This document shows positions 1 to 52,134 of a stretch of 52,134 nucleotides of DNA, in pieces. Each line of letters begins with the position of its first letter. Positions within the stretch are counted from its first letter, which is position 1. The DNA lies in assembly GCA_004297985.1 (NCBI GenBank), contig SCRA01000001.1, positions 1 through 52,134 of the forward strand. The letters are read 5' to 3'. This stretch comes from a bacterium. Its GTDB lineage: Bacteria; Vulcanimicrobiota; Vulcanimicrobiia; Vulcanimicrobiales; SCRA01. Both the position numbers and the translations under genes were made by a program. The notes under the pieces are model-generated. The model was not told the origin of the DNA. It made no database searches and saw only the letters and a list, made by a program, of their open reading frames with translations.

Positions 1-90
1 CCCGTTCCCATCCCGAACACGGCAGTAAAGACCACCAGCGCCGATGGTACGCGGGCCGCAGGGCCCCCGGAGAGTAGGACAGCGCCAGAA
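1..90 (+). rRNA. rrf: 5S ribosomal RNA, 3' part (cut by window edge)
   Basis: The first ~90 bases carry the conserved 5S core: the CCCATCCCGAACACGG segment, the AAGACC..CCAGCGCCGATGGTA arm and the GGAGAGTAGGACAGCGCCAG 3' segment. About the first 30 nt of the molecule lie outside the window, so the closing 5'/3' helix cannot be checked and the exact 3' end is approximate. The 16S and 23S genes would be expected just upstream. Confidence 0.95.
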
Positions 91-97
91 TGATCGG

Positions 98-132
98 AAG
101 AAGCCCGCCGGCCGTGCACCAGCGGGCTTCTT
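98..132 (+). terminator. rRNA operon terminator hairpin
   Basis: An 11-bp perfect inverted repeat (98-108 with 122-132, AAGAAGCCCGC / GCGGGCTTCTT) with a 13-nt loop lies about 8 nt after the 5S gene. The run after the stem is only weakly T-rich. The position and stem strength fit termination of the rRNA operon. Confidence 0.75.
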
Positions 133-249
133 GTATGAACCGGGACGAGTGTCCCGGAATCATCTGTAACACAGGAGTTCCGGTGCCCGTAGCGCAAGTG
201 ACGTGAATCTTCAAAGCGCACTACTTTAGTAGCGGAGGTTAGGATTCAT

Positions 250-1134
250 ATGCAACTGCTTCGTTCCATCGGAACGCGGGCCGCGGCGGTGGCGACGGCG
301 CTCGTGATGGCAGCGGCGATCGCGGTCCCAGCCGTGGCGGCGACCGGTAACGCGAAGATCGCACTTCCCGCAAGCGTCGTCAAGGCCGGAGTGATCCGTG
401 TAGGCTCCCACATCAACTATCCGCCGGCGGAGTTCTATCCGGCGGGCTCACGCAAGGTCGTGGGCTTCGAGTACGACCTGATGCAGGCGGTTGGCAAGAG
501 ACTGGGCGTGAAGATGACGTGGACCGACACGCCCTTCGCCGGCATCGTTCCGGCTCTGTACGCGGGGCGCTTCGACATCATCGTCACGGCGATGAGCGAT
601 ACTCCCGAGCGCGAGAAGCGTGTGGCCTACGTCGACTACTTTCTAGCCGGCAGCTCCATCCTGGTGAAGAAGGGCAACCACGAGAGCATCCACGGGATCG
701 CGGACCTCTGCGGGAAGTCCGTAGATGTGGAGCTCGCCACGTCGGAGGACCGCCAGCTCAAGGCCGCGTCGCAGGACTGCGTAGCCAAGGGCAAGCCGGC
801 GATCAGCCTGCTGGAGTTCGACTCCGATAGCGGCGCCTTCGAGCAGTTGAAGATCGGTCGCAGCGTAGCCCACCTGACGGACTTCCCGGTGGCGGCCTAC
901 CTGGCGTCCTCTGAGGCTGCGGGCAACGCGTACGAAGTTGCCGGCAGCCAGTTCGACGTCAGCCCGTACGGTATTGGGATCCGCACCGACCAGCCCGAGC
1001 TGGTGAAAGCGATCCAGGCGGGACTCCAGGGGGTGATCGACAGCGGTGAGTATGCGAAGATCCTCAAGAAGTGGAATGTCTCCCAGGGCGCGGTGACCAA
1101 GGCCGAGATCAACGGCGGCGCGCACTACAAGTAA
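250..1134 (+). CDS. amino-acid ABC transporter substrate-binding protein (SBP family 3)
   Basis: A 294-residue secreted solute-binding protein. The N-terminus is a classic Sec signal peptide: basic start, hydrophobic residues ~12-29, cleavage probably after an AVA motif near residue 30. The mature part has the family-3 layout: an IRVGS strand near 49, GFEYDLMQAVGKRLG near 73-87, and a second lobe that closes with GIRTDQPELVKAIQ. Family members bind polar amino acids or related small molecules and deliver them to a membrane permease. No permease or ATPase gene lies nearby, so it is an orphan receptor here and the ligand cannot be read from sequence. The start is supported by purine-rich GGAGG (234-238) and AGGA (241-244) just upstream. 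Confidence 0.9.
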   Translation: MQLLRSIGTRAAAVATALVMAAAIAVPAVAATGNAKIALPASVVKAGVIRVGSHINYPPAEFYPAGSRKVVGFEYDLMQAVGKRLGVKMTWTDTPFAGIVPALYAGRFDIIVTAMSDTPEREKRVAYVDYFLAGSSILVKKGNHESIHGIADLCGKSVDVELATSEDRQLKAASQDCVAKGKPAISLLEFDSDSGAFEQLKIGRSVAHLTDFPVAAYLASSEAAGNAYEVAGSQFDVSPYGIGIRTDQPELVKAIQAGLQGVIDSGEYAKILKKWNVSQGAVTKAEINGGAHYK

Positions 1135-1208
1135 GACCCAGCAGTCGCAGGATCGTTCACGAAGTCCCGGCCCGGGTGGTCGTCGGGTTGTTCGTGATCA
1201 GGGGAACG

Positions 1209-1240
1209 CAGCGAAGCCTCCGGCACCGGAGGCTTCGCTG
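1209..1240. terminator. 14-bp perfect hairpin between convergent genes
   Basis: CAGCGAAGCCTCCG (1209-1222) pairs perfectly with 1227-1240 around a 4-nt loop, GCAC. It sits between the convergent solute-binding protein and ybaK genes, so it could end transcription in both directions. There is no T-run on either side, so it is not a textbook intrinsic terminator. Confidence 0.55.
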
Positions 1241-1312
1241 CCATTCGTCGCGTAGGAGGCGGCAGATGAGCGAGAATACCCGTGCTCGTCACGAGCGAGA
1301 TTCCGTACGAAG

Positions 1313-1807
1313 CTAAATGCCGTACGGGCCAGCCATTGCGCCGGTCACACGCACCAGTTCGCGCGACTCGATCTCGAAGACAGAATGGGGGTGACCGGCG
1401 GCGGCCCACACGGTTTCGAACTCGAGTAGGCTCTCGTCGATGAAGCTCTCCACGTCTTGCGGATAGCCCACGGGCGGAACGCCTCCGATGGCGTAGCCCG
1501 TGATGGTGCGCACCTCGTCGGCATTTGCCTGGCGCACGGACTCGCCAAAGGTGGCGGCCAGCGCCTCGAGATCGGCGCGCCGCGAGCCGGAGACCAAGGC
1601 CAGGACGGGGCGCCCGCTCTGCGCGCCGACGAAGATCAGCGACTTGGCGATGCGAGCCAACTCACAGCCGACGGCGTCGGCGGCCTCTTGCGCCGTGCGG
1701 CCGCGAAATTCGAGCATCACGATTTCGGCCTCAGAGCCCAACGCGCGCAGCGCACGCTCCACGGACTCCACGCTGGGCGGTAGGGCTGAACGGGGCATCT
1801 CTTCCAC
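1313..1807 (-). CDS. ybaK: YbaK/EbsC-type aminoacyl-tRNA deacylase
   Basis: A 164-residue single-domain protein of the YbaK/prolyl-tRNA deacylase fold. Seen: the conserved segment CELARIAKSLIFV (residues ~48-60) with the lysine typical of the active site, LALVSGSRRAD, and the GYAIGGVPPVG loop followed by an acidic ..DESLLEFETVWAAAGHP region, all in family order. These proteins hydrolyse mischarged tRNA, for example Cys-tRNA(Pro), in trans to prolyl-tRNA synthetase in the cytoplasm. Which tRNA this one clears cannot be told from sequence. The gene starts 9 nt after the stop of pckA on the same strand and is probably co-transcribed with it. Confidence 0.9.
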   Translation of the reverse strand: MEEMPRSALPPSVESVERALRALGSEAEIVMLEFRGRTAQEAADAVGCELARIAKSLIFVGAQSGRPVLALVSGSRRADLEALAATFGESVRQANADEVRTITGYAIGGVPPVGYPQDVESFIDESLLEFETVWAAAGHPHSVFEIESRELVRVTGAMAGPYGI

Positions 1808-1816
1808 AAGAGTCTC

Positions 1817-3427
1817 CTAGCGCTGTGGCGTGATGGCCGCGGCGATCGTCGCGGGATCGGCGTGGCTCGCGAAGCGCTTGAAGTTCTCCGCAAAGAGCGT
1901 TGCCAGCTTGTGGGCCTGCGCATCGTAGGCGGCTTTGTCGACCCACGTGTGACGCGGGTCGAGCAGCTCACTTGGCACGCCGGGGACGGTCTTGGGAATC
2001 GAGAGGCCAAAGAACGGCTCCGTCTCGTACTCGACGTTGGCCAGCGTGCCGTAGAGCGCCGCACGCACCATTGCGCGAGTGTAGGCTAGGCTCATGCGCT
2101 TGCCTACGCCGTATGGTCCGCCGTTCCAGCCGGTGTTGATCAGCCAGCACTCCGCGCCGTGCTTCGCCACCTTGTTACCCAACAGCTTCGAGTAGACCGT
2201 TGGGTGGTGCACCATGAACGGCGCACCGAAGCAGGCACTAAAGGTCGCCTCGGGATCCTTGCCCAGCCCTTTCTCCGTGCCGGCCAGCTTCGACGTGAAG
2301 CCCGAGAGGAAGTGGTACATCGCCTGCGCGCGCGAGAGGCGCGCGATGGGCGGCAGGACGCCGAAAGCGTCGGCCGTCAGCAGGATCACGTTGCGGGGAT
2401 GGCCGCCTATCGAGCCGGGCGCGGTGTTCGGGATAAAGGTCAGCGGGTATGCCGAGCGCGTGTTCTCGGTATGCTTCTCGCTCTCGAGATCCAGCAGACG
2501 CGTCTCGTTGTCCATCACCACGTTCTCGAGCACCGTGCCGAAGCGGTGCGAGGCCGCGTAGATCTCCGGCTCCGCCGTCGCGGAGAGGCGGATCACCTTT
2601 GCGTAGCAGCCGCCCTCGAAGTTGAAGACGCCGCGATCGCTCCAGCCGGTCTCGTCGTCACCGACGAGCTGACGCTCGGGATCGGCGGAAAGGGTTGTTT
2701 TTCCGGTGCCCGAGAGGCCGAAGAAGATCGCGCTGTCGCCGTCTTTGCCAATGTTCGCCGAGCAGTGCATCGAGAGCACGCCGCGCAGCGGCAGCAGGTA
2801 GTTCATGATCGTGAAGACCGACTTCTTCATCTCGCCGGCGTACTCAGTTCCGCCGATCAGCACGAGGCGGCGCTCGAAGTTGATGATGATGAAGGTCTCG
2901 GAGCGCGTCCCATCGCGCGCCGGGTCGGCCGCGAACTTCGGCGCGCAGAGCACCGTGAACTCGGGCGTCTCGTTCAGCGCCTCGTCGTCGTCGATGAAGA
3001 GGTTGCGGCAGAACAGTGAATGCCAAGCGTATTGCGAGACGATGCGCACCGGCATGCGATAGGTGGGATCGGCGCCGACGAAGCAGTTGAGTACGAAGAC
3101 GTCTTGGCCGCGCAGGTATTCGCAGACGCGGTCGTAGAGGCGATCGAAGACCTCCGGCGCCATCGGCTTATTGGCTTCCCAGTCGATGTGCTTCTCGGAT
3201 GCCGCTTCTCGGACGAAGAACTTGTCCTGTGCCGAGCGCCCCGTGTGGCGCCCCGTCAGTACCACGAGCGGGCCGCCCTGGGCGGCCTTGCCTTCGCCGC
3301 GCCGCAGTGACTCCTCGTAGAGCGCCGCGCTGGGCAGGTTCACGGCGACGGCTCCCAGGCCGCGCAGTCCCAGCGACTCCAGTTCGGCGCGGACCGTAGT
3401 CTTCGAATCTCCAGGCACGGTTAGCAT
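1817..3427 (-). CDS. pckA: phosphoenolpyruvate carboxykinase (ATP)
   Basis: A 536-residue ATP-dependent PEP carboxykinase (EC 4.1.1.49), close to the usual ~540. It converts oxaloacetate and ATP to PEP and CO2, the entry step of gluconeogenesis, in the cytoplasm. Visible motifs: the substrate arginine region LTGRHTGRSAQDKF (58-70), the kinase-1a P-loop GLSGTGKTT (237-245), and the metal-binding LVGDDETGW that follows, with the FNFEGGCYAK segment. The ATG at 3427 has a good AGGAG 8 nt upstream. Divergent from the isocitrate dehydrogenase gene, it shares a 189-bp control region with that second central carbon gene. ybaK follows closely downstream. Confidence 0.97.
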   Translation of the reverse strand: MLTVPGDSKTTVRAELESLGLRGLGAVAVNLPSAALYEESLRRGEGKAAQGGPLVVLTGRHTGRSAQDKFFVREAASEKHIDWEANKPMAPEVFDRLYDRVCEYLRGQDVFVLNCFVGADPTYRMPVRIVSQYAWHSLFCRNLFIDDDEALNETPEFTVLCAPKFAADPARDGTRSETFIIINFERRLVLIGGTEYAGEMKKSVFTIMNYLLPLRGVLSMHCSANIGKDGDSAIFFGLSGTGKTTLSADPERQLVGDDETGWSDRGVFNFEGGCYAKVIRLSATAEPEIYAASHRFGTVLENVVMDNETRLLDLESEKHTENTRSAYPLTFIPNTAPGSIGGHPRNVILLTADAFGVLPPIARLSRAQAMYHFLSGFTSKLAGTEKGLGKDPEATFSACFGAPFMVHHPTVYSKLLGNKVAKHGAECWLINTGWNGGPYGVGKRMSLAYTRAMVRAALYGTLANVEYETEPFFGLSIPKTVPGVPSELLDPRHTWVDKAAYDAQAHKLATLFAENFKRFASHADPATIAAAITPQR

Positions 3428-3616
3428 TCAGATACTCCTACGCGTTGGACGTACATCATCTCGGGTTATGAAAGACCCGTCCGACGGGTTCACAATTACC
3501 CGTTACCCTTGCGCGTGCCTTCTGTCCCGCCTGTACGATAGGACTCACCGCGAATGGGGCCGAAACGCCCCCCCGCCGCGCCTCTCGGCGCGGCGTCTCC
3601 GTGTGGAAAGGTGAGT
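3428..3616. promoter_or_regulatory. divergent pckA/icd control region with two inverted repeats
   Basis: This non-coding stretch separates two divergent central-carbon genes. An inverted repeat ACCCG/CGGGT (3475-3489) lies in the pckA leader and is followed on the minus strand by CTTTC. A perfect 9-bp GC hairpin (3574-3582 with 3587-3595, loop TCTC) ends 21 nt before the icd ATG, in the icd leader. TACGAT at 3534-3539 is a possible icd -10 box, with TTGCGC 19 nt upstream as a poor -35. The icd ribosome site is GGAAAGG at 3605-3611. The repeats could be operators or leader structures; nothing shows which protein would bind. Confidence 0.4.
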
Positions 3617-5065
3617 ATGGCACAGGCAATTCCGATCACCGTCGCGTACGGCGACGGCATCGGCCCCGAGATCATGCAGGCGACGCTCGACATCATCCAA
3701 GCGGCCGGCGCCTCCATCTCCCCACAGGTCATCGAGATCGGCGAGAAGGTGTATACCAAGGGCATCTCCGCCGGCATCGAACCCTCCTCGTGGGACTCGT
3801 TGCGCTCGACGAAGGTCTTTCTGAAGGCACCGATCACCACGCCTCAAGGCGGCGGCTTCAAGAGCCTCAACGTCACCACGCGCAAGGTGCTCGGTCTCTA
3901 CGCGAACGTGCGGCCCTGCGTCTCCTACAACCCCTTCATCGCGACCAAGCATCCCAACATGGACGTGGTGATCGTGCGCGAGAACGAGGAAGACGTCTAC
4001 GGCGGCATCGAGCATCGCCAGACGCAGCAGGTCACGCAGTGCCTGAAGCTCATCTCGCGTCCTGGGACGGAGCGCATCGTGCGCTACGCCTTCGAGTACG
4101 CTGTGCGTCACAACCGCAAGAAAGTGACGTGCTTTACCAAGGACAACATCATGAAGATCACCGATGGGCTCTTCCATCGGGTCTTCGAAGAGATCGGCGA
4201 AGAGTATCCGGAGATCCAGAAGGAGCACTGGATCGTGGACATCGGCGCCGCCAAGTTGGCCGATACGCCGGAGGTCTTCGACGTCATCGTTCTCCCCAAT
4301 CTCTATGGTGACGTGCTCTCCGACGTGGCGGCGCAGATCGCCGGCTCCGTCGGCCTTGCCGGCTCCGCCAACATCGGCGACAACTTCGCGATGTTCGAGG
4401 CTATCCACGGCTCGGCGCCGCGCCGCGCGGGGCAGAACCTGGCCAATCCCTCGGGCCTGCTCTTCGGCGCTCTGCTGATGCTGGTGCACATCGGCCAGCC
4501 CGACATCGCGCAGCGTGTACACAATGCTTGGCTGAAGACGATCGAGGACGGCATCCACACCTATGACATCTACAAGGACGGCGTCAGCAAGCAGAAAGTC
4601 GGCACCAAGGAGTTTGCGAAGGCAGTGATCACGCGTCTGGGCCAGGCGCCGCAGACACTCAAGCCCGTTACCTACAACACGGAGCGTGCGCAAGAGGCGC
4701 GCAAGCCGCGCGCCGCCAAGGCGCCGGAGACGAAGGTCACCGTGGGCGTCGACGTCTTCCTCGATTGGACCGGCACGCCCGGTGCCCTCGGTGAGAAGAT
4801 GAAGGAGATCCCGGGCGGCGAGCTCGATCTGTACATGATCACCAACCGCGGCACGAAGGTGTGGCCCGGTGGTTTCCCCGACACCTTCTGCAGCGACCAC
4901 TGGACCTGCCGTTATCTGGCCAACGGCGGCGCGGCCGGCGTCGATCACCGGCAGATCGTCGATCTGCTTGGGCGCATCGCTGCCGCCGGCCTCGACTTCA
5001 TCAAGACGGAGAACCTCTGCACCTTCGACGGGAAGAACGGTTTCTCGGCGGCGCAGGGCGAGTAG
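3617..5065 (+). CDS. icd: isocitrate dehydrogenase, long form with C-terminal extension
   Basis: A 482-residue isocitrate dehydrogenase that makes 2-oxoglutarate in the TCA cycle. The catalytic domain has the GDGIGPEI start motif (12-19), the substrate-loop SLNVTTRK (83-90), IVRENEEDVYGG, and the glycine-rich IHGSAPRRAGQNLANP nucleotide segment. Residues ~1-360 match the decarboxylating dehydrogenase core. About 110 further residues, starting near KVTVGVDVFLDW, form an extra C-terminal domain like that of the Thermus/Rickettsia-type enzymes, as opposed to the ~415-residue E. coli form. NADP as cofactor is likely from family membership but not proven. The ATG at 3617 was chosen for its GGAAAGG 5 nt upstream; an in-frame extension to 3554 has no ribosome site. 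Confidence 0.93.
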   Translation: MAQAIPITVAYGDGIGPEIMQATLDIIQAAGASISPQVIEIGEKVYTKGISAGIEPSSWDSLRSTKVFLKAPITTPQGGGFKSLNVTTRKVLGLYANVRPCVSYNPFIATKHPNMDVVIVRENEEDVYGGIEHRQTQQVTQCLKLISRPGTERIVRYAFEYAVRHNRKKVTCFTKDNIMKITDGLFHRVFEEIGEEYPEIQKEHWIVDIGAAKLADTPEVFDVIVLPNLYGDVLSDVAAQIAGSVGLAGSANIGDNFAMFEAIHGSAPRRAGQNLANPSGLLFGALLMLVHIGQPDIAQRVHNAWLKTIEDGIHTYDIYKDGVSKQKVGTKEFAKAVITRLGQAPQTLKPVTYNTERAQEARKPRAAKAPETKVTVGVDVFLDWTGTPGALGEKMKEIPGGELDLYMITNRGTKVWPGGFPDTFCSDHWTCRYLANGGAAGVDHRQIVDLLGRIAAAGLDFIKTENLCTFDGKNGFSAAQGE

Positions 5066-5066
5066 G

Positions 5067-6230
5067 CTAGACCAGTACCTTCGTTCCCCACGAGAGGCGC
5101 GTGCGCGCCTCCCGTGCCGTCTCCAGCAGTGCGGCCGTGGCGGCGCTCGGCTCGCGCAGCAACGTGAAGTGTCCCATCTTGCGGCGCGCCACGGCGTGCC
5201 TCTTGCCGTACAGGTGGAGCGCGACGGCGGGATCGGAGAGCAGCTCCGGGACGCCCATCAGGTGATCGCCCGTGCCGTCGCCCAAGATGTTCACCATCAC
5301 CGCGCTGCTGGTCATCCGGGGTGGCGGGAGCGGCAAATCGCAAACCGCGCGCAGTTGGGCCTCGAACTGCGAGAGCGTGCAGGCGTCGATCGTGTAGTGG
5401 CCGCTGTTGTGCGGGCGCGGCGCGATCTCGTTGACCAACAGCTCCCCGTTGGAGAGCAGGAAGAACTCCACGCAGAACGTGCCCACAAAATCGAGGCCCA
5501 CGGCGATCCGCTCAGCGATCTCGCGGGCCCGCGCGGCTACGGGCGCGGGAACGTCAGCCGGCGCGATCGAGAAGGCGAGAATGTTCTCTTCGTGGATATT
5601 GCGGGTGACGGGATAGGTCACCATCGCCCCGCTCTCGCTGCGCGCGCAGATGATTCCCAGCTCGTGTACGAATGGTACAAAGCGCTCCCAGATCAGCTCG
5701 CGGCCGCGCAGTGCGGCGAAGGCCTCTTCCGCCTCGGCGCGCGTACGCACCACGGCCTGACCCTTGCCATCGTAGCCTCCGGAGGCGGTCTTGATGACAC
5801 CGGGAAGCCCCAGCCGCTCAGCGGCCGCCGCGAGGTCCTCCGCGTTCTCCACCGCCGCGAAGGGCGTCACGGGGATGTTCTGCTCGGTGAGGAAGCGCTT
5901 CTCACGCAGGCGATGCTGGGTGATGCGCAGCGCGTGGCTGCCCGGGCGAATACGTACGCCGGCCCGCTCCATCAGCTCCACGGCGCGTACGTCGACGTTC
6001 TCGAACTCGTAGGTCACCACGTCGCTGAGAGATCCCAGACGGCGCACCGCGTCGAGATCGGCGTACGGGGCCACGATCTGCTGGTCGGCGATCTGACCGC
6101 AGGGGGAGTTCGGCGTGGGATCCAGGACCGCCACGGAGTAGCCCATGCGTTTGGCTTCGAGGGCAAGCATCCGCCCCAACTGCCCGCCGCCGAGGATGCC
6201 TAAGGTAGCCGTCGGCGAGATCGCCCTCAC
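5067..6230 (-). CDS. purK: N5-carboxyaminoimidazole ribonucleotide synthase
   Basis: A 387-residue ATP-grasp enzyme that turns AIR, ATP and bicarbonate into N5-CAIR in purine synthesis. Seen: the N-terminal [11 protein letters not shown] motif (11-21), an ATP-grasp region containing [12 protein letters not shown], then FCVEFFLL and the metal-binding [17 protein letters not shown]. It ends only 1 nt from the convergent icd stop. Its start overlaps the purE stop by 4 nt (ATGA), so purE-purK is translated as a coupled pair, the usual arrangement for this two-step CO2 transfer. Confidence 0.97.
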
Positions 6231-6730
6231 GCGCGCTCCTCGGGCAGCGCTACAGCATCCGCGGCCAGGCGTCGCGCGTAGGCCTCGAGCGCTTCGTGCA
6301 GGATCGGATAGGTACCGGCCAGCATGCGGATCGCCAACAGCGCGGCGTTCTTGGCATTGCCGATGGCGACCGTGGCTACCGGCACGCCTCCCGGCATCTG
6401 GACGATGGAGAGCAGAGAGTCCAGTCCCTTGAGAGCCTTCGAGGTGACGGGAACGCCGATCACCGGCAGCGTCGTCTTGGCGGCGGTCATCCCCGGCAGA
6501 TGCGCCGCGCCTCCGGCCCCTGCGATGATGACCTGCAAGCCCCGGGCACGGGCGCCGGCAGCGTACTCGTACATGAGGTCCGGGGTGCGGTGGGCGGAGA
6601 CGATGCGCAGCTCGTAGGGGACGCCGAACTCGTCGAGGACGGCGCCGGCCGCCTCCATCGTCGAGAGATCGGAGCGGCTGCCCATGATGATACCGACCAG
6701 CGGGTGATCCGTCGGAAGCGAGGACTTCAT
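6227..6730 (-). CDS. purE: N5-CAIR mutase, class I PurE
   Basis: A 167-residue PurE that moves the carboxyl group from N5-CAIR to C4 to form CAIR. The class I signature is complete: [13 protein letters not shown] near the N-terminus, [13 protein letters not shown] with the catalytic histidine, and the [14 protein letters not shown] and TLPVIGVPV segments. With PurK next to it, the N5-CAIR (PurK-dependent) route applies. It is divergent from moeA with 60 bp between the start codons. Confidence 0.97.
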
Positions 6731-6790
6731 GGCCAGCCTTCTACGACTACGCCGGAGCCCGCGCCTCTCGCCGCGAAGTCGTACCGCGCC

Positions 6791-8035
6791 ATGTCCGAGC
6801 TTTTCACGGTGGTCTCTCCGGATGATGCCTTCGAGCGCCTACGCGCCGTTCTGGCGTCCGTGGCACGTATCGAGAGCGTGCCGCTCGAGCGGGCGGTTGG
6901 GCGCACGTTGGCGCGCGAGATCGTGGCCTCCGAACCGCTACCCCCGTTTGCGCGCAGTGCCATGGATGGCTACGCCGTGTGCGCACGTGAGACCCATGGC
7001 GCCTCGGAGAGCTCGCCGATCTACCTTCGGCTGGCGGGTGAGGCGCTGATGGGCATGCTGCCGGCGTTTGCGCTGGCCGCCGGCACCTGCGCGCGGATTC
7101 ACACGGGCGCTGCGCTGCCGCGCGGTGCCGACGCCGTGGTGATGGTCGAGGAGACCAATCTGCTGGAGAGTGGTGACGTCGAGGTGCTGGCTTCGGTCGC
7201 CTGCGGCGAGGACGTCATCCAGGCGGCCGAGGACCTCGCCCCGGGCGATCTCGCCTTGGCGGCGGGACATCGCCTGCGTCCGATCGATATCGGCGGCCTG
7301 GCAGCCTTGGGTGTGGTCGACGTACCGGTGGCGGCGCCGCCGCGCGTAGCGGTCATCTCCACCGGCGACGAGTTGGTGGCCCCCGGCGTGCAGCCGCGCG
7401 CGGGTGAAATCCGTGACGTCAACGGCGCACTGATCTGCGCCATGCTCGGCGAGGCGGGCGCGCAGGCCCGCCACTACGGCATCGTGGAGGACGACGAGCA
7501 CCGGCTCTTCGCCGCTGCTGCGGCGGCATTGGCGCAGAGCGACGCGCTTGTCGTGACTGCCGGCTCGTCGGTCAGCGCACGCGATACCACCGCGCGCGCT
7601 CTAGCGCGCCTGGGCGAGCCTGGCATCTTGCTCCACGGAATCGCGGTGAAGCCGGGTAAGCCTACCATCGTCGCCTGCGTAGCGGGGCGCCCAGTTTTCG
7701 GCCTCCCCGGCAACCCCGTCTCGGCCGCTGTGCTCTGCTGGCGGCTGGTGGTGCCGGCGATTCGTCTGCTGCTCGGCCAACCGGTCTCCGTCGGCGGCCT
7801 CGGAGCGGCGGCGCGCGCCGCACGCCTGACGAAAAACGTTCCCTCGCGCAGCGGGCGCGAGGACTACGTGCCAGTAACCCTGATGCTCGGCGCCGGCGGC
7901 ACGACGGACGCCCAGCCCACCTTCGCGAAGTCGAATCTCATCTTCTCGCTGGTGCGTTCCGACGGGATACTGCGCGTCCCACGCGATGCCGGCGGCCTGC
8001 GCGCCGGCGAGCTCGTAGAGATCTACGCCTGGTGA
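6791..8035 (+). CDS. moeA: molybdopterin molybdotransferase MoeA
   Basis: A 414-residue MoeA, the enzyme that inserts molybdate (or tungstate) into adenylylated molybdopterin. The N-terminal domain carries SAMDGYAV (56-63). The central MPT-binding domain shows [28 protein letters not shown] and the substrate loop [16 protein letters not shown]. The C-terminal domain IV ends near [12 protein letters not shown]. The ATG at 6791 is the first start in frame that keeps the known N-terminus; the frame is open further upstream over purE but that is a shadow. It overlaps the next moeA by 4 nt (GTGA), so both are translated together. Confidence 0.95.
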
Positions 8036-9969
8036 GCGAGAGCGAGCGGAGTCTGTACCTCCGCGATGTGCCGCTGGACGAGGCGCGCGTGCGGTTTGAG
8101 GCATTGTTGGAACGCGTGGGCTACACGGGGCCGCTGCCCGGCGAGAGCATTGCGCCGGCCGAGGCGCTCGACCGTGTCGCCGCCGCGCACGTCCCAGCGC
8201 GTCTCTCCTCGCCTCACTACCACGCCTGCGCCATGGACGGCATCGCAGTCTTGGCGTCGCGCACGGCGGGGGCCAGCGAGGCCTCTCCTGTGCGCCTGCG
8301 TCTTGGGACGGAGGCGACGAGCGTCGACACCGGCGACCCCCTCCCTGCGGGCTGCGACGCCGTGGTGATGGCGGAGGTCGTGGAGAGCCTAGCCTGCGGA
8401 GAGCTGGCCCTGCGCGCCCCCGTGGCTCCGTGGGAGCACGTGCGCCCGATCGGCGAGGACCTCGTGGCCACCGAGCTGGTGGTAGCCGCCGGCGATCGTT
8501 TGCGCCCCGTCGACCTGGCGGCGCTCAGTGCCGCCGGCATTGCGCGGCTGGACGTGGTACGGCGCCCGCGCGTCGCCGTGATCACGACCGGCAGCGAGCT
8601 GGTGGCGCCGGAGACGGACGCGCCGCGCCCCGGTGAGATTCTCGACTCCAACGCGGTCCTGCTGGCGGCGTGCGTCGAGGCCTGGGGCGGAATCCCCGTC
8701 GTCACGGCGCGGGTCCCCGACGATCGCGCGGCACTGGCCGTCGCGCTCGACGTCGCGCTCGCCGGCTGCGACGTGGTGGTGGTGAATGCCGGCTCCAGCG
8801 CCGGACGCGAGGACTTCACGGCGCGCGTCATCGCCGAGCGTGGTGAAGTCGTGGTGCACGGCGTGGCGATCCGCCCGGGGCATCCGCTGATCCTGGGCGC
8901 AGCGCATGGGAAGCCCATACTCGGTATCCCGGGGTATCCCGTGAGTGCCGCGCTCTGCGCCGAGCTCTTCCTGCGCCCGCTACTGGAGCGCCTCGGCGGA
9001 CGCGGCAGCAGCGAGGGGGAGCGCGTCGAGGTACGCTTAGCGCGGAAGCTCTTCTCGCCGCTCGGCGAGGAGGAGTACGTGCGTGCCGTCGTAGCGCCCA
9101 TCGAAGGCGTGCTGACGGCGTTGCCGCTCAAACGCGGCGCGGCGGTGATCACCTCGCTGGCGCGGGCGAACGCGCTGCTGCTCTCGCCGCGCGAGAGCGA
9201 GGGTTACCATGAGGGAGAGTGTGCCCCTGCGCTGCTGTTGCGTTCGCGCGGGCGCATCGAGCGTACCCTGCTTGCCGCGGGCTCGCACGACGTCGCGCTG
9301 GACGCGTTGAGCGCGGCGCTGCGCGCCCGCGGATACGATCTGGTCTCCTCCAACATCGGCTCGATCGCCGGTCTGGTCTCGCTCAAACGCCGTGCCTGTC
9401 ATCTTGCCGGGACGCACGTCCTCGATCCGGGTACCGGCACCTTCAACGACGCCGCCGTCGCGCGCTACTGTACGGGTGAGCGCGTCGCGCTGATCGGCTT
9501 CGTCGACCGTTCGCAAGGTCTGATCGTCACGCCCGGCAATCCGCTGCACCTGACCTCGATCGCCGATGTTGCTCGAGAGCGCGCGCGCTTCGTCAATCGT
9601 CAGCGCGACTCGGGGACGCGCATCTTGCTCGACTATCTGCTTGCCAAGGCGAACCTGGAGCCTGCGGCTATCGACGGATACGAGCGCATCGAATTTACCC
9701 ACACCGCCGTTGCCGCGCTGGTGCGCAGCGGTGCCGCCGACTGCGGCCTGGGGATTCTCGCGGCGGCGCAGGCGTTGGGGTGCGGCTTCGTACCGATCGC
9801 CGACGAGCGTTACGAGCTGGCGACCACGGCTTCGCGTCTCGAAGAGGAGCCCTTCCAGGCGTTGCTCGAGGTGCTGCGCGGGCCGGAGCTGCCACGTACC
9901 GTCGCGGCCCTCGGCGGCTACGGCATCGAGCGCATGGGCGAAATCCGTATGCCAAACGCCGCGCTGTAG
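8032..9969 (+). CDS. MoeA fused to a C-terminal periplasmic-binding-like domain
   Basis: A 645-residue two-part protein. Residues 1-~400 are a second MoeA: AMDGIAV (67-73), VITTGSELVAP, EILDSNAV, VVNAGSSAGREDF and GIPGYPVSAALC. Residues ~420-645 form a PBP-like domain, with HLAGTHVLDPGTGTFND and the typical NRQRDSGTRILLDYLL segment. This MoeA/PBP fusion is known from archaea and many anaerobes; the extra domain is thought to bind molybdate, tungstate or another ligand, but its substrate is unproven. The GTG at 8032 overlaps the moeA stop. Having two MoeA paralogues beside both a molybdo/tungsto-formate dehydrogenase and an AOR suggests metal specialisation (inference). Confidence 0.93.
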   Translation: MSESERSLYLRDVPLDEARVRFEALLERVGYTGPLPGESIAPAEALDRVAAAHVPARLSSPHYHACAMDGIAVLASRTAGASEASPVRLRLGTEATSVDTGDPLPAGCDAVVMAEVVESLACGELALRAPVAPWEHVRPIGEDLVATELVVAAGDRLRPVDLAALSAAGIARLDVVRRPRVAVITTGSELVAPETDAPRPGEILDSNAVLLAACVEAWGGIPVVTARVPDDRAALAVALDVALAGCDVVVVNAGSSAGREDFTARVIAERGEVVVHGVAIRPGHPLILGAAHGKPILGIPGYPVSAALCAELFLRPLLERLGGRGSSEGERVEVRLARKLFSPLGEEEYVRAVVAPIEGVLTALPLKRGAAVITSLARANALLLSPRESEGYHEGECAPALLLRSRGRIERTLLAAGSHDVALDALSAALRARGYDLVSSNIGSIAGLVSLKRRACHLAGTHVLDPGTGTFNDAAVARYCTGERVALIGFVDRSQGLIVTPGNPLHLTSIADVARERARFVNRQRDSGTRILLDYLLAKANLEPAAIDGYERIEFTHTAVAALVRSGAADCGLGILAAAQALGCGFVPIADERYELATTASRLEEEPFQALLEVLRGPELPRTVAALGGYGIERMGEIRMPNAAL

Positions 9970-9972
9970 CGT

Positions 9973-10311
9973 CTAGCCGGGTTCGCGGGAGTAACGGAAG
10001 AACTCAACGCGCTCCAGCGTTACGAGTCCTTCGCTCACCATCTCCTCGATCATTGGGATGAGTGCGTCGATGCGCTCCTCGCTGTCGACGACCTCGATGA
10101 GGATCGGCAGGTTGGGCATCAGCGAGAAGATGCGCGCTTGATGGAGCTCACGGTGGGTACCGAAGCCCTCAACCCCGCGAAAGACGGTGGCCCCGGCCGC
10201 GCCGTTGCGGCGCAGCGTTTCAACGATCGCGGTGTAGAGCGGCTGCCCGTACCAGCGATCGTTCTCATCGACGAAGACCCGCAGGAGCCGTCCGATGCCG
10301 CTCTGCTTCAT
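9973..10311 (-). CDS. DUF190 family protein (copy 1)
   Basis: A 112-residue DUF190 protein. The family pattern is clear: a VFVDENDRWYGQPLYTAI strand-helix, GAAGATVFRGVEGFGTH, the LPILIEVVDSEERID strand and a closing MIEEMVSEGLVTLERVEF. Family structures resemble PII-like ferredoxin folds, and the genes often accompany crcB, but the molecular role is not established. It is a diverged paralogue of the next gene upstream, from which it is separated by 3 nt. It is the last gene of the crcB-DUF190-DUF190 unit. Confidence 0.92.
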   Translation of the reverse strand: MKQSGIGRLLRVFVDENDRWYGQPLYTAIVETLRRNGAAGATVFRGVEGFGTHRELHQARIFSLMPNLPILIEVVDSEERIDALIPMIEEMVSEGLVTLERVEFFRYSREPG

Positions 10312-10314
10312 GGG

Positions 10315-10629
10315 CTACCTTCCTACGAGCTCGAGGCGCTCGCTGGTCACCAGCCCCTCGGTCATCAGCTCGTCGAGCAGGGCGAGGAGCGCGGTGGTGC
10401 GCGCCTCCTCCTGGACGACTTCAATCACCACGGGCAGATCTTGAGAGAGCTCGAAGATGCGCGTGGTGCGCAGGCCGGAGTGCGATCCGTAACCTTCGAT
10501 ACCCTTGAAGACGACGCAGCCGGCGAATCCGTCGGCGGCCAGACGCTCGACGATCGCGCGGTACAGGGGTCGGCCGTGGAGGCGCTCACCCTCGCTCACG
10601 TAGACGCGCACGAGGCGAGCCGCGCTCAT
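10315..10629 (-). CDS. DUF190 family protein (copy 2)
   Basis: A 104-residue DUF190 protein and paralogue of the gene at 9973-10311: the same order of RVYVSEGERLHGRPLYRAI, GFAGCVVFKGIEGYGSH, LPVVIEVVQEEAR and LDELMTEGLVTSERLEL. It overlaps the crcB stop by 4 nt, so expression is coupled to the fluoride channel. A shared function, possibly as a heteromer with copy 1, is inference. Confidence 0.92.
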   Translation of the reverse strand: MSAARLVRVYVSEGERLHGRPLYRAIVERLAADGFAGCVVFKGIEGYGSHSGLRTTRIFELSQDLPVVIEVVQEEARTTALLALLDELMTEGLVTSERLELVGR

Positions 10630-11027
10630 CGAATGACCTCTACCAGCCGCGCGGCGACCAGCCCGAGGTAGGCGGCGGCCAGGCCCCCTGTGAGGCTCGC
10701 TAACGTGTAGACGAACGACGCCATCAGCGCGCGCTCACCGGCGAGCGCCAGTGCTTCGTTGGTGAAGGTCGAGAACGTGGTGTAGCCCCCCACGAAGCCC
10801 ACCGTCAGCAGGACGCGGGCGGCGGGACTGAGCGCGATCACGCGCGTGGTCGACAACTCCGCAATCAACGCAAGGATGAAGCTCCCCGTAACGTTGATGA
10901 AGAGCGTAGCCCAAGGAAAGCCAGGACCGATGCGCTGCGTCATCGCGACGGAGACCACGTAGCGCAACATCGAGCCGGCCGCGCCGCCGATCCCGACGGC
11001 GAGGACGAGCGAGAGTCGAAGATTCAA
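10626..11027 (-). CDS. crcB: CrcB/Fluc fluoride ion channel
   Basis: A 133-residue membrane protein of four hydrophobic segments, the Fluc length. The core motif GFVGGYTTFSTFTNEA (with the phenylalanine pair that lines the fluoride pore) is complete, and GGAAGSMLRYVVS and TLFINVTGSF match helices 1 and 2. It exports toxic fluoride from the cytoplasm as a dual-topology dimer. The start is an uncommon TTG at 11027, preceded by AGGAGG at a 9-nt spacing. I looked for a fluoride riboswitch upstream and saw no convincing one. Confidence 0.95.
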   Translation of the reverse strand: MNLRLSLVLAVGIGGAAGSMLRYVVSVAMTQRIGPGFPWATLFINVTGSFILALIAELSTTRVIALSPAARVLLTVGFVGGYTTFSTFTNEALALAGERALMASFVYTLASLTGGLAAAYLGLVAARLVEVIR

Positions 11028-11102
11028 CCGCTAAGCCTCCTGCAGAAGGGCCCGGCGCGTTCTTTGCGTGAGGGGAAGCGTCCTTCTCCACTCGAACGCG
11101 AA

Positions 11103-11126
11103 GGGCGCCGCTTCTCGACGGCGCCC
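11103..11126 (-). terminator. hairpin after the MFS transporter gene
   Basis: GGGCGCCG (11103-11110) pairs perfectly with CGGCGCCC (11119-11126) around an 8-nt loop, 38 nt past the stop of the OxlT-like gene. The following bases on the minus strand are TTCGCGTT, only weakly T-rich. It probably separates the formate dehydrogenase operon from crcB-DUF190. Confidence 0.6.
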
Positions 11127-11163
11127 CCACATTCTTGGTTCTTCGCGTCGTGCTTCGTGTAGA

Positions 11164-12423
11164 TTATGAGGCGGTCACCGCCCCCTTCACGCCGAGGGCC
11201 TTCTGCGGAGGCCGGGTGATCAGCGGCAGAATGATCGAGAGCAGCAGCATGATCGCGATGGGCACCAGCGCTCCGTGATAGGAGCCGGTGAGATCGCGGA
11301 TGCGGCTGCCGAAGAGCGGGCCGGCGAGGCCCGCGACGCCCCAGGCCGTAAGCACCCAGCCGTAGTTGACGCCCATATACTTCACGCCGAAGTAGTCGGC
11401 CGTGAATGAGGGCATGGTTCCAAAGCCTCCGCCGTAGCAGAGGAGCACGATCGAGAAGAGCACCAAGAAGGCGGCGGGTGAGTGGCCCGTGACGTTGAGC
11501 ACCAAGAAGACCACCACCTGTACGCCGTAGATCAGCCCGTACGCCCAGCGGCGGCCGATGCGATCGCTGACGGTGCCCCAGAACCAACGGCCGATGCCGT
11601 TGAAGATCGACATGATGCTGACCAGGCCGGCCGCCGCTACCGGCGTCATGCCGGCGAGCTCGACGCCCATCGGCGCCGCCTGCGAGATCACGAAGATCCC
11701 AGCGGTGACGTTGAGGAACAGCATGCCCCAGATCGCATAGAACTGCCAGCGCCCGAACATCTCCTCAGGCGTGAAATCGTATCCCGAGGACTTGGCGGTC
11801 TGCACCGCCGACGGCGTCCAGCCGGGGACGGTGTAGCCCTCCGGCGGGTTGCGCAGGAGCGATGCGAAGATCAGACCGATGATCAGGTAGATGATCCCCG
11901 CGTAGAGGAACGTGTGCAGCACACCAACGTGGCGAATCAGCGGCTGCAAGACCGGGCGCGCGAAGACGAAGGCGCCCAGACCGAAACCCATCACCACGAA
12001 ACCGCTGGCAAAGCCGCGGCGATCGGGGAACCACTTGGTCACCATAGTGACGGCGGAGATGTAGACCATTCCGAGGCCGAGTCCGCCGATGACGCCGTAG
12101 GTGAGGTAGAGCCAGGGCCAATTCAACGCTCCGGTACCTAGCCCGGCGAGGATGTTCCCCACCGACCAGAAGATCACGCCCGCGATGGTCACGGTGCGGG
12201 GGCCCGCGCGGTCCTGCCAGCGGCCGCCGATCACGGCGCCGACGCCCAGGAAGAAGATGGCGAGTGCGAACGCCCACGACGTCGTCGTTGCGTTCCAGCC
12301 GAAGATCGTTTCGAGAGGCTTGACGTGGACGCTCCACGCATAGACCGTTCCGATGGTCATGTTCACGATGGCACCCGAGATCGCCATCCACCATCGGTTC
12401 GGCGTCGCAGCAGTCGATGACAT
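11164..12423 (-). CDS. MFS transporter, oxalate/formate antiporter (OxlT) family
   Basis: A 419-residue 12-helix carrier. The N-terminal helix region (MTIGTVYAWSVHVKPLE) and the A-motif-like loop GGRWQDRAGPRTV, repeated in the second half as GTVSDRIGRRWAYG, place it in the OxlT-like MFS group. Such carriers exchange small carboxylates across the inner membrane. Its gene is 15 nt after nrfD and in the same operon as formate dehydrogenase, so formate or a related monocarboxylate is the likely cargo (inference; the family also moves oxalate and others). The start ATG has GGAGG 8 nt upstream. Confidence 0.88.
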   Translation of the reverse strand: MSSTAATPNRWWMAISGAIVNMTIGTVYAWSVHVKPLETIFGWNATTTSWAFALAIFFLGVGAVIGGRWQDRAGPRTVTIAGVIFWSVGNILAGLGTGALNWPWLYLTYGVIGGLGLGMVYISAVTMVTKWFPDRRGFASGFVVMGFGLGAFVFARPVLQPLIRHVGVLHTFLYAGIIYLIIGLIFASLLRNPPEGYTVPGWTPSAVQTAKSSGYDFTPEEMFGRWQFYAIWGMLFLNVTAGIFVISQAAPMGVELAGMTPVAAAGLVSIMSIFNGIGRWFWGTVSDRIGRRWAYGLIYGVQVVVFLVLNVTGHSPAAFLVLFSIVLLCYGGGFGTMPSFTADYFGVKYMGVNYGWVLTAWGVAGLAGPLFGSRIRDLTGSYHGALVPIAIMLLLSIILPLITRPPQKALGVKGAVTAS

Positions 12424-12438
12424 GCGATGTCCTCCGTG

Positions 12439-13461
12439 TTACTCCGGTTGACGTAAGGCGGCACGCGGGTCATCGGCCGAGGCCCTGCCCGCTTCGATCA
12501 GGGACTTCCGCAAGACGTATCCGCCGTAGAGCGTGAGGCCCGCGGCGACCAGCGTCTTGACAACGTGTCGTTTGGCGGCGTGGTTGGGCTTGACGAAGAG
12601 GCTGGCGAGGTTGAGCAGAGCCGGAACGGCGATGCCGCCGATCAGCGTGTTCGCGCGTAGACGCTGCCCCGTCTCGCCGCCGAAGAGCACCTGCCCGGTC
12701 TCGCCCGCCGACGAGGCGTAGTCGACCAGGAGCGCGCCCTCGGTCAGTGCAGCGACGAACTCGATCCGCTCCAGCTTGGTGATGGTCTTGGCCGAGCCAT
12801 TGCCTAGTGCCAGCAACGCTGCTTGTGCGGCGCAGGCCGTGGCGACGGCGGAGCAGACGAAGATCGCCGGAATCTGGCGGCGCCCGATGTTCCAGACGGG
12901 GACGGCGGTGGCGGCGATCAGCACGCCGGTGTATGAGCCGGTGAAGGCGGCGGCCAGGGCGTGCACGAGATTACGCAGACCGCGTGGCAACAGTCCCCCG
13001 AGCAGCCACGGTACGCGCCCGCGCAGCTCCTCGAGCGCAGCGATACCCGAGAAGGCGGAGAAGGTGATGAGCGACCAGACGCCCACCGACATCGGCGACT
13101 TCAGCTTGAGGATGCGCATCATGTGCAGAAAGCGGTCAGGGCGGCCCAGGTCCTTGATGAGCAGCACGGGGCTGACGGCCGCGCCCACCAGCGCCAGCCA
13201 GCGCCCGTTGCGCACCACGCTGCGGTCATCGTCGTCGCCGAAGGTGTCGGCCGCCGCGGCTAGGATCGCGCTCCCGCTCATCAGCCCGCCGACGTAGAAG
13301 TACCAGATGATCTCCCAGCGCCAGTGCGCGCCGCGCAGCACGGGATGGTCGTAGTACGAGCGCTGCTGGCGGCCGAAGCCGCCGTCGCCGCGCGCCAGAC
13401 TCGCCGCGACGGCGTCGGGAGTGATCTGCGCGATGTCGCCGTGCGCGGTATCGGCCATCAA
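12439..13461 (-). CDS. NrfD/PsrC-type membrane subunit of formate dehydrogenase
   Basis: A 340-residue polytopic protein with about eight to nine hydrophobic segments and the NrfD-type N-terminal half (WRWEIIWYFYVGGLMSGSAI, then DLGRPDRFLHMMRILK and SPMSVGVWSLI). NrfD subunits anchor molybdoenzyme/iron-sulfur complexes and pass electrons to the quinone pool without haem. Its start overlaps the fdhB stop by 4 nt, so it is the third subunit of the formate dehydrogenase. No cytochrome b (FdnI-type) gene is present, in line with an NrfD-linked enzyme. Confidence 0.92.
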   Translation of the reverse strand: MMADTAHGDIAQITPDAVAASLARGDGGFGRQQRSYYDHPVLRGAHWRWEIIWYFYVGGLMSGSAILAAAADTFGDDDDRSVVRNGRWLALVGAAVSPVLLIKDLGRPDRFLHMMRILKLKSPMSVGVWSLITFSAFSGIAALEELRGRVPWLLGGLLPRGLRNLVHALAAAFTGSYTGVLIAATAVPVWNIGRRQIPAIFVCSAVATACAAQAALLALGNGSAKTITKLERIEFVAALTEGALLVDYASSAGETGQVLFGGETGQRLRANTLIGGIAVPALLNLASLFVKPNHAAKRHVVKTLVAAGLTLYGGYVLRKSLIEAGRASADDPRAALRQPE

Positions 13462-14207
13462 CGGCTCCTGAACGCCTGCATCGCCACGACCGCCAGCGCC
13501 GCTGTGGCCAGGAAGCCGCTGAGATAGGCCACGGGCTGGTAGGTCGAGGGGAGCACGGGCTTAGGCGGCAGGTTGAAGACTTCGGGACGGTCGGTGATGA
13601 GGAAGAAGGCGTTGAGATCGCCGACGGAGGTGTCCTCGTCGACCCCGTAGAGCCGCGCCGGAACGTTACGTGCCAAGAGCTCCTCGGTGCGCCGTTTCGC
13701 GCGTTCCTTGAGCTTCTCGACGGGCCCGAACTGGATCGAGTCGGTGGGGCAGGCCTTCGCGCAGGCGGGCTCGATGCCGTCCTTCATGCGGTCGTAGCAG
13801 AGCGTGCACTTCTGTGCGACGCCTTGCTCTTCCTGAATGGCGACGACGCCGAAGGGGCATGCTGGGACGCAGTAGCCGCAGCCGTTGCAGATGTCAGGCT
13901 GCACGTAGACGGCGCCGAACTCGTTGCGAATGATGGCCCCGGTGGGGCAGGCTTCCATGCAGCCGGCGTGCGTGCAGTGCTTGCAGACGTCGGACATCAT
14001 CACCCAGCGCGACTCGGCTGGGTTGATGCGATCGAACTGCTCGACGAAGTCCACGTGGCGCCACGTCGAGGCCGACAGCCGCCCCGTGTTGTCGTAGGAG
14101 TTGCCTGAGAAAGCGTAGCCGTCGGAAGGCAGTTGGTTCCACTGCTTGCAGGCCACCTCGCACGCCTTGCAGCCGATGCAAAGCGTGACGTCGGTGAAGA
14201 AGCCCAT
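13458..14207 (-). CDS. fdhB: formate dehydrogenase iron-sulfur subunit
   Basis: A 249-residue ferredoxin-like subunit with the four cysteine groups expected for four [4Fe-4S] clusters: CIGCKACEVAC (10-20), CKHCTHAGCMEAC, CNGCGYCVPAC and CTLCYDRM..CAKAC. The last ~25 residues (VAYLSGFLATAALAVVAMQAF) form a C-terminal membrane helix, as in FdnH. It carries electrons from FdhA to the NrfD subunit. I chose ATG 14207: the alternative ATG at 14222 and all upstream in-frame sequence lie in, or arise from, the repeat cluster, and GGGGAAGAG precedes 14207. The 250-bp gap to fdhA is filled by that repeat. Confidence 0.95.
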   Translation of the reverse strand: MGFFTDVTLCIGCKACEVACKQWNQLPSDGYAFSGNSYDNTGRLSASTWRHVDFVEQFDRINPAESRWVMMSDVCKHCTHAGCMEACPTGAIIRNEFGAVYVQPDICNGCGYCVPACPFGVVAIQEEQGVAQKCTLCYDRMKDGIEPACAKACPTDSIQFGPVEKLKERAKRRTEELLARNVPARLYGVDEDTSVGDLNAFFLITDRPEVFNLPPKPVLPSTYQPVAYLSGFLATAALAVVAMQAFRSR

Positions 14208-14219
14208 CTCTTCCCCACT

Positions 14220-14470
14220 CATTCCGCTGCGCTCCATTCGTGGGGGCCCCGATACTTTGAAGGTTCCGGGGCACTCGCCCCGGGTTGTATGTTCATTCCG
14301 CTGCGCTCCATTCGTGGGGGCCCCGATACTTTGAAGGTTCCGGGGCACTCGCCCCGGGTTGTACCGATTCGCTCACCGTACAGCGCTCCGTTCGTGGGGG
14401 CCCCGATGCTTTGAAGGTTCCGGCGCACTCGCCCCGGGTTGTGCAGAGTCGCTCACCGTGCTGCGCTCCA
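14220..14470. repeat. three tandem ~74-80 bp repeats with internal hairpins
   Basis: Three copies of a unit fill the space between fdhA and fdhB. Copies 1 and 2 (from 14221 and 14295) are identical over about 68 nt, with a 74-bp period. Copy 3 starts in the unit at 14385 and differs at a few bases. The core runs from GCTCCATTCGTGGGGGCCCC to GCCCCGGGTTGT. Each core holds the palindrome GGGGCCCC and the hairpin CCGGGG-CACTCG-CCCCGG (14266-14283 in copy 1), which loses one pair in copy 3. A second sub-repeat, TCGCTCACCGT.C.GCGCTCC, occurs twice at 14369-14468. It looks like a dispersed palindromic element that multiplied here; its presence elsewhere in the genome cannot be tested. Confidence 0.9.
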
Positions 14471-14473
14471 TCG

Positions 14474-17400
14474 TCATCGTTGATCCTCGTGTCGTTGCGT
14501 GACCCGGGAGGCTGCCATGATCGTCTCGGCCGACACGATCTCGGTGGAGATGGCTTCCGAGCCGGACGCGGTTTCAACCGCGCCCGGGCGCGTCGGCGTG
14601 CCCAGCGGGTTGCGCTGCCCCAGCGGCACGTCGTCGTCGGCCGCGAAAGGATGGGCAGCACTGCGGCGCCCGGGGCGGATGTTGCAAGTGAAGGCCTTGC
14701 CTTCGTGGATCGAGACGTTGGGATCGGCCACCATGGGCGGTAGGTCGTTCGGCGTATCGCCTGTGACCACGCCTTGCGTCCCCCAGTGCCACGGAAGTCC
14801 AATTTGATGCACAAAGCGCCCTTTGCCCAGGCGGATCGGCTGCATGCGCCCGGTGACCAAGGCCTTCGCCTCAACCTCCGCGCGCGCCGTCTCGATCGTC
14901 ACCCACTCCCCGTTGCGGATGCCGCGCTCCACGGCAAGCTCCGGCGAGATCTCACAGAAGAGCTCCGGCTGCAGCTCGGCCAGCCACGGCAGCCAGCGCG
15001 ACATCGCGCCGCTCAAGTGGTGCTCGGTGAGGCGGTACGTGGTGATGACGTACGGATAGCGCGGATCACCGATATCGTGGTACGGGTTGTCGCGACGGCG
15101 CCACTGCTTGAGCACGGGATTGTACTGTGCGTGAGGATAGAGTGCGTTGCCGACGGGGGACTCTTTAGGTTCGTAGTGCGTGGGCATCGGTGCGTCGACC
15201 GTCCCTGTCGGCGCGAAGAGCTGAGCCACGCCATCAGGGTTCATGATGAAGGGCGAGGCGCCGTCGTGCGCATCGACCCCGCTGCCTTTGGCGTTCGCGG
15301 GCGTGCTAGGAGCTTTCGTGAGCGGGAAGTCGGGCACGTCGTAGCCCACCCACTTGTTCTGCGCCTCGTCCCACCAGACGTACTTCTTGCGCTCGCTCCA
15401 TGGCTTGCCCTCGGGGTCGGCCGAGGCGCGATTGTAGATTTGACGGCGGTTCGAGGGCCACGACCAAGCCCACTCCAGGGAAACCCACTGATCGCCCTTG
15501 CGGCGGCGTGTCAAGTTCTCCTCAGGCGCTGGATACATGCCGGAGTAGATCCAGCAGCCGCAGGCGGTCGATCCATCGTCCTTGCACTCCGCAAAGCCCC
15601 TGAGTTGCTCGCCCGTGTCGGTGCGATAACCGTTCATCTCGCGCATCACCGCCTCGACGTCCGGGTCGCCCAATGCGCGCTCGTGCGCATCGGGGTGGTC
15701 GTAGTCCCAGGTCATGTCGAGGATCGGGCGATCGCGCCGCTGCGTGGACGAGGCGTAGAGCTCCTTGAGGCGCTTGCCCAATTGATAGACGAAGCCGAGG
15801 TCACTGCGGCAGTCGCCGGGCGGGTCGACAGCCTTCTCGTGAAACTGAACCAAGCGCATCGTGTTGGTTAACGTCCCAGCTTTCTCGGCGATGCAGGCGC
15901 AGGGCATGAAGAAGACTTCCGTGGGGATCTGCTTGGGATCCACGCCCTCGCGCTTCCAGAACGCGGCCGACTCGATCTCAAAGATGTCGCGTACCACCAG
16001 CCAATCGAGCTTGGCCATCGCGTTGCGCTGGAACTCGGCATTCTGTCCGCCGACGGCGGGGTTCTGGCCGAAGAGCAGCATGCCGCGCACCGTGCCGTCC
16101 TTCATGCTCACGAACATCGGCATATGCGAATGGTCGCCGGTGTTCTTCGGTAAGTAGTCATAGGCCCAGTCGTTCTCCGCGGTGGCCGCGTCACCGTACC
16201 ACGCTTTCATGAACGAGACGGCGTACTTGGGGAAGTTGTTCCACCAGCCCGTGCGCGGGGTCTGGTGCTTACACCACGTCACGAAATCGGACTCGCCTTT
16301 CTCGAGCGTGGGCGCCTTCAAGTATCCCGGAAAGAGATCGTAGAGCGTAGCGTTGTCCGTCGAGCCTTGGATCGAGGCATGGCCGCGCAGCGCCATCACA
16401 CCGCCGCCCGGGCGCCCCATGTTGCCCAGCAACGACTGCAGAATGCCGCCGGCGCGGATGTTCTGCACGCCCACGCTGTGCTGCGTCCACCCCATGGCAT
16501 AGCAGAAGACCGCTGTCTTCTCGCGGCCGCTATTGGTGCACAGCAACTCGGCCAGCTCCAGGAATTTCTCCTTGGGCGAGCCGCAGATGCGTTCTACCAT
16601 CTCGGGCGTATAGCGCGCGTAATGGCGGCGCATGATGTTGAGCACGCAATGCGGGTTCTGCAGCGTGGGGTCGCGCTTGGGGCGCGGCGCGTCATTCTCG
16701 CCGCCGGGCTCCAGTTCGTAGCGCCAGGTCGACAGGTCGTAGGTGCCGCTATCGGCGTCCAAGCCGCTGAAGACGCCGTCGAGGTCCTCACTGTCACGGT
16801 AGTCATCGTTGACGATGAATGACGCGTTGGTATAGCTGAGAACGTACTCCTTGAAGTATCGCTCGTGCTCCAGCACGTAATTGATCAGGCCGCCCAAGAA
16901 CGCGATGTCCGTCCCAGAGCGGATCGGTACGTGCAGGTCCGCCATGGCGCTGGTGCGCGTGAAACGGGGATCGACGTGAACGACTTTCGCGCCTTTGGCT
17001 TTCGCCTTCATCACGAAGCGAAACCCTACGGGATGGCACTCGGCGAAGTTGCTGCCCTGGATCACGATGAGGTCGGAGTTCTGAAGATCCATCAAGAACG
17101 TGGTCGCGCCGCCGCGGCCGAAGGAGGTGCCTAGACCAGGCACCGTCGAGCTATGTCATATTCGCGCCTGGTTCTCGACGAAGGGCATGCCAAGGCTCCT
17201 GAAGAGCTTGGCCATGAGGTAGTTCTCTTCGTTATCCAGGGTGGCGCCGCCCAGCGATGCCAGAGCCATCGTGCGGTTGACGCGTCGCCCTTGCTCGTCT
17301 TCCTCTTGAAACGTTGCATCGCGCGTCTCCTTGACGCGTTGCGCGATGCGCTCCATCGCCCAGTCCAGCGAGACATCTTGCCATTCGGTGGCTCCCGGCG

Positions 17401-17743
17401 CGCGGTATTTACAGGTCTTCCAGCGTGCGGGGTTGACGTGGAGCTGAAACGTTGCCGCCCCCTTTGGGCAGAGCGTTCCGCCGTTGATGGGTGAGGCGGG
17501 ATTGCCCTCGATGTCGATGATCGTGTTGCCGCGATGGTAGACGAGCGTGGCGCAGCCTACGGCGCAGTAAGGGCAGACGCTCGGCGTGACCTTGGCATCC
17601 GCAGTGCGAGGGCGCAACTCGCGCGAACGCTTGCTCATGGGATTGGGCAATATGCCGACGCGCTCGCGCAAGACATGAGCGGCACGGTCGAAGAGCTGTT
17701 GAAGACCGGCCCCGGATCCGAGTGTGTCCTTCCTGGTTGCCAT
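14474..17743 (-). CDS. fdhA: selenocysteine-containing formate dehydrogenase catalytic subunit
   Basis: One reading frame of 1089 residues interrupted by a single in-frame TGA (17156-17158), read here as selenocysteine at residue 196. The context NQARI-U-HSSTV..SFGRG matches the catalytic Sec site of FdnG/FdhF, and a bacterial SECIS follows. Cysteines 57, 60, 64 and 92 (CPYCAVGC..LCPKG) bind a [4Fe-4S] cluster, and the rest is the bis-MGD molybdo/tungsto-enzyme fold ending in a molydopterin-dinucleotide-binding domain. It oxidises formate to CO2, passing electrons to FdhB and NrfD. Start ATG 17743 has GGGGGG upstream; ATG 17639 is an alternative. Unlike FdnG I see no twin-arginine signal. Automated calling would split it into two genes, ending at 17156 and starting at 17143. 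Confidence 0.95.
17126..17158 (-). promoter_or_regulatory. bacterial SECIS element with the Sec TGA codon of fdhA
   Basis: Read on the minus strand: TGA (17158-17156), 11 nt, then GGTGCCTGGTCTAGGCACC (17144-17126). The last part folds into a perfect 7-bp stem, GGTGCCT/AGGCACC, with a GGTCT loop. The E. coli fdhF SECIS has the same 11-nt spacing and a GGTCT-containing apical loop, which SelB recognises. This both explains the stop and predicts SelA/SelB/SelC/SelD genes elsewhere in the genome; none lies in this window. Confidence 0.93.
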
Positions 17744-17855
17744 ACGATGATGCCCCCTGAAGAACGACTTGCAGCAAGGCCGAAAGTTCGATGCAGTGAA
17801 AGCGATCTCCCCGGCGAACTTCCATAAACATAAACTTCTCGCTGTGTGGAACATA

Positions 17856-18140
17856 ATGGGTGCAGATCGATCGGTGCGTCTCGAGCTCTACGGTATGGCT
17901 CGCTACCTCGTTGGCAAGGGCGTTCTCGATATCCCCGCGGAGTCGGCGGCGACGGTTGGAGCACTCTTGCGCGAGGCGGTGCGCCTCGCCCCCGCGCTGG
18001 TCGGGGCGGTATTGGAGGCCGACGGCACGCCGATCGCCCCGAACTACATCTTACTGGACGGGCGCGGCGCCGTCGCCTCCGGGGATGCGGTGAGCGACAA
18101 CGACCATCCCTGTCTGCTTGTGCTGGCCTCAGGGGGATAG
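17856..18140 (+). CDS. MoaD/ThiS-like ubiquitin-fold sulfur carrier
   Basis: A 94-residue beta-grasp protein that ends in the GG tail (LLVLASGG) which MoaD and ThiS proteins use to carry sulfur as a thiocarboxylate. The body has the RLELYGMARYLVG strand, a LLREAVRLAP helix and YILLDGRGAV, as in the family. It lies 6 nt before the AOR gene; MoaD-like genes commonly accompany AOR genes, so it may supply dithiolene sulfur for the tungstopterin or be a dedicated AOR partner (inference). It is divergent from fdhA; the AT-rich stretch at 17820-17855 probably holds both promoters. ATG 17856 is chosen over further in-frame extension, which lacks family similarity. Confidence 0.82.
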   Translation: MGADRSVRLELYGMARYLVGKGVLDIPAESAATVGALLREAVRLAPALVGAVLEADGTPIAPNYILLDGRGAVASGDAVSDNDHPCLLVLASGG

Positions 18141-18146
18141 CGTGCG

Positions 18147-19934
18147 GTGACGCCGCGCCTGCCGCGTGATCTGCTGGAGATCGACCTCAGCGAGCGGACG
18201 TGGTCGCGCAGCCGCCTTGCGGACGCCGTCTTCGACGCGGCGCCTGGGGGCACCGCGCTAGCGGTCCGCCTTCTTGACGAGCGGGTTGCCGGGCCGCTCG
18301 ACCCGCTCGGCGGGGAGAACCCGCTGTGCTTCGCGGCAGGCCCCTTCGCTGGGTCGCCCGTACCCGCGGCCACGAAACACGCGTTGGCCACGGTTTCGCC
18401 GCTGACAGGCTTGATCAACGATACGCTCTCCTCGAGCCACTGGTCGGCGGCACTGCGCCGCATGGGTTTGGCGGCGCTGGTAATCCGCGGTCGTGCCGAG
18501 GGGCTCACCGCACTGGTCATCGACGAGCGAAGCGTCGAGTTCCGTGATGCGACGGCGCTAGCGGGGACCTCGGCGGACGCGGCGGCCCGTGCACTGCGCC
18601 GCGAGCTCGGCGACGTGCGTGCGCGCGTCTGCGCCATCGGGCCCGCTGGGGAACGCCTCGTGCGCTTTTCCGTCGTTGAGAACGACGGGCGCCAAGCGGG
18701 GCGCGGCGGCGCCGGCGCCGTTTTCGGCGCCAAGGCGCTCAAAGCGATCGTACTGCGCGGAGGCGGCGAGGTTCCCGTAGCCGATCCCGAGGCGATGATG
18801 CGTCTGGCGCGCCGCCTGCGCGAGCGCGCGCTGGGGCCAAAGACGGCGAAGTACCGGGTGTTGGGCACGGGCGCCAACATGCGCGTTCTCGATCGCATGG
18901 GCCTGCTCCCCACGCGCAACTTCAGCGCGGCCCGCTTCGAGGGCACGGAGCGCGTGACGCCGGAGCGCGCGCGCGAGTCGCCCGAGAGCTACGTCGAGTA
19001 TCGTGCCGGCTGCGCGAACTGTCCCGTGCAGTGCGAGCACCGCTACGTGCGGCGCGACGGCGATCGCCGCCACGCCGCCGCCAGCGAGTACGAGTCGACC
19101 TGGGCGTTCGGCCCCAACTGCGGCGTCGACGACCTCGATGCTGTGCTCGACGCCGTCGATCGCTGCGATCGCTACGGTCTCGATACCATCTCCACCGGCG
19201 GCGTCATCGCCTGGACGATGGAGTGCGTCGAGCGCGGCATCTTGAGCGCGCGGCGCGTGGGCATCGACGCGCGCTTCGGCGATGCGCGCGCGATGCTGGC
19301 GTTGATCGATGCCATCGCAGCCGCCGAAGGCTTCGGCGCGCTGTTGGCACGCGGGGTACGCGCCGCTGCCGCCGAGGTAGGCGGCGGGAGCGAACGCTTC
19401 GCCATGCATTGCAAGGGCTTGGAGATGCCCGGGTACGAGCCGCGTGGTCTACCCACGTATGCGTTGGGGTTGGCCGTCTGCACGCGCGGTGCGTGCCACA
19501 ACAGGGCGGCGACCTACGATCTCGATCTGCGCCGCCCTACGGCATCGTACACGCCGGACGAGCGCGCGCGGGCCTGCATCGACCAAGAGGATTATGCCGC
19601 GGCATGGGACACGCTGCTGCTGTGCAAGTTCGTGCGCGACTGCTTCGACGATTTCTGGAGCGAGGCTGCGGAGCTGCTCGCGGCCGCCGTCGGCGGTACC
19701 TGGGATGCGGCGAACCTGCGCGCCGTCGCTGCCGAGAGCTGGGCGCGTAAGCGCTCGATCAACGCGCGCTTGGGATGGCGGCCAGAGGACGATGTGCTGC
19801 CCGCGCGCCTGTTCGAGGATGCGCTGCACGGCGGGCCGGCGGCGGGCCTGCGCCTCGAATCCGCAACGCTCGAGGCGTTGAAGAAGGCCTACGCGCGCGG
19901 GCGCGCCAAGTACGCGGCCGCAGTGGTGCTTTGA
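18147..19934 (+). CDS. aldehyde:ferredoxin oxidoreductase family tungstoenzyme
   Basis: A 595-residue member of the AOR family, close to the usual ~600. The N-terminal domain begins with LLEIDLSERTW and includes the pterin-binding region (GPFAGSPVPAATKHA, SSSHWSAALRRMG). The [4Fe-4S] ligands are C289, C292 and C296 (CANCPVQC), with the fourth cysteine in LLLCKF near residue 495. Domains 2 and 3 show EYESTWAFGPNCG and GLEMPGYEPRG. Family enzymes oxidise aldehydes to acids, or run in reverse, with ferredoxin and a tungsten bis-pterin. The substrate is not predictable. The start is GTG 18147, just after the MoaD-like stop. Confidence 0.92.
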   Translation: MTPRLPRDLLEIDLSERTWSRSRLADAVFDAAPGGTALAVRLLDERVAGPLDPLGGENPLCFAAGPFAGSPVPAATKHALATVSPLTGLINDTLSSSHWSAALRRMGLAALVIRGRAEGLTALVIDERSVEFRDATALAGTSADAAARALRRELGDVRARVCAIGPAGERLVRFSVVENDGRQAGRGGAGAVFGAKALKAIVLRGGGEVPVADPEAMMRLARRLRERALGPKTAKYRVLGTGANMRVLDRMGLLPTRNFSAARFEGTERVTPERARESPESYVEYRAGCANCPVQCEHRYVRRDGDRRHAAASEYESTWAFGPNCGVDDLDAVLDAVDRCDRYGLDTISTGGVIAWTMECVERGILSARRVGIDARFGDARAMLALIDAIAAAEGFGALLARGVRAAAAEVGGGSERFAMHCKGLEMPGYEPRGLPTYALGLAVCTRGACHNRAATYDLDLRRPTASYTPDERARACIDQEDYAAAWDTLLLCKFVRDCFDDFWSEAAELLAAAVGGTWDAANLRAVAAESWARKRSINARLGWRPEDDVLPARLFEDALHGGPAAGLRLESATLEALKKAYARGRAKYAAAVVL

Positions 19935-19950
19935 TCGCAGTCAGGAGGCC

Positions 19951-20637
19951 GTGCGGCTCGTGCGCCATAGGTCGGGAAACGGCCGCCCCAATCGTGAGCC
20001 GGTCCACAATCGCCGGCGTTTCGCGCGCCTGCGCAAGCCCTTTCAAGCGGTCTATTTTCCCACGCAGGAGGTGCGCGTCCCGGCTGTCGGCCTCGACTTC
20101 AGCGGGGGCGGCTTCTGCCTGTTGACGCAAGAGCCGTTGCCCCAGGGCAGCGAGCTGTTGAACGCGGCGGTCCTGATCGGAGAGCGCCCCGTGCCCGTCT
20201 CCGGCGTCGTCCGCTGGCGCGACACGGTCTTGTATCGCGGACGGCGGCACTATCGCTACGGCTTGAAGTTTACCGCCATCAACGACGCGGACTGGGAGCA
20301 CATCATGCAGGCCTCCGCCGAGGGCGAGAAAGACGGCAACGCCTTCGCGACGGGGAACACGCTGACCAGCAGCCAGCGCGACATGCTGGTACCCTACCTC
20401 GTTCAGCGGCGCGTGGTCGAGTTGCTCGTCCGCGCGGGGCGGCTCGATCAACCGCGCTCGAGCGGCGTCGCGCCCGTGCAGTACCGCCTGGAAGGCTACA
20501 TGATGCGTCAGGGCGTCCCATACCTGCGCTTGACGGTACGCTCCAAGCGCACCGTCTTCGCCACGGCCTCCGAGTTCGCCACGAAGCTGTTGGTGCCGAT
20601 CGACGGTCCGCGCGCTGCACCGATTCTCGTGAGCTAA
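19951..20637 (+). CDS. PilZ domain protein (c-di-GMP receptor candidate)
   Basis: A 228-residue cytoplasmic protein. The PilZ pattern is visible: RRRFARLRKPFQAVYF supplies the arginine-rich switch, then the VGLDFSGGGFCL strand (the D.S.GG motif) around residues 46-57, and VSGVVRWRD..YRYGLKFTAI. Such domains bind c-di-GMP and change partner proteins, often in motility or pilus control. The C-terminal ~120 residues show no domain I recognise. The gene is 16 nt after AOR on the same strand, with AGGAGG at 19943-19948; the short spacing to GTG 19951 leaves GTG 19960 as an alternative start. A diguanylate cyclase lies 1.4 kb further on. Confidence 0.87.
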   Translation: MRLVRHRSGNGRPNREPVHNRRRFARLRKPFQAVYFPTQEVRVPAVGLDFSGGGFCLLTQEPLPQGSELLNAAVLIGERPVPVSGVVRWRDTVLYRGRRHYRYGLKFTAINDADWEHIMQASAEGEKDGNAFATGNTLTSSQRDMLVPYLVQRRVVELLVRAGRLDQPRSSGVAPVQYRLEGYMMRQGVPYLRLTVRSKRTVFATASEFATKLLVPIDGPRAAPILVS

Positions 20638-20646
20638 TTCGGAGCG

Positions 20647-22068
20647 CTAGCGGCGCGCAACGTCGATCACCGCGCCCGCCTGCACCAGCGCCGTGCGCAG
20701 CCGGCGCATCAACCTGATGCGCAAGGCAATCTTCGAGAAATCGACGTCGTGGTGCAGGGCCAGCGCGGCAGCGATGCCGGCCGCCTCGCCCTCCTCGACG
20801 GTGGTGGGAATGATCCGCGCGCTGCCGGCGGCCACGTGCGTCGCCGAGATCGCCGGACCGGCTACCAGCAAGTTGTCGAAGCCGTACGGCACCATCGCGC
20901 GAAACGGGACGCCGTAGACGTGGCGCACGGGTGCGTAGGCGGGCGGCTCCCCGATGTACGTGGGATGAATGTCCAGTGGGTATGAGGCCAGGCCGATGGT
21001 GTCGTACGGGATGCGGCCATGCCAGATGTCGTCGGCAGTGAGCATCGTCAGCCCCAACACGTGGCGCGTCTCGCGAATGTAGAGGTCATCGGCGAACGCC
21101 GCGAGGCGCGCGTGCGCGAAGCCTGGGACGCGCTCGCGCAGGAACGGCATCAGGTGAAGGATTTCGGCGCGCGCGATCGCCGTGCCCTCGGCCACCGACT
21201 GGGGGTCACGACCGTCGACGCCCACCACGTCGACGGCATTGACGGTGACGCGTCCGCTTGGCTCGCGCCCTAAGTTGAGATCGCGCGCGATGACGCGGGG
21301 CGAAAGCGGCTCATAGGAGCGCAGGAGGCGCGTATAGCCCCACAGCTTCTTCTCGGTGACGCCTCCCGTACCGTAGCGCTCCTCGTCGTAGGAGCGTGCC
21401 GCCGTGTGCCAGTCCACGCCGTCGACGGCGAACATCAGGGTCGCCGCCTGCATCTTCGTGTCGAGCCCGGTGTCCTGACGCCCCACGTCGTAGCGTGCAC
21501 CCGCCAACGCCGCGAGATCCCCCCCGTCGGTAGCGTCGATCACGATTGGAGCGCGAAGCGAGAAGCGCGCTCCGCTGCGCTGATCGCCGAAGGTGACCTC
21601 GGTGACGCGTCGATCGAGCGGGTTCCCGGTGACGTCGGCGGAGAGCGCCGCCGTGTCCAGACGAAGCGTGATCTCGGGATACGAGTCGACCAGGCGCAGG
21701 AAGGCCGCCTCAGCGGCTTGCGGATCGAAGGCCTCGCCCAACTGCTCGTAGATCTCACGGAAGATACCCCCTTCGATGCGCGCGCCGTCGGGAGACTTAT
21801 TGAGATCCCACTGGTCCATCATGGCGCCGGTGAGCACGCCGCCGAGGTAGGGGCGGTCGCAGACCAGCTCTACACGCAGACCCTTACGGGCGGCGGCCAC
21901 AGCGGCGGCGATTCCCGCCGGCGTCCCCCCGACCACGAGCACCTGGACCGCTCGCACCGGATCGGCGGCGTGGAGGGCGTGCTGGGCCGTGGCACTCGCC
22001 CGTAGGGGGAGGGCCGGGAGCGTGAGCGCAAGCAGGGCGGCGAGGGCCGCGAGGCGCGGTCGGATCAT
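20647..22068 (-). CDS. secreted FAD-dependent oxidoreductase (PF12831 type)
   Basis: A 473-residue protein with a signal peptide (residues ~1-26, hydrophobic LAALAALLALTLPALPLRA) followed by a Rossmann FAD site, VLVVGGTPAGIAAAVAAARKG. Later elements fit the FAD_oxidored family: LGGVLTGAMMDQWD, VIDATDGGDLAALAG and GFDNLLVAGPAISATHVA near the C-terminus. The family acts on unknown, often carbohydrate- or polyol-like substrates; no substrate can be assigned. ATG 22068 overlaps the stop of the GGDEF gene by 4 nt (ATGA), so the two are translationally coupled, an uncommon pairing. It converges with the PilZ gene. Confidence 0.87.
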   Translation of the reverse strand: MIRPRLAALAALLALTLPALPLRASATAQHALHAADPVRAVQVLVVGGTPAGIAAAVAAARKGLRVELVCDRPYLGGVLTGAMMDQWDLNKSPDGARIEGGIFREIYEQLGEAFDPQAAEAAFLRLVDSYPEITLRLDTAALSADVTGNPLDRRVTEVTFGDQRSGARFSLRAPIVIDATDGGDLAALAGARYDVGRQDTGLDTKMQAATLMFAVDGVDWHTAARSYDEERYGTGGVTEKKLWGYTRLLRSYEPLSPRVIARDLNLGREPSGRVTVNAVDVVGVDGRDPQSVAEGTAIARAEILHLMPFLRERVPGFAHARLAAFADDLYIRETRHVLGLTMLTADDIWHGRIPYDTIGLASYPLDIHPTYIGEPPAYAPVRHVYGVPFRAMVPYGFDNLLVAGPAISATHVAAGSARIIPTTVEEGEAAGIAAALALHHDVDFSKIALRIRLMRRLRTALVQAGAVIDVARR

Positions 22069-23150
22069 CCGACGGGCAGTGCGACGGCGCAACGATTCTT
22101 CCCCCCAACTTTGGCACGGTAGAGTGCGCCGTCGGCCGCCAGAAAGAGCCCTTGCTCGTCTGCGGCGTTGACGGGGTAGACGGCGAGACCCGCCGAGGCG
22201 CCGATACCCCGGGCGTTGAGTGCCGCCAGCACGCGCTCCACGGCGCGCATGCCGGCTTTGGCGCGAGTCTGAGGCATGACCAGGACGAACTCGTCGCCGG
22301 CGTAACGAGCCACGATATCGCTCGCGCGCGCCGTTGCCTTGAGCGTCTCGGCGAACGTGCGCAGGGCGGCATCGCCCGCCGCGTGGCCGCGGGAATCGTT
22401 GATCCGCTTGAGGTCGTCGAGGTCCATGATCACGAAGCAGAGCGGCTGACTGTGCCGCTTGGCGACCGCCAGCGCGTGCTCCATCCGGTCGTGGAGGCGG
22501 CGGGCATTAGCTAGACCCGTCAGATGGTCGACCATAGCGAGCCGCTTGGTCTCCTGAAAGAGGCGGGCCGACTCGACGGCCATCGCCGCCTGCGAGGCGA
22601 AGTCGAGCAGTACCCGTACCGAGTCGTCGGTGATCTCCTTGTCCAGCCCGTCGACGAAGATGACGCCGCGGATCGCCTCGCGTGCTACCAGGGGCACGAG
22701 GCAGAAGGTGCTGCCATCGGTCAGCGGCGGGAGGCTGGTCTGGGCCACGAAGAGCTCGAACTCGCCGGTGGCCACGGCCAGAAGCGGGGAGCTCGGCTCG
22801 AGATCGAGCATTTGGGGGCGGGGAAATTGAGTGACCCTGCCATCGGGCTCGGTCGCCATGCGCGGGGTCACGATCGCACCTTCCACGTCCAGCAGTACGA
22901 CGCGCTGGTAGCCAAGCGCTTCGCGAATGCCGCGCATCACCATCGAGAGAATGTCGTCCAGCTCGATGGTGGAGTTGATGGCGGAGAAGACTTGCTGAAG
23001 AATGAAGAGTTCGCTGTTCTGCCGCGCAAGCTCGTCTCGTTCGGCTTCGACCATGGTTAGGTGCTCTCGAACGGACTCCAGCTCGCGTCGAAGCGCGTCC
23101 TCGCGGATACTCGATGCGTCGTTCAGCGGAGTCCCTCCATGCTGCCCCAT
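22065..23150 (-). CDS. GAF-GGDEF diguanylate cyclase
   Basis: About 361 residues. A coiled-coil-like N-terminus (~14-50) leads into a GAF domain (~60-195), then a GGDEF domain (~205-360). The catalytic loop reads ARYAGDEF, a permitted AGDEF variant, preceded by MDLDDLKRINDSRGHAAGD. The inhibitory I-site RxxD is present as RASD, five residues before the loop, so product inhibition by c-di-GMP is expected. It makes c-di-GMP from two GTP. The frame stays open to 23378 and would add a hydrophobic segment (possible membrane helix); I prefer ATG 23150 because codon bias weakens upstream, but a membrane-anchored form is possible. Confidence 0.88.
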   Translation of the reverse strand: MGQHGGTPLNDASSIREDALRRELESVREHLTMVEAERDELARQNSELFILQQVFSAINSTIELDDILSMVMRGIREALGYQRVVLLDVEGAIVTPRMATEPDGRVTQFPRPQMLDLEPSSPLLAVATGEFELFVAQTSLPPLTDGSTFCLVPLVAREAIRGVIFVDGLDKEITDDSVRVLLDFASQAAMAVESARLFQETKRLAMVDHLTGLANARRLHDRMEHALAVAKRHSQPLCFVIMDLDDLKRINDSRGHAAGDAALRTFAETLKATARASDIVARYAGDEFVLVMPQTRAKAGMRAVERVLAALNARGIGASAGLAVYPVNAADEQGLFLAADGALYRAKVGGKNRCAVALPVG

Positions 23151-23438
23151 GCCTGCCCTGCCCGCCCGATTCGGCTCGCGAACAATCGGTGCCTCCGGAT
23201 AACGTAAGGCTACGGTAAGGGATTTCGGGGGGGCGGCCTGCTGCAGAGTACGCAGATCGTGAGTAATCCGCGCCACGATCGTCAACACGACGAGAGTGCA
23301 AGTGCAGGTCAACGCAACGATGCTGACGTCCACGCAGACCACTCTGCTGCAAACGGTCCAGGGGCTCGGCCCCAGCACGAATCGTGCCTAATGGTACATC
23401 TCGGCAGGAGCTAACGGCTCGTCGGCGCAGCCGCGACG

Positions 23439-23570
23439 GTGAACAACTCCGCGAGCGGCGTGGTGCTTGCAGCGGCTGGCGCGCGCGAGAGAACGCGAAG
23501 CAAGGTTGCGCGACGCGTCGTCAACAGCGCCGACGTGATCGCGCTCGAAGCCCTGCGCGTGCGCAATTAG
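23439..23570 (+). pseudogene. possible TnpB (IS200/IS605 OrfB) fragment
   Basis: A 43-codon stretch from GTG 23439 to TAG 23570. Its end reads RTRSKVARRVVNSADVIALEALRVRN, shortened here from a longer run; the ADVIALEALRVRN part resembles the RuvC-II region of TnpB proteins, where DVIALEDLRVRN-like strings carry the catalytic glutamate. Nothing else of TnpB is recognisable nearby, so it would be a decayed scrap. The match is short and could be chance. Confidence 0.3.
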
Positions 23571-23644
23571 GTGTCACGGGCGACGCGCCGAACATCCAGT
23601 TCAACCTGCGTCTCCCGATCAAGTTCCAACGTAACGGCCGCTAG
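23571..23644 (+). other. orphan coding-like tail in the dnaE upstream region
   Basis: The gap from the GGDEF gene to dnaE (23151-23684) holds no intact gene. Besides the possible TnpB scrap, the 70 bases before TAG 23644 read in one frame as GDAPNIQFNLRLPIKFQRNGR, with high-GC third positions and alternating residues like a terminal beta-strand. It may be the leftover C-terminus of a lost gene. Confidence 0.25.
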
Positions 23645-23667
23645 CCCAGGGCTGTGCGGCGGCGGCG

Positions 23668-23685
23668 TGGTAATATAGGCCGCCG
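23668..23685 (+). promoter_or_regulatory. possible extended -10 promoter directly before dnaE
   Basis: TGGTAATAT (23668-23676) fits an extended -10 box in very GC-rich surroundings. Transcription would then begin about 7-9 nt later, at or next to the GTG of dnaE (23685). This would give a leaderless mRNA, in line with the lack of a Shine-Dalgarno sequence there. No -35 box is visible. Confidence 0.4.
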
Positions 23686-26600
23686 TGAGTTTCGTCCATC
23701 TCCATGTCCACAGCGAGTACTCCCTCCTCGATGGCGCTTGCCGCATCGAGGACCTCTGCCGCCGCACGGTGGAGGAGGGTGCCCCGGGGATCGCCTTGAC
23801 CGACCACGGCGTGATGTTCGGGGCGATGGAGTTCTACTACGCCGCCAAGGATCACGGCATCGTTCCCATCATCGGCTGCGAGGCCTACCTGGCGCCGCGC
23901 GGGCGCAAGGATCGCAGCGTGCGCAACGAGGCGCACGTGACCCTGCTCGCGGCCGACCACACCGGCTATAAGAATCTGGTGACGCTGATCTCGGCCGGCT
24001 TCCTGGAAGGCTACTACTACAAGCCGCGCATCGACCTCGATCTGCTTGAGCAGCACAACGACGGTCTGATCGTGCTCTCCGGCTGCATGAGCGGCTTAGT
24101 CGCCGCGCCGCTGCTCAAGAACGACCGGGCGACGGCCCTCGAGAACGCCAAGGTCTACCATGAGATCCTGGGTGACCGCTTCTACATCGAGGTGATGCGC
24201 CACGGCATGCCGGAGGAGGACGAGATCAACCGCGGGCTGGTCTCCATTGCGCGTGAGCTGGACCTGCCGCTGGTGGCTACCAACGATTCGCACTACCTCA
24301 ACCGTGCCGACGCACCCGCACACGACGTCCTGCTCTGCATCGGCACCGGGAAGACCGTCTCCGATACCCAGCGCCTGAAGTTCTTCTCCGATCAGTTCTA
24401 CATCAAGACGCCGCAGGAGATGCGCGAGCTCTTCGCCGATCTCCCGGACGCCTGCGACAACACGGTGGAGATCGCGAAGCGCATCGACATCAAGATCCCG
24501 GAGAGGATCTTCCACCTGCCGGTCTATCCGGTGCCGGAGCCGGAGAAGACCCCCCAAGCCTACCTGCGGGAACTCTGCGAGACGGGCTTGGCGGAGCGCT
24601 ACGGCGCCCAGCGTGCCGCCGGCGATCGCGAGCTGCGCGAGCGGCTGGAGTACGAGCTGGGGGTCATCGTCAAGATGGGCTTCGCTTCGTACTTCCTGAT
24701 CGTCTGGGACTTCATCAAGTACGCGCGCGACCACGGCATCCCGGTGGGGCCGGGGCGCGGCTCCGCGGCGGGTTCGCTCGTCTCGTACTGCCTGCGCATC
24801 TCCAACGTCGATCCCATCCGCTTCTCGCTGATCTTCGAGCGCTTCCTGAACCCCGACCGCATCTCGATGCCGGATATCGATACCGACTTCTGCGTCGAGC
24901 GCCGCGACGAAGTCATCCGCTACGTAGAGGAGAAGTACGGCAAGGAGCGCGTGGCGCAGATCGTCACCTTCGGAACGATGCTGGCTAGGGCCGCTGTGCG
25001 CGACGCCGGCCGCGCGCTGGCCGTGCCGCTTCCCGATGTCGACAAGGTCGCCAAGCTGATTCCCAGCGGCCCTGGCGGGCTCTCCATCGCGCAGTCGCTC
25101 GAGCAGATCCCCGAGCTGCGGATGATGTACGACAACTCGCCGCAGGTGCGCCAGTTGCTCGACACCGCCCGCTCCATCGAGGGTCTGGCACGCCATGCCT
25201 CGACGCACGCCGCCGGGGTGGTGATCGGCAAAGAGCCGCTCACGCAGTATGCCCCGCTCATCAAATTGGGCGAAGGTGACGTCAACACGCAATACTCGAT
25301 GGGCTGGATCGAGAAGATCGGCCTGCTCAAGATGGATTTCTTGGGCCTGCGCAACTTGACGGTGATGCAGAACGCCGTCGAGGAGATCCGGCGCACCGTC
25401 GATCCAGTCTTCGATCTCGAGACCATCACCTTGGAGGACCCCAAGACGTTCGCTCTGCTCTCGCAAGGGCGCACGACGGGCGTCTTTCAATTCGAATCCG
25501 ACGGCATGCGCCGCTATCTGATGGAGCTTCGGCCCAGCAGCTTGGACGATCTGGTGGCGATGAACGCGCTCTATCGCCCCGGGCCGATGGACTGGATTCC
25601 GGACTTCATCGCAGGGAAGCACGGGAAGAAGAAGCCGACCTACCTTCATCCCAAGCTCGAACCGATTCTCGCGGAGACCTACGGCGTTGCCGTCTACCAA
25701 GAGCAGGTGATGCAGATCGCCCGCGAGTTGGCCGGCTTTACCATGGGACAGGCCGACGAGCTGCGCAAGGTCATGGGGAAGAAGCAGGTCGACAAGGTCC
25801 CCAAGTACCGCAAGAAGTTCGTCGATGGCTGCATGGCCAACGGCATCGACGAAGCGTTGGCGGAGAAGATCTTCGGCTTCATCGAGCCCTTTGCCGGATA
25901 CGGCTTCAACAAGTCGCACAGCGTCTGCTACGGGCTCATCGCCTATCAGACGGCCTACCTCAAGGCGAACTTTCCCCAGCAGTACATGGCAGCTCTGGCC
26001 TCCTCCGTGCGCGACAAGACGGAGAAGCTCGTCGAGTACATCGAGGAGTCGCGGGCGCTAGGCATCGACGTCCTCCCGCCGGACGTCAACGTCTCGCAGT
26101 CCGACTTCTCGGCGGACGGTGCGGCGATCCGCTTCGGTCTGAGCGCCATCAAGGGCGTGGGGGAGTCGGCCGTGCGCGCGATCATCGTGGGCCGCGAGGA
26201 GAGCGGCCCGTTCGCCGACATCTTCGATCTTGCCGCGCGCGTCGATATCAAACAGCTCAACAAGCGCGTTCTCGAGGCGTTGGTCAAAGCCGGCGCGCTC
26301 GACTCGCTGCCCGGCAACCGCGCGCAGCAGCTCGACGCCGTGGAAGGCGCGCTGTCTTCCGCCGGGCGCGCCGCGCGTGACCGCGAGCTGGGCCAGGCCT
26401 CGCTGTTCGGCGCGCTGGAATCCACGAGCGGCGGCGCCGCCGTGAAACATGCGCTGCGCGAGCTCCCCCCGCCGCCGCAGTCGGAGGCGCTGGCGTGGGA
26501 GAAGGAGCACTTAGGGCTCTATCTCTCCGGCCATCCGCTGGCGGAGGCGGCGCAGGCGCTCTACGCACGCACGGGACGCTCGATCCGCGAGCTCCAGCAG

Positions 26601-27152
26601 TGCGAGGACGACGAGTTCGTCTCCGTGGGCGGCATCATCGTCGAGCTGCGTAAAGTGCTCACCAAGCAGCAGCAGCAGATGCTGATCGCGCGCATCGAGG
26701 ACACCACGGGCTCCGTGGAAGTCGTGGTCTTCCCCAAGGTTTATCCCGCCGTGCAGCACCTCTTCGAGCACGACAACGTCGTGATCGTCAAGGGGCGTCT
26801 GCGTGTCCGAGAGGCGCGCGGCGCCGCGCAGGCGGAAGGCGAAGAGGAGACACCGCTGGAGGTGACGATCCACCTCAACGAAGCCACGCCTTTCGAATAC
26901 CATGGTGTCGCGCAGAGTATGCGCGGCTGGCATCTGCATGTGGCTACCAAGGCGCAGATCGATCGCCTGCGCGCGCTGGCGGCTGAGTGGCCCGGTGAGG
27001 TCCCGCTGGTCCTCCACCACGGCGTCCACGTCAAGCGTCTCCCCGCGGGCATCAGCGGCGCCCCGCAAGTGCGTGATGCGCTCGAGCAGATCTTCGGCGC
27101 CGAAGCCATGCGCGAAGGCGCGGCAGATGAAGGAGGTGTGCCATCGCGATGA
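23685..27152 (+). CDS. dnaE: DNA polymerase III alpha subunit
   Basis: An 1155-residue replicative polymerase of the DnaE1 type. An N-terminal PHP domain opens with VHLHVHSEYSLLDG. The C-family palm holds GPGRGSAAGSLVSYCL and PDIDTDF, whose aspartates bind the catalytic metals; later come the fingers (VYQEQVMQIARELAGFT, GYGFNKSHS) and a helix-hairpin-helix region (IKGVGESAVRAI). An OB fold (VSVGGIIVELRKV..TGSVEVVVFPKVY) lies near residue 980. It synthesises DNA in the replisome with the clamp and loader. The GTG start has no ribosome site, see the adjacent promoter. It overlaps hisZ by 4 nt and heads a long chain of overlapping genes. Confidence 0.98.
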   Translation: MSFVHLHVHSEYSLLDGACRIEDLCRRTVEEGAPGIALTDHGVMFGAMEFYYAAKDHGIVPIIGCEAYLAPRGRKDRSVRNEAHVTLLAADHTGYKNLVTLISAGFLEGYYYKPRIDLDLLEQHNDGLIVLSGCMSGLVAAPLLKNDRATALENAKVYHEILGDRFYIEVMRHGMPEEDEINRGLVSIARELDLPLVATNDSHYLNRADAPAHDVLLCIGTGKTVSDTQRLKFFSDQFYIKTPQEMRELFADLPDACDNTVEIAKRIDIKIPERIFHLPVYPVPEPEKTPQAYLRELCETGLAERYGAQRAAGDRELRERLEYELGVIVKMGFASYFLIVWDFIKYARDHGIPVGPGRGSAAGSLVSYCLRISNVDPIRFSLIFERFLNPDRISMPDIDTDFCVERRDEVIRYVEEKYGKERVAQIVTFGTMLARAAVRDAGRALAVPLPDVDKVAKLIPSGPGGLSIAQSLEQIPELRMMYDNSPQVRQLLDTARSIEGLARHASTHAAGVVIGKEPLTQYAPLIKLGEGDVNTQYSMGWIEKIGLLKMDFLGLRNLTVMQNAVEEIRRTVDPVFDLETITLEDPKTFALLSQGRTTGVFQFESDGMRRYLMELRPSSLDDLVAMNALYRPGPMDWIPDFIAGKHGKKKPTYLHPKLEPILAETYGVAVYQEQVMQIARELAGFTMGQADELRKVMGKKQVDKVPKYRKKFVDGCMANGIDEALAEKIFGFIEPFAGYGFNKSHSVCYGLIAYQTAYLKANFPQQYMAALASSVRDKTEKLVEYIEESRALGIDVLPPDVNVSQSDFSADGAAIRFGLSAIKGVGESAVRAIIVGREESGPFADIFDLAARVDIKQLNKRVLEALVKAGALDSLPGNRAQQLDAVEGALSSAGRAARDRELGQASLFGALESTSGGAAVKHALRELPPPPQSEALAWEKEHLGLYLSGHPLAEAAQALYARTGRSIRELQQCEDDEFVSVGGIIVELRKVLTKQQQQMLIARIEDTTGSVEVVVFPKVYPAVQHLFEHDNVVIVKGRLRVREARGAAQAEGEEETPLEVTIHLNEATPFEYHGVAQSMRGWHLHVATKAQIDRLRALAAEWPGEVPLVLHHGVHVKRLPAGISGAPQVRDALEQIFGAEAMREGAADEGGVPSR

Positions 27153-28369
27153 GGCTACCCGCGGGGACTCGGGACTGGCTGCCCGAGGAGCTTGCGGCCA
27201 AACGCGCTCTGGAGGCCTCGCTGCGCGGTGTCTTCGCGCACTTCGGCTATCGGGAGGCCGCCACGCCGAGCTTCGAGCGGTTCGATGTCATCGAGGCGGG
27301 CTTGGGCAAGGCGCTGGGCGAGGAGAGCTTCCGCTTCACGGATCGCCGCGGCACCACCATGGCGCTGCGCCCGGAGATGACCACGCCCATCGCTCGTTTG
27401 GTCTCTACGCGATTGCGCGGTGCGCCGATGCCGTTGCGCCTCTGCTACATCGCCCCCGTCTACCGCTACGAGGAGCCGCAAGAAGGGCGCATGCGCGAGT
27501 TCACGCAAGCCGGCGTCGAGCTGATCGGCAATGGCTCCGTGGAGGCCGACGTCGAGATCATGCTCTCGGCGCTCGAGGCGCTCGATGCCGCGGGCCTGCC
27601 CGACGCCCACATCGACGTCAACCATGCGGCGATCGTCGATGCCGTGCTGCGCGAAGTGGGGCTGGAGCCGCACGAGGCGCGCGTGGTCAAGGGGCTGTTG
27701 GGGCGCCGCAATCTCGTTGCGCTGCGCGCGTTCTGCGCTGCCCACGGCACGCCGAGCGTGCAAGTCCTTCCCGAGCTGGCACTGCTGCGCGGCGGCGAGG
27801 AGGTGTTGGAGCGCCTGCTGCGTTACGTTCCGCATCCGCGCGTCGACGGCGGCATCGCGCGGCTTCGCGCCATCCTTGCGCGCGCAGCCAGCATCTCCAT
27901 GGGCCACCGCATCGCCATCGACTTCGCGCTGCTGCGCGACTTCGAATACTACACGGGCTTGGTCTTCGAGGCGTACGTCCCGGAGCTGGGCTTCTCCCTA
28001 CTGGGCGGCGGCCGCTACGACGGCCTTCTAGGAAACTTCGGCTTTCAGGCCCCGGCCGTGGGTTGGACGGTGGGCGTGGAGCGGCTCTTGATTGCCCTCG
28101 AGCGGCGCGGCGGTATACCAGCCGCCGAGGATGCAGCCGCGCAGTACCTCGTGGCAGGCGACGACCGAGTGGCGCGTGCGCTGCGCGAGCGCGGGGCACG
28201 CGTGCTGCGCGCGCTCGGGGGATCCGAGGAGGCGACGCTGCTCGCCGAGGCGCGTGTGCGCGCCATCCCGCGTATCGTCGTTGCTGGGATCTGCATCGAG
28301 GTGCTCGACGGAAGCCGCTGCCCCGTGGAAGAGGTCCTGGCCGCCGGCGCGAGGGATGGGTTGGCATGA
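27149..28369 (+). CDS. hisZ: ATP phosphoribosyltransferase regulatory subunit
   Basis: A 406-residue paralogue of histidyl-tRNA synthetase. It opens with RLPAGTRDWLPEE, has motif 2 (ALRPEMTTPIARL) and the LLGGGRYDGLLGNFG segment of HisZ, then a C-terminal region of ~90 residues resembling an anticodon-binding-like fold. HisZ lacks aminoacylation activity and forms the hetero-octameric first enzyme of histidine synthesis with short-form HisG, which is encoded directly downstream with a 4-nt ATGA overlap. That partner and the his context separate it from true HisRS. Confidence 0.95.
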   Translation: MRLPAGTRDWLPEELAAKRALEASLRGVFAHFGYREAATPSFERFDVIEAGLGKALGEESFRFTDRRGTTMALRPEMTTPIARLVSTRLRGAPMPLRLCYIAPVYRYEEPQEGRMREFTQAGVELIGNGSVEADVEIMLSALEALDAAGLPDAHIDVNHAAIVDAVLREVGLEPHEARVVKGLLGRRNLVALRAFCAAHGTPSVQVLPELALLRGGEEVLERLLRYVPHPRVDGGIARLRAILARAASISMGHRIAIDFALLRDFEYYTGLVFEAYVPELGFSLLGGGRYDGLLGNFGFQAPAVGWTVGVERLLIALERRGGIPAAEDAAAQYLVAGDDRVARALRERGARVLRALGGSEEATLLAEARVRAIPRIVVAGICIEVLDGSRCPVEEVLAAGARDGLA

Positions 28370-28992
28370 GCCTGACGATCGCCGTCCCCAAGGGGACGCT
28401 CCTCGACGAGTCGCGTCGGCGACTCGCCAATGCCGGGCTCCGCTTACCGGAGGACGTGGGGCGCAGGCTGGTCCTCGACGACCCCGAGAGCGGCGCACGC
28501 TTTCTGCTGCTGCGGCCCAGTGACGTGCCTACGTATGTCGAGTTCGGCGCCGCCGACTGCGGTGTCGTGGGTGCCGATGTACTCTGGGAGACGGAACGCA
28601 GCGTCTCTGAGCTCGCCGACCTGAACTTCGGCTACTGCCGTCTGGTGGTGGCGGGGCCGCGAGCCTCCGGGTTCCATCAAGGGCGGCCGTTGCCCACGTT
28701 CTGCCGCGTGGCCAGTAAGTTCGTGCGTTCGGCGGAGAGCTACTTCGCCGAACGTGACCTGCCGGTGCAGATCATCCCGCTCCACGGGAGCGTCGAGATC
28801 TCCCCGGTCGTTGGTCTGGCCGATCTCATCGTCGACTTGGTGGCCACGGGGCGTACGCTGGCCGAACATGATTTGGTGATCGTGGACGAGATAGCGCCCT
28901 CAACGGCGCGCTTCGTGGTCAATCCCGTGCGCTTCCGCGCGAAATACGAAGAAGTCACCGCGCTGCTGGAGCGTCTGCAATGCGACGTATAA
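28366..28992 (+). CDS. hisG: ATP phosphoribosyltransferase, short form
   Basis: A 208-residue short HisG: it has the catalytic core (IAVPKGTLLDESRRRLANAG, FGAADCGVVGADVL, the PRPP loop DLVATGRTLAEHDL) but lacks the C-terminal ACT-like regulatory domain of the long form, hence the need for HisZ. It joins ATP and PRPP in the first, feedback-regulated step of histidine synthesis. The ATG overlaps the hisZ stop, and its own 3' end overlaps the hisD start by 13 nt. The open frame extends far upstream over hisZ but that is a shadow. Confidence 0.96.
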   Translation: MSLTIAVPKGTLLDESRRRLANAGLRLPEDVGRRLVLDDPESGARFLLLRPSDVPTYVEFGAADCGVVGADVLWETERSVSELADLNFGYCRLVVAGPRASGFHQGRPLPTFCRVASKFVRSAESYFAERDLPVQIIPLHGSVEISPVVGLADLIVDLVATGRTLAEHDLVIVDEIAPSTARFVVNPVRFRAKYEEVTALLERLQCDV

Positions 28993-30275
28993 CCGCGAAT
29001 GAGGCGGCTGCCGCGGGACTCTACGCGCGCGGCTGGGAGCCGCCGGCCCAAGCCGTGGCCGCCGTGCGGTCGATCGTCGATGCCGTGCGCGAGCGCGGCG
29101 ATGCGGCGCTGGCGGAGTACACGCGCCGCTTCGACGGCGCGGAGCTCGCCGGCGGAACGCGCGTGAGCGTGCCGCCGTACGAGGAGGCTAAACGACTGGT
29201 CTCGCCCGAGGTCGCCTCAGCCTTCGAGCTGGCGCGCGCGCGCATCGTGACCTTCCACGAGCGCCAGCGCGTGCAATCGCAGCTTCAGCCGGAGGGCGAC
29301 GGCAGCGTCAGCGGCTGGCTCGTCGAGCCGTTGCGGCGCGTCGGGCTCTACGTGCCCGGCGGCTCCGCCGTGCTCTCCTCGTCGGTGCTGATGAACTCGA
29401 TCCCGGCGCACGTGGCGGGCGTGGCCGAGATCGTCGTCTGCTCGCCGCCCGGCCGCAGCGGGCGCCTGAGCGATGCCGTGCTCTTCGCCTGCGCGCTCTG
29501 CCCGTGGATCACCGAGGTGCATGCCGTAGGGGGCGCGCAGGCGATCGCGGCGCTGGCCTATGGAACGCAGGCGATCGCGCCGGTGGAGAAGATCGTCGGC
29601 CCCGGCAACGTCTACGTGACGGAGGCCAAGCGCCAAGTCTACGGCACCGTCGGCATCGACAGCCTCGCCGGGCCCTCGGAGGTGCTGGTGGTGGCCGACG
29701 AGCGCGCGCGCCCGGAGTTCGTGGCGGGCGAGCTGCTGGCGCAGGCGGAGCACGACCCCCGCGCGCGTGTGGTGGCCGCCTCACCCTCGCGCGCGCTGCT
29801 GAATGCCGTCGCAGCGCTCTTGGAGGGTTCGTTCGCGCGCGAAACAGGGCGTGACGAAGTCTTGGAGGCCTCGCTGCGCGACGGCGCGTGGCTGGTCGAC
29901 TGCGATAGCCTCGATCAAGCCATCGAAGTCGCCAACCGCTTTGCCCCCGAGCATCTCAGCGTGCAGACGGGCGATCCGTGGCGTCTGCTCGGGTGCTTCC
30001 GCAACGCCGGCGCAATCTTTCTGGGCGATTGGACGCCGGTGGCCGCCGGCGACTATCTGGCCGGCTCGAACCACGTGCTCCCGACCAGCGGTGCAGCGCG
30101 CTACGCCTCGGGCTTGCGCGTGGCCGACTTCACGCGCACCGTCTCGGTGGTTGCCTACAGCCGCAGGCGCATGGCGCACGATGCCGTGCCGCTGGCGGCA
30201 CTGGCCGATTTCGAGGGATTGCGCGCCCACGCGCGCTCCGCCCGTATCCGCGCCGCCGGCGAGGGGCGCGAGTGA
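28980..30275 (+). CDS. hisD: histidinol dehydrogenase
   Basis: A 431-residue HisD that makes histidine from histidinol with two NAD+. Motifs include YVPGGSAVLSSSVLMN, NVYVTEAKRQVYG, the zinc/substrate segment AGPSEVLVV..LLAQAEHDPRA, the FAPEHLSVQT histidine, and GSNHVLPTSGAARYASGL. Length matches the family. The start, ATG 28980, lies 13 nt inside hisG. With hisZ and hisG it forms a partial his cluster; the remaining his genes are not in the window. Confidence 0.97.
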   Translation: MRRITANEAAAAGLYARGWEPPAQAVAAVRSIVDAVRERGDAALAEYTRRFDGAELAGGTRVSVPPYEEAKRLVSPEVASAFELARARIVTFHERQRVQSQLQPEGDGSVSGWLVEPLRRVGLYVPGGSAVLSSSVLMNSIPAHVAGVAEIVVCSPPGRSGRLSDAVLFACALCPWITEVHAVGGAQAIAALAYGTQAIAPVEKIVGPGNVYVTEAKRQVYGTVGIDSLAGPSEVLVVADERARPEFVAGELLAQAEHDPRARVVAASPSRALLNAVAALLEGSFARETGRDEVLEASLRDGAWLVDCDSLDQAIEVANRFAPEHLSVQTGDPWRLLGCFRNAGAIFLGDWTPVAAGDYLAGSNHVLPTSGAARYASGLRVADFTRTVSVVAYSRRRMAHDAVPLAALADFEGLRAHARSARIRAAGEGRE

Positions 30276-31090
30276 ACGCAGGGCCGCCCTATGCCAAGCC
30301 TCCGCAGCTCATCGCGCTCGACATCGACGGAACGCTCGTCGACGCGCGTCTGACGCTGGCCGGACCCGATAAGGCGGCCATCGCCGCGGCGCGCGCGGCA
30401 GGGAGCCGCGTGGTGCTCTTCACGGGGCGGATGTTCGCCTCCAGCGTGCGCTTCGCGCAAGAGTTGGAGCTCGAAGGGCCCTTGGTATGTTACCAAGGTG
30501 CCGCCTGCTACGACGTGACCACGCTGGCGTGCCTCTGGGAGGAACCCGTCCCCGCCGAGCAGGCGCGCAGCGTGGTGGAGCAGATGCTCGCGGACGGCTT
30601 CCATGCGCAGGCATATTTCGACGACCGCCTCTTCGTGCAGAGCGTCAACCGCTGGTCGCGTATCTATACCGATATCGCCGCCGTGGAGCCGGTGCTGGTA
30701 CCCTCGCTGGGTGAGGCGATCACCCGCCCCTCGACGAAGGTCGTGGCCGTCGGTGATCCGGCCCGCATGGGAGCCTATGCGCGCAGCCTGGCCGAGCGTT
30801 ACCCAGAGCTGTATATCACACGCAGCCAGCCGGAGTTCGTCGAGGTACTCAGCCCAAAGGCCAACAAGGGCGATGCTCTGCGCCGTCTCGTGGCGGAGCT
30901 GCGCGTCGACCCCGTCTCCACGATCGCCGTGGGTGACTCCTGGAACGACGTGCCGCTGTTGGGCGCAGCGGGCTTCGGCGTGGCCATGGGTTCGGCACCG
31001 CCCGAGCTGAAGGCCCTCGCAGGCGCCGTCGTGCACCCGGTGAGCGGACACGGCGTCAGCCAAGCATTGCGCGAGTACGCCGTGCCGTGA
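30272..31090 (+). CDS. HAD-superfamily (Cof-type) phosphatase
   Basis: A 272-residue HAD hydrolase of the Cof/class IIB type. Motif I is ALDIDGTLVD (near residue 15), motif II lies in VVLFTGRMF, the lysine of motif III is in SPKANKGDALR, and motif IV is GDSWNDVPLL. The C2B cap lies between. Cof phosphatases act on sugar phosphates or flavin mononucleotide-like substrates; placement after hisD raises the idea of histidinol-phosphate phosphatase, but this subfamily is not known for that and I would not assign it. GTG 30272 overlaps the hisD stop. Confidence 0.88.
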   Translation: MNAGPPYAKPPQLIALDIDGTLVDARLTLAGPDKAAIAAARAAGSRVVLFTGRMFASSVRFAQELELEGPLVCYQGAACYDVTTLACLWEEPVPAEQARSVVEQMLADGFHAQAYFDDRLFVQSVNRWSRIYTDIAAVEPVLVPSLGEAITRPSTKVVAVGDPARMGAYARSLAERYPELYITRSQPEFVEVLSPKANKGDALRRLVAELRVDPVSTIAVGDSWNDVPLLGAAGFGVAMGSAPPELKALAGAVVHPVSGHGVSQALREYAVP

Positions 31091-31815
31091 AGCCGCCCCG
31101 CCGCCGTCGCGCGCCGTTGCGCGCGCGGCTCAAAGCCGCCTCGCTGGTGCTCGCGGTACTCGCAGCGCTAGCCGCCTACGGAGGTTACCGGTTGGCCGCG
31201 TGGCCGGGCTTCGACCTCCAGCGGCTGATCGTCACCGGCAACGACCACCTCACCGCGGGCGAGGTCGCGGACGCGGCGGCGGTGCCGCGCGACCGCAACC
31301 TCTGGCTGCTCGCCTTGGCCCCGGTACGCCATCGCGTAGAGGTCCTGCCTTGGGTGGCCCATGCTCGCTTGTCGCGTACGCTGCCGGCCGCCTTGCACAT
31401 CGAGATTACCGAACGCCTGCCGGTGGCCGTGGTCTCCCTCCCCTCGGACGGGGGCGCCGCCTTTGCATTGGTGGACGCCACCGGACACGTCCTGGAGCGC
31501 AACGATAGCGCTGCGTGGCCGTATCCGCGCGTGCGCGGGATCGCGCCCAGCAGTGCCGACTTCCCGCGCGTCGTCGGCGACGTGCAGACCTTGGCGGCGA
31601 GCGGTGTGCATGTGCGCGAACTCGACGTCACAACGCTTGGCGAACTGGTTGCGGTGACGTATACTCGACTCAGGCTCGACTTCGGAGACGATTCCGATCT
31701 CTCACACAAGGCGAGCCTGGTGAATCCCATCATCGCTCGACTCGGGCGCCGAGTCACCAGCGTGGCAGCGCTGGACCTGCGCGCACCGAAGACACCCGTG
31801 GTCGTCTACCGATAA
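31087..31815 (+). CDS. ftsQ: cell division protein FtsQ/DivIB
   Basis: A 242-residue bitopic protein. An arginine-rich cytoplasmic tail is followed by a membrane helix (~19-37) and a POTRA domain: FDLQRLIVTGNDHLTAGEVADAAAV, then WLLALAP..EVLPWVAHARLSRTLPAALHIEITERLPVAVV. This is the FtsQ order, and it acts at the septum with FtsL and FtsB. The GTG start overlaps the HAD stop by 4 nt. It is followed by DUF881 and sbp, which normally lie between divIB/ftsQ and ftsA in Firmicutes and Actinobacteria. Confidence 0.9.
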   Translation: MKPPRRRRAPLRARLKAASLVLAVLAALAAYGGYRLAAWPGFDLQRLIVTGNDHLTAGEVADAAAVPRDRNLWLLALAPVRHRVEVLPWVAHARLSRTLPAALHIEITERLPVAVVSLPSDGGAAFALVDATGHVLERNDSAAWPYPRVRGIAPSSADFPRVVGDVQTLAASGVHVRELDVTTLGELVAVTYTRLRLDFGDDSDLSHKASLVNPIIARLGRRVTSVAALDLRAPKTPVVVYR

Positions 31816-31816
31816 C

Positions 31817-32575
31817 ATGGCAACGCTCGCATCCGTCCCCCCTAAGCCGGCTCACCTGCGCCTCTCGTGGCAGCTCTCGCTGGCCCTGGTCGGCGTGGTG
31901 CTAGGCGTCATCGTCTCGATGCTCTTTCGCACGCAGGCCAGTCAAGGGTTTCCGCTCGCCAACCAGAGCACCGGGACGCTCGCGGCGCTGCTGAAGCAGC
32001 AGGATTCCGTCGACGCGCGCCTGCGCTCGACGATCGAAGTTCAGCGTGGCGAGCTCGACCGCTACGAGCGCCAGGCGACGGCGGGGCGTTCACTCTCGCG
32101 CGTGGCGCGCGGCGAGCTGCAGCACTTCAAAGCCGCCGCGGGTCTGGTGGCCCTGACGGGACCCGGGCTGACCGTGACGCTGACCGACTCTCCGAAGCCT
32201 GCTGCGGGGCCGGTCGATGCGCAGTACAAGCTCGTCCACGACTACAACCTGCGCGAGATCGTCAACGAGCTGTGGGCCTCCGGAGCGGAGGCGATCGCCA
32301 TCAACGGCCAGCGCTACGTGACGGGTACGCCGATCCGCTGCGTGGGCCCGGTCATCCTGGTGAATCAGGAGCGCATCTCGCCGCCGTATCAGATCAGCGC
32401 GATCGGCCCCACCAAGCCGATGGCCGGCGCATTACAGATGCCTGGAGGAGTGCTCGACGCGATGGGGCCGCAGATCCAGAGCGGAGTGCAGGTGCGGGTA
32501 GCCGCCGCCTCCTCGCTCATCGTGCCGGCCTATCCGGCGCTTGCGACGTTCCACTACGCCAAGGCGGCGCGGTAG
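31817..32575 (+). CDS. DUF881 family membrane-anchored protein
   Basis: A 252-residue protein with one N-terminal membrane helix (LALVGVVLGVIVSMLF, ~19-34), a coiled-coil-like stretch (~50-95), and the DUF881 domain: GLVALTGPGLTVTLTDSP, VHDYNLREIVNELWASGAEAIAINGQRY and IRCVGPVILVNQERISPPYQI. The role of the family is unknown, but it lies with division genes in many monoderms (YlxW/YlxX). It starts 1 nt after ftsQ and ends 1 nt before sbp. Confidence 0.92.
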   Translation: MATLASVPPKPAHLRLSWQLSLALVGVVLGVIVSMLFRTQASQGFPLANQSTGTLAALLKQQDSVDARLRSTIEVQRGELDRYERQATAGRSLSRVARGELQHFKAAAGLVALTGPGLTVTLTDSPKPAAGPVDAQYKLVHDYNLREIVNELWASGAEAIAINGQRYVTGTPIRCVGPVILVNQERISPPYQISAIGPTKPMAGALQMPGGVLDAMGPQIQSGVQVRVAAASSLIVPAYPALATFHYAKAAR

Positions 32576-32576
32576 C

Positions 32577-32939
32577 ATGAGGTTAGTGCTGAGCCTCCTG
32601 CTCCCCGCGTTCGGGGTGGCGATCGGCGTCTGGTTGGGCTTCGCGTTGCCGGGCCAAGTCCCCAGCGCGTACGTGAAGTACCTGGGCGTCGCGCTGCTGG
32701 CCGCTTTCGACTCGGCGCTAGGCGGCTTGCGAGCCGGCCTCGAGGACACCTACGATCCGACGGTGTTCTTCTCGGGCTTCGTCGCCAACACGATCCTCGC
32801 CGGCCTTTTGACGTACGCGGGCGACCGCCTCGGCGTGGAGCTCTACCTTGCCGCGGTGATCGTCTTCGGTGCGCGTATCTTCAACAACATCGCGATCATG
32901 CGGCGCATCATCATCGGTCGCCTGCGCCGCGCCCGCTAG
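32577..32939 (+). CDS. sbp: small basic protein Sbp (DUF1290)
   Basis: A 120-residue membrane protein with three hydrophobic segments and the DUF1290 signature: YVKYLGVALLAAFDSALGGLRAGLE, then FFSGFVANTILAGLLTYAGDRLG and FGARIFNNIAIMRR. Sbp genes lie just upstream of ftsA in Firmicutes and Actinobacteria; their function is unknown. Here ftsA is 2.1 kb away, behind two genes on the other strand. It is the last gene of the dnaE-his-ftsQ chain. Confidence 0.93.
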   Translation: MRLVLSLLLPAFGVAIGVWLGFALPGQVPSAYVKYLGVALLAAFDSALGGLRAGLEDTYDPTVFFSGFVANTILAGLLTYAGDRLGVELYLAAVIVFGARIFNNIAIMRRIIIGRLRRAR

Positions 32940-32958
32940 ACCCCATCCAACGACCGGG

Positions 32959-34173
32959 CTACGATCTAAAACGGCGGCAGAAGCCTCTGATCGCCTCAGC
33001 CAGCAGCGCCGGCTCTTCGTGCGCCGCGAAGTGCCCGCCCTTGGGCATGAGGGTGTACTGCTGCAGATTATAGCTGCGCTCGATCCATTCGCGGGGCGGC
33101 GGGGAGACCAGATCCGCAGGGAAGAGCAACGCGGCGGTCGGCTTCTCCACGCGTTCGCCTTCTCGCATGGGGGGTGCATGACGCGCGCCTTCGTAGTAGT
33201 ATCGCACGGAGGAAGCGATCGTCTGCGTCGTCCAGTAGATCATGACGTTGTCGAGCAGTTCGTCTCTCGTGAAGCGTCGCTCCACGTCTCCCCCGCAATC
33301 GCTCCATGAGCGGAACTTCTCGACGATCCAGGCCGCGAGGCCTACCGGCGAGTCGTTGAGCCCGTACGCGAGCGTCTGCGGCTTCGTCGCCTGCTCAAGC
33401 TGATATCCGCCTTCGGTACGGTCCCACTCGGCGACGCCGTCCTGGTAGGCGCGTTCCGCACTCGTCAGCGGCGCCGATCCTGGCCCGAGATAGGGGTCCG
33501 TCACGGCGAGCAGACAGATCCCATGCACCACGTCGGGATGCAAGCGTGCGATCCGGGTGGTGATGCCAGCACCGATATCGCCGCCTTCGGCGACGAATCT
33601 TGTATAGCCCAGGTGCTCGGTCATCAGTTTGGCCCAGAGCGTATGTGCCGGCACGAAGCCGCGCGCCGTTGGGCGTGACGAGAACCCGTAGCCAGGAACC
33701 GACGGAACGATCACGTCGAACGCGTCCCGTGGATCACCGCCGGCGGAAGCCGGATCGGTGAGCAACGGTATGATCGCCAACATCTCCGTGAAGCTGCTCG
33801 GCCAGCCATGCGTCATGATCAGGGGCAGCGGGGAGGGCCCCTTTCCCCGCGCGTGCACGAAGTGGATGTCGTAGCCGTCGATCGTGGCGAGCTCGTGCGG
33901 GAACGAATTGAGATACCGCTCCCGCGCGCGCCAGTCGTAGGCGCCCTTCCAGTAGGCGACGAGCTCGCGCATGTAGTCCAGGCTCGAGCCGTACTCCCAC
34001 CCGGCATCCAGGACCGCATCCGGGAGGCGCGCCGCCTCCAGGCGCGCATGCAGATCGGCGAGCACGGAGTCGGGAACGGCGATCGTATAGGGATCCACGT
34101 ATATCGTGCCTCGTGGCGCATTGGCGCCCGGCGAGAGGGATGAAACCGGGCGCGGCGTCACCACGAGGCGCAC
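32959..34173 (-). CDS. epoxide hydrolase (EHN plus alpha/beta hydrolase)
   Basis: A 404-residue protein. An N-terminal EHN domain (VPDSVLADLHARLEAARLPDA, ~33-145) precedes an alpha/beta-hydrolase core with the oxyanion motif HGWPSS, the nucleophile aspartate in EGGDIGA and the catalytic histidine in MPKGGHFAAHEEP near the C-terminus. This is the microsomal-type epoxide hydrolase layout; it opens epoxides to diols. The natural substrate is unknown. Its gene and the next lie in reverse between sbp and ftsA, where the ancestral division cluster should be continuous. Confidence 0.92.
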   Translation of the reverse strand: MRLVVTPRPVSSLSPGANAPRGTIYVDPYTIAVPDSVLADLHARLEAARLPDAVLDAGWEYGSSLDYMRELVAYWKGAYDWRARERYLNSFPHELATIDGYDIHFVHARGKGPSPLPLIMTHGWPSSFTEMLAIIPLLTDPASAGGDPRDAFDVIVPSVPGYGFSSRPTARGFVPAHTLWAKLMTEHLGYTRFVAEGGDIGAGITTRIARLHPDVVHGICLLAVTDPYLGPGSAPLTSAERAYQDGVAEWDRTEGGYQLEQATKPQTLAYGLNDSPVGLAAWIVEKFRSWSDCGGDVERRFTRDELLDNVMIYWTTQTIASSVRYYYEGARHAPPMREGERVEKPTAALLFPADLVSPPPREWIERSYNLQQYTLMPKGGHFAAHEEPALLAEAIRGFCRRFRS

Positions 34174-34194
34174 CGCACAACGCGCTGAGGAGCG

Positions 34195-34848
34195 CTAGTC
34201 GTTGCGGCGTGAGCCGCTCGCGTTGGCGAAGAGCTGAAGCAGGGCGATAAAGATGTTCACGAAGTCCAGGTAGATCGAGAGCGATAGTGTGACCGGCGTG
34301 TCGTAAGGCGCCGCGGCGCGCACGCGCGCGAAGTCCACCAGCGTCAGCAGCGCGAAGACCGCGAGCGTCCACCACGCGTACGTGCTGGGGGCCATGAAGT
34401 GGAGGAAGGCGCCGGCGATCCCCACGATCACCAAAGCGATCAGCGCGCCGAAGGCAATTCCCGAGAGGCGCCGGAAGTCGAAGGTGGAGGTATAGACCAG
34501 CGCGCCGAGCAGTCCCATACCGACCCCGGCGGTCAGTGCCGCTTCGCCAACTTGCGCGGAGCCGATAATGGCGGTGTAGCGTGCGATGATCGGCCCCAGC
34601 CAGACGCCGTCGGCGATGGCGAAGAGATAGAAGAGCCCCAGCGAGAGCGAGGCATTGGCGCGCGTCATCTGCACGGCGAAGATCAGCGCGAACGAGAGCA
34701 GCAGCGAGCCGAAGTAGATAACCGGCGGCGGGGCCGGCACGGCGTAGGCCGTGATCCCGGCCACGGCCAGCGCCCCGGCGGTGATGATCAGGACCTGACC
34801 CAGCAGGGCGCGGGTCCGAACGGCGGCGTTTGCGGCGTAGTCGTACAT
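34195..34848 (-). CDS. Bax inhibitor-1/YccA family membrane protein
   Basis: A 217-residue protein with about seven hydrophobic segments and the BI-1 pattern: an N-terminal charged region, FALIFAVQMTRANASLSLGLFYLFA, IARYTAIIGS, and a C-terminal SIYLDFVNIFIALLQLF. Bacterial YccA-type members sit in the inner membrane and in E. coli modulate the FtsH protease; eukaryotic relatives are calcium channels. The physiological role here is unknown. It is divergent from ftsA across a ~217-bp region, and 21 nt upstream of the epoxide hydrolase, its likely operon partner. Confidence 0.93.
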   Translation of the reverse strand: MYDYAANAAVRTRALLGQVLIITAGALAVAGITAYAVPAPPPVIYFGSLLLSFALIFAVQMTRANASLSLGLFYLFAIADGVWLGPIIARYTAIIGSAQVGEAALTAGVGMGLLGALVYTSTFDFRRLSGIAFGALIALVIVGIAGAFLHFMAPSTYAWWTLAVFALLTLVDFARVRAAAPYDTPVTLSLSIYLDFVNIFIALLQLFANASGSRRND

Positions 34849-35065
34849 GATACTCTTGGATACCCGTTCTTCGAGTGGCGAGTTTCAGGGCTGCGGTAGG
34901 GTCTAGCGCCTGCCTGCTTGCCACAATATCTAGGGGAGGCAATACGTGCGCTGCCCTATATTTCGTGGTTTTCCACCGTTTGTCCACAAGGGAGTCTCTC
35001 CCTCCCGCAGGAAGGAGCGGCGAAACCGGAACCAGCTACGGCCGGCGAGGAGAGCAGACGCGCGG
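34849..35065. promoter_or_regulatory. divergent control region between the BI-1-like gene and ftsA
   Basis: A ~217-bp stretch without a supported gene, including AT-richer patches (CACAATATCTAG near 34921; CCCTATATTTCG near 34955) that could hold promoters for ftsA. I could not place a -35/-10 pair with confidence. An open frame from 34946 would extend FtsA by 40 residues, but that part lacks similarity to FtsA. Confidence 0.35.
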
Positions 35066-36292
35066 ATGCCCAAACAGGAGACGATAGCCGGGCTCGACGT
35101 GGGGACCACCAAGACCTGCGCCGTCGTCGCATCCTACGGCCCCGAGGGCCTGGAGATCATCGGCGTCGGCGAGGCCCCCAGCAGCGGCCTGCGCAAGGGC
35201 GTGGTGACGGATCTCGATCAGACCGTGAAGTCGATCGAGTCCGCGTGCGAAAAGGCCGAGCGCATGGCCGGAGTCAATATCACAGGCGTCTACGTCGGCG
35301 TTACCGGCGAGCATGTCAAGAGCCGCAACAACCACGGTGTCGTAGCCGTCTCCGGCGAGGACCGCGAAGTCGTAGCCGCCGACGTTACACGCGTGGTCGA
35401 GGCTTCGAAGATCATCGATCTCGACGCCAACCGCCAGATCCTCCATGCCTTGCCGCGCTCGTACGCCATCGACGGCCAGGACGGCGTCATGGATCCCGTG
35501 GGCATGGCCGGCCAGCGTTTGGAAGTGGATACGCACATCGTCACCGCCGGCTCCACGTTCTTGGCCAACGTCCTCAAGTGCGTCCACCGCGCGGGCCTCG
35601 AGACGCGCGGCGTGGTCTTCGAGCCTTTGGCCAGTTGCGCCGCGACCCTGCTCCCCGAGGAGCGCCACATCGGCGTGGTCCTGCTGGATATCGGCGGCGG
35701 CACCACGGACGTCGCAGTCTACGCGGGCGGCGGCGTGGTGCATTCCGCCGCGATCCCGGTGGGCGGCAACATCCTGACCAACGACATTGCGGTGGGCCTC
35801 AAGACGACGCTCGCCGAGGCCGAGCAGATCAAGCGCATGTACGGTACCGCCTCGTTCGTGCGCAGCGAGCGCGATGAGACGCCCATCGAAGTGAAGATGC
35901 TCGACGGGCGCGCCACGCGGTCGGCCACCATCGGCGAGCTGCGCGGCATCATCGGCCCGCGCGTGCAGGAGCTCTTCCGCCTGATTAAGCGCGAGCTGGT
36001 AGAGCATGCTCCGCGCGACCTCATCCTCGGCGAAGTCGTGCTTACCGGCGGAGGCGCCCTGCTCCCCGATTTGGACGCGGCGGCGCAGGAGTTCTTTGGA
36101 CTCCCCGTGCGCGTCGGCGTTCCGCAGAACGTCGGCGGCCTCACCGAGTCGGTGCGCAACCCCGCCTACGCGACGGCCGTGGGCCTGGTGATCTTTGGAC
36201 CCAATTCGGAGCAGGCACCGCGCGCGGCGCGCCGCAACGGTGCTAGCTTCATCTCGCGTATCTCCGCCTGGCTCTCCGACCTGTGGTCGTGA
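35066..36292 (+). CDS. ftsA: cell division actin-like protein FtsA
   Basis: A 408-residue FtsA. The actin-like fold begins IAGLDVGTTKTCAVVASYG (phosphate-1), has an SHS2 (1C) domain with TDLDQTVKSIESACEKAE and GVTGEHVKS, then VVLLDIGGGTTDVAVYAGGG (phosphate-2) and VVLTGGGALLPDLD (adenosine site). The final residues FISRISAWLSDLW form an amphipathic helix that tethers FtsA, and with it FtsZ, to the membrane. ATG 35066 gives the standard N-terminus; an AGGAG lies about 12 nt upstream. ftsZ follows 42 nt later. Confidence 0.97.
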   Translation: MPKQETIAGLDVGTTKTCAVVASYGPEGLEIIGVGEAPSSGLRKGVVTDLDQTVKSIESACEKAERMAGVNITGVYVGVTGEHVKSRNNHGVVAVSGEDREVVAADVTRVVEASKIIDLDANRQILHALPRSYAIDGQDGVMDPVGMAGQRLEVDTHIVTAGSTFLANVLKCVHRAGLETRGVVFEPLASCAATLLPEERHIGVVLLDIGGGTTDVAVYAGGGVVHSAAIPVGGNILTNDIAVGLKTTLAEAEQIKRMYGTASFVRSERDETPIEVKMLDGRATRSATIGELRGIIGPRVQELFRLIKRELVEHAPRDLILGEVVLTGGGALLPDLDAAAQEFFGLPVRVGVPQNVGGLTESVRNPAYATAVGLVIFGPNSEQAPRAARRNGASFISRISAWLSDLWS

Positions 36293-36334
36293 ATGGACCC
36301 GCAACTCGAGCTTACGCTCACCCCGGAGGAATCG

Positions 36335-37402
36335 ATGGCTGAAAGCAAGCGTTACGTTCCCGATCATGCCGCGACGATCAAAGTGATCGGTCTGGGCGGT
36401 GGTGGCTCCAATGCGGTCAACCGCATGATCGACGCCGGGCTCCAAGGCGTTGAGTTCTTCGCCATCAATACCGACGTGCAGGCGCTCAAGGGCTGTCGCA
36501 CGGAGAACCGTATTCAGATCGGCAACGGGTTGACGCGCGGCCTGGGCGCCGGCGCCAATCCCGATACGGGGCGTCAAGCCGCCGACGAATCTCGCGAGGA
36601 CCTGGCCATGGTGATCGACGGGGCCGACCTCGTCTTCATTACGGCGGGCATGGGCGGCGGGACGGGCTCGGGCGCCGCGCCGGTGGCCGCCGAGATCGCT
36701 CGCGAGTCCGGCGCGCTGACCATCGCCGTCGTGACCAAGCCCTTCGCCTTCGAGGGGCGCAAGCGCATGCAGGTGGCCGAGCGCGCCATCGCCGAGCTGG
36801 AGAGCAAGGTCGACACGCTGATCACCATCCCCAACGAGCGTTTGATGCAGATCATCGAGAAGCGCACGCCGCTGCAGGAGGCCTTCGGTTACGCCGACGA
36901 CATCCTGCGCCAGGGCATTCAGGGCATCAGCGACCTGATCACGCAGCCGGGGCTCATCAACCTCGACTTCGCCGACGTCAAGGCGATCATGACGGAGGCA
37001 GGCTCCGCGATGATGGGCATCGGCATGGGCTCCGGCGAGCACCGCGCCGCTGACGCCGCGCAGAAGGCCATCGCCTCGCCGTTACTCGAGACCACGATCG
37101 AAGGCGCGCGCGGCGTGATCTTCAACGTTACCGGCGGCCCCGATCTCTCGATGTACGAAGTGAACGAAGCGGCCGAGATGATCGCGCGAGCGGTCGACTC
37201 GGAGGCGAACATCATCTTCGGCGCCACGGTCGACCCCGAGCTCGGCGAGCGCGTGCGCATCACGGTGCTCGCTGCGGGCTTCGGTGCCCGCACGCGTCGC
37301 AACGGTATTGCCTTCACCGCCGGGGAGACGCCGTTCGAGAAGATTGCACCGCTCAACATGGACGACATCGAGGTGCCGGCGTTCCTGCGCTACCGCAGTT
37401 AG
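36335..37402 (+). CDS. ftsZ: cell division GTPase FtsZ, very short linker
   Basis: A 355-residue tubulin homologue that forms the Z-ring. Seen: [15 protein letters not shown] (17-31), the tubulin signature [10 protein letters not shown] (~107-116), the T7-loop region [13 protein letters not shown] with the catalytic aspartate, and a C-terminal peptide [12 protein letters not shown] that binds FtsA and others. The linker between the GTPase body (ending near GARTRR) and this peptide is only about 20 residues, against ~50 in E. coli. ATG 36335 is preferred for its GGAGGA upstream; ATG 36293 lacks a ribosome site. Confidence 0.97.
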
Positions 37403-37446
37403 TGTCCTAGCCGTCTAGAGAGCGGGCGGCGGGGCACTCCGGCGAT

Positions 37447-38004
37447 GTGAGTCGTTCCGCTGTTTCTCGTTCGCTCGCGCCCGCCGCCGTCGCCCTCCTC
37501 GCGACGGCGGTACTGTTCGCATCCGTCGATCTCGTGCACTCCCTCTGGCGGGTGCACGCTTTCGCCCAGCAGATCGCAAGCAACCGGCGCGCGATCGCGG
37601 TGGCATATCGCCAACTCGGTGACCTCGCCGCCTTGCGTGCGCGCCGCGCACGTCTGACGGCGCGTCTAGCCCACCATCGGCGGCACGACGCCGGTGCCTG
37701 GCTCGGGAACGTCGAGCGTGCGGCGCAGCGCCGGGGGCTGACGCTGCTGGCCGTCCATCCAGTGGAGGACGCCACGCACGGCCGCGCACCCGTGGGAGAT
37801 TTCACGCGCCGTGCCGCCGAGGTGCGTCTACGCGGCGGATGGCGCGCCGTCGGCGGCTGGCTCGGTGCACTCGCCGATATGCCGGGCATCGTGGAGGTGG
37901 AGCGCATCGCAGTCGAGCCCGTGCACGGCGAGAGAACGGACGCGCTGGAGACACGCGCCGTGCTGATCTTTTCGACGCCGCATCGGCACGAGGGCGGAGC
38001 GTGA
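37447..38004 (+). CDS. PilO-like type IV pilus/secretion inner-membrane protein
   Basis: A 185-residue bitopic protein: a short basic start, a membrane helix (~9-31), an arginine-rich coiled-coil-like region (~35-75), then a ferredoxin-like domain (AGAWLGNVERAAQRRGLTLLAV..VRLRGGWRAVGGWLGALADMPGIVEVERI). This is the PilO (or GspM) layout. Its partners PilP and secretin follow with overlapping codons. PilM and PilN, normally upstream, are missing; ftsA-ftsZ take their place. The GTG start lacks a strong ribosome site. PilO versus GspM cannot be settled here. Confidence 0.72.
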   Translation: MSRSAVSRSLAPAAVALLATAVLFASVDLVHSLWRVHAFAQQIASNRRAIAVAYRQLGDLAALRARRARLTARLAHHRRHDAGAWLGNVERAAQRRGLTLLAVHPVEDATHGRAPVGDFTRRAAEVRLRGGWRAVGGWLGALADMPGIVEVERIAVEPVHGERTDALETRAVLIFSTPHRHEGGA

Positions 38005-38465
38005 AGCGACCGCTGCAGGTCGCGATCGCCCTTGCGCCGGGATGCGTTCTGTTGATTGCCGCAAGCCTGATCGCGAGCGACGGTGCGCCACGGCCCGCGC
38101 GTGCTGCCGCCGCCATCTCCGCGCGCCGGCCGTCGACTCAGCTCGACACCGCGCGCGCGTTCGTCTCCCCGCCGCTCGGGCGCGATCCCTTCGCGCCTCC
38201 CCCCGGCGCGAGGGGCGACGAGCCGCCGCCGCCGCCCCCAACGCAATCCGCGCCGCATAACGGCACCCCGGCGGCTCTGCCCATCTTGCGCGCCGTCGTC
38301 GTGGGCGAGCGCTCCGTAGCGCTGCTCGACATCGGCGGGGGAACGGTCCTGGCGCATGAGGGCGATCCGGCCGGAGCGTGGCGCGTTGCGGTGATCTCCG
38401 CGGGTACCGCTCACCTGGTGCGCGCCGGCGCCGAGTTGACGCTGCGCGTGGAGGAACGCCTGTGA
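38001..38465 (+). CDS. PilP/GspC-like periplasmic protein
   Basis: A 154-residue protein with an N-terminal signal/anchor (~7-25), the GRDPFAPPP motif that opens PilP and GspC periplasmic domains, a proline-rich linker (PPPPPP near 78), and a small beta-domain: LRAVVVGERSVALLDIGGG, then GAWRVAVISAGTAHLVRAGAELTLRV. PilP links the inner-membrane PilNO complex to the secretin. It overlaps the PilO-like gene and the secretin by 4 nt each (GTGA). Confidence 0.72.
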   Translation: MKRPLQVAIALAPGCVLLIAASLIASDGAPRPARAAAAISARRPSTQLDTARAFVSPPLGRDPFAPPPGARGDEPPPPPPTQSAPHNGTPAALPILRAVVVGERSVALLDIGGGTVLAHEGDPAGAWRVAVISAGTAHLVRAGAELTLRVEERL

Positions 38466-39856
38466 TTCGCAGCGTGTGCGGTGCGCTCGCGCTGCTGCTC
38501 TTGTTCGCGATCGTCGCGCCTTCGCGCGCAGGCGTGCCGCACGGCAATCGGATCGATCTCGACGTGCACGATGCCGAAGCCGTCGACGTCCTGCGCCTCT
38601 TGGCGGTGGAGTCGGGAGCGAACCTCGTTGCCGACGCCAGTCTTCCACGCGTGCGCCTCTCGCTGCGCTTGCATGGGGTGACGCTCGAGCGTGCCTTGGA
38701 CGCGGTCGCGAGCGCAGGCGGTCTGGCGATCCATCGCGATGGCGACGTGATCGTCGTCGGCGGCGTGGAGGCGATGAATCGCGCCTACGGCGACGACGGC
38801 GGCGGGTTGGAGACGGCCGTCCTGCGTTTGGAGAACGCCCATCCGGTGGACGTGGCTGCGGGCTTGCGCGCAGCGCTGCCCGTGGGAACGGTCGTTGTTC
38901 CCGATGGGAGAAGCGGGACGCTGGTGGTCGAGGGCGCGCACGGCGTGGTGGAGCGTGCGCGGCACCTGGCGGCGACGTTGGACGTGGCGGTGGTCGGGGG
39001 CGGAGGTGCACTGGGCACGGCAAGCGCGATTCCGCTGAAGTACCTGCGCCCCAGCGAAGTCACCACGCAGCTCAAGGGCATGCTCCCCGATGGAAGCTAC
39101 CTTGCCGACGACCGGCAGAACGCCGTCGTGGTGTCGGGCGGCCCGCTCTTGGCGGCCCGTGCGCGCGCCTTGCTCTCCGCGCTCGACGTTCCAGCGCCGC
39201 AAGTCACCTTCGACGTGCGCGTGCTCGACGTGACCCCGCGCGACCGCACCCAGAACATCGGCGTGCTCTGGGGATCGCTTGGCGCAGGGGCCTTCTCGCC
39301 GGGGCAGATCGACCTCTCGACGACCAATGGGCGCGCCTTCACCGCCGCCGGCGCCGCGCTCGACGCGCGCATCGGCGCACTGGTCTCCACGGCGCAAGCT
39401 CGCGTGCTGGCAGAGCCGAAGATCACGGTGCTCAACAACCACGAAGCCTCGTTGCTGGTGGGCGAGACCTATCCCTTGACACAGATCGACTTGCGTACGG
39501 GGCAAGTGAGCGTGCAGTATCTGGACATCGGCGTGAAGCTGCGCCTCACGCCCACGATCGGCGCCGGCGGCACGATCGTCGCGGAACTCCATCCGGAGTA
39601 CAGCACGGTGATCGGCAACGCGGGCGTGGGCAACTATCCTATCATCGGCAACCGCAAGATCGATGCGGTTCTGCGCGTGCGCAAAGGCGAGGCGATCGTC
39701 CTGGGCGGCATGCTGGAGGAGATCGACTCGCAAACCGTCTCCAAGGTACCCGTGCTGGGGGACGTGCCCGTCTTCGGCGGTCTCTTCCGAAACCGCAGCG
39801 CCCACGAGCGGCGCGATGAAGTCATCTTCGTCATCAGCCCGCACATCGTGGAGTAA
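38462..39856 (+). CDS. pilQ: secretin (PilQ/GspD family)
   Basis: A 464-residue outer-membrane channel subunit. A signal peptide (~1-22) is followed by an STN-like N0 domain (IDLDVHDAEAVDVLRLLAVESGANLV), N1-type domains (AIPLKYLRPSEVTTQLKGMLP), and the secretin core: VTFDVRVLDVTPRDRTQNIGV, LAEPKITVLNNHEASLLVGE, a gate region, then VLGGMLEE..VPVLGDVPVFGGLFRNR. It is shorter than typical PilQ (no AMIN domains seen). It implies an outer membrane in this organism. Start GTG 38462 overlaps the PilP-like stop. Pili, DNA uptake or secretion remain open. Confidence 0.92.
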   Translation: MIRSVCGALALLLLFAIVAPSRAGVPHGNRIDLDVHDAEAVDVLRLLAVESGANLVADASLPRVRLSLRLHGVTLERALDAVASAGGLAIHRDGDVIVVGGVEAMNRAYGDDGGGLETAVLRLENAHPVDVAAGLRAALPVGTVVVPDGRSGTLVVEGAHGVVERARHLAATLDVAVVGGGGALGTASAIPLKYLRPSEVTTQLKGMLPDGSYLADDRQNAVVVSGGPLLAARARALLSALDVPAPQVTFDVRVLDVTPRDRTQNIGVLWGSLGAGAFSPGQIDLSTTNGRAFTAAGAALDARIGALVSTAQARVLAEPKITVLNNHEASLLVGETYPLTQIDLRTGQVSVQYLDIGVKLRLTPTIGAGGTIVAELHPEYSTVIGNAGVGNYPIIGNRKIDAVLRVRKGEAIVLGGMLEEIDSQTVSKVPVLGDVPVFGGLFRNRSAHERRDEVIFVISPHIVE

Positions 39857-39918
39857 GGGCTGTGCCCGCCGCGCAGCCGGCGGCGGGGAGACATGCGCGC
39901 CGCGTCGAAACGCCAGCC

Positions 39919-40284
39919 ATGCAGTTCGAGGAGTTCTGGCCTCGGTATCTTCGGGCACATGCCAACCCAAGCACGCGCACCGTCCACGTCGCCGGGATGC
40001 TCGTCGGCGTCGGCATCGCGGTGTATGCCGTGGCTTTGCGCCGCCCGGCCTTGCTTGCGGCGGCGCTAGCCGCCGGTTATGCCCCGGCCTGGCTCTCGCA
40101 TCTGTTGATCGAGCGTAACCGCCCGGAGACATTTCGCGAGCCTGTGCTCTCGCTCCAAGCGGACTTCGCCATGGTCGCGCACGCGCTGCGCGGCACCCTT
40201 GGCCGCGAGCTCGACGGCGCACTCGGCAAAGCGGGCTCCGCCGCCGGCATCGGCCCCGCCGATGATCTCTACACCACGCGGTAG
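39919..40284 (+). CDS. Mpo1-like (DUF962) membrane protein
   Basis: A 121-residue DUF962 protein. The conserved core is visible: AHANPSTRTVHVAGML with the histidine after NP..R, two hydrophobic segments, then LSHLLIERNRPETFREPVLSLQADFAMVAHALRG. Yeast Mpo1 is an iron-dependent dioxygenase that alpha-oxidises 2-hydroxy fatty acids; most bacterial members are untested. ATG 39919 is chosen because similarity begins there; the frame is open from GTG 39862. It is 9 nt before aroC and probably co-transcribed. Confidence 0.88.
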   Translation: MQFEEFWPRYLRAHANPSTRTVHVAGMLVGVGIAVYAVALRRPALLAAALAAGYAPAWLSHLLIERNRPETFREPVLSLQADFAMVAHALRGTLGRELDGALGKAGSAAGIGPADDLYTTR

Positions 40285-40293
40285 GACTCCAAC

Positions 40294-41457
40294 ATGTTTC
40301 GCTACTTAACGGCCGGCGAGTCGCACGGCCCGGCACTGGTCGGCATCCTCGACGGCATCCCCGCGGGGCTGCGCCTCGACGTCGATCGCATCAACGCAGC
40401 GCTGGCGCGCCGCCAAGGCGGCTACGGCCGCGGCGGGCGCATGAAGATCGAGAAGGACGCCATCGAGTTCCTTGCAGGCCTGCGCGGCGGCACCACGCTG
40501 GGCTCGCCGCTCTGCGTGATGGTGCGCAATCGCGACTTCGAGAACGTGCGCGCCCTCATGGATCCGCTCACCGGCGCCGGCAAGCCCATTACCAACCCGC
40601 GCCCGGGGCACGCCGATTTCGCCGGCGCGTTGAAGTTCCGTCACCGCGATCTGCGCAACGTGCTCGAGCGCGCCAGCGCCCGCGAGACGGCGTTGCGCGT
40701 GGCGCTTGGCGCCATCTGCGCGCAGCTGCTCGAGCGCTTCGGGGCGCGCATCGCTTCCTACGTCACGCGCATCGGGCCCGTCGAGGCTCCCGTGTGCGAA
40801 GAGTTCCCGGCGCCCGAAGTCGTCGACGCCTCCGACGTGCGCTGCCCGGACGAGGCGGCCGGTGCACGCATGATCGCTGAGATCGATGCGGCCAAGGCCT
40901 CCGGCGATACCCTGGGCGGCCAATTCGAAGTACGCGTCACAGGCATGCCGGTGGGCATCGGCTCGAACCGACAGCCGGCGGAGCGCCTCGACGGCGTGAT
41001 CGCCGGAAGCGTCATGGGGATGCAGACGGTACGCGCCGTGGAGATCGGCGCGGGGGCGGCCGTCGCCGCCACACCGGGCTCGCAGGCGCATGACACGTTC
41101 GCCATCGACCAAGGCCAGCTCGTGCGCGGCTCCAACCGCGCCGGCGGCATCGAGGGGGGCATGTCCAACGGCCAGGACATCATCGTGCGCGTCTCCGTGA
41201 AGCCGATTCCCACGCTGATGAAGGCGCTCCCCTCCGTCAACCTGCATGAAGGCCAGACCGCCCCGGCCGCCATCGTGCGCAGCGACGTCTGCGTGGTTCC
41301 CGCCGGCTCGATCGTCGGCGAGGCGATGGTGGCGCTCGCCCTGGTCGCGCCCTTCCTCGACAAGTATGGCGGCGACTCGATGGAGGAGGTGCTCGACAAC
41401 TTCCGCCGTTCGCAGGAGGCCGCCGCGGGGATCTTCCCCAACGTCGCGCTCTCGTGA
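40294..41457 (+). CDS. aroC: chorismate synthase
   Basis: A 387-residue FMN-dependent enzyme for the last shikimate step, EPSP to chorismate. Motifs: TAGESHGPALVGILDGIPAG at the N-terminus, RRQGGYGRGGRMKIEKD, RPGHADFAGALKF, RASARETALRVALGA, GGIEGGMSNGQDI and the closing KYGGDSMEEVLDNF. Length fits the bacterial family. The final codons overlap aroK by 4 nt (GTGA). Confidence 0.98.
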   Translation: MFRYLTAGESHGPALVGILDGIPAGLRLDVDRINAALARRQGGYGRGGRMKIEKDAIEFLAGLRGGTTLGSPLCVMVRNRDFENVRALMDPLTGAGKPITNPRPGHADFAGALKFRHRDLRNVLERASARETALRVALGAICAQLLERFGARIASYVTRIGPVEAPVCEEFPAPEVVDASDVRCPDEAAGARMIAEIDAAKASGDTLGGQFEVRVTGMPVGIGSNRQPAERLDGVIAGSVMGMQTVRAVEIGAGAAVAATPGSQAHDTFAIDQGQLVRGSNRAGGIEGGMSNGQDIIVRVSVKPIPTLMKALPSVNLHEGQTAPAAIVRSDVCVVPAGSIVGEAMVALALVAPFLDKYGGDSMEEVLDNFRRSQEAAAGIFPNVALS

Positions 41458-41954
41458 CGCCGCTGGTCCTGATAGGCTTCATGTGTGCCGGGAAGAGCAC
41501 CGTGGGGCGCCTCTGCGCGCAGCGCCTTGGCTTGCCGTTCGTGGATACCGATGATGAGATCGAGCGCCTCCACGCACCCATCGACGAGCTTTTCACGGCA
41601 CGCGGCGAAGTGGAGTTCCGGCGCATCGAGCGCGAAGTCGTCGACGCCGTGCTGCAGCGCGAAGGCGTGGTGGCGCTGGGTGGCGGCGCCTTCGCCCAGC
41701 CCGGAGCCGCAGAGGCGATCCTGGCGCGCGGCCGCGTGGTTTGGCTGCGGGTAGCTCCCGAGCACGTGCTGGCGCGTGCCGGCGACCGCGTGCGCCCGCT
41801 CTTGGGCACGGCACCCACGCGCGAGGGTGTCGAGGAGCTGATGCGCGCGCGCGATCCGCTCTACGCGCGCGCCCATCTGAGCGTCGGCGCCGGCGGTGAT
41901 CCGGCGGCGGTCGCGAAGCGCGTGTGCGCATGGTACGCGGGAGTGAGGTCGTGA
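41454..41954 (+). CDS. aroK: shikimate kinase
   Basis: A 166-residue kinase with the Walker A motif GFMCAGKSTVGR (~6-17), the DTDDEIER shikimate-binding segment, FRRIEREVV, and GGGAFAQP. It phosphorylates shikimate at O3. GTG 41454 lies in the aroC stop overlap, and its own stop overlaps the aroB GTG, giving an uninterrupted aroC-K-B translation chain. Confidence 0.96.
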   Translation: MTPLVLIGFMCAGKSTVGRLCAQRLGLPFVDTDDEIERLHAPIDELFTARGEVEFRRIEREVVDAVLQREGVVALGGGAFAQPGAAEAILARGRVVWLRVAPEHVLARAGDRVRPLLGTAPTREGVEELMRARDPLYARAHLSVGAGGDPAAVAKRVCAWYAGVRS

Positions 41955-43000
41955 GCGGCGAGCCGGTGTTGGGCTATCCCATCGTTGTCGGCGCGAAGGC
42001 GCTCGATCGCGTCGCCGCCATTGCGCGCGAGCGAGGCTATCGCCGTGCCGTCGTGCTGGCCGACGCCAACGTGGAGAGCCATGCGCGCCGTGCCGCGGCG
42101 GGCTTCGGCGGCGAGGCGCCGTTGCGCACCTTCGTGCTGGGCGAGGAGCGCAAGACCTTAGCGACGCTCGGCGCCGTCTACGACGCGCTGGCCGAGCTGG
42201 AAGTCGATCGCGGGACGTTAGTCGTCGGAGTGGGCGGCGGCGTCGCCGGCGATCTCTTCGGCTTCGCCGCCGCCACCTTCATGCGCGGCGTGCCGTTCCT
42301 CAACGTGCCGACCTCGCTCGTGGCGATGGTCGACGCGGCCATAGGCGGCAAGACGGCCGTCGATCTGCCGGCGGGGAAGAACCTCGCGGGCGCCTTCGCC
42401 GATCCCGTGGCCGTCGTCTCCGACGTGCGAACGTTGGAGACGCTGCCGCCGGCGCAGATCCGCGAGGGTCTTGGAGAGATGGTGAAGCACGCCGTCCTCG
42501 ACGGCGAGGAGACTTTCGCCCAACTCGAGCACTGGGCAAGCGAGCCGTTCGAGCGCTGGCCATGGGCGGAGCTGATCGAGCGCAACGTGCGCGTGAAAGC
42601 GGCGGTGGTCGCGCGCGACCGTCTCGAACATGGCGATCGCGAGCTGCTCAACCTCGGGCATACCTTCGCGCACGCCTTCGAACGCGTCTCGCACTACGCG
42701 CTCTCGCATGGGAGCGCCGTAGCCGTCGGCCTGCGCGCGGCGGGGATCGCGGCGCGGAGTTGGGGGCCGTGGCCGGAGGGTGACCAGCGCCGGGTCGTTG
42801 CCCTCCTGCGGGCACTGGAGCTTCCCACGTCGTATCCCGGCCTCGACGTCGACGGCGTGCTGGCCGCGATGCGCGTGGACAAGAAGCGCCGGGAGGGACG
42901 CCTGAGGTTCGTTCTGCCGCGCGCACTGGGCGACGTGGTGAGCGGCGTCGAACTCGATGACGCGATGGTACGCGGGGCGGTGGAGCGCTGTACGCGGTAG
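41951..43000 (+). CDS. aroB: 3-dehydroquinate synthase
   Basis: A 349-residue NAD- and Zn-dependent enzyme forming 3-dehydroquinate from DAHP. Motifs: VVGVGGGVAGDLFGFAAATFMRG, VPTSLVAMVDAAIGGKTAVDL, GLGEMVKHAVL and NLGHTFAHAFE with a zinc histidine. GTG 41951 is chosen since it overlaps the aroK stop; an extension to 41924 adds only a few unconserved residues. Confidence 0.97.
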   Translation: MSGEPVLGYPIVVGAKALDRVAAIARERGYRRAVVLADANVESHARRAAAGFGGEAPLRTFVLGEERKTLATLGAVYDALAELEVDRGTLVVGVGGGVAGDLFGFAAATFMRGVPFLNVPTSLVAMVDAAIGGKTAVDLPAGKNLAGAFADPVAVVSDVRTLETLPPAQIREGLGEMVKHAVLDGEETFAQLEHWASEPFERWPWAELIERNVRVKAAVVARDRLEHGDRELLNLGHTFAHAFERVSHYALSHGSAVAVGLRAAGIAARSWGPWPEGDQRRVVALLRALELPTSYPGLDVDGVLAAMRVDKKRREGRLRFVLPRALGDVVSGVELDDAMVRGAVERCTR

Positions 43001-43014
43001 ACGTTCTGGTCGAC

Positions 43015-45372
43015 GTGCAGACCAGCCGCTTCGACCGGCGTCTGACGTACGCGCTCACCGACGGCGAGGCGCCCGCGGTCGGCGAGGTGGTGCGGGTCCC
43101 GCTGGGCTCGCGCAGCGTCTACGGTTACGTCGTCGGCGCACCGCGCACCGCCGATGAACAGCAGGAGCCGCGCTTGAAGCCGCTGGCGCGAACGGAGGCG
43201 CCGCGCGCTTTCAACGAAGAGGGGCTCGCCCTCGCCGAGTTCCTGGCCGATCGCTATCTCTGCACGCTGGCCGAGGCGCTGGGCGCCGTTACCTTCGCCG
43301 GTGCCGTGCCGCGCGCCGTCGATCGCCTCTACCGCACGTGCGAGCGCCCGCGACCGGAGCGCTACCGCAGCGTCCCGGAACGCCTGCTGCGCCTGATTTG
43401 GGAGGAGCTGGGCGACGGGTGGACGCCACGCCGTCTCCTGCACCATCCGGAGGCGCGGCGCATCGCCGATACCCCGCGTCTGCTGGAATACCTGCAGGCC
43501 CTGCAGCGCAGCGGCGATCTCGTGCGCCGGCGTACCTTCGGACACCAGAGCGTGCGTGCGCGCCGCGAGCGCTGGCTCCTTCCCGGGGCCGTCGATCCGC
43601 GTGGCCCCAAGGCCAAGACCTTGTTGGAGCTCGTGCGCGAGCGTGGCGAGCTGCGCCGTAGCGAAGCGCTTCTTGCCGGCTACAGCGGCGAGGTCGTGGC
43701 GCGCGCCGTGGCTGCCGGCGTGCTGGTGGAGCAGACGCGCGAGGCACAACGCGGCCCACGCGCACATGGCGGGGCAACGAGCACCGTCGTGCCAACGCCC
43801 GAGCAGCGGCATGCGCTGAACGCCGTCACGAGTGCGCTCGAGCAGGGCGGCGAGTTCCTGCTCTTCGGCATCACCGGCTCGGGGAAGACGCTGATCTACC
43901 TCGATGCGATCGCCGCCGCGCTTGAGCGCGGGCGCCGCGCGATCGTGCTGGTGCCGGAGATCTCGCTCACTCCGCAGACGGCGGCGCGCTTCACGGAGCG
44001 CTTTGGCGGGCGGGTGGCCGTCTTCCATAGTGCCCTCTCCGACCGCGAGCGCTTCGAAGCCTGGCAGGCGTGCTGGCGTAGCGAGATCGACGTGGTGGTA
44101 GGGGCGCGATCGGCGGTCTTCGCTCCACTGGAGAACGTGGGGCTGATCGCCGTCGACGAGGAGCACGAAACCAGCTACAAGCAGGACACGACGCCCCGCT
44201 ACGTCACGGCCGACGTGGCGCGCGAGCGCGCGCGGCGCAACGGTGCCGTGTTGATCTTCGGCAGCGCCACACCCTCGCTGGAGCGCTGGCACGACGCGCG
44301 GACGGGGCGCGCGGCGTTATTGCGCCTCCCGCATCGTGCGACGGGGCTCCCGCTCCCCGCGGTGCGCGTCGTCGACATGGCGGAAGAGCTGCGCAGCGGC
44401 AACCGGCGTATCTTCTCCACGGCTCTGCTGGATGCGCTCGAGCAACGCCTGAAGGCGGGGGAGAAGAGCGTGCTCTTCGTCAACCGGCGCGGCTCGGCCG
44501 GGTTCCTGCTCTGCCGCGAGTGCGGCTGGGTGCCGGAGTGTACGCGCTGCAGCGTCTCGCTGGCCCTGCACCGTGCCGACGCGCTGCTGCGCTGTCACTA
44601 CTGCGATCTCCAGGCACCGGTCCCGACGCGCTGCGGCAACTGCAGCAGCGCGATCTTTCGTGAGTTCGGCGTGGGTACCCAACGGGTGGAAGAAGAGGTG
44701 CGCCGCCTCTTTCCGCAGGCGCGCGTGGGACGCATGGACTCCGACACCACGACGCGTTTGGGAGATCACGCGCGCATCTTGAGCAGCTTCGAGCGCGAAG
44801 GCGACGTACTGGTGGGAACGCAGATGATCGCCAAGGGACTCGACTACCCGTTGGTGACGTTAGTGGGCGTCGTCGCTGCGGACATCGGGCTCCACCGTCA
44901 GGACTTTCGTGCCTCCGAGCGCACCTTCTCGCTCTTGGTGCAGGTGGCGGGACGCAGTGGGCGCGCGCGCCCCGGCGAAGTGATCGTGCAGACCTACGCG
45001 CCGGAGCACCCGGCGATCGCGCTCGCCGTGGCGCAGAACTACGAGGCTTTCGCGCGGCGGGAGCTGGCCGAGCGTGAGGCGCTCCGCTATCCCCCCTATT
45101 CCACGCTGCTCTACTTGGGCGTGATCGGGCGCAGTCGCGGACACGTCGAGCGGACGGCGCGTGGGTACGCGGAGCGGCTGCGCCAGTCCGAAGTGGCCGA
45201 GGTGCTGGGGCCCGCCCCCTACCCCGTTGAGCGCGTCAACGACGAGTGGCGCTGGCGGATCGCCTGCAAGAGCGAGCAGCCGCGCGAGCTGCGCGCCTTC
45301 ATCCGCGAGCGCATCCTCACGTTCGCGCGCACCGACCGCGCCGCGCGCGTGGTGGTCAATGTCGACCCCTAG
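43015..45372 (+). CDS. priA: primosomal replication restart helicase PriA
   Basis: A 785-residue PriA. The 3'-DNA-binding N-terminal domain is followed by the helicase: Walker A GITGSGKT (285-292), VPEISLT, the DEEH box (VDEEHETSYKQD), and GSATPS. Paired zinc motifs CRECGWVPECTRC and CHYC..CGNC sit in between, and HRQDFRASERTFSLLVQVAGRSGR is motif V/VI. It reloads the replisome at broken forks. The first GTG is at 43015; the similarity seems to begin a few codons earlier, over the aroB stop, but no start codon exists there. It follows aroB by 14 nt. Confidence 0.96.
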   Translation: MQTSRFDRRLTYALTDGEAPAVGEVVRVPLGSRSVYGYVVGAPRTADEQQEPRLKPLARTEAPRAFNEEGLALAEFLADRYLCTLAEALGAVTFAGAVPRAVDRLYRTCERPRPERYRSVPERLLRLIWEELGDGWTPRRLLHHPEARRIADTPRLLEYLQALQRSGDLVRRRTFGHQSVRARRERWLLPGAVDPRGPKAKTLLELVRERGELRRSEALLAGYSGEVVARAVAAGVLVEQTREAQRGPRAHGGATSTVVPTPEQRHALNAVTSALEQGGEFLLFGITGSGKTLIYLDAIAAALERGRRAIVLVPEISLTPQTAARFTERFGGRVAVFHSALSDRERFEAWQACWRSEIDVVVGARSAVFAPLENVGLIAVDEEHETSYKQDTTPRYVTADVARERARRNGAVLIFGSATPSLERWHDARTGRAALLRLPHRATGLPLPAVRVVDMAEELRSGNRRIFSTALLDALEQRLKAGEKSVLFVNRRGSAGFLLCRECGWVPECTRCSVSLALHRADALLRCHYCDLQAPVPTRCGNCSSAIFREFGVGTQRVEEEVRRLFPQARVGRMDSDTTTRLGDHARILSSFEREGDVLVGTQMIAKGLDYPLVTLVGVVAADIGLHRQDFRASERTFSLLVQVAGRSGRARPGEVIVQTYAPEHPAIALAVAQNYEAFARRELAEREALRYPPYSTLLYLGVIGRSRGHVERTARGYAERLRQSEVAEVLGPAPYPVERVNDEWRWRIACKSEQPRELRAFIRERILTFARTDRAARVVVNVDP

Positions 45373-45406
45373 GAGCCTGTAGGCTTTTAGCCAGATAGAC
45401 TCTGCC

Positions 45407-45961
45407 CTAGCTTCCCGGGGCGTACGTGCGGCATGGCGGCAGTACCGTGATCGGCGTTCCTTTCGGTTGCTTGCCCGCAAGGATCGCTGAGTTTTTCGCG
45501 GTTTCAGAATCGGCGAGATCGGACCGATGAAGATCGACTGCAATCTTGTTCTCAAGGACCTGCGCCATGAAGGCAAGTGCAACGTGCTCGACTCCGCTGG
45601 CTCGGAGATTGTCGTTTCGAGCCTCAACGCGACCCGTGACTATGGTCCCATTCACCTGGATGGCTGTAACGGTCTCACAGAGGTGCGGAGACTTGAAAAG
45701 AACCTCCATATCTTCGCGAATCTTGTCGCGCCCGAAGCAAGGCGCCTGAAGAGAGCATAGACCTTGAGCAGCTGCACCGATAAAGACGCCGTTCTCGGCA
45801 AACGCGTCCGCCGCGGCGGCGGCGTCACCACGGTTGATCCCGTCGAAAAATGTCAGCACAGCAACTGCAGGCTGGGGGAGCGTTGGCGTTTGCGCCGTGC
45901 CTGCCGCGCTTGACTGCAAGACGAAAACCAGAACCAGAGTCGCGCACCCGATCGTTTTCAC
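45407..45961 (-). CDS. secreted NTF2/SnoaL-like protein
   Basis: A 184-residue protein with a signal peptide (~1-23, ending near AGTAQ) and a cone-shaped NTF2/SnoaL-like domain: AVAVLTFFDGINRGDAAAAADAFAENGVFIG, then GRDKIREDMEVLF and EHVALAFMAQVLENKI. No catalytic residues can be assigned; the fold serves many roles. Its third-position GC looks lower than that of neighbouring genes, suggesting transfer. It converges with priA (34 nt apart) and overlaps the HicA-like gene upstream by 4 nt. Confidence 0.7.
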   Translation of the reverse strand: MKTIGCATLVLVFVLQSSAAGTAQTPTLPQPAVAVLTFFDGINRGDAAAAADAFAENGVFIGAAAQGLCSLQAPCFGRDKIREDMEVLFKSPHLCETVTAIQVNGTIVTGRVEARNDNLRASGVEHVALAFMAQVLENKIAVDLHRSDLADSETAKNSAILAGKQPKGTPITVLPPCRTYAPGS

Positions 45962-46200
45962 GATATCCTCCAGTGCTGATCTCCCGAAGTTTTACTAAAA
46001 ACTACACTCCTGGTTGAGTTGACCTGATCGGCCACCGTGTCTCCGGTTTGCGGATGCCTACAGATCGTGTGATCTCCTCTTCCGCGGCGAGCGACCTCGT
46101 ACCCCGCGGCCCTCAGCCGAGCGACGACCTCCCGAACCCGCGGGGCGGCATTTCCAACCTCCGTACGGACCGTTACTTGCAAAACGCCGGCTCCGGCCAC
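45958..46200 (-). CDS. HicA-like fragment or degenerate toxin
   Basis: An 80-codon frame whose middle resembles HicA mRNA interferases: VREVVARLRAAGYEVARRGRGDHTICRHPQTG, given here in part (residues ~22-53), including the catalytic histidine region GDH. The expected C-terminus (a V.VP...L..GTL..I..QAG pattern) is replaced by an unrelated tail, and no HicB antitoxin gene adjoins it, so it may be truncated and inactive. It overlaps the NTF2-like gene by 4 nt. The true start is uncertain. Confidence 0.4.
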   Translation of the reverse strand: MAGAGVLQVTVRTEVGNAAPRVREVVARLRAAGYEVARRGRGDHTICRHPQTGDTVADQVNSTRSVVFSKTSGDQHWRIS

Positions 46201-46236
46201 GTTCGATTCACAGCGCCGGTTGCCTGTCCTGACACT

Positions 46237-46274
46237 CCAAACAAGAAACCGCGGGGCCTTGAGGCTCCGCGGTT
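46237..46274 (-). terminator. intrinsic terminator of rpsT
   Basis: On the minus strand AACCGCGGAGCC pairs with GGCCCCGCGGTT (one G-T pair) around a 4-nt loop and is followed by TTTCTTGTTT, a T-rich tract. It lies about 30 nt after the rpsT stop. The best-formed intrinsic terminator in the window. Confidence 0.88.
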
Positions 46275-46305
46275 CGCAAAGTGAGGGCGCGCGAGGCGAT
46301 ACCGC

Positions 46306-46557
46306 CTAGGCGGCGGTTGCTTTCCGCAGGGCACGCGCGAGACGCGACTTCTTGCGGGCAGCCTTGTTGGGGTGGATGATTCCCTTGTTGGCCGCCTTGT
46401 CGAACGCGGACTCCACGGTGTGCGCGAAGTTCGCGTCACCCGCCGCGGCGAGCGCCTTCTTGTACAGCGTCTTCAAGCGGGTCTTGGTGGAGAGGTTGCG
46501 CACCCGGCGCTTCTCCGACTGGCGAACCCACTTGATGGCGGCTTTGATGTTCGGCAC
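46306..46557 (-). CDS. rpsT: 30S ribosomal protein S20
   Basis: An 83-residue S20, a helical protein binding 16S rRNA in the body of the small subunit. The family order is complete: MPNIKAAIKWVRQSEKRR, TRLKTLYKKALAA and GIIHPNKAARKKSRLARAL. The start is GTG 46557, with TAGGAG upstream. It has its own promoter and terminator. Confidence 0.98.
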   Translation of the reverse strand: MPNIKAAIKWVRQSEKRRVRNLSTKTRLKTLYKKALAAAGDANFAHTVESAFDKAANKGIIHPNKAARKKSRLARALRKATAA

Positions 46558-46587
46558 GGACGACTCCTATGGAAAAACGACCGCCGC

Positions 46588-46617
46588 ATCATAGCACAAC
46601 GTGCCAGGGGCGGTCAA
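46588..46617 (-). promoter_or_regulatory. sigma-70-type promoter of rpsT
   Basis: TTGACC (46617-46612) and TATGAT (46593-46588) are separated by 18 nt on the minus strand and stand about 30 nt before the rpsT start. The -35 box overlaps the stop codon of rsgA. It is the closest match to the consensus in the window. Confidence 0.85.
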
Positions 46618-47555
46618 TCGCTCAAGAGGGAGCCGCTGGCCTGCTCCAGGGCTCGCCGGTAGCTGGCGTAGCGGGTGGCGGCGATCTCCCCGTTCTCCAC
46701 GGCGGCCCTGACGGCGCAGGAGGGCTCCTCCAGATGGCGGCAGTCGGGGAAGCGGCACGCTCCGAGATGCGAAGCCAGGTCCCGGAAGCAGGCGGCCAGA
46801 TCGCGTGGGTCCAGGTCGGCCAGCGAGAACTCGCGCACGCCGGGCGTGTCGATGAGAAAGCCGTGGCCTAGGTAGGCGAGGCGCGAGCTCGTCGTCGTCT
46901 GCCGCCCCCTGCCCGTGCGCTCGTTGACTTCGCCCACGCGCGCGCCGCGGTCGGCTCCAAGCACCTTGAAGAGCGAGGACTTCCCGACGCCGCTCTGCCC
47001 CAGCATCAAGGCGCGCCGGCCCGCGATCCGCTCCGCCAGTTCCGCGACGCCGCGGTGATCGACCGTGCTGAGGACGATCACGTCGTAGCGCAAACGATCG
47101 CGGTAGAGCGCGAGAGTCTGCGCTACGACGGTGGGATCGACGAGGTCGGCCTTGGTCAGGGCTACCAGCGGCGTGATCTCCTGGTGCTCGGCGAACGCCA
47201 CAGCACGGTCGATAAAGCCGTAGCGCAGCTCGGGGCGTGCGAGCGCGGCAACGATGACCAGCAGGTCGACGTTGGCGGCCATCGTCTTGCGCTCGCCGCC
47301 GGCAGTGGTGCGCGTGATCGTCTGTACGCGCGGCAGTACCTCCACGATGATGCCCTCGCCTGCCGCACCGTCGACGGAGCGGACCAGCACGCTGTCGCCC
47401 ACGACGGGCAACTCGTCTAACGAGGGATAGTCGCAGAGCAACAGGGCACCGTCGTCCTCCACGGCTACCCACGCGCGGTTGCGGCCCCGCGAAACGACCA
47501 CGGCCGACTGCACGGGGCCCGCGTCGCGTAGGGCCCGGTGCTTGCTCTGCCTCAT
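46614..47555 (-). CDS. rsgA: ribosome small subunit GTPase RsgA
   Basis: A 313-residue circularly permuted GTPase with an N-terminal OB fold. The motif order G4 (TKAD, 134-137), G1 (GQSGVGKSS, 186-194), G3 (DTPG) marks the permutation. A C-terminal zinc knuckle CRFPDCRHLEEPSC follows. It matures the 30S subunit, in line with the adjacent rpsT. The frame is open to 47813 but ATG 47555 is the start that matches family length; the divergent gene at 47616 begins 60 nt away. Confidence 0.95.
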   Translation of the reverse strand: MRQSKHRALRDAGPVQSAVVVSRGRNRAWVAVEDDGALLLCDYPSLDELPVVGDSVLVRSVDGAAGEGIIVEVLPRVQTITRTTAGGERKTMAANVDLLVIVAALARPELRYGFIDRAVAFAEHQEITPLVALTKADLVDPTVVAQTLALYRDRLRYDVIVLSTVDHRGVAELAERIAGRRALMLGQSGVGKSSLFKVLGADRGARVGEVNERTGRGRQTTTSSRLAYLGHGFLIDTPGVREFSLADLDPRDLAACFRDLASHLGACRFPDCRHLEEPSCAVRAAVENGEIAATRYASYRRALEQASGSLLSD

Positions 47556-47615
47556 CGGCCGTCGGCGTTCGCGGCCCAGGAACGCTCGGCCTGCGGCGAG
47601 GAAGATGGCGGCGCG

Positions 47616-48140
47616 ATGGATGCGTTGACGGGAGTGCGCGCGGAGCGGGCACTCGACGATGAGATGCGTGAAGCCTTCGCCGCGTGGTGCGAGCGCGGCG
47701 GCGGTACGCTTCGCGCGTGGCGCGCCGCATCCACCGTCGCTTGCACATTCGCCGTCGTGGCCGGCGCGCTCGACGAACACGCGGCGGAACGCATCTTGGA
47801 CTGCGTGGTGCACTTCGATCGGCCACCCGCGATGTACGTCTCCCTGGAGCCGAGCGCCGTGCGGGGATCGGCGCTGCTGGAGGCGGCACTAGGCGGGCGC
47901 GGCGCACCGGACGGCGTGTGCCTGGAGCGGCGCAACGGCCTGCTGATGTTGCGCGTGGCCACGGAGCGGACGCCTTACGCCGTCGTGCGCGATTTGATCG
48001 GCCTGGAACTGGCGCCTACGGGCTCAGGCTGCGCGGTACGACTTCTCTCGCCCATCGATCTGCGTACGGTAGTTGGCATCGCCGCCGATGGTCTGGGGGC
48101 ACCCATCTCCGCTCACGACGTCCTCGAGGCGCGGCTCTGA
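47616..48140 (+). CDS. uncharacterised protein coupled to cdaA
   Basis: A 174-residue protein that I do not recognise. It looks soluble: no signal peptide, one modestly hydrophobic patch (TVACTFAVVAGAL, ~39-51), several cysteines, and an alpha/beta-like pattern (PPAMYVSLEPSAVRG, GLLMLRVATE, CAVRLLSPIDLRTVVGI). Codon usage is normal for the window. Its stop shares an A with the cdaA ATG (TGATG), so they are translated together. ATG 47616 is chosen; the frame is open from 47538 in overlap with rsgA. A role linked to c-di-AMP is only an inference from position. Confidence 0.75.
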   Translation: MDALTGVRAERALDDEMREAFAAWCERGGGTLRAWRAASTVACTFAVVAGALDEHAAERILDCVVHFDRPPAMYVSLEPSAVRGSALLEAALGGRGAPDGVCLERRNGLLMLRVATERTPYAVVRDLIGLELAPTGSGCAVRLLSPIDLRTVVGIAADGLGAPISAHDVLEARL

Positions 48141-48991
48141 TGCTGCATCTGCCGTCCTGGGTGCTTGCCGCGCTCGACGTCCTGGCCACAAGCACGCTCA
48201 TCTACTACCTGCTCTTGTTGATCCGCGGCACGCGCGCCGTGCAGATCATGCTGGGCTTGCTGACCCTGATCGCCGTCATGGCCACCGCCAACATGCTGCA
48301 GTTGGTGGTGCTCAAGACCCTCTTGCAGTATCTGGTACTCGGCACGGCGGTTACCTTGCCGATCGTCTTCCAGCCGGAGTTACGCCGCGCGCTCGAGCGC
48401 ATCGGACGTGGCGAGTTCTTCCACGTGGCAAAGGACGGTGCCGGCGAGGGCGTGGATCTCGAGCGGGTCGTGGAGGCATTGGCCCGCGCGGCGACGATCC
48501 TCTCGCGCAGCGAGATCGGCGCGCTTGTGGTGATCGAGCAGCAAAGCGGCCTCCAGGAGTTTGTGGAAAGCGGTACCGTGCTCGACGCGAAGCTGACCCC
48601 GGAGCTCCTGCTCACGCTCTTCACACCGCGCGCCCCGCTGCACGACGGTGCGGTGATCGTACGCGGTGACCGCATCGTGGCCGCGGGTTGCTTTCTTCCG
48701 CTGACCGAGGCGATGTGGCTCGATCGCCGTCTCGGGACGCGCCACCGCGCGGCCATCGGCCTCACCGAGCAGACGGATGCTATCGCGCTGGTCGTCTCGG
48801 AGGAGACGGGGAACATCGCGGTGGCGCGCGGCGGGCGCCTCTCGCGCGAGCTCGACGAGGAAGAACGCCTGCGCAAAGTGCTGCGCGCCTGCATCCATGC
48901 CACGGCGCCGGCGCGCAACCGCATGGAAGGGGTAGTGGCCGCGCTGCGCCAGCGCCTTCGCGTTGAGCGCGCCGAGAGCACGCGCGGATGA
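48140..48991 (+). CDS. cdaA: diadenylate cyclase CdaA
   Basis: A 283-residue c-di-AMP synthase. Three membrane helices (~10-78) precede a DAC domain holding the catalytic DGA (169-171, in PLHDGAVIV) and RHR (201-203, in GTRHRAAIG) motifs, both intact. It joins two ATP into c-di-AMP, which governs potassium and wall balance in many monoderms. It overlaps the unknown gene upstream and cdaR downstream, and glmM follows: the conserved cdaA-cdaR-glmM order. Confidence 0.97.
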   Translation: MLHLPSWVLAALDVLATSTLIYYLLLLIRGTRAVQIMLGLLTLIAVMATANMLQLVVLKTLLQYLVLGTAVTLPIVFQPELRRALERIGRGEFFHVAKDGAGEGVDLERVVEALARAATILSRSEIGALVVIEQQSGLQEFVESGTVLDAKLTPELLLTLFTPRAPLHDGAVIVRGDRIVAAGCFLPLTEAMWLDRRLGTRHRAAIGLTEQTDAIALVVSEETGNIAVARGGRLSRELDEEERLRKVLRACIHATAPARNRMEGVVAALRQRLRVERAESTRG

Positions 48992-49662
48992 TCGGCGGCT
49001 TCTTTCGGCGCAATCTTGGCCTCAAGGCGCTCTCGCTGACCCTGGCGATCTTGGCCTGGGCCTATCTCACGTACGGTGCCAATCTCGGTGTGCGCACCGG
49101 CATCACCCAGCAGGTCGAGGTTCCGGTCACGCTGCGCAACGTCGCGGCGGGGATGGTCGCCGAGCCCGCTGCGCAGGCGGTGACGGTTGTCGTCGGTGGG
49201 GATCATGGACCGTTCGATGCGCCCTCCGCGAAGGAGTTCGTGGTCTACGTCGATCTGCATGGTCTGGGTGCCGGTACCTACAGCCTCGAGCCGCACGTCG
49301 TGGGGCCGCGTGACGCGAACGTCGAGCGCGTTCGCCCCGCCTCCGTGGTCGTGACCGTCGACCGGCTGATCTCGCGTCGCCTCCCCGTCTTCGTGCAGTA
49401 CCGTGGGAGGCCGCCGCAGGCCTCCGGCACGAACGGCGCCAACGTGGCGCCAACGACGGTGGTCGTTCGCGGCGCCGCGGCCGCCGTCTCGCGCATCGTG
49501 ATCGTCGCCGCAGAGATCCCCGGCGATCGACTCACGGCGGGCTTCGATGCCTTGTTGGCGCCGGTGGCGCTGGATCTCAAGGGACGCCCGGTCGGCGACG
49601 TGGCGATCGCGCCAAACCTCGTGCACGTCACCGTTCCCAAGAGCGTCTCGATCAGCGAGTAG
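48988..49662 (+). CDS. cdaR: CdaR (YbbR-domain) regulator of CdaA
   Basis: A 224-residue protein with an N-terminal membrane helix (LGLKALSLTLAILAWAYLTYG, ~9-29 in total) and YbbR repeats: GITQQVEVPVTLRNVAAGMVAEPAA, then the repeats with YVDLHGLGAGTYSLEPHVVGP, VTVDRLISRRLPVFV and so on. CdaR binds and controls CdaA from outside the membrane. It has about two repeats against four in Bacillus. It overlaps cdaA by 4 nt. Confidence 0.92.
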   Translation: MIGGFFRRNLGLKALSLTLAILAWAYLTYGANLGVRTGITQQVEVPVTLRNVAAGMVAEPAAQAVTVVVGGDHGPFDAPSAKEFVVYVDLHGLGAGTYSLEPHVVGPRDANVERVRPASVVVTVDRLISRRLPVFVQYRGRPPQASGTNGANVAPTTVVVRGAAAAVSRIVIVAAEIPGDRLTAGFDALLAPVALDLKGRPVGDVAIAPNLVHVTVPKSVSISE

Positions 49663-49679
49663 GAGAAGAAGGCGAGAAC

Positions 49680-51029
49680 GTGGCTGAGAACCAGCGAATC
49701 TTCGGTACCGACGGCGTGCGCGGGGTAGCCAACGCCGACCTCACGCCGGAGCTGGCGTTTCGCGTGGGCCGTGCCGCCGCCGTCGTGCTCGCGCATGAAG
49801 TCGGTGCCGGCCGTCCGATCGTGGTGGGACGCGACACGCGCATATCCGGGCCGATGCTCGAAGCGGCATTGGTGGCCGGCATATGCTCGGCCGGGCGCGA
49901 TGTTCTCTTGCTCGGCGTGCTTCCCACGCCCGCCGTCGCGCTGATCACGCGCCTCTCCGGTGCCGCAGCCGGAGCCATGATCTCCGCCTCACACAATCCC
50001 ATCGCCGATAACGGCATTAAACTCTTCGGCGCCGACGGCTTCAAGCTCTCGGATGCGCTCGAGGCGGAGATCGAGTCGGACATCGCCGCCGACAGCGGGC
50101 CGCGCCCCACGGGTCTGGATGTCGGCGGTGTCGAGGCCGCTCCGGAGCTGCAGAATCGCTATCTCGAGCACTTGGTGGACCACGGGTCCCCGCTGACCGG
50201 CTTGGAGATCGTGGTGGACGGAGCCTTCGGCGCAGCCTACCGCATGGGACCGGAGGCGCTGCGGCGTCTGGGTGCCGTGGTGCATCCGATCAACTGCGAG
50301 GCGGACGGGGCGCGCATCAACGTTCTCTGCGGCGCGACTCACCTAGAGCCGCTGATCGGCGAGGTTCGCCGGCGCCCCGGGAGCCTCGGCGTGGCCTTCG
50401 ACGGCGATGCCGATCGCGCGCTCTTCGTGGACGAGGAGGGGCACGCGGTCAACGGCGATCAGGTTCTCGCCATGCTCGCCTCGCAGATGGCGCGCGAAGG
50501 GGCCCTGCCCAGGGCGACCGTCGTAGCGACGGTGATGTCCAACGTCGGATTGGAGCGCGCGCTCGACGGGCTGGGCCTGCGACTCGAGCGCACCGCCGTG
50601 GGCGATCGCTACGTCCTGGAGCGCATGCAGGCTGGCGGCCACCCCCTGGGCGGCGAGCAGTCGGGCCACATCATCGATCTGCGCCGCAACTCCACCGGCG
50701 ACGGGCCGATGACAGCCGTCTCCGTCTTCTCGCTGATGGCGCGCTCGGGTGGACGTCTGACAGACCTGGCCGCGTGTGTGAAGACCTATCCGCAGGTGCT
50801 GGTCAACGTTCGCACGCACCGCAAGGACCTTCTCGAGCACGCCGAGGTCCGCCGGCGCATCGTCGCCGTCGAGAGCGCGCTGGGAACGGAGGGACGCGTC
50901 TTGGTGCGCCCCAGCGGAACGGAGCCCCTCCTGCGCGTGATGGTCGAGGGCCCCGACCGCGGCGCGGTGGTGCGCATGGCGGAGGAGATCGCCTCGGCCA
51001 TCCGGACCGCCGGCGATGGTGAGCTGTAG
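49680..51029 (+). CDS. glmM: phosphoglucosamine mutase
   Basis: A 449-residue enzyme converting glucosamine-6-phosphate to glucosamine-1-phosphate, for peptidoglycan precursors. Seen: RIFGTDGVRGVAN, the phosphoserine loop MISASHNP (Ser104), the metal site FDGDADR, GGEQSGHI and the phosphate-binding VRPSGTEPLLRVM. GlmM also binds and inhibits CdaA in Firmicutes. The start is GTG 49680, 17 nt after cdaR. Confidence 0.97.
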   Translation: MAENQRIFGTDGVRGVANADLTPELAFRVGRAAAVVLAHEVGAGRPIVVGRDTRISGPMLEAALVAGICSAGRDVLLLGVLPTPAVALITRLSGAAAGAMISASHNPIADNGIKLFGADGFKLSDALEAEIESDIAADSGPRPTGLDVGGVEAAPELQNRYLEHLVDHGSPLTGLEIVVDGAFGAAYRMGPEALRRLGAVVHPINCEADGARINVLCGATHLEPLIGEVRRRPGSLGVAFDGDADRALFVDEEGHAVNGDQVLAMLASQMAREGALPRATVVATVMSNVGLERALDGLGLRLERTAVGDRYVLERMQAGGHPLGGEQSGHIIDLRRNSTGDGPMTAVSVFSLMARSGGRLTDLAACVKTYPQVLVNVRTHRKDLLEHAEVRRRIVAVESALGTEGRVLVRPSGTEPLLRVMVEGPDRGAVVRMAEEIASAIRTAGDGEL

Positions 51030-51175
51030 CACGAATCCGCTCGCGCTCTGCCGATAAAAGAAGGGAACGTTGGCCGAAAGGAGAGAAACCGGGGACAAGG
51101 CTGGGGCTTGCTCCCCTTCCGAGTTCATCGTGTGTTTGCTCGCCGCGCTCCCCCAAGGGAAGCAGGCTCGTCAGA

Positions 51176-51306
51176 ACACCGAATCCGCGACGGTCCCCAC
51201 CGTCACGGAGCGGGGGACCCGTTTTTTGGGGTGAACGCGCCTTTTGGCGCCAGGGCGATCTTTCCGCCCGAACCCGTCAGCTAACCCCGTAGGTGTGGAA
51301 AGAGGA
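51176..51306 (+). promoter_or_regulatory. c-di-AMP (ydaO/yuaA) riboswitch
   Basis: The 5' leader matches the ydaO consensus in its two diagnostic blocks: ACGGAGCGGGGGACCC.. followed by GGGGTGAA (51205-51235) and GCCCGAACCCGTCAGCTAAC with CCGTAGG (51266-51293). Hairpins fit too: GACGGT/ACCGTC (51189-51204), GCGCC/GGCGC (51237-51250) and GGGCG/CGCCC (51253-51269). Such riboswitches turn genes off when c-di-AMP is high. No intrinsic terminator follows; the aptamer runs into the ribosome site AGAGGA (51301-51306), so control of translation start is possible. Confidence 0.93.
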
Positions 51307-51312
51307 CTGGTC

Positions 51313-52056
51313 TTGCGATCATTGCTGTTTGCCGGCGCCTTGGTGTGCGCGCTGGCCGCCCCTGCTCTAGCCGCGCCGCAGGCGCATCTGGTGCAGCCAG
51401 GGGAGACCCTCAACTCGATCGCCCGCCAAGCCAATATCTCGCCGGAGAGCCTCGCCCGCTACAACGACCTCGAAGGTAGCCGTACCGGAGCGTTACAGCC
51501 CGGTCAACGTCTGTTGCTCCAGGAGGACGCCTCGGCGCCGGCGCGCATGGCAACGGCCCCGGTCGAGGGAGCCGATGTCAGCCAATGGACCGACGACGCT
51601 CCCACGGCGAGCAAGCGCGCCGGTGCGGATCGCGACGACGGGCTCGTCGGCAAATTCTTCGCTCGCTCTGCGGCTCTTGCGCGCGAAGTCTCTCACGCCG
51701 CACTGAGCTTCATCGGCGTCCCGTACGCCTGGGGTGGGACGACTGCCTCGGGCTTCGACTGCTCAGGCTACGTCCAGCACGTCTTCGCGATGATCGGCGT
51801 CCATCTGCCGCGCACGGCCGATGCGCAGTATCTCGTCGGTCAGCGTGTCGCCTCCGGTCACCTTCAGGCCGGCGATCTCGTGTTCTTCCAGACCTACGCC
51901 CCGGGTGCGTCGCACGTCGGCATCTACCTCGGCGACGGACGCTTCGCGCACAGCTCCAGCCACGGCGTGATGGTTTCGAGTCTCTCCGAGTCCTACTGGG
52001 CCAATCGCTACCTCGGCGCCAAGCGCGTCGCGGCCTCGCACAGCTTCCACTCGTAG
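51313..52056 (+). CDS. secreted LysM-NlpC/P60 cell-wall hydrolase
   Basis: A 247-residue exported endopeptidase. A signal peptide (~1-20) precedes a LysM domain (24-69; HLVQPGETLNSIARQ, LQPGQRLLL) and an NlpC/P60 domain (~125-247) with the catalytic Cys150 (GFDCSGYVQ), His201 (HVGIYLGDG) and a third residue at His213 (FAHSS). It cuts peptidoglycan peptides. The c-di-AMP riboswitch leads directly to it, as with wall hydrolases in other bacteria. TTG 51313 is chosen for AGAGGA 6 nt upstream; GTG 51295 is an alternative that falls inside the aptamer. Confidence 0.94.
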   Translation: MRSLLFAGALVCALAAPALAAPQAHLVQPGETLNSIARQANISPESLARYNDLEGSRTGALQPGQRLLLQEDASAPARMATAPVEGADVSQWTDDAPTASKRAGADRDDGLVGKFFARSAALAREVSHAALSFIGVPYAWGGTTASGFDCSGYVQHVFAMIGVHLPRTADAQYLVGQRVASGHLQAGDLVFFQTYAPGASHVGIYLGDGRFAHSSSHGVMVSSLSESYWANRYLGAKRVAASHSFHS

Positions 52057-52079
52057 CAGCCTCCAGCCGGGTACGGGCA

Positions 52080-52095
52080 ACGGCGCAAACGCCGT
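52080..52095 (+). terminator. small hairpin after the NlpC/P60 gene
   Basis: ACGGCG/CGCCGT with the loop CAAA, 24 nt after the stop. It lacks a T-run, so termination is a guess. The remaining bases to the window end show no supported gene. Confidence 0.3.
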
Positions 52096-52134
52096 CGAAG
52101 ACCGGCACATGGAGTACGTCGAGCCCACGCCCGA

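Follow-up and report, generated by a model that had tools for sequence, protein, structure and literature searches.

A formate dehydrogenase gene with an in-frame TGA predicted to encode selenocysteine in a Candidatus Eremiobacterota genome

The window analysed here, a stretch of 52,134 nucleotides, carries fdhA, the gene for the catalytic (alpha) subunit of a formate dehydrogenase (17743-14474, minus strand). Its start codon, an ATG at 17743, has the motif AGGGGG upstream, its terminal stop codon is a TGA (14476-14474), and the 1089-residue product contains a predicted selenocysteine (Sec) at residue 196, encoded by an in-frame TGA (17158-17156, minus strand). When this codon is translated as a residue, the frame is otherwise open up to the terminal TGA, and the peptide across the site reads VENQARI-U-HSSTVPGLGTSFGR; standard ORF calling cuts the gene into two ORFs (17854-17156 and 17143-14474). 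The original prediction had described two in-register frames joined by this single TGA, and both its coordinates, which are exact to the base, and the translation bear it out. The internal TGA is followed by an 11-nt spacer (CATAGCTCGAC, 17155-17145, minus strand) and then by a hairpin (17144-17126, minus strand), whose arms GGTGCCT (17144-17138) and AGGCACC (17132-17126) form a perfect 7-bp stem closed by a GGTCT loop (17137-17133).

Downstream of fdhA, on the same strand, lie fdhB, encoding a 4Fe-4S beta subunit (13458-14222, minus strand; start at the ATG at 14222 or at 14207, in an ORF open to 14348), and a gene for an NrfD-like membrane subunit (12439-13461, minus strand; PF03916, 74.8 bits). 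The fdhB product matches the Pfam family Fer4_11 and scores 175.9 bits against TIGR01582, below the cut-off of 334.7. They are followed by a gene for an MFS monocarboxylate-type transporter (11164-12423, minus strand; NF049980, 420.6 bits), which possibly belongs to the fdh operon. Of 110 homologous fdh loci, 104 include a beta homologue, 92 an NrfD homologue and 23 a homologue of the transporter near fdhA.

Several further elements were recorded in the window. Between fdhA and fdhB, a GC-rich repeat of 74-80 nt with the internal palindrome CCGGGGCGAGTGCCCCGG is present in about three tandem copies (14219-14471), which extend to the fdhB start codon. This repeat gives 28 matches over many contigs of the genome; a similar but longer array occupies the same spot in one homologous locus (L018) and none is found in another (L019), a distribution that points to a dispersed REP- or MITE-like family, apparently still changing within the genus. 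A gene of the aldehyde ferredoxin oxidoreductase family (PF02730/PF01314; 18147-19934, plus strand) is divergent from fdhA and, among the homologous loci, adjoins it only in the same genus. An Rfam scan of the window returned just two elements: a c-di-AMP riboswitch (RF00379; 51167-51309, plus strand; 95.5 bits) and, where the contig begins (1-90, plus strand), part of a 5S rRNA, which would fit a break of the assembly at an rRNA operon.

Profile searches place FdhA firmly among the Sec formate dehydrogenase alpha subunits, with full-length scores of 1522.2 bits against NF041513 (formate_DH_Act; curated cut-off 1400) and 1104.5 bits against TIGR01553 (curated cut-off 814.2), together with the in-frame TGA. 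NF041513 is an actinobacterial-type family that shares the stop codon and hairpin layout with fdhA and differs from it in sequence divergence only (about 52-58% identity to loci outside the phylum of FdhA). The best solved relatives in a PDB search were the Desulfovibrio gigas enzyme (1h0h, the best-scoring structure, 868 bits), a group of Sec-containing formate dehydrogenases, and E. coli FdnG (1kqf), a member of TIGR01553 that matches FdhA along its full length (residues 47-1023, 796 bits). Residue 196 aligns with the non-standard residue X of the QARIXHS motif of 1h0h, which we take to be the known Sec158, so the TGA sits where the original prediction had put it, at the selenocysteine position of formate dehydrogenases (NQARI-U-H). 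E. coli FdnG has Sec at the equivalent catalytic position. It is exported by the Tat pathway and its gamma subunit, FdnI, is a cytochrome b; FdhA differs in that no twin-arginine signal is apparent within its first 40 residues, and in its locus the gene beside that of the beta subunit encodes the NrfD-like protein (PF03916) in place of the cytochrome b of the FDH-N complex (FdnGHI). We infer that a complex of alpha, beta and NrfD-like subunits would face the cytoplasm and be linked to quinone.

A stop codon in a catalytic position could also mark a true nonsense mutation, or a sequencing or assembly error where the gene really has a Cys codon, and errors are possible in principle in a draft assembly of 90 contigs. 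The frame past the TGA is nevertheless intact and conserved, and TGA and hairpin recur both in relatives and over several phyla. A Cys-bearing close relative, named beforehand as evidence for an error, was looked for, and every homologue examined keeps a stop codon, including two near relatives (96% and 90% identical) that retain the TGA and the hairpin. All 30 loci examined in the phylum, partial ones included, have TGA at residue 196. Likewise, the Sec site is occupied by a stop codon in all of the 80 closest homologues from named genomes (TGA in 64, TAG in 16), and the layout of stop codon and hairpin was seen in named loci from Actinobacteria, Myxococcota, Chloroflexi and Acidobacteria. 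With TGA and SECIS element both conserved, the explanation by mutation or error is refuted, and we regard it as extremely improbable.

The 16 TAG homologues (L049, L057, L064, L067, L068, L070, L075, L079, L081, L083, L086, L087, L090, L093, L094 and L095) come from Geodermatophilaceae-type actinobacterial genomes and keep the hairpin. It is already known that Geodermatophilaceae decode UAG as Sec with a tRNA-Sec bearing a CUA anticodon (PMC5330540). Their Sec formate dehydrogenases thus resemble the one described here in the homologous gene and the hairpin, and differ in pairing TAG with a CUA anticodon, where the present genome pairs TGA with UCA.

The original prediction had placed a 7-bp hairpin with a GGTCT loop 11 nt past the TGA, and the coordinates proved exact. 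The spacing equals that of E. coli fdhF, in which the SECIS element likewise begins 11 nt after the codon. Folded in isolation with ViennaRNA, the hairpin forms 8 bp with a 3-nt loop at -13.3 kcal/mol. A published bSECIS model (PMC13188914) calls for an apical loop of 3-9 nt on an upper stem of 4-16 bp, a G as first or second loop nucleotide, a distance of 16-37 nt from UGA to the apical loop, and a minimum free energy of at most -7.5 kcal/mol. The fdhA element agrees with all four rules, with 7 bp and a 5-nt loop (or 8 bp and 3 nt as folded), the loop sequence GGTCT, a distance of 18 nt (11 + 7) and the energy given above. Thermodynamics alone sets the hairpin only weakly above chance, its folding energy being marginally special (z = -1.77 against shuffled sequences). 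When the window was scanned loosely for stem-loops, a TGA coincided with a hairpin 50 times in all, so neither a hairpin nor its energy is proof by itself; in this simple scan, no other coincidence had a read-through as long as that of fdhA.

It is covariation, not energy, that lifts the hairpin above chance. In an alignment of 44 homologous elements, 95.5% of stem cells are paired, and the covariation score is 0.329 as against 0.153 +/- 0.015 after shuffling; none of 500 shuffles scored as high, a count that is not a p-value, as the 44 elements are phylogenetically correlated. Sliding the structure by 1-3 columns in the same alignment lowered the best score to 0.071. The fourth pair occurs as G-C, C-G, U-A and A-U while the encoded protein stays VPGLG or VPSLG. 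These patterns provide strong evidence that an RNA structure is under selection inside the coding sequence.

Beyond the locus, the original prediction implied a SelB/SelC system and had named the absence of selB or tRNA-Sec as the observation that would count against it; the genome contains selA, selB, selC and selD, all with products above their curated cut-offs. On contig C72, selA (39328-40674; SelA, 552.9 bits) adjoins selB (40713-42557; SelB, 303.7 bits, with N- and C-terminal regions present), and the same contig carries the gene for tRNA-Sec (selC, 50956-51045; 71.7 bits) with the anticodon UCA. The selD gene lies on contig C7 (42767-43690; SelD, 380.6 bits) and has an in-frame TGA of its own at the catalytic Cys/Sec site (MTIAKSIRLTAYSSCAGUASK; L099:1531), followed by a hairpin that differs from the SECIS element of formate dehydrogenases. 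The site matches UxxK, the Sec motif listed for SelD (PMC13188914), and SelD is therefore predicted to be a selenoprotein itself. A covariance model built from formate dehydrogenase SECIS elements found only the fdhA site in the genome, the next match having E = 3, so that no second convincing element of this type was detected. Judged by its gene content, the organism has all parts of a bacterial Sec system, and no fewer than two selenoproteins are predicted for it.

The same genes bear on whether the TGA might be decoded as an amino acid other than Sec, through a genome-wide reassignment of the code 4/25 type or simple readthrough. Such decoding would account for a frame that is open across the TGA; against it stand the normal termination of fdhA on TGA, the presence of SelA, SelB, SelD and a tRNA-Sec with a UCA anticodon, and the location of the codon at the known Sec position in the 1h0h alignment. 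A genome-wide code change was rejected, and we give the whole explanation hardly any credence. Equally remote is the prospect that the fdhA contig is a contaminant, foreign to the genome in which the Sec genes were found. A draft in 90 contigs leaves room for such an error, but the estimated contamination is 0.67%, genomes of the same genus carry near-identical fdh loci (one of them, G037, apparently the genome of locus L019, also has tRNA-Sec), and the 74-nt repeat of the fdh locus is present on many other contigs, including C72 with selA, selB and selC. Contamination was rejected on these grounds.

The internal TGA of fdhA is thus almost certainly read as selenocysteine, as far as the genome can tell. 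SelD would make selenophosphate and SelA would convert Ser-tRNA-Sec into Sec-tRNA-Sec; SelB, bound to the hairpin 11 nt past the UGA, would then bring Sec-tRNA-Sec to the ribosome, where the codon would be decoded as Sec and termination avoided. We hold with high confidence that FdhA is a bis-MGD formate dehydrogenase, with either Mo or W, whose catalytic residue 196 is Sec inserted through SelA, SelB, SelD and the hairpin, and which probably belongs to a membrane complex of alpha, beta and NrfD-like subunits. Such a membrane-attached complex would presumably feed electrons taken from formate into the quinone pool. FdhA has been described as the bacterial selenoprotein family with the widest distribution (PMC13188914), and fdhA is an ordinary Sec formate dehydrogenase gene, with the standard arrangement for this enzyme and a textbook mechanism.

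The host is an uncultured groundwater bacterium. Its RpoB is 78-87% identical to sequences from Eremiobacterota and 55-62% identical to those of other phyla, by which the genome is assigned to Candidatus Eremiobacterota as a draft close to the bins FW021_bin.42 and bin.74 (FW021, the source of these near-relative bins, is presumably a well at the Oak Ridge site). Among 121 genomes of the phylum, 90 (74%) have a tRNA-Sec above the cut-off and 60 a formate dehydrogenase alpha subunit (E <= 1e-150). Seven genomes with the dehydrogenase but no detected tRNA-Sec were checked, and selB was over the cut-off in six, which makes assembly gaps or filter losses the likely cause. A close relative, G036, is a 90%-complete draft with selB and no detected tRNA-Sec. 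Two genomes that are 96% complete (G056 and G117) carry a TGA-containing fdhA and selB and lack a tRNA-Sec under the strict filter, which may reflect assembly gaps or a divergent tRNA-Sec.

The original prediction suggested that the use of Sec in this lineage may be little documented, and the open-access literature is consistent with this: we found no paper there that names both Eremiobacterota and selenocysteine, an absence that is no proof, and a paper on the phylum that was consulted mentions neither formate nor selenium. The use of Sec in Candidatus Eremiobacterota does not seem to have been reported before. We lean towards the view that Sec decoding is widespread, probably ancestral and undescribed in the phylum, and kept largely by the Sec-containing formate dehydrogenase and SelD in organisms that are commonly regarded as aerobes. 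The breadth of this usage is the sole mildly new element, and the fdhA finding is mainly a record of an under-documented lineage. Gene callers that take TGA only as a stop split fdhA and drop its catalytic residue, and so conceal formate oxidation in a phylum that is poorly represented in culture. With tRNA-Sec in 74% of the sampled Eremiobacterota, selenium supply is likely to be relevant to their physiology and cultivation.
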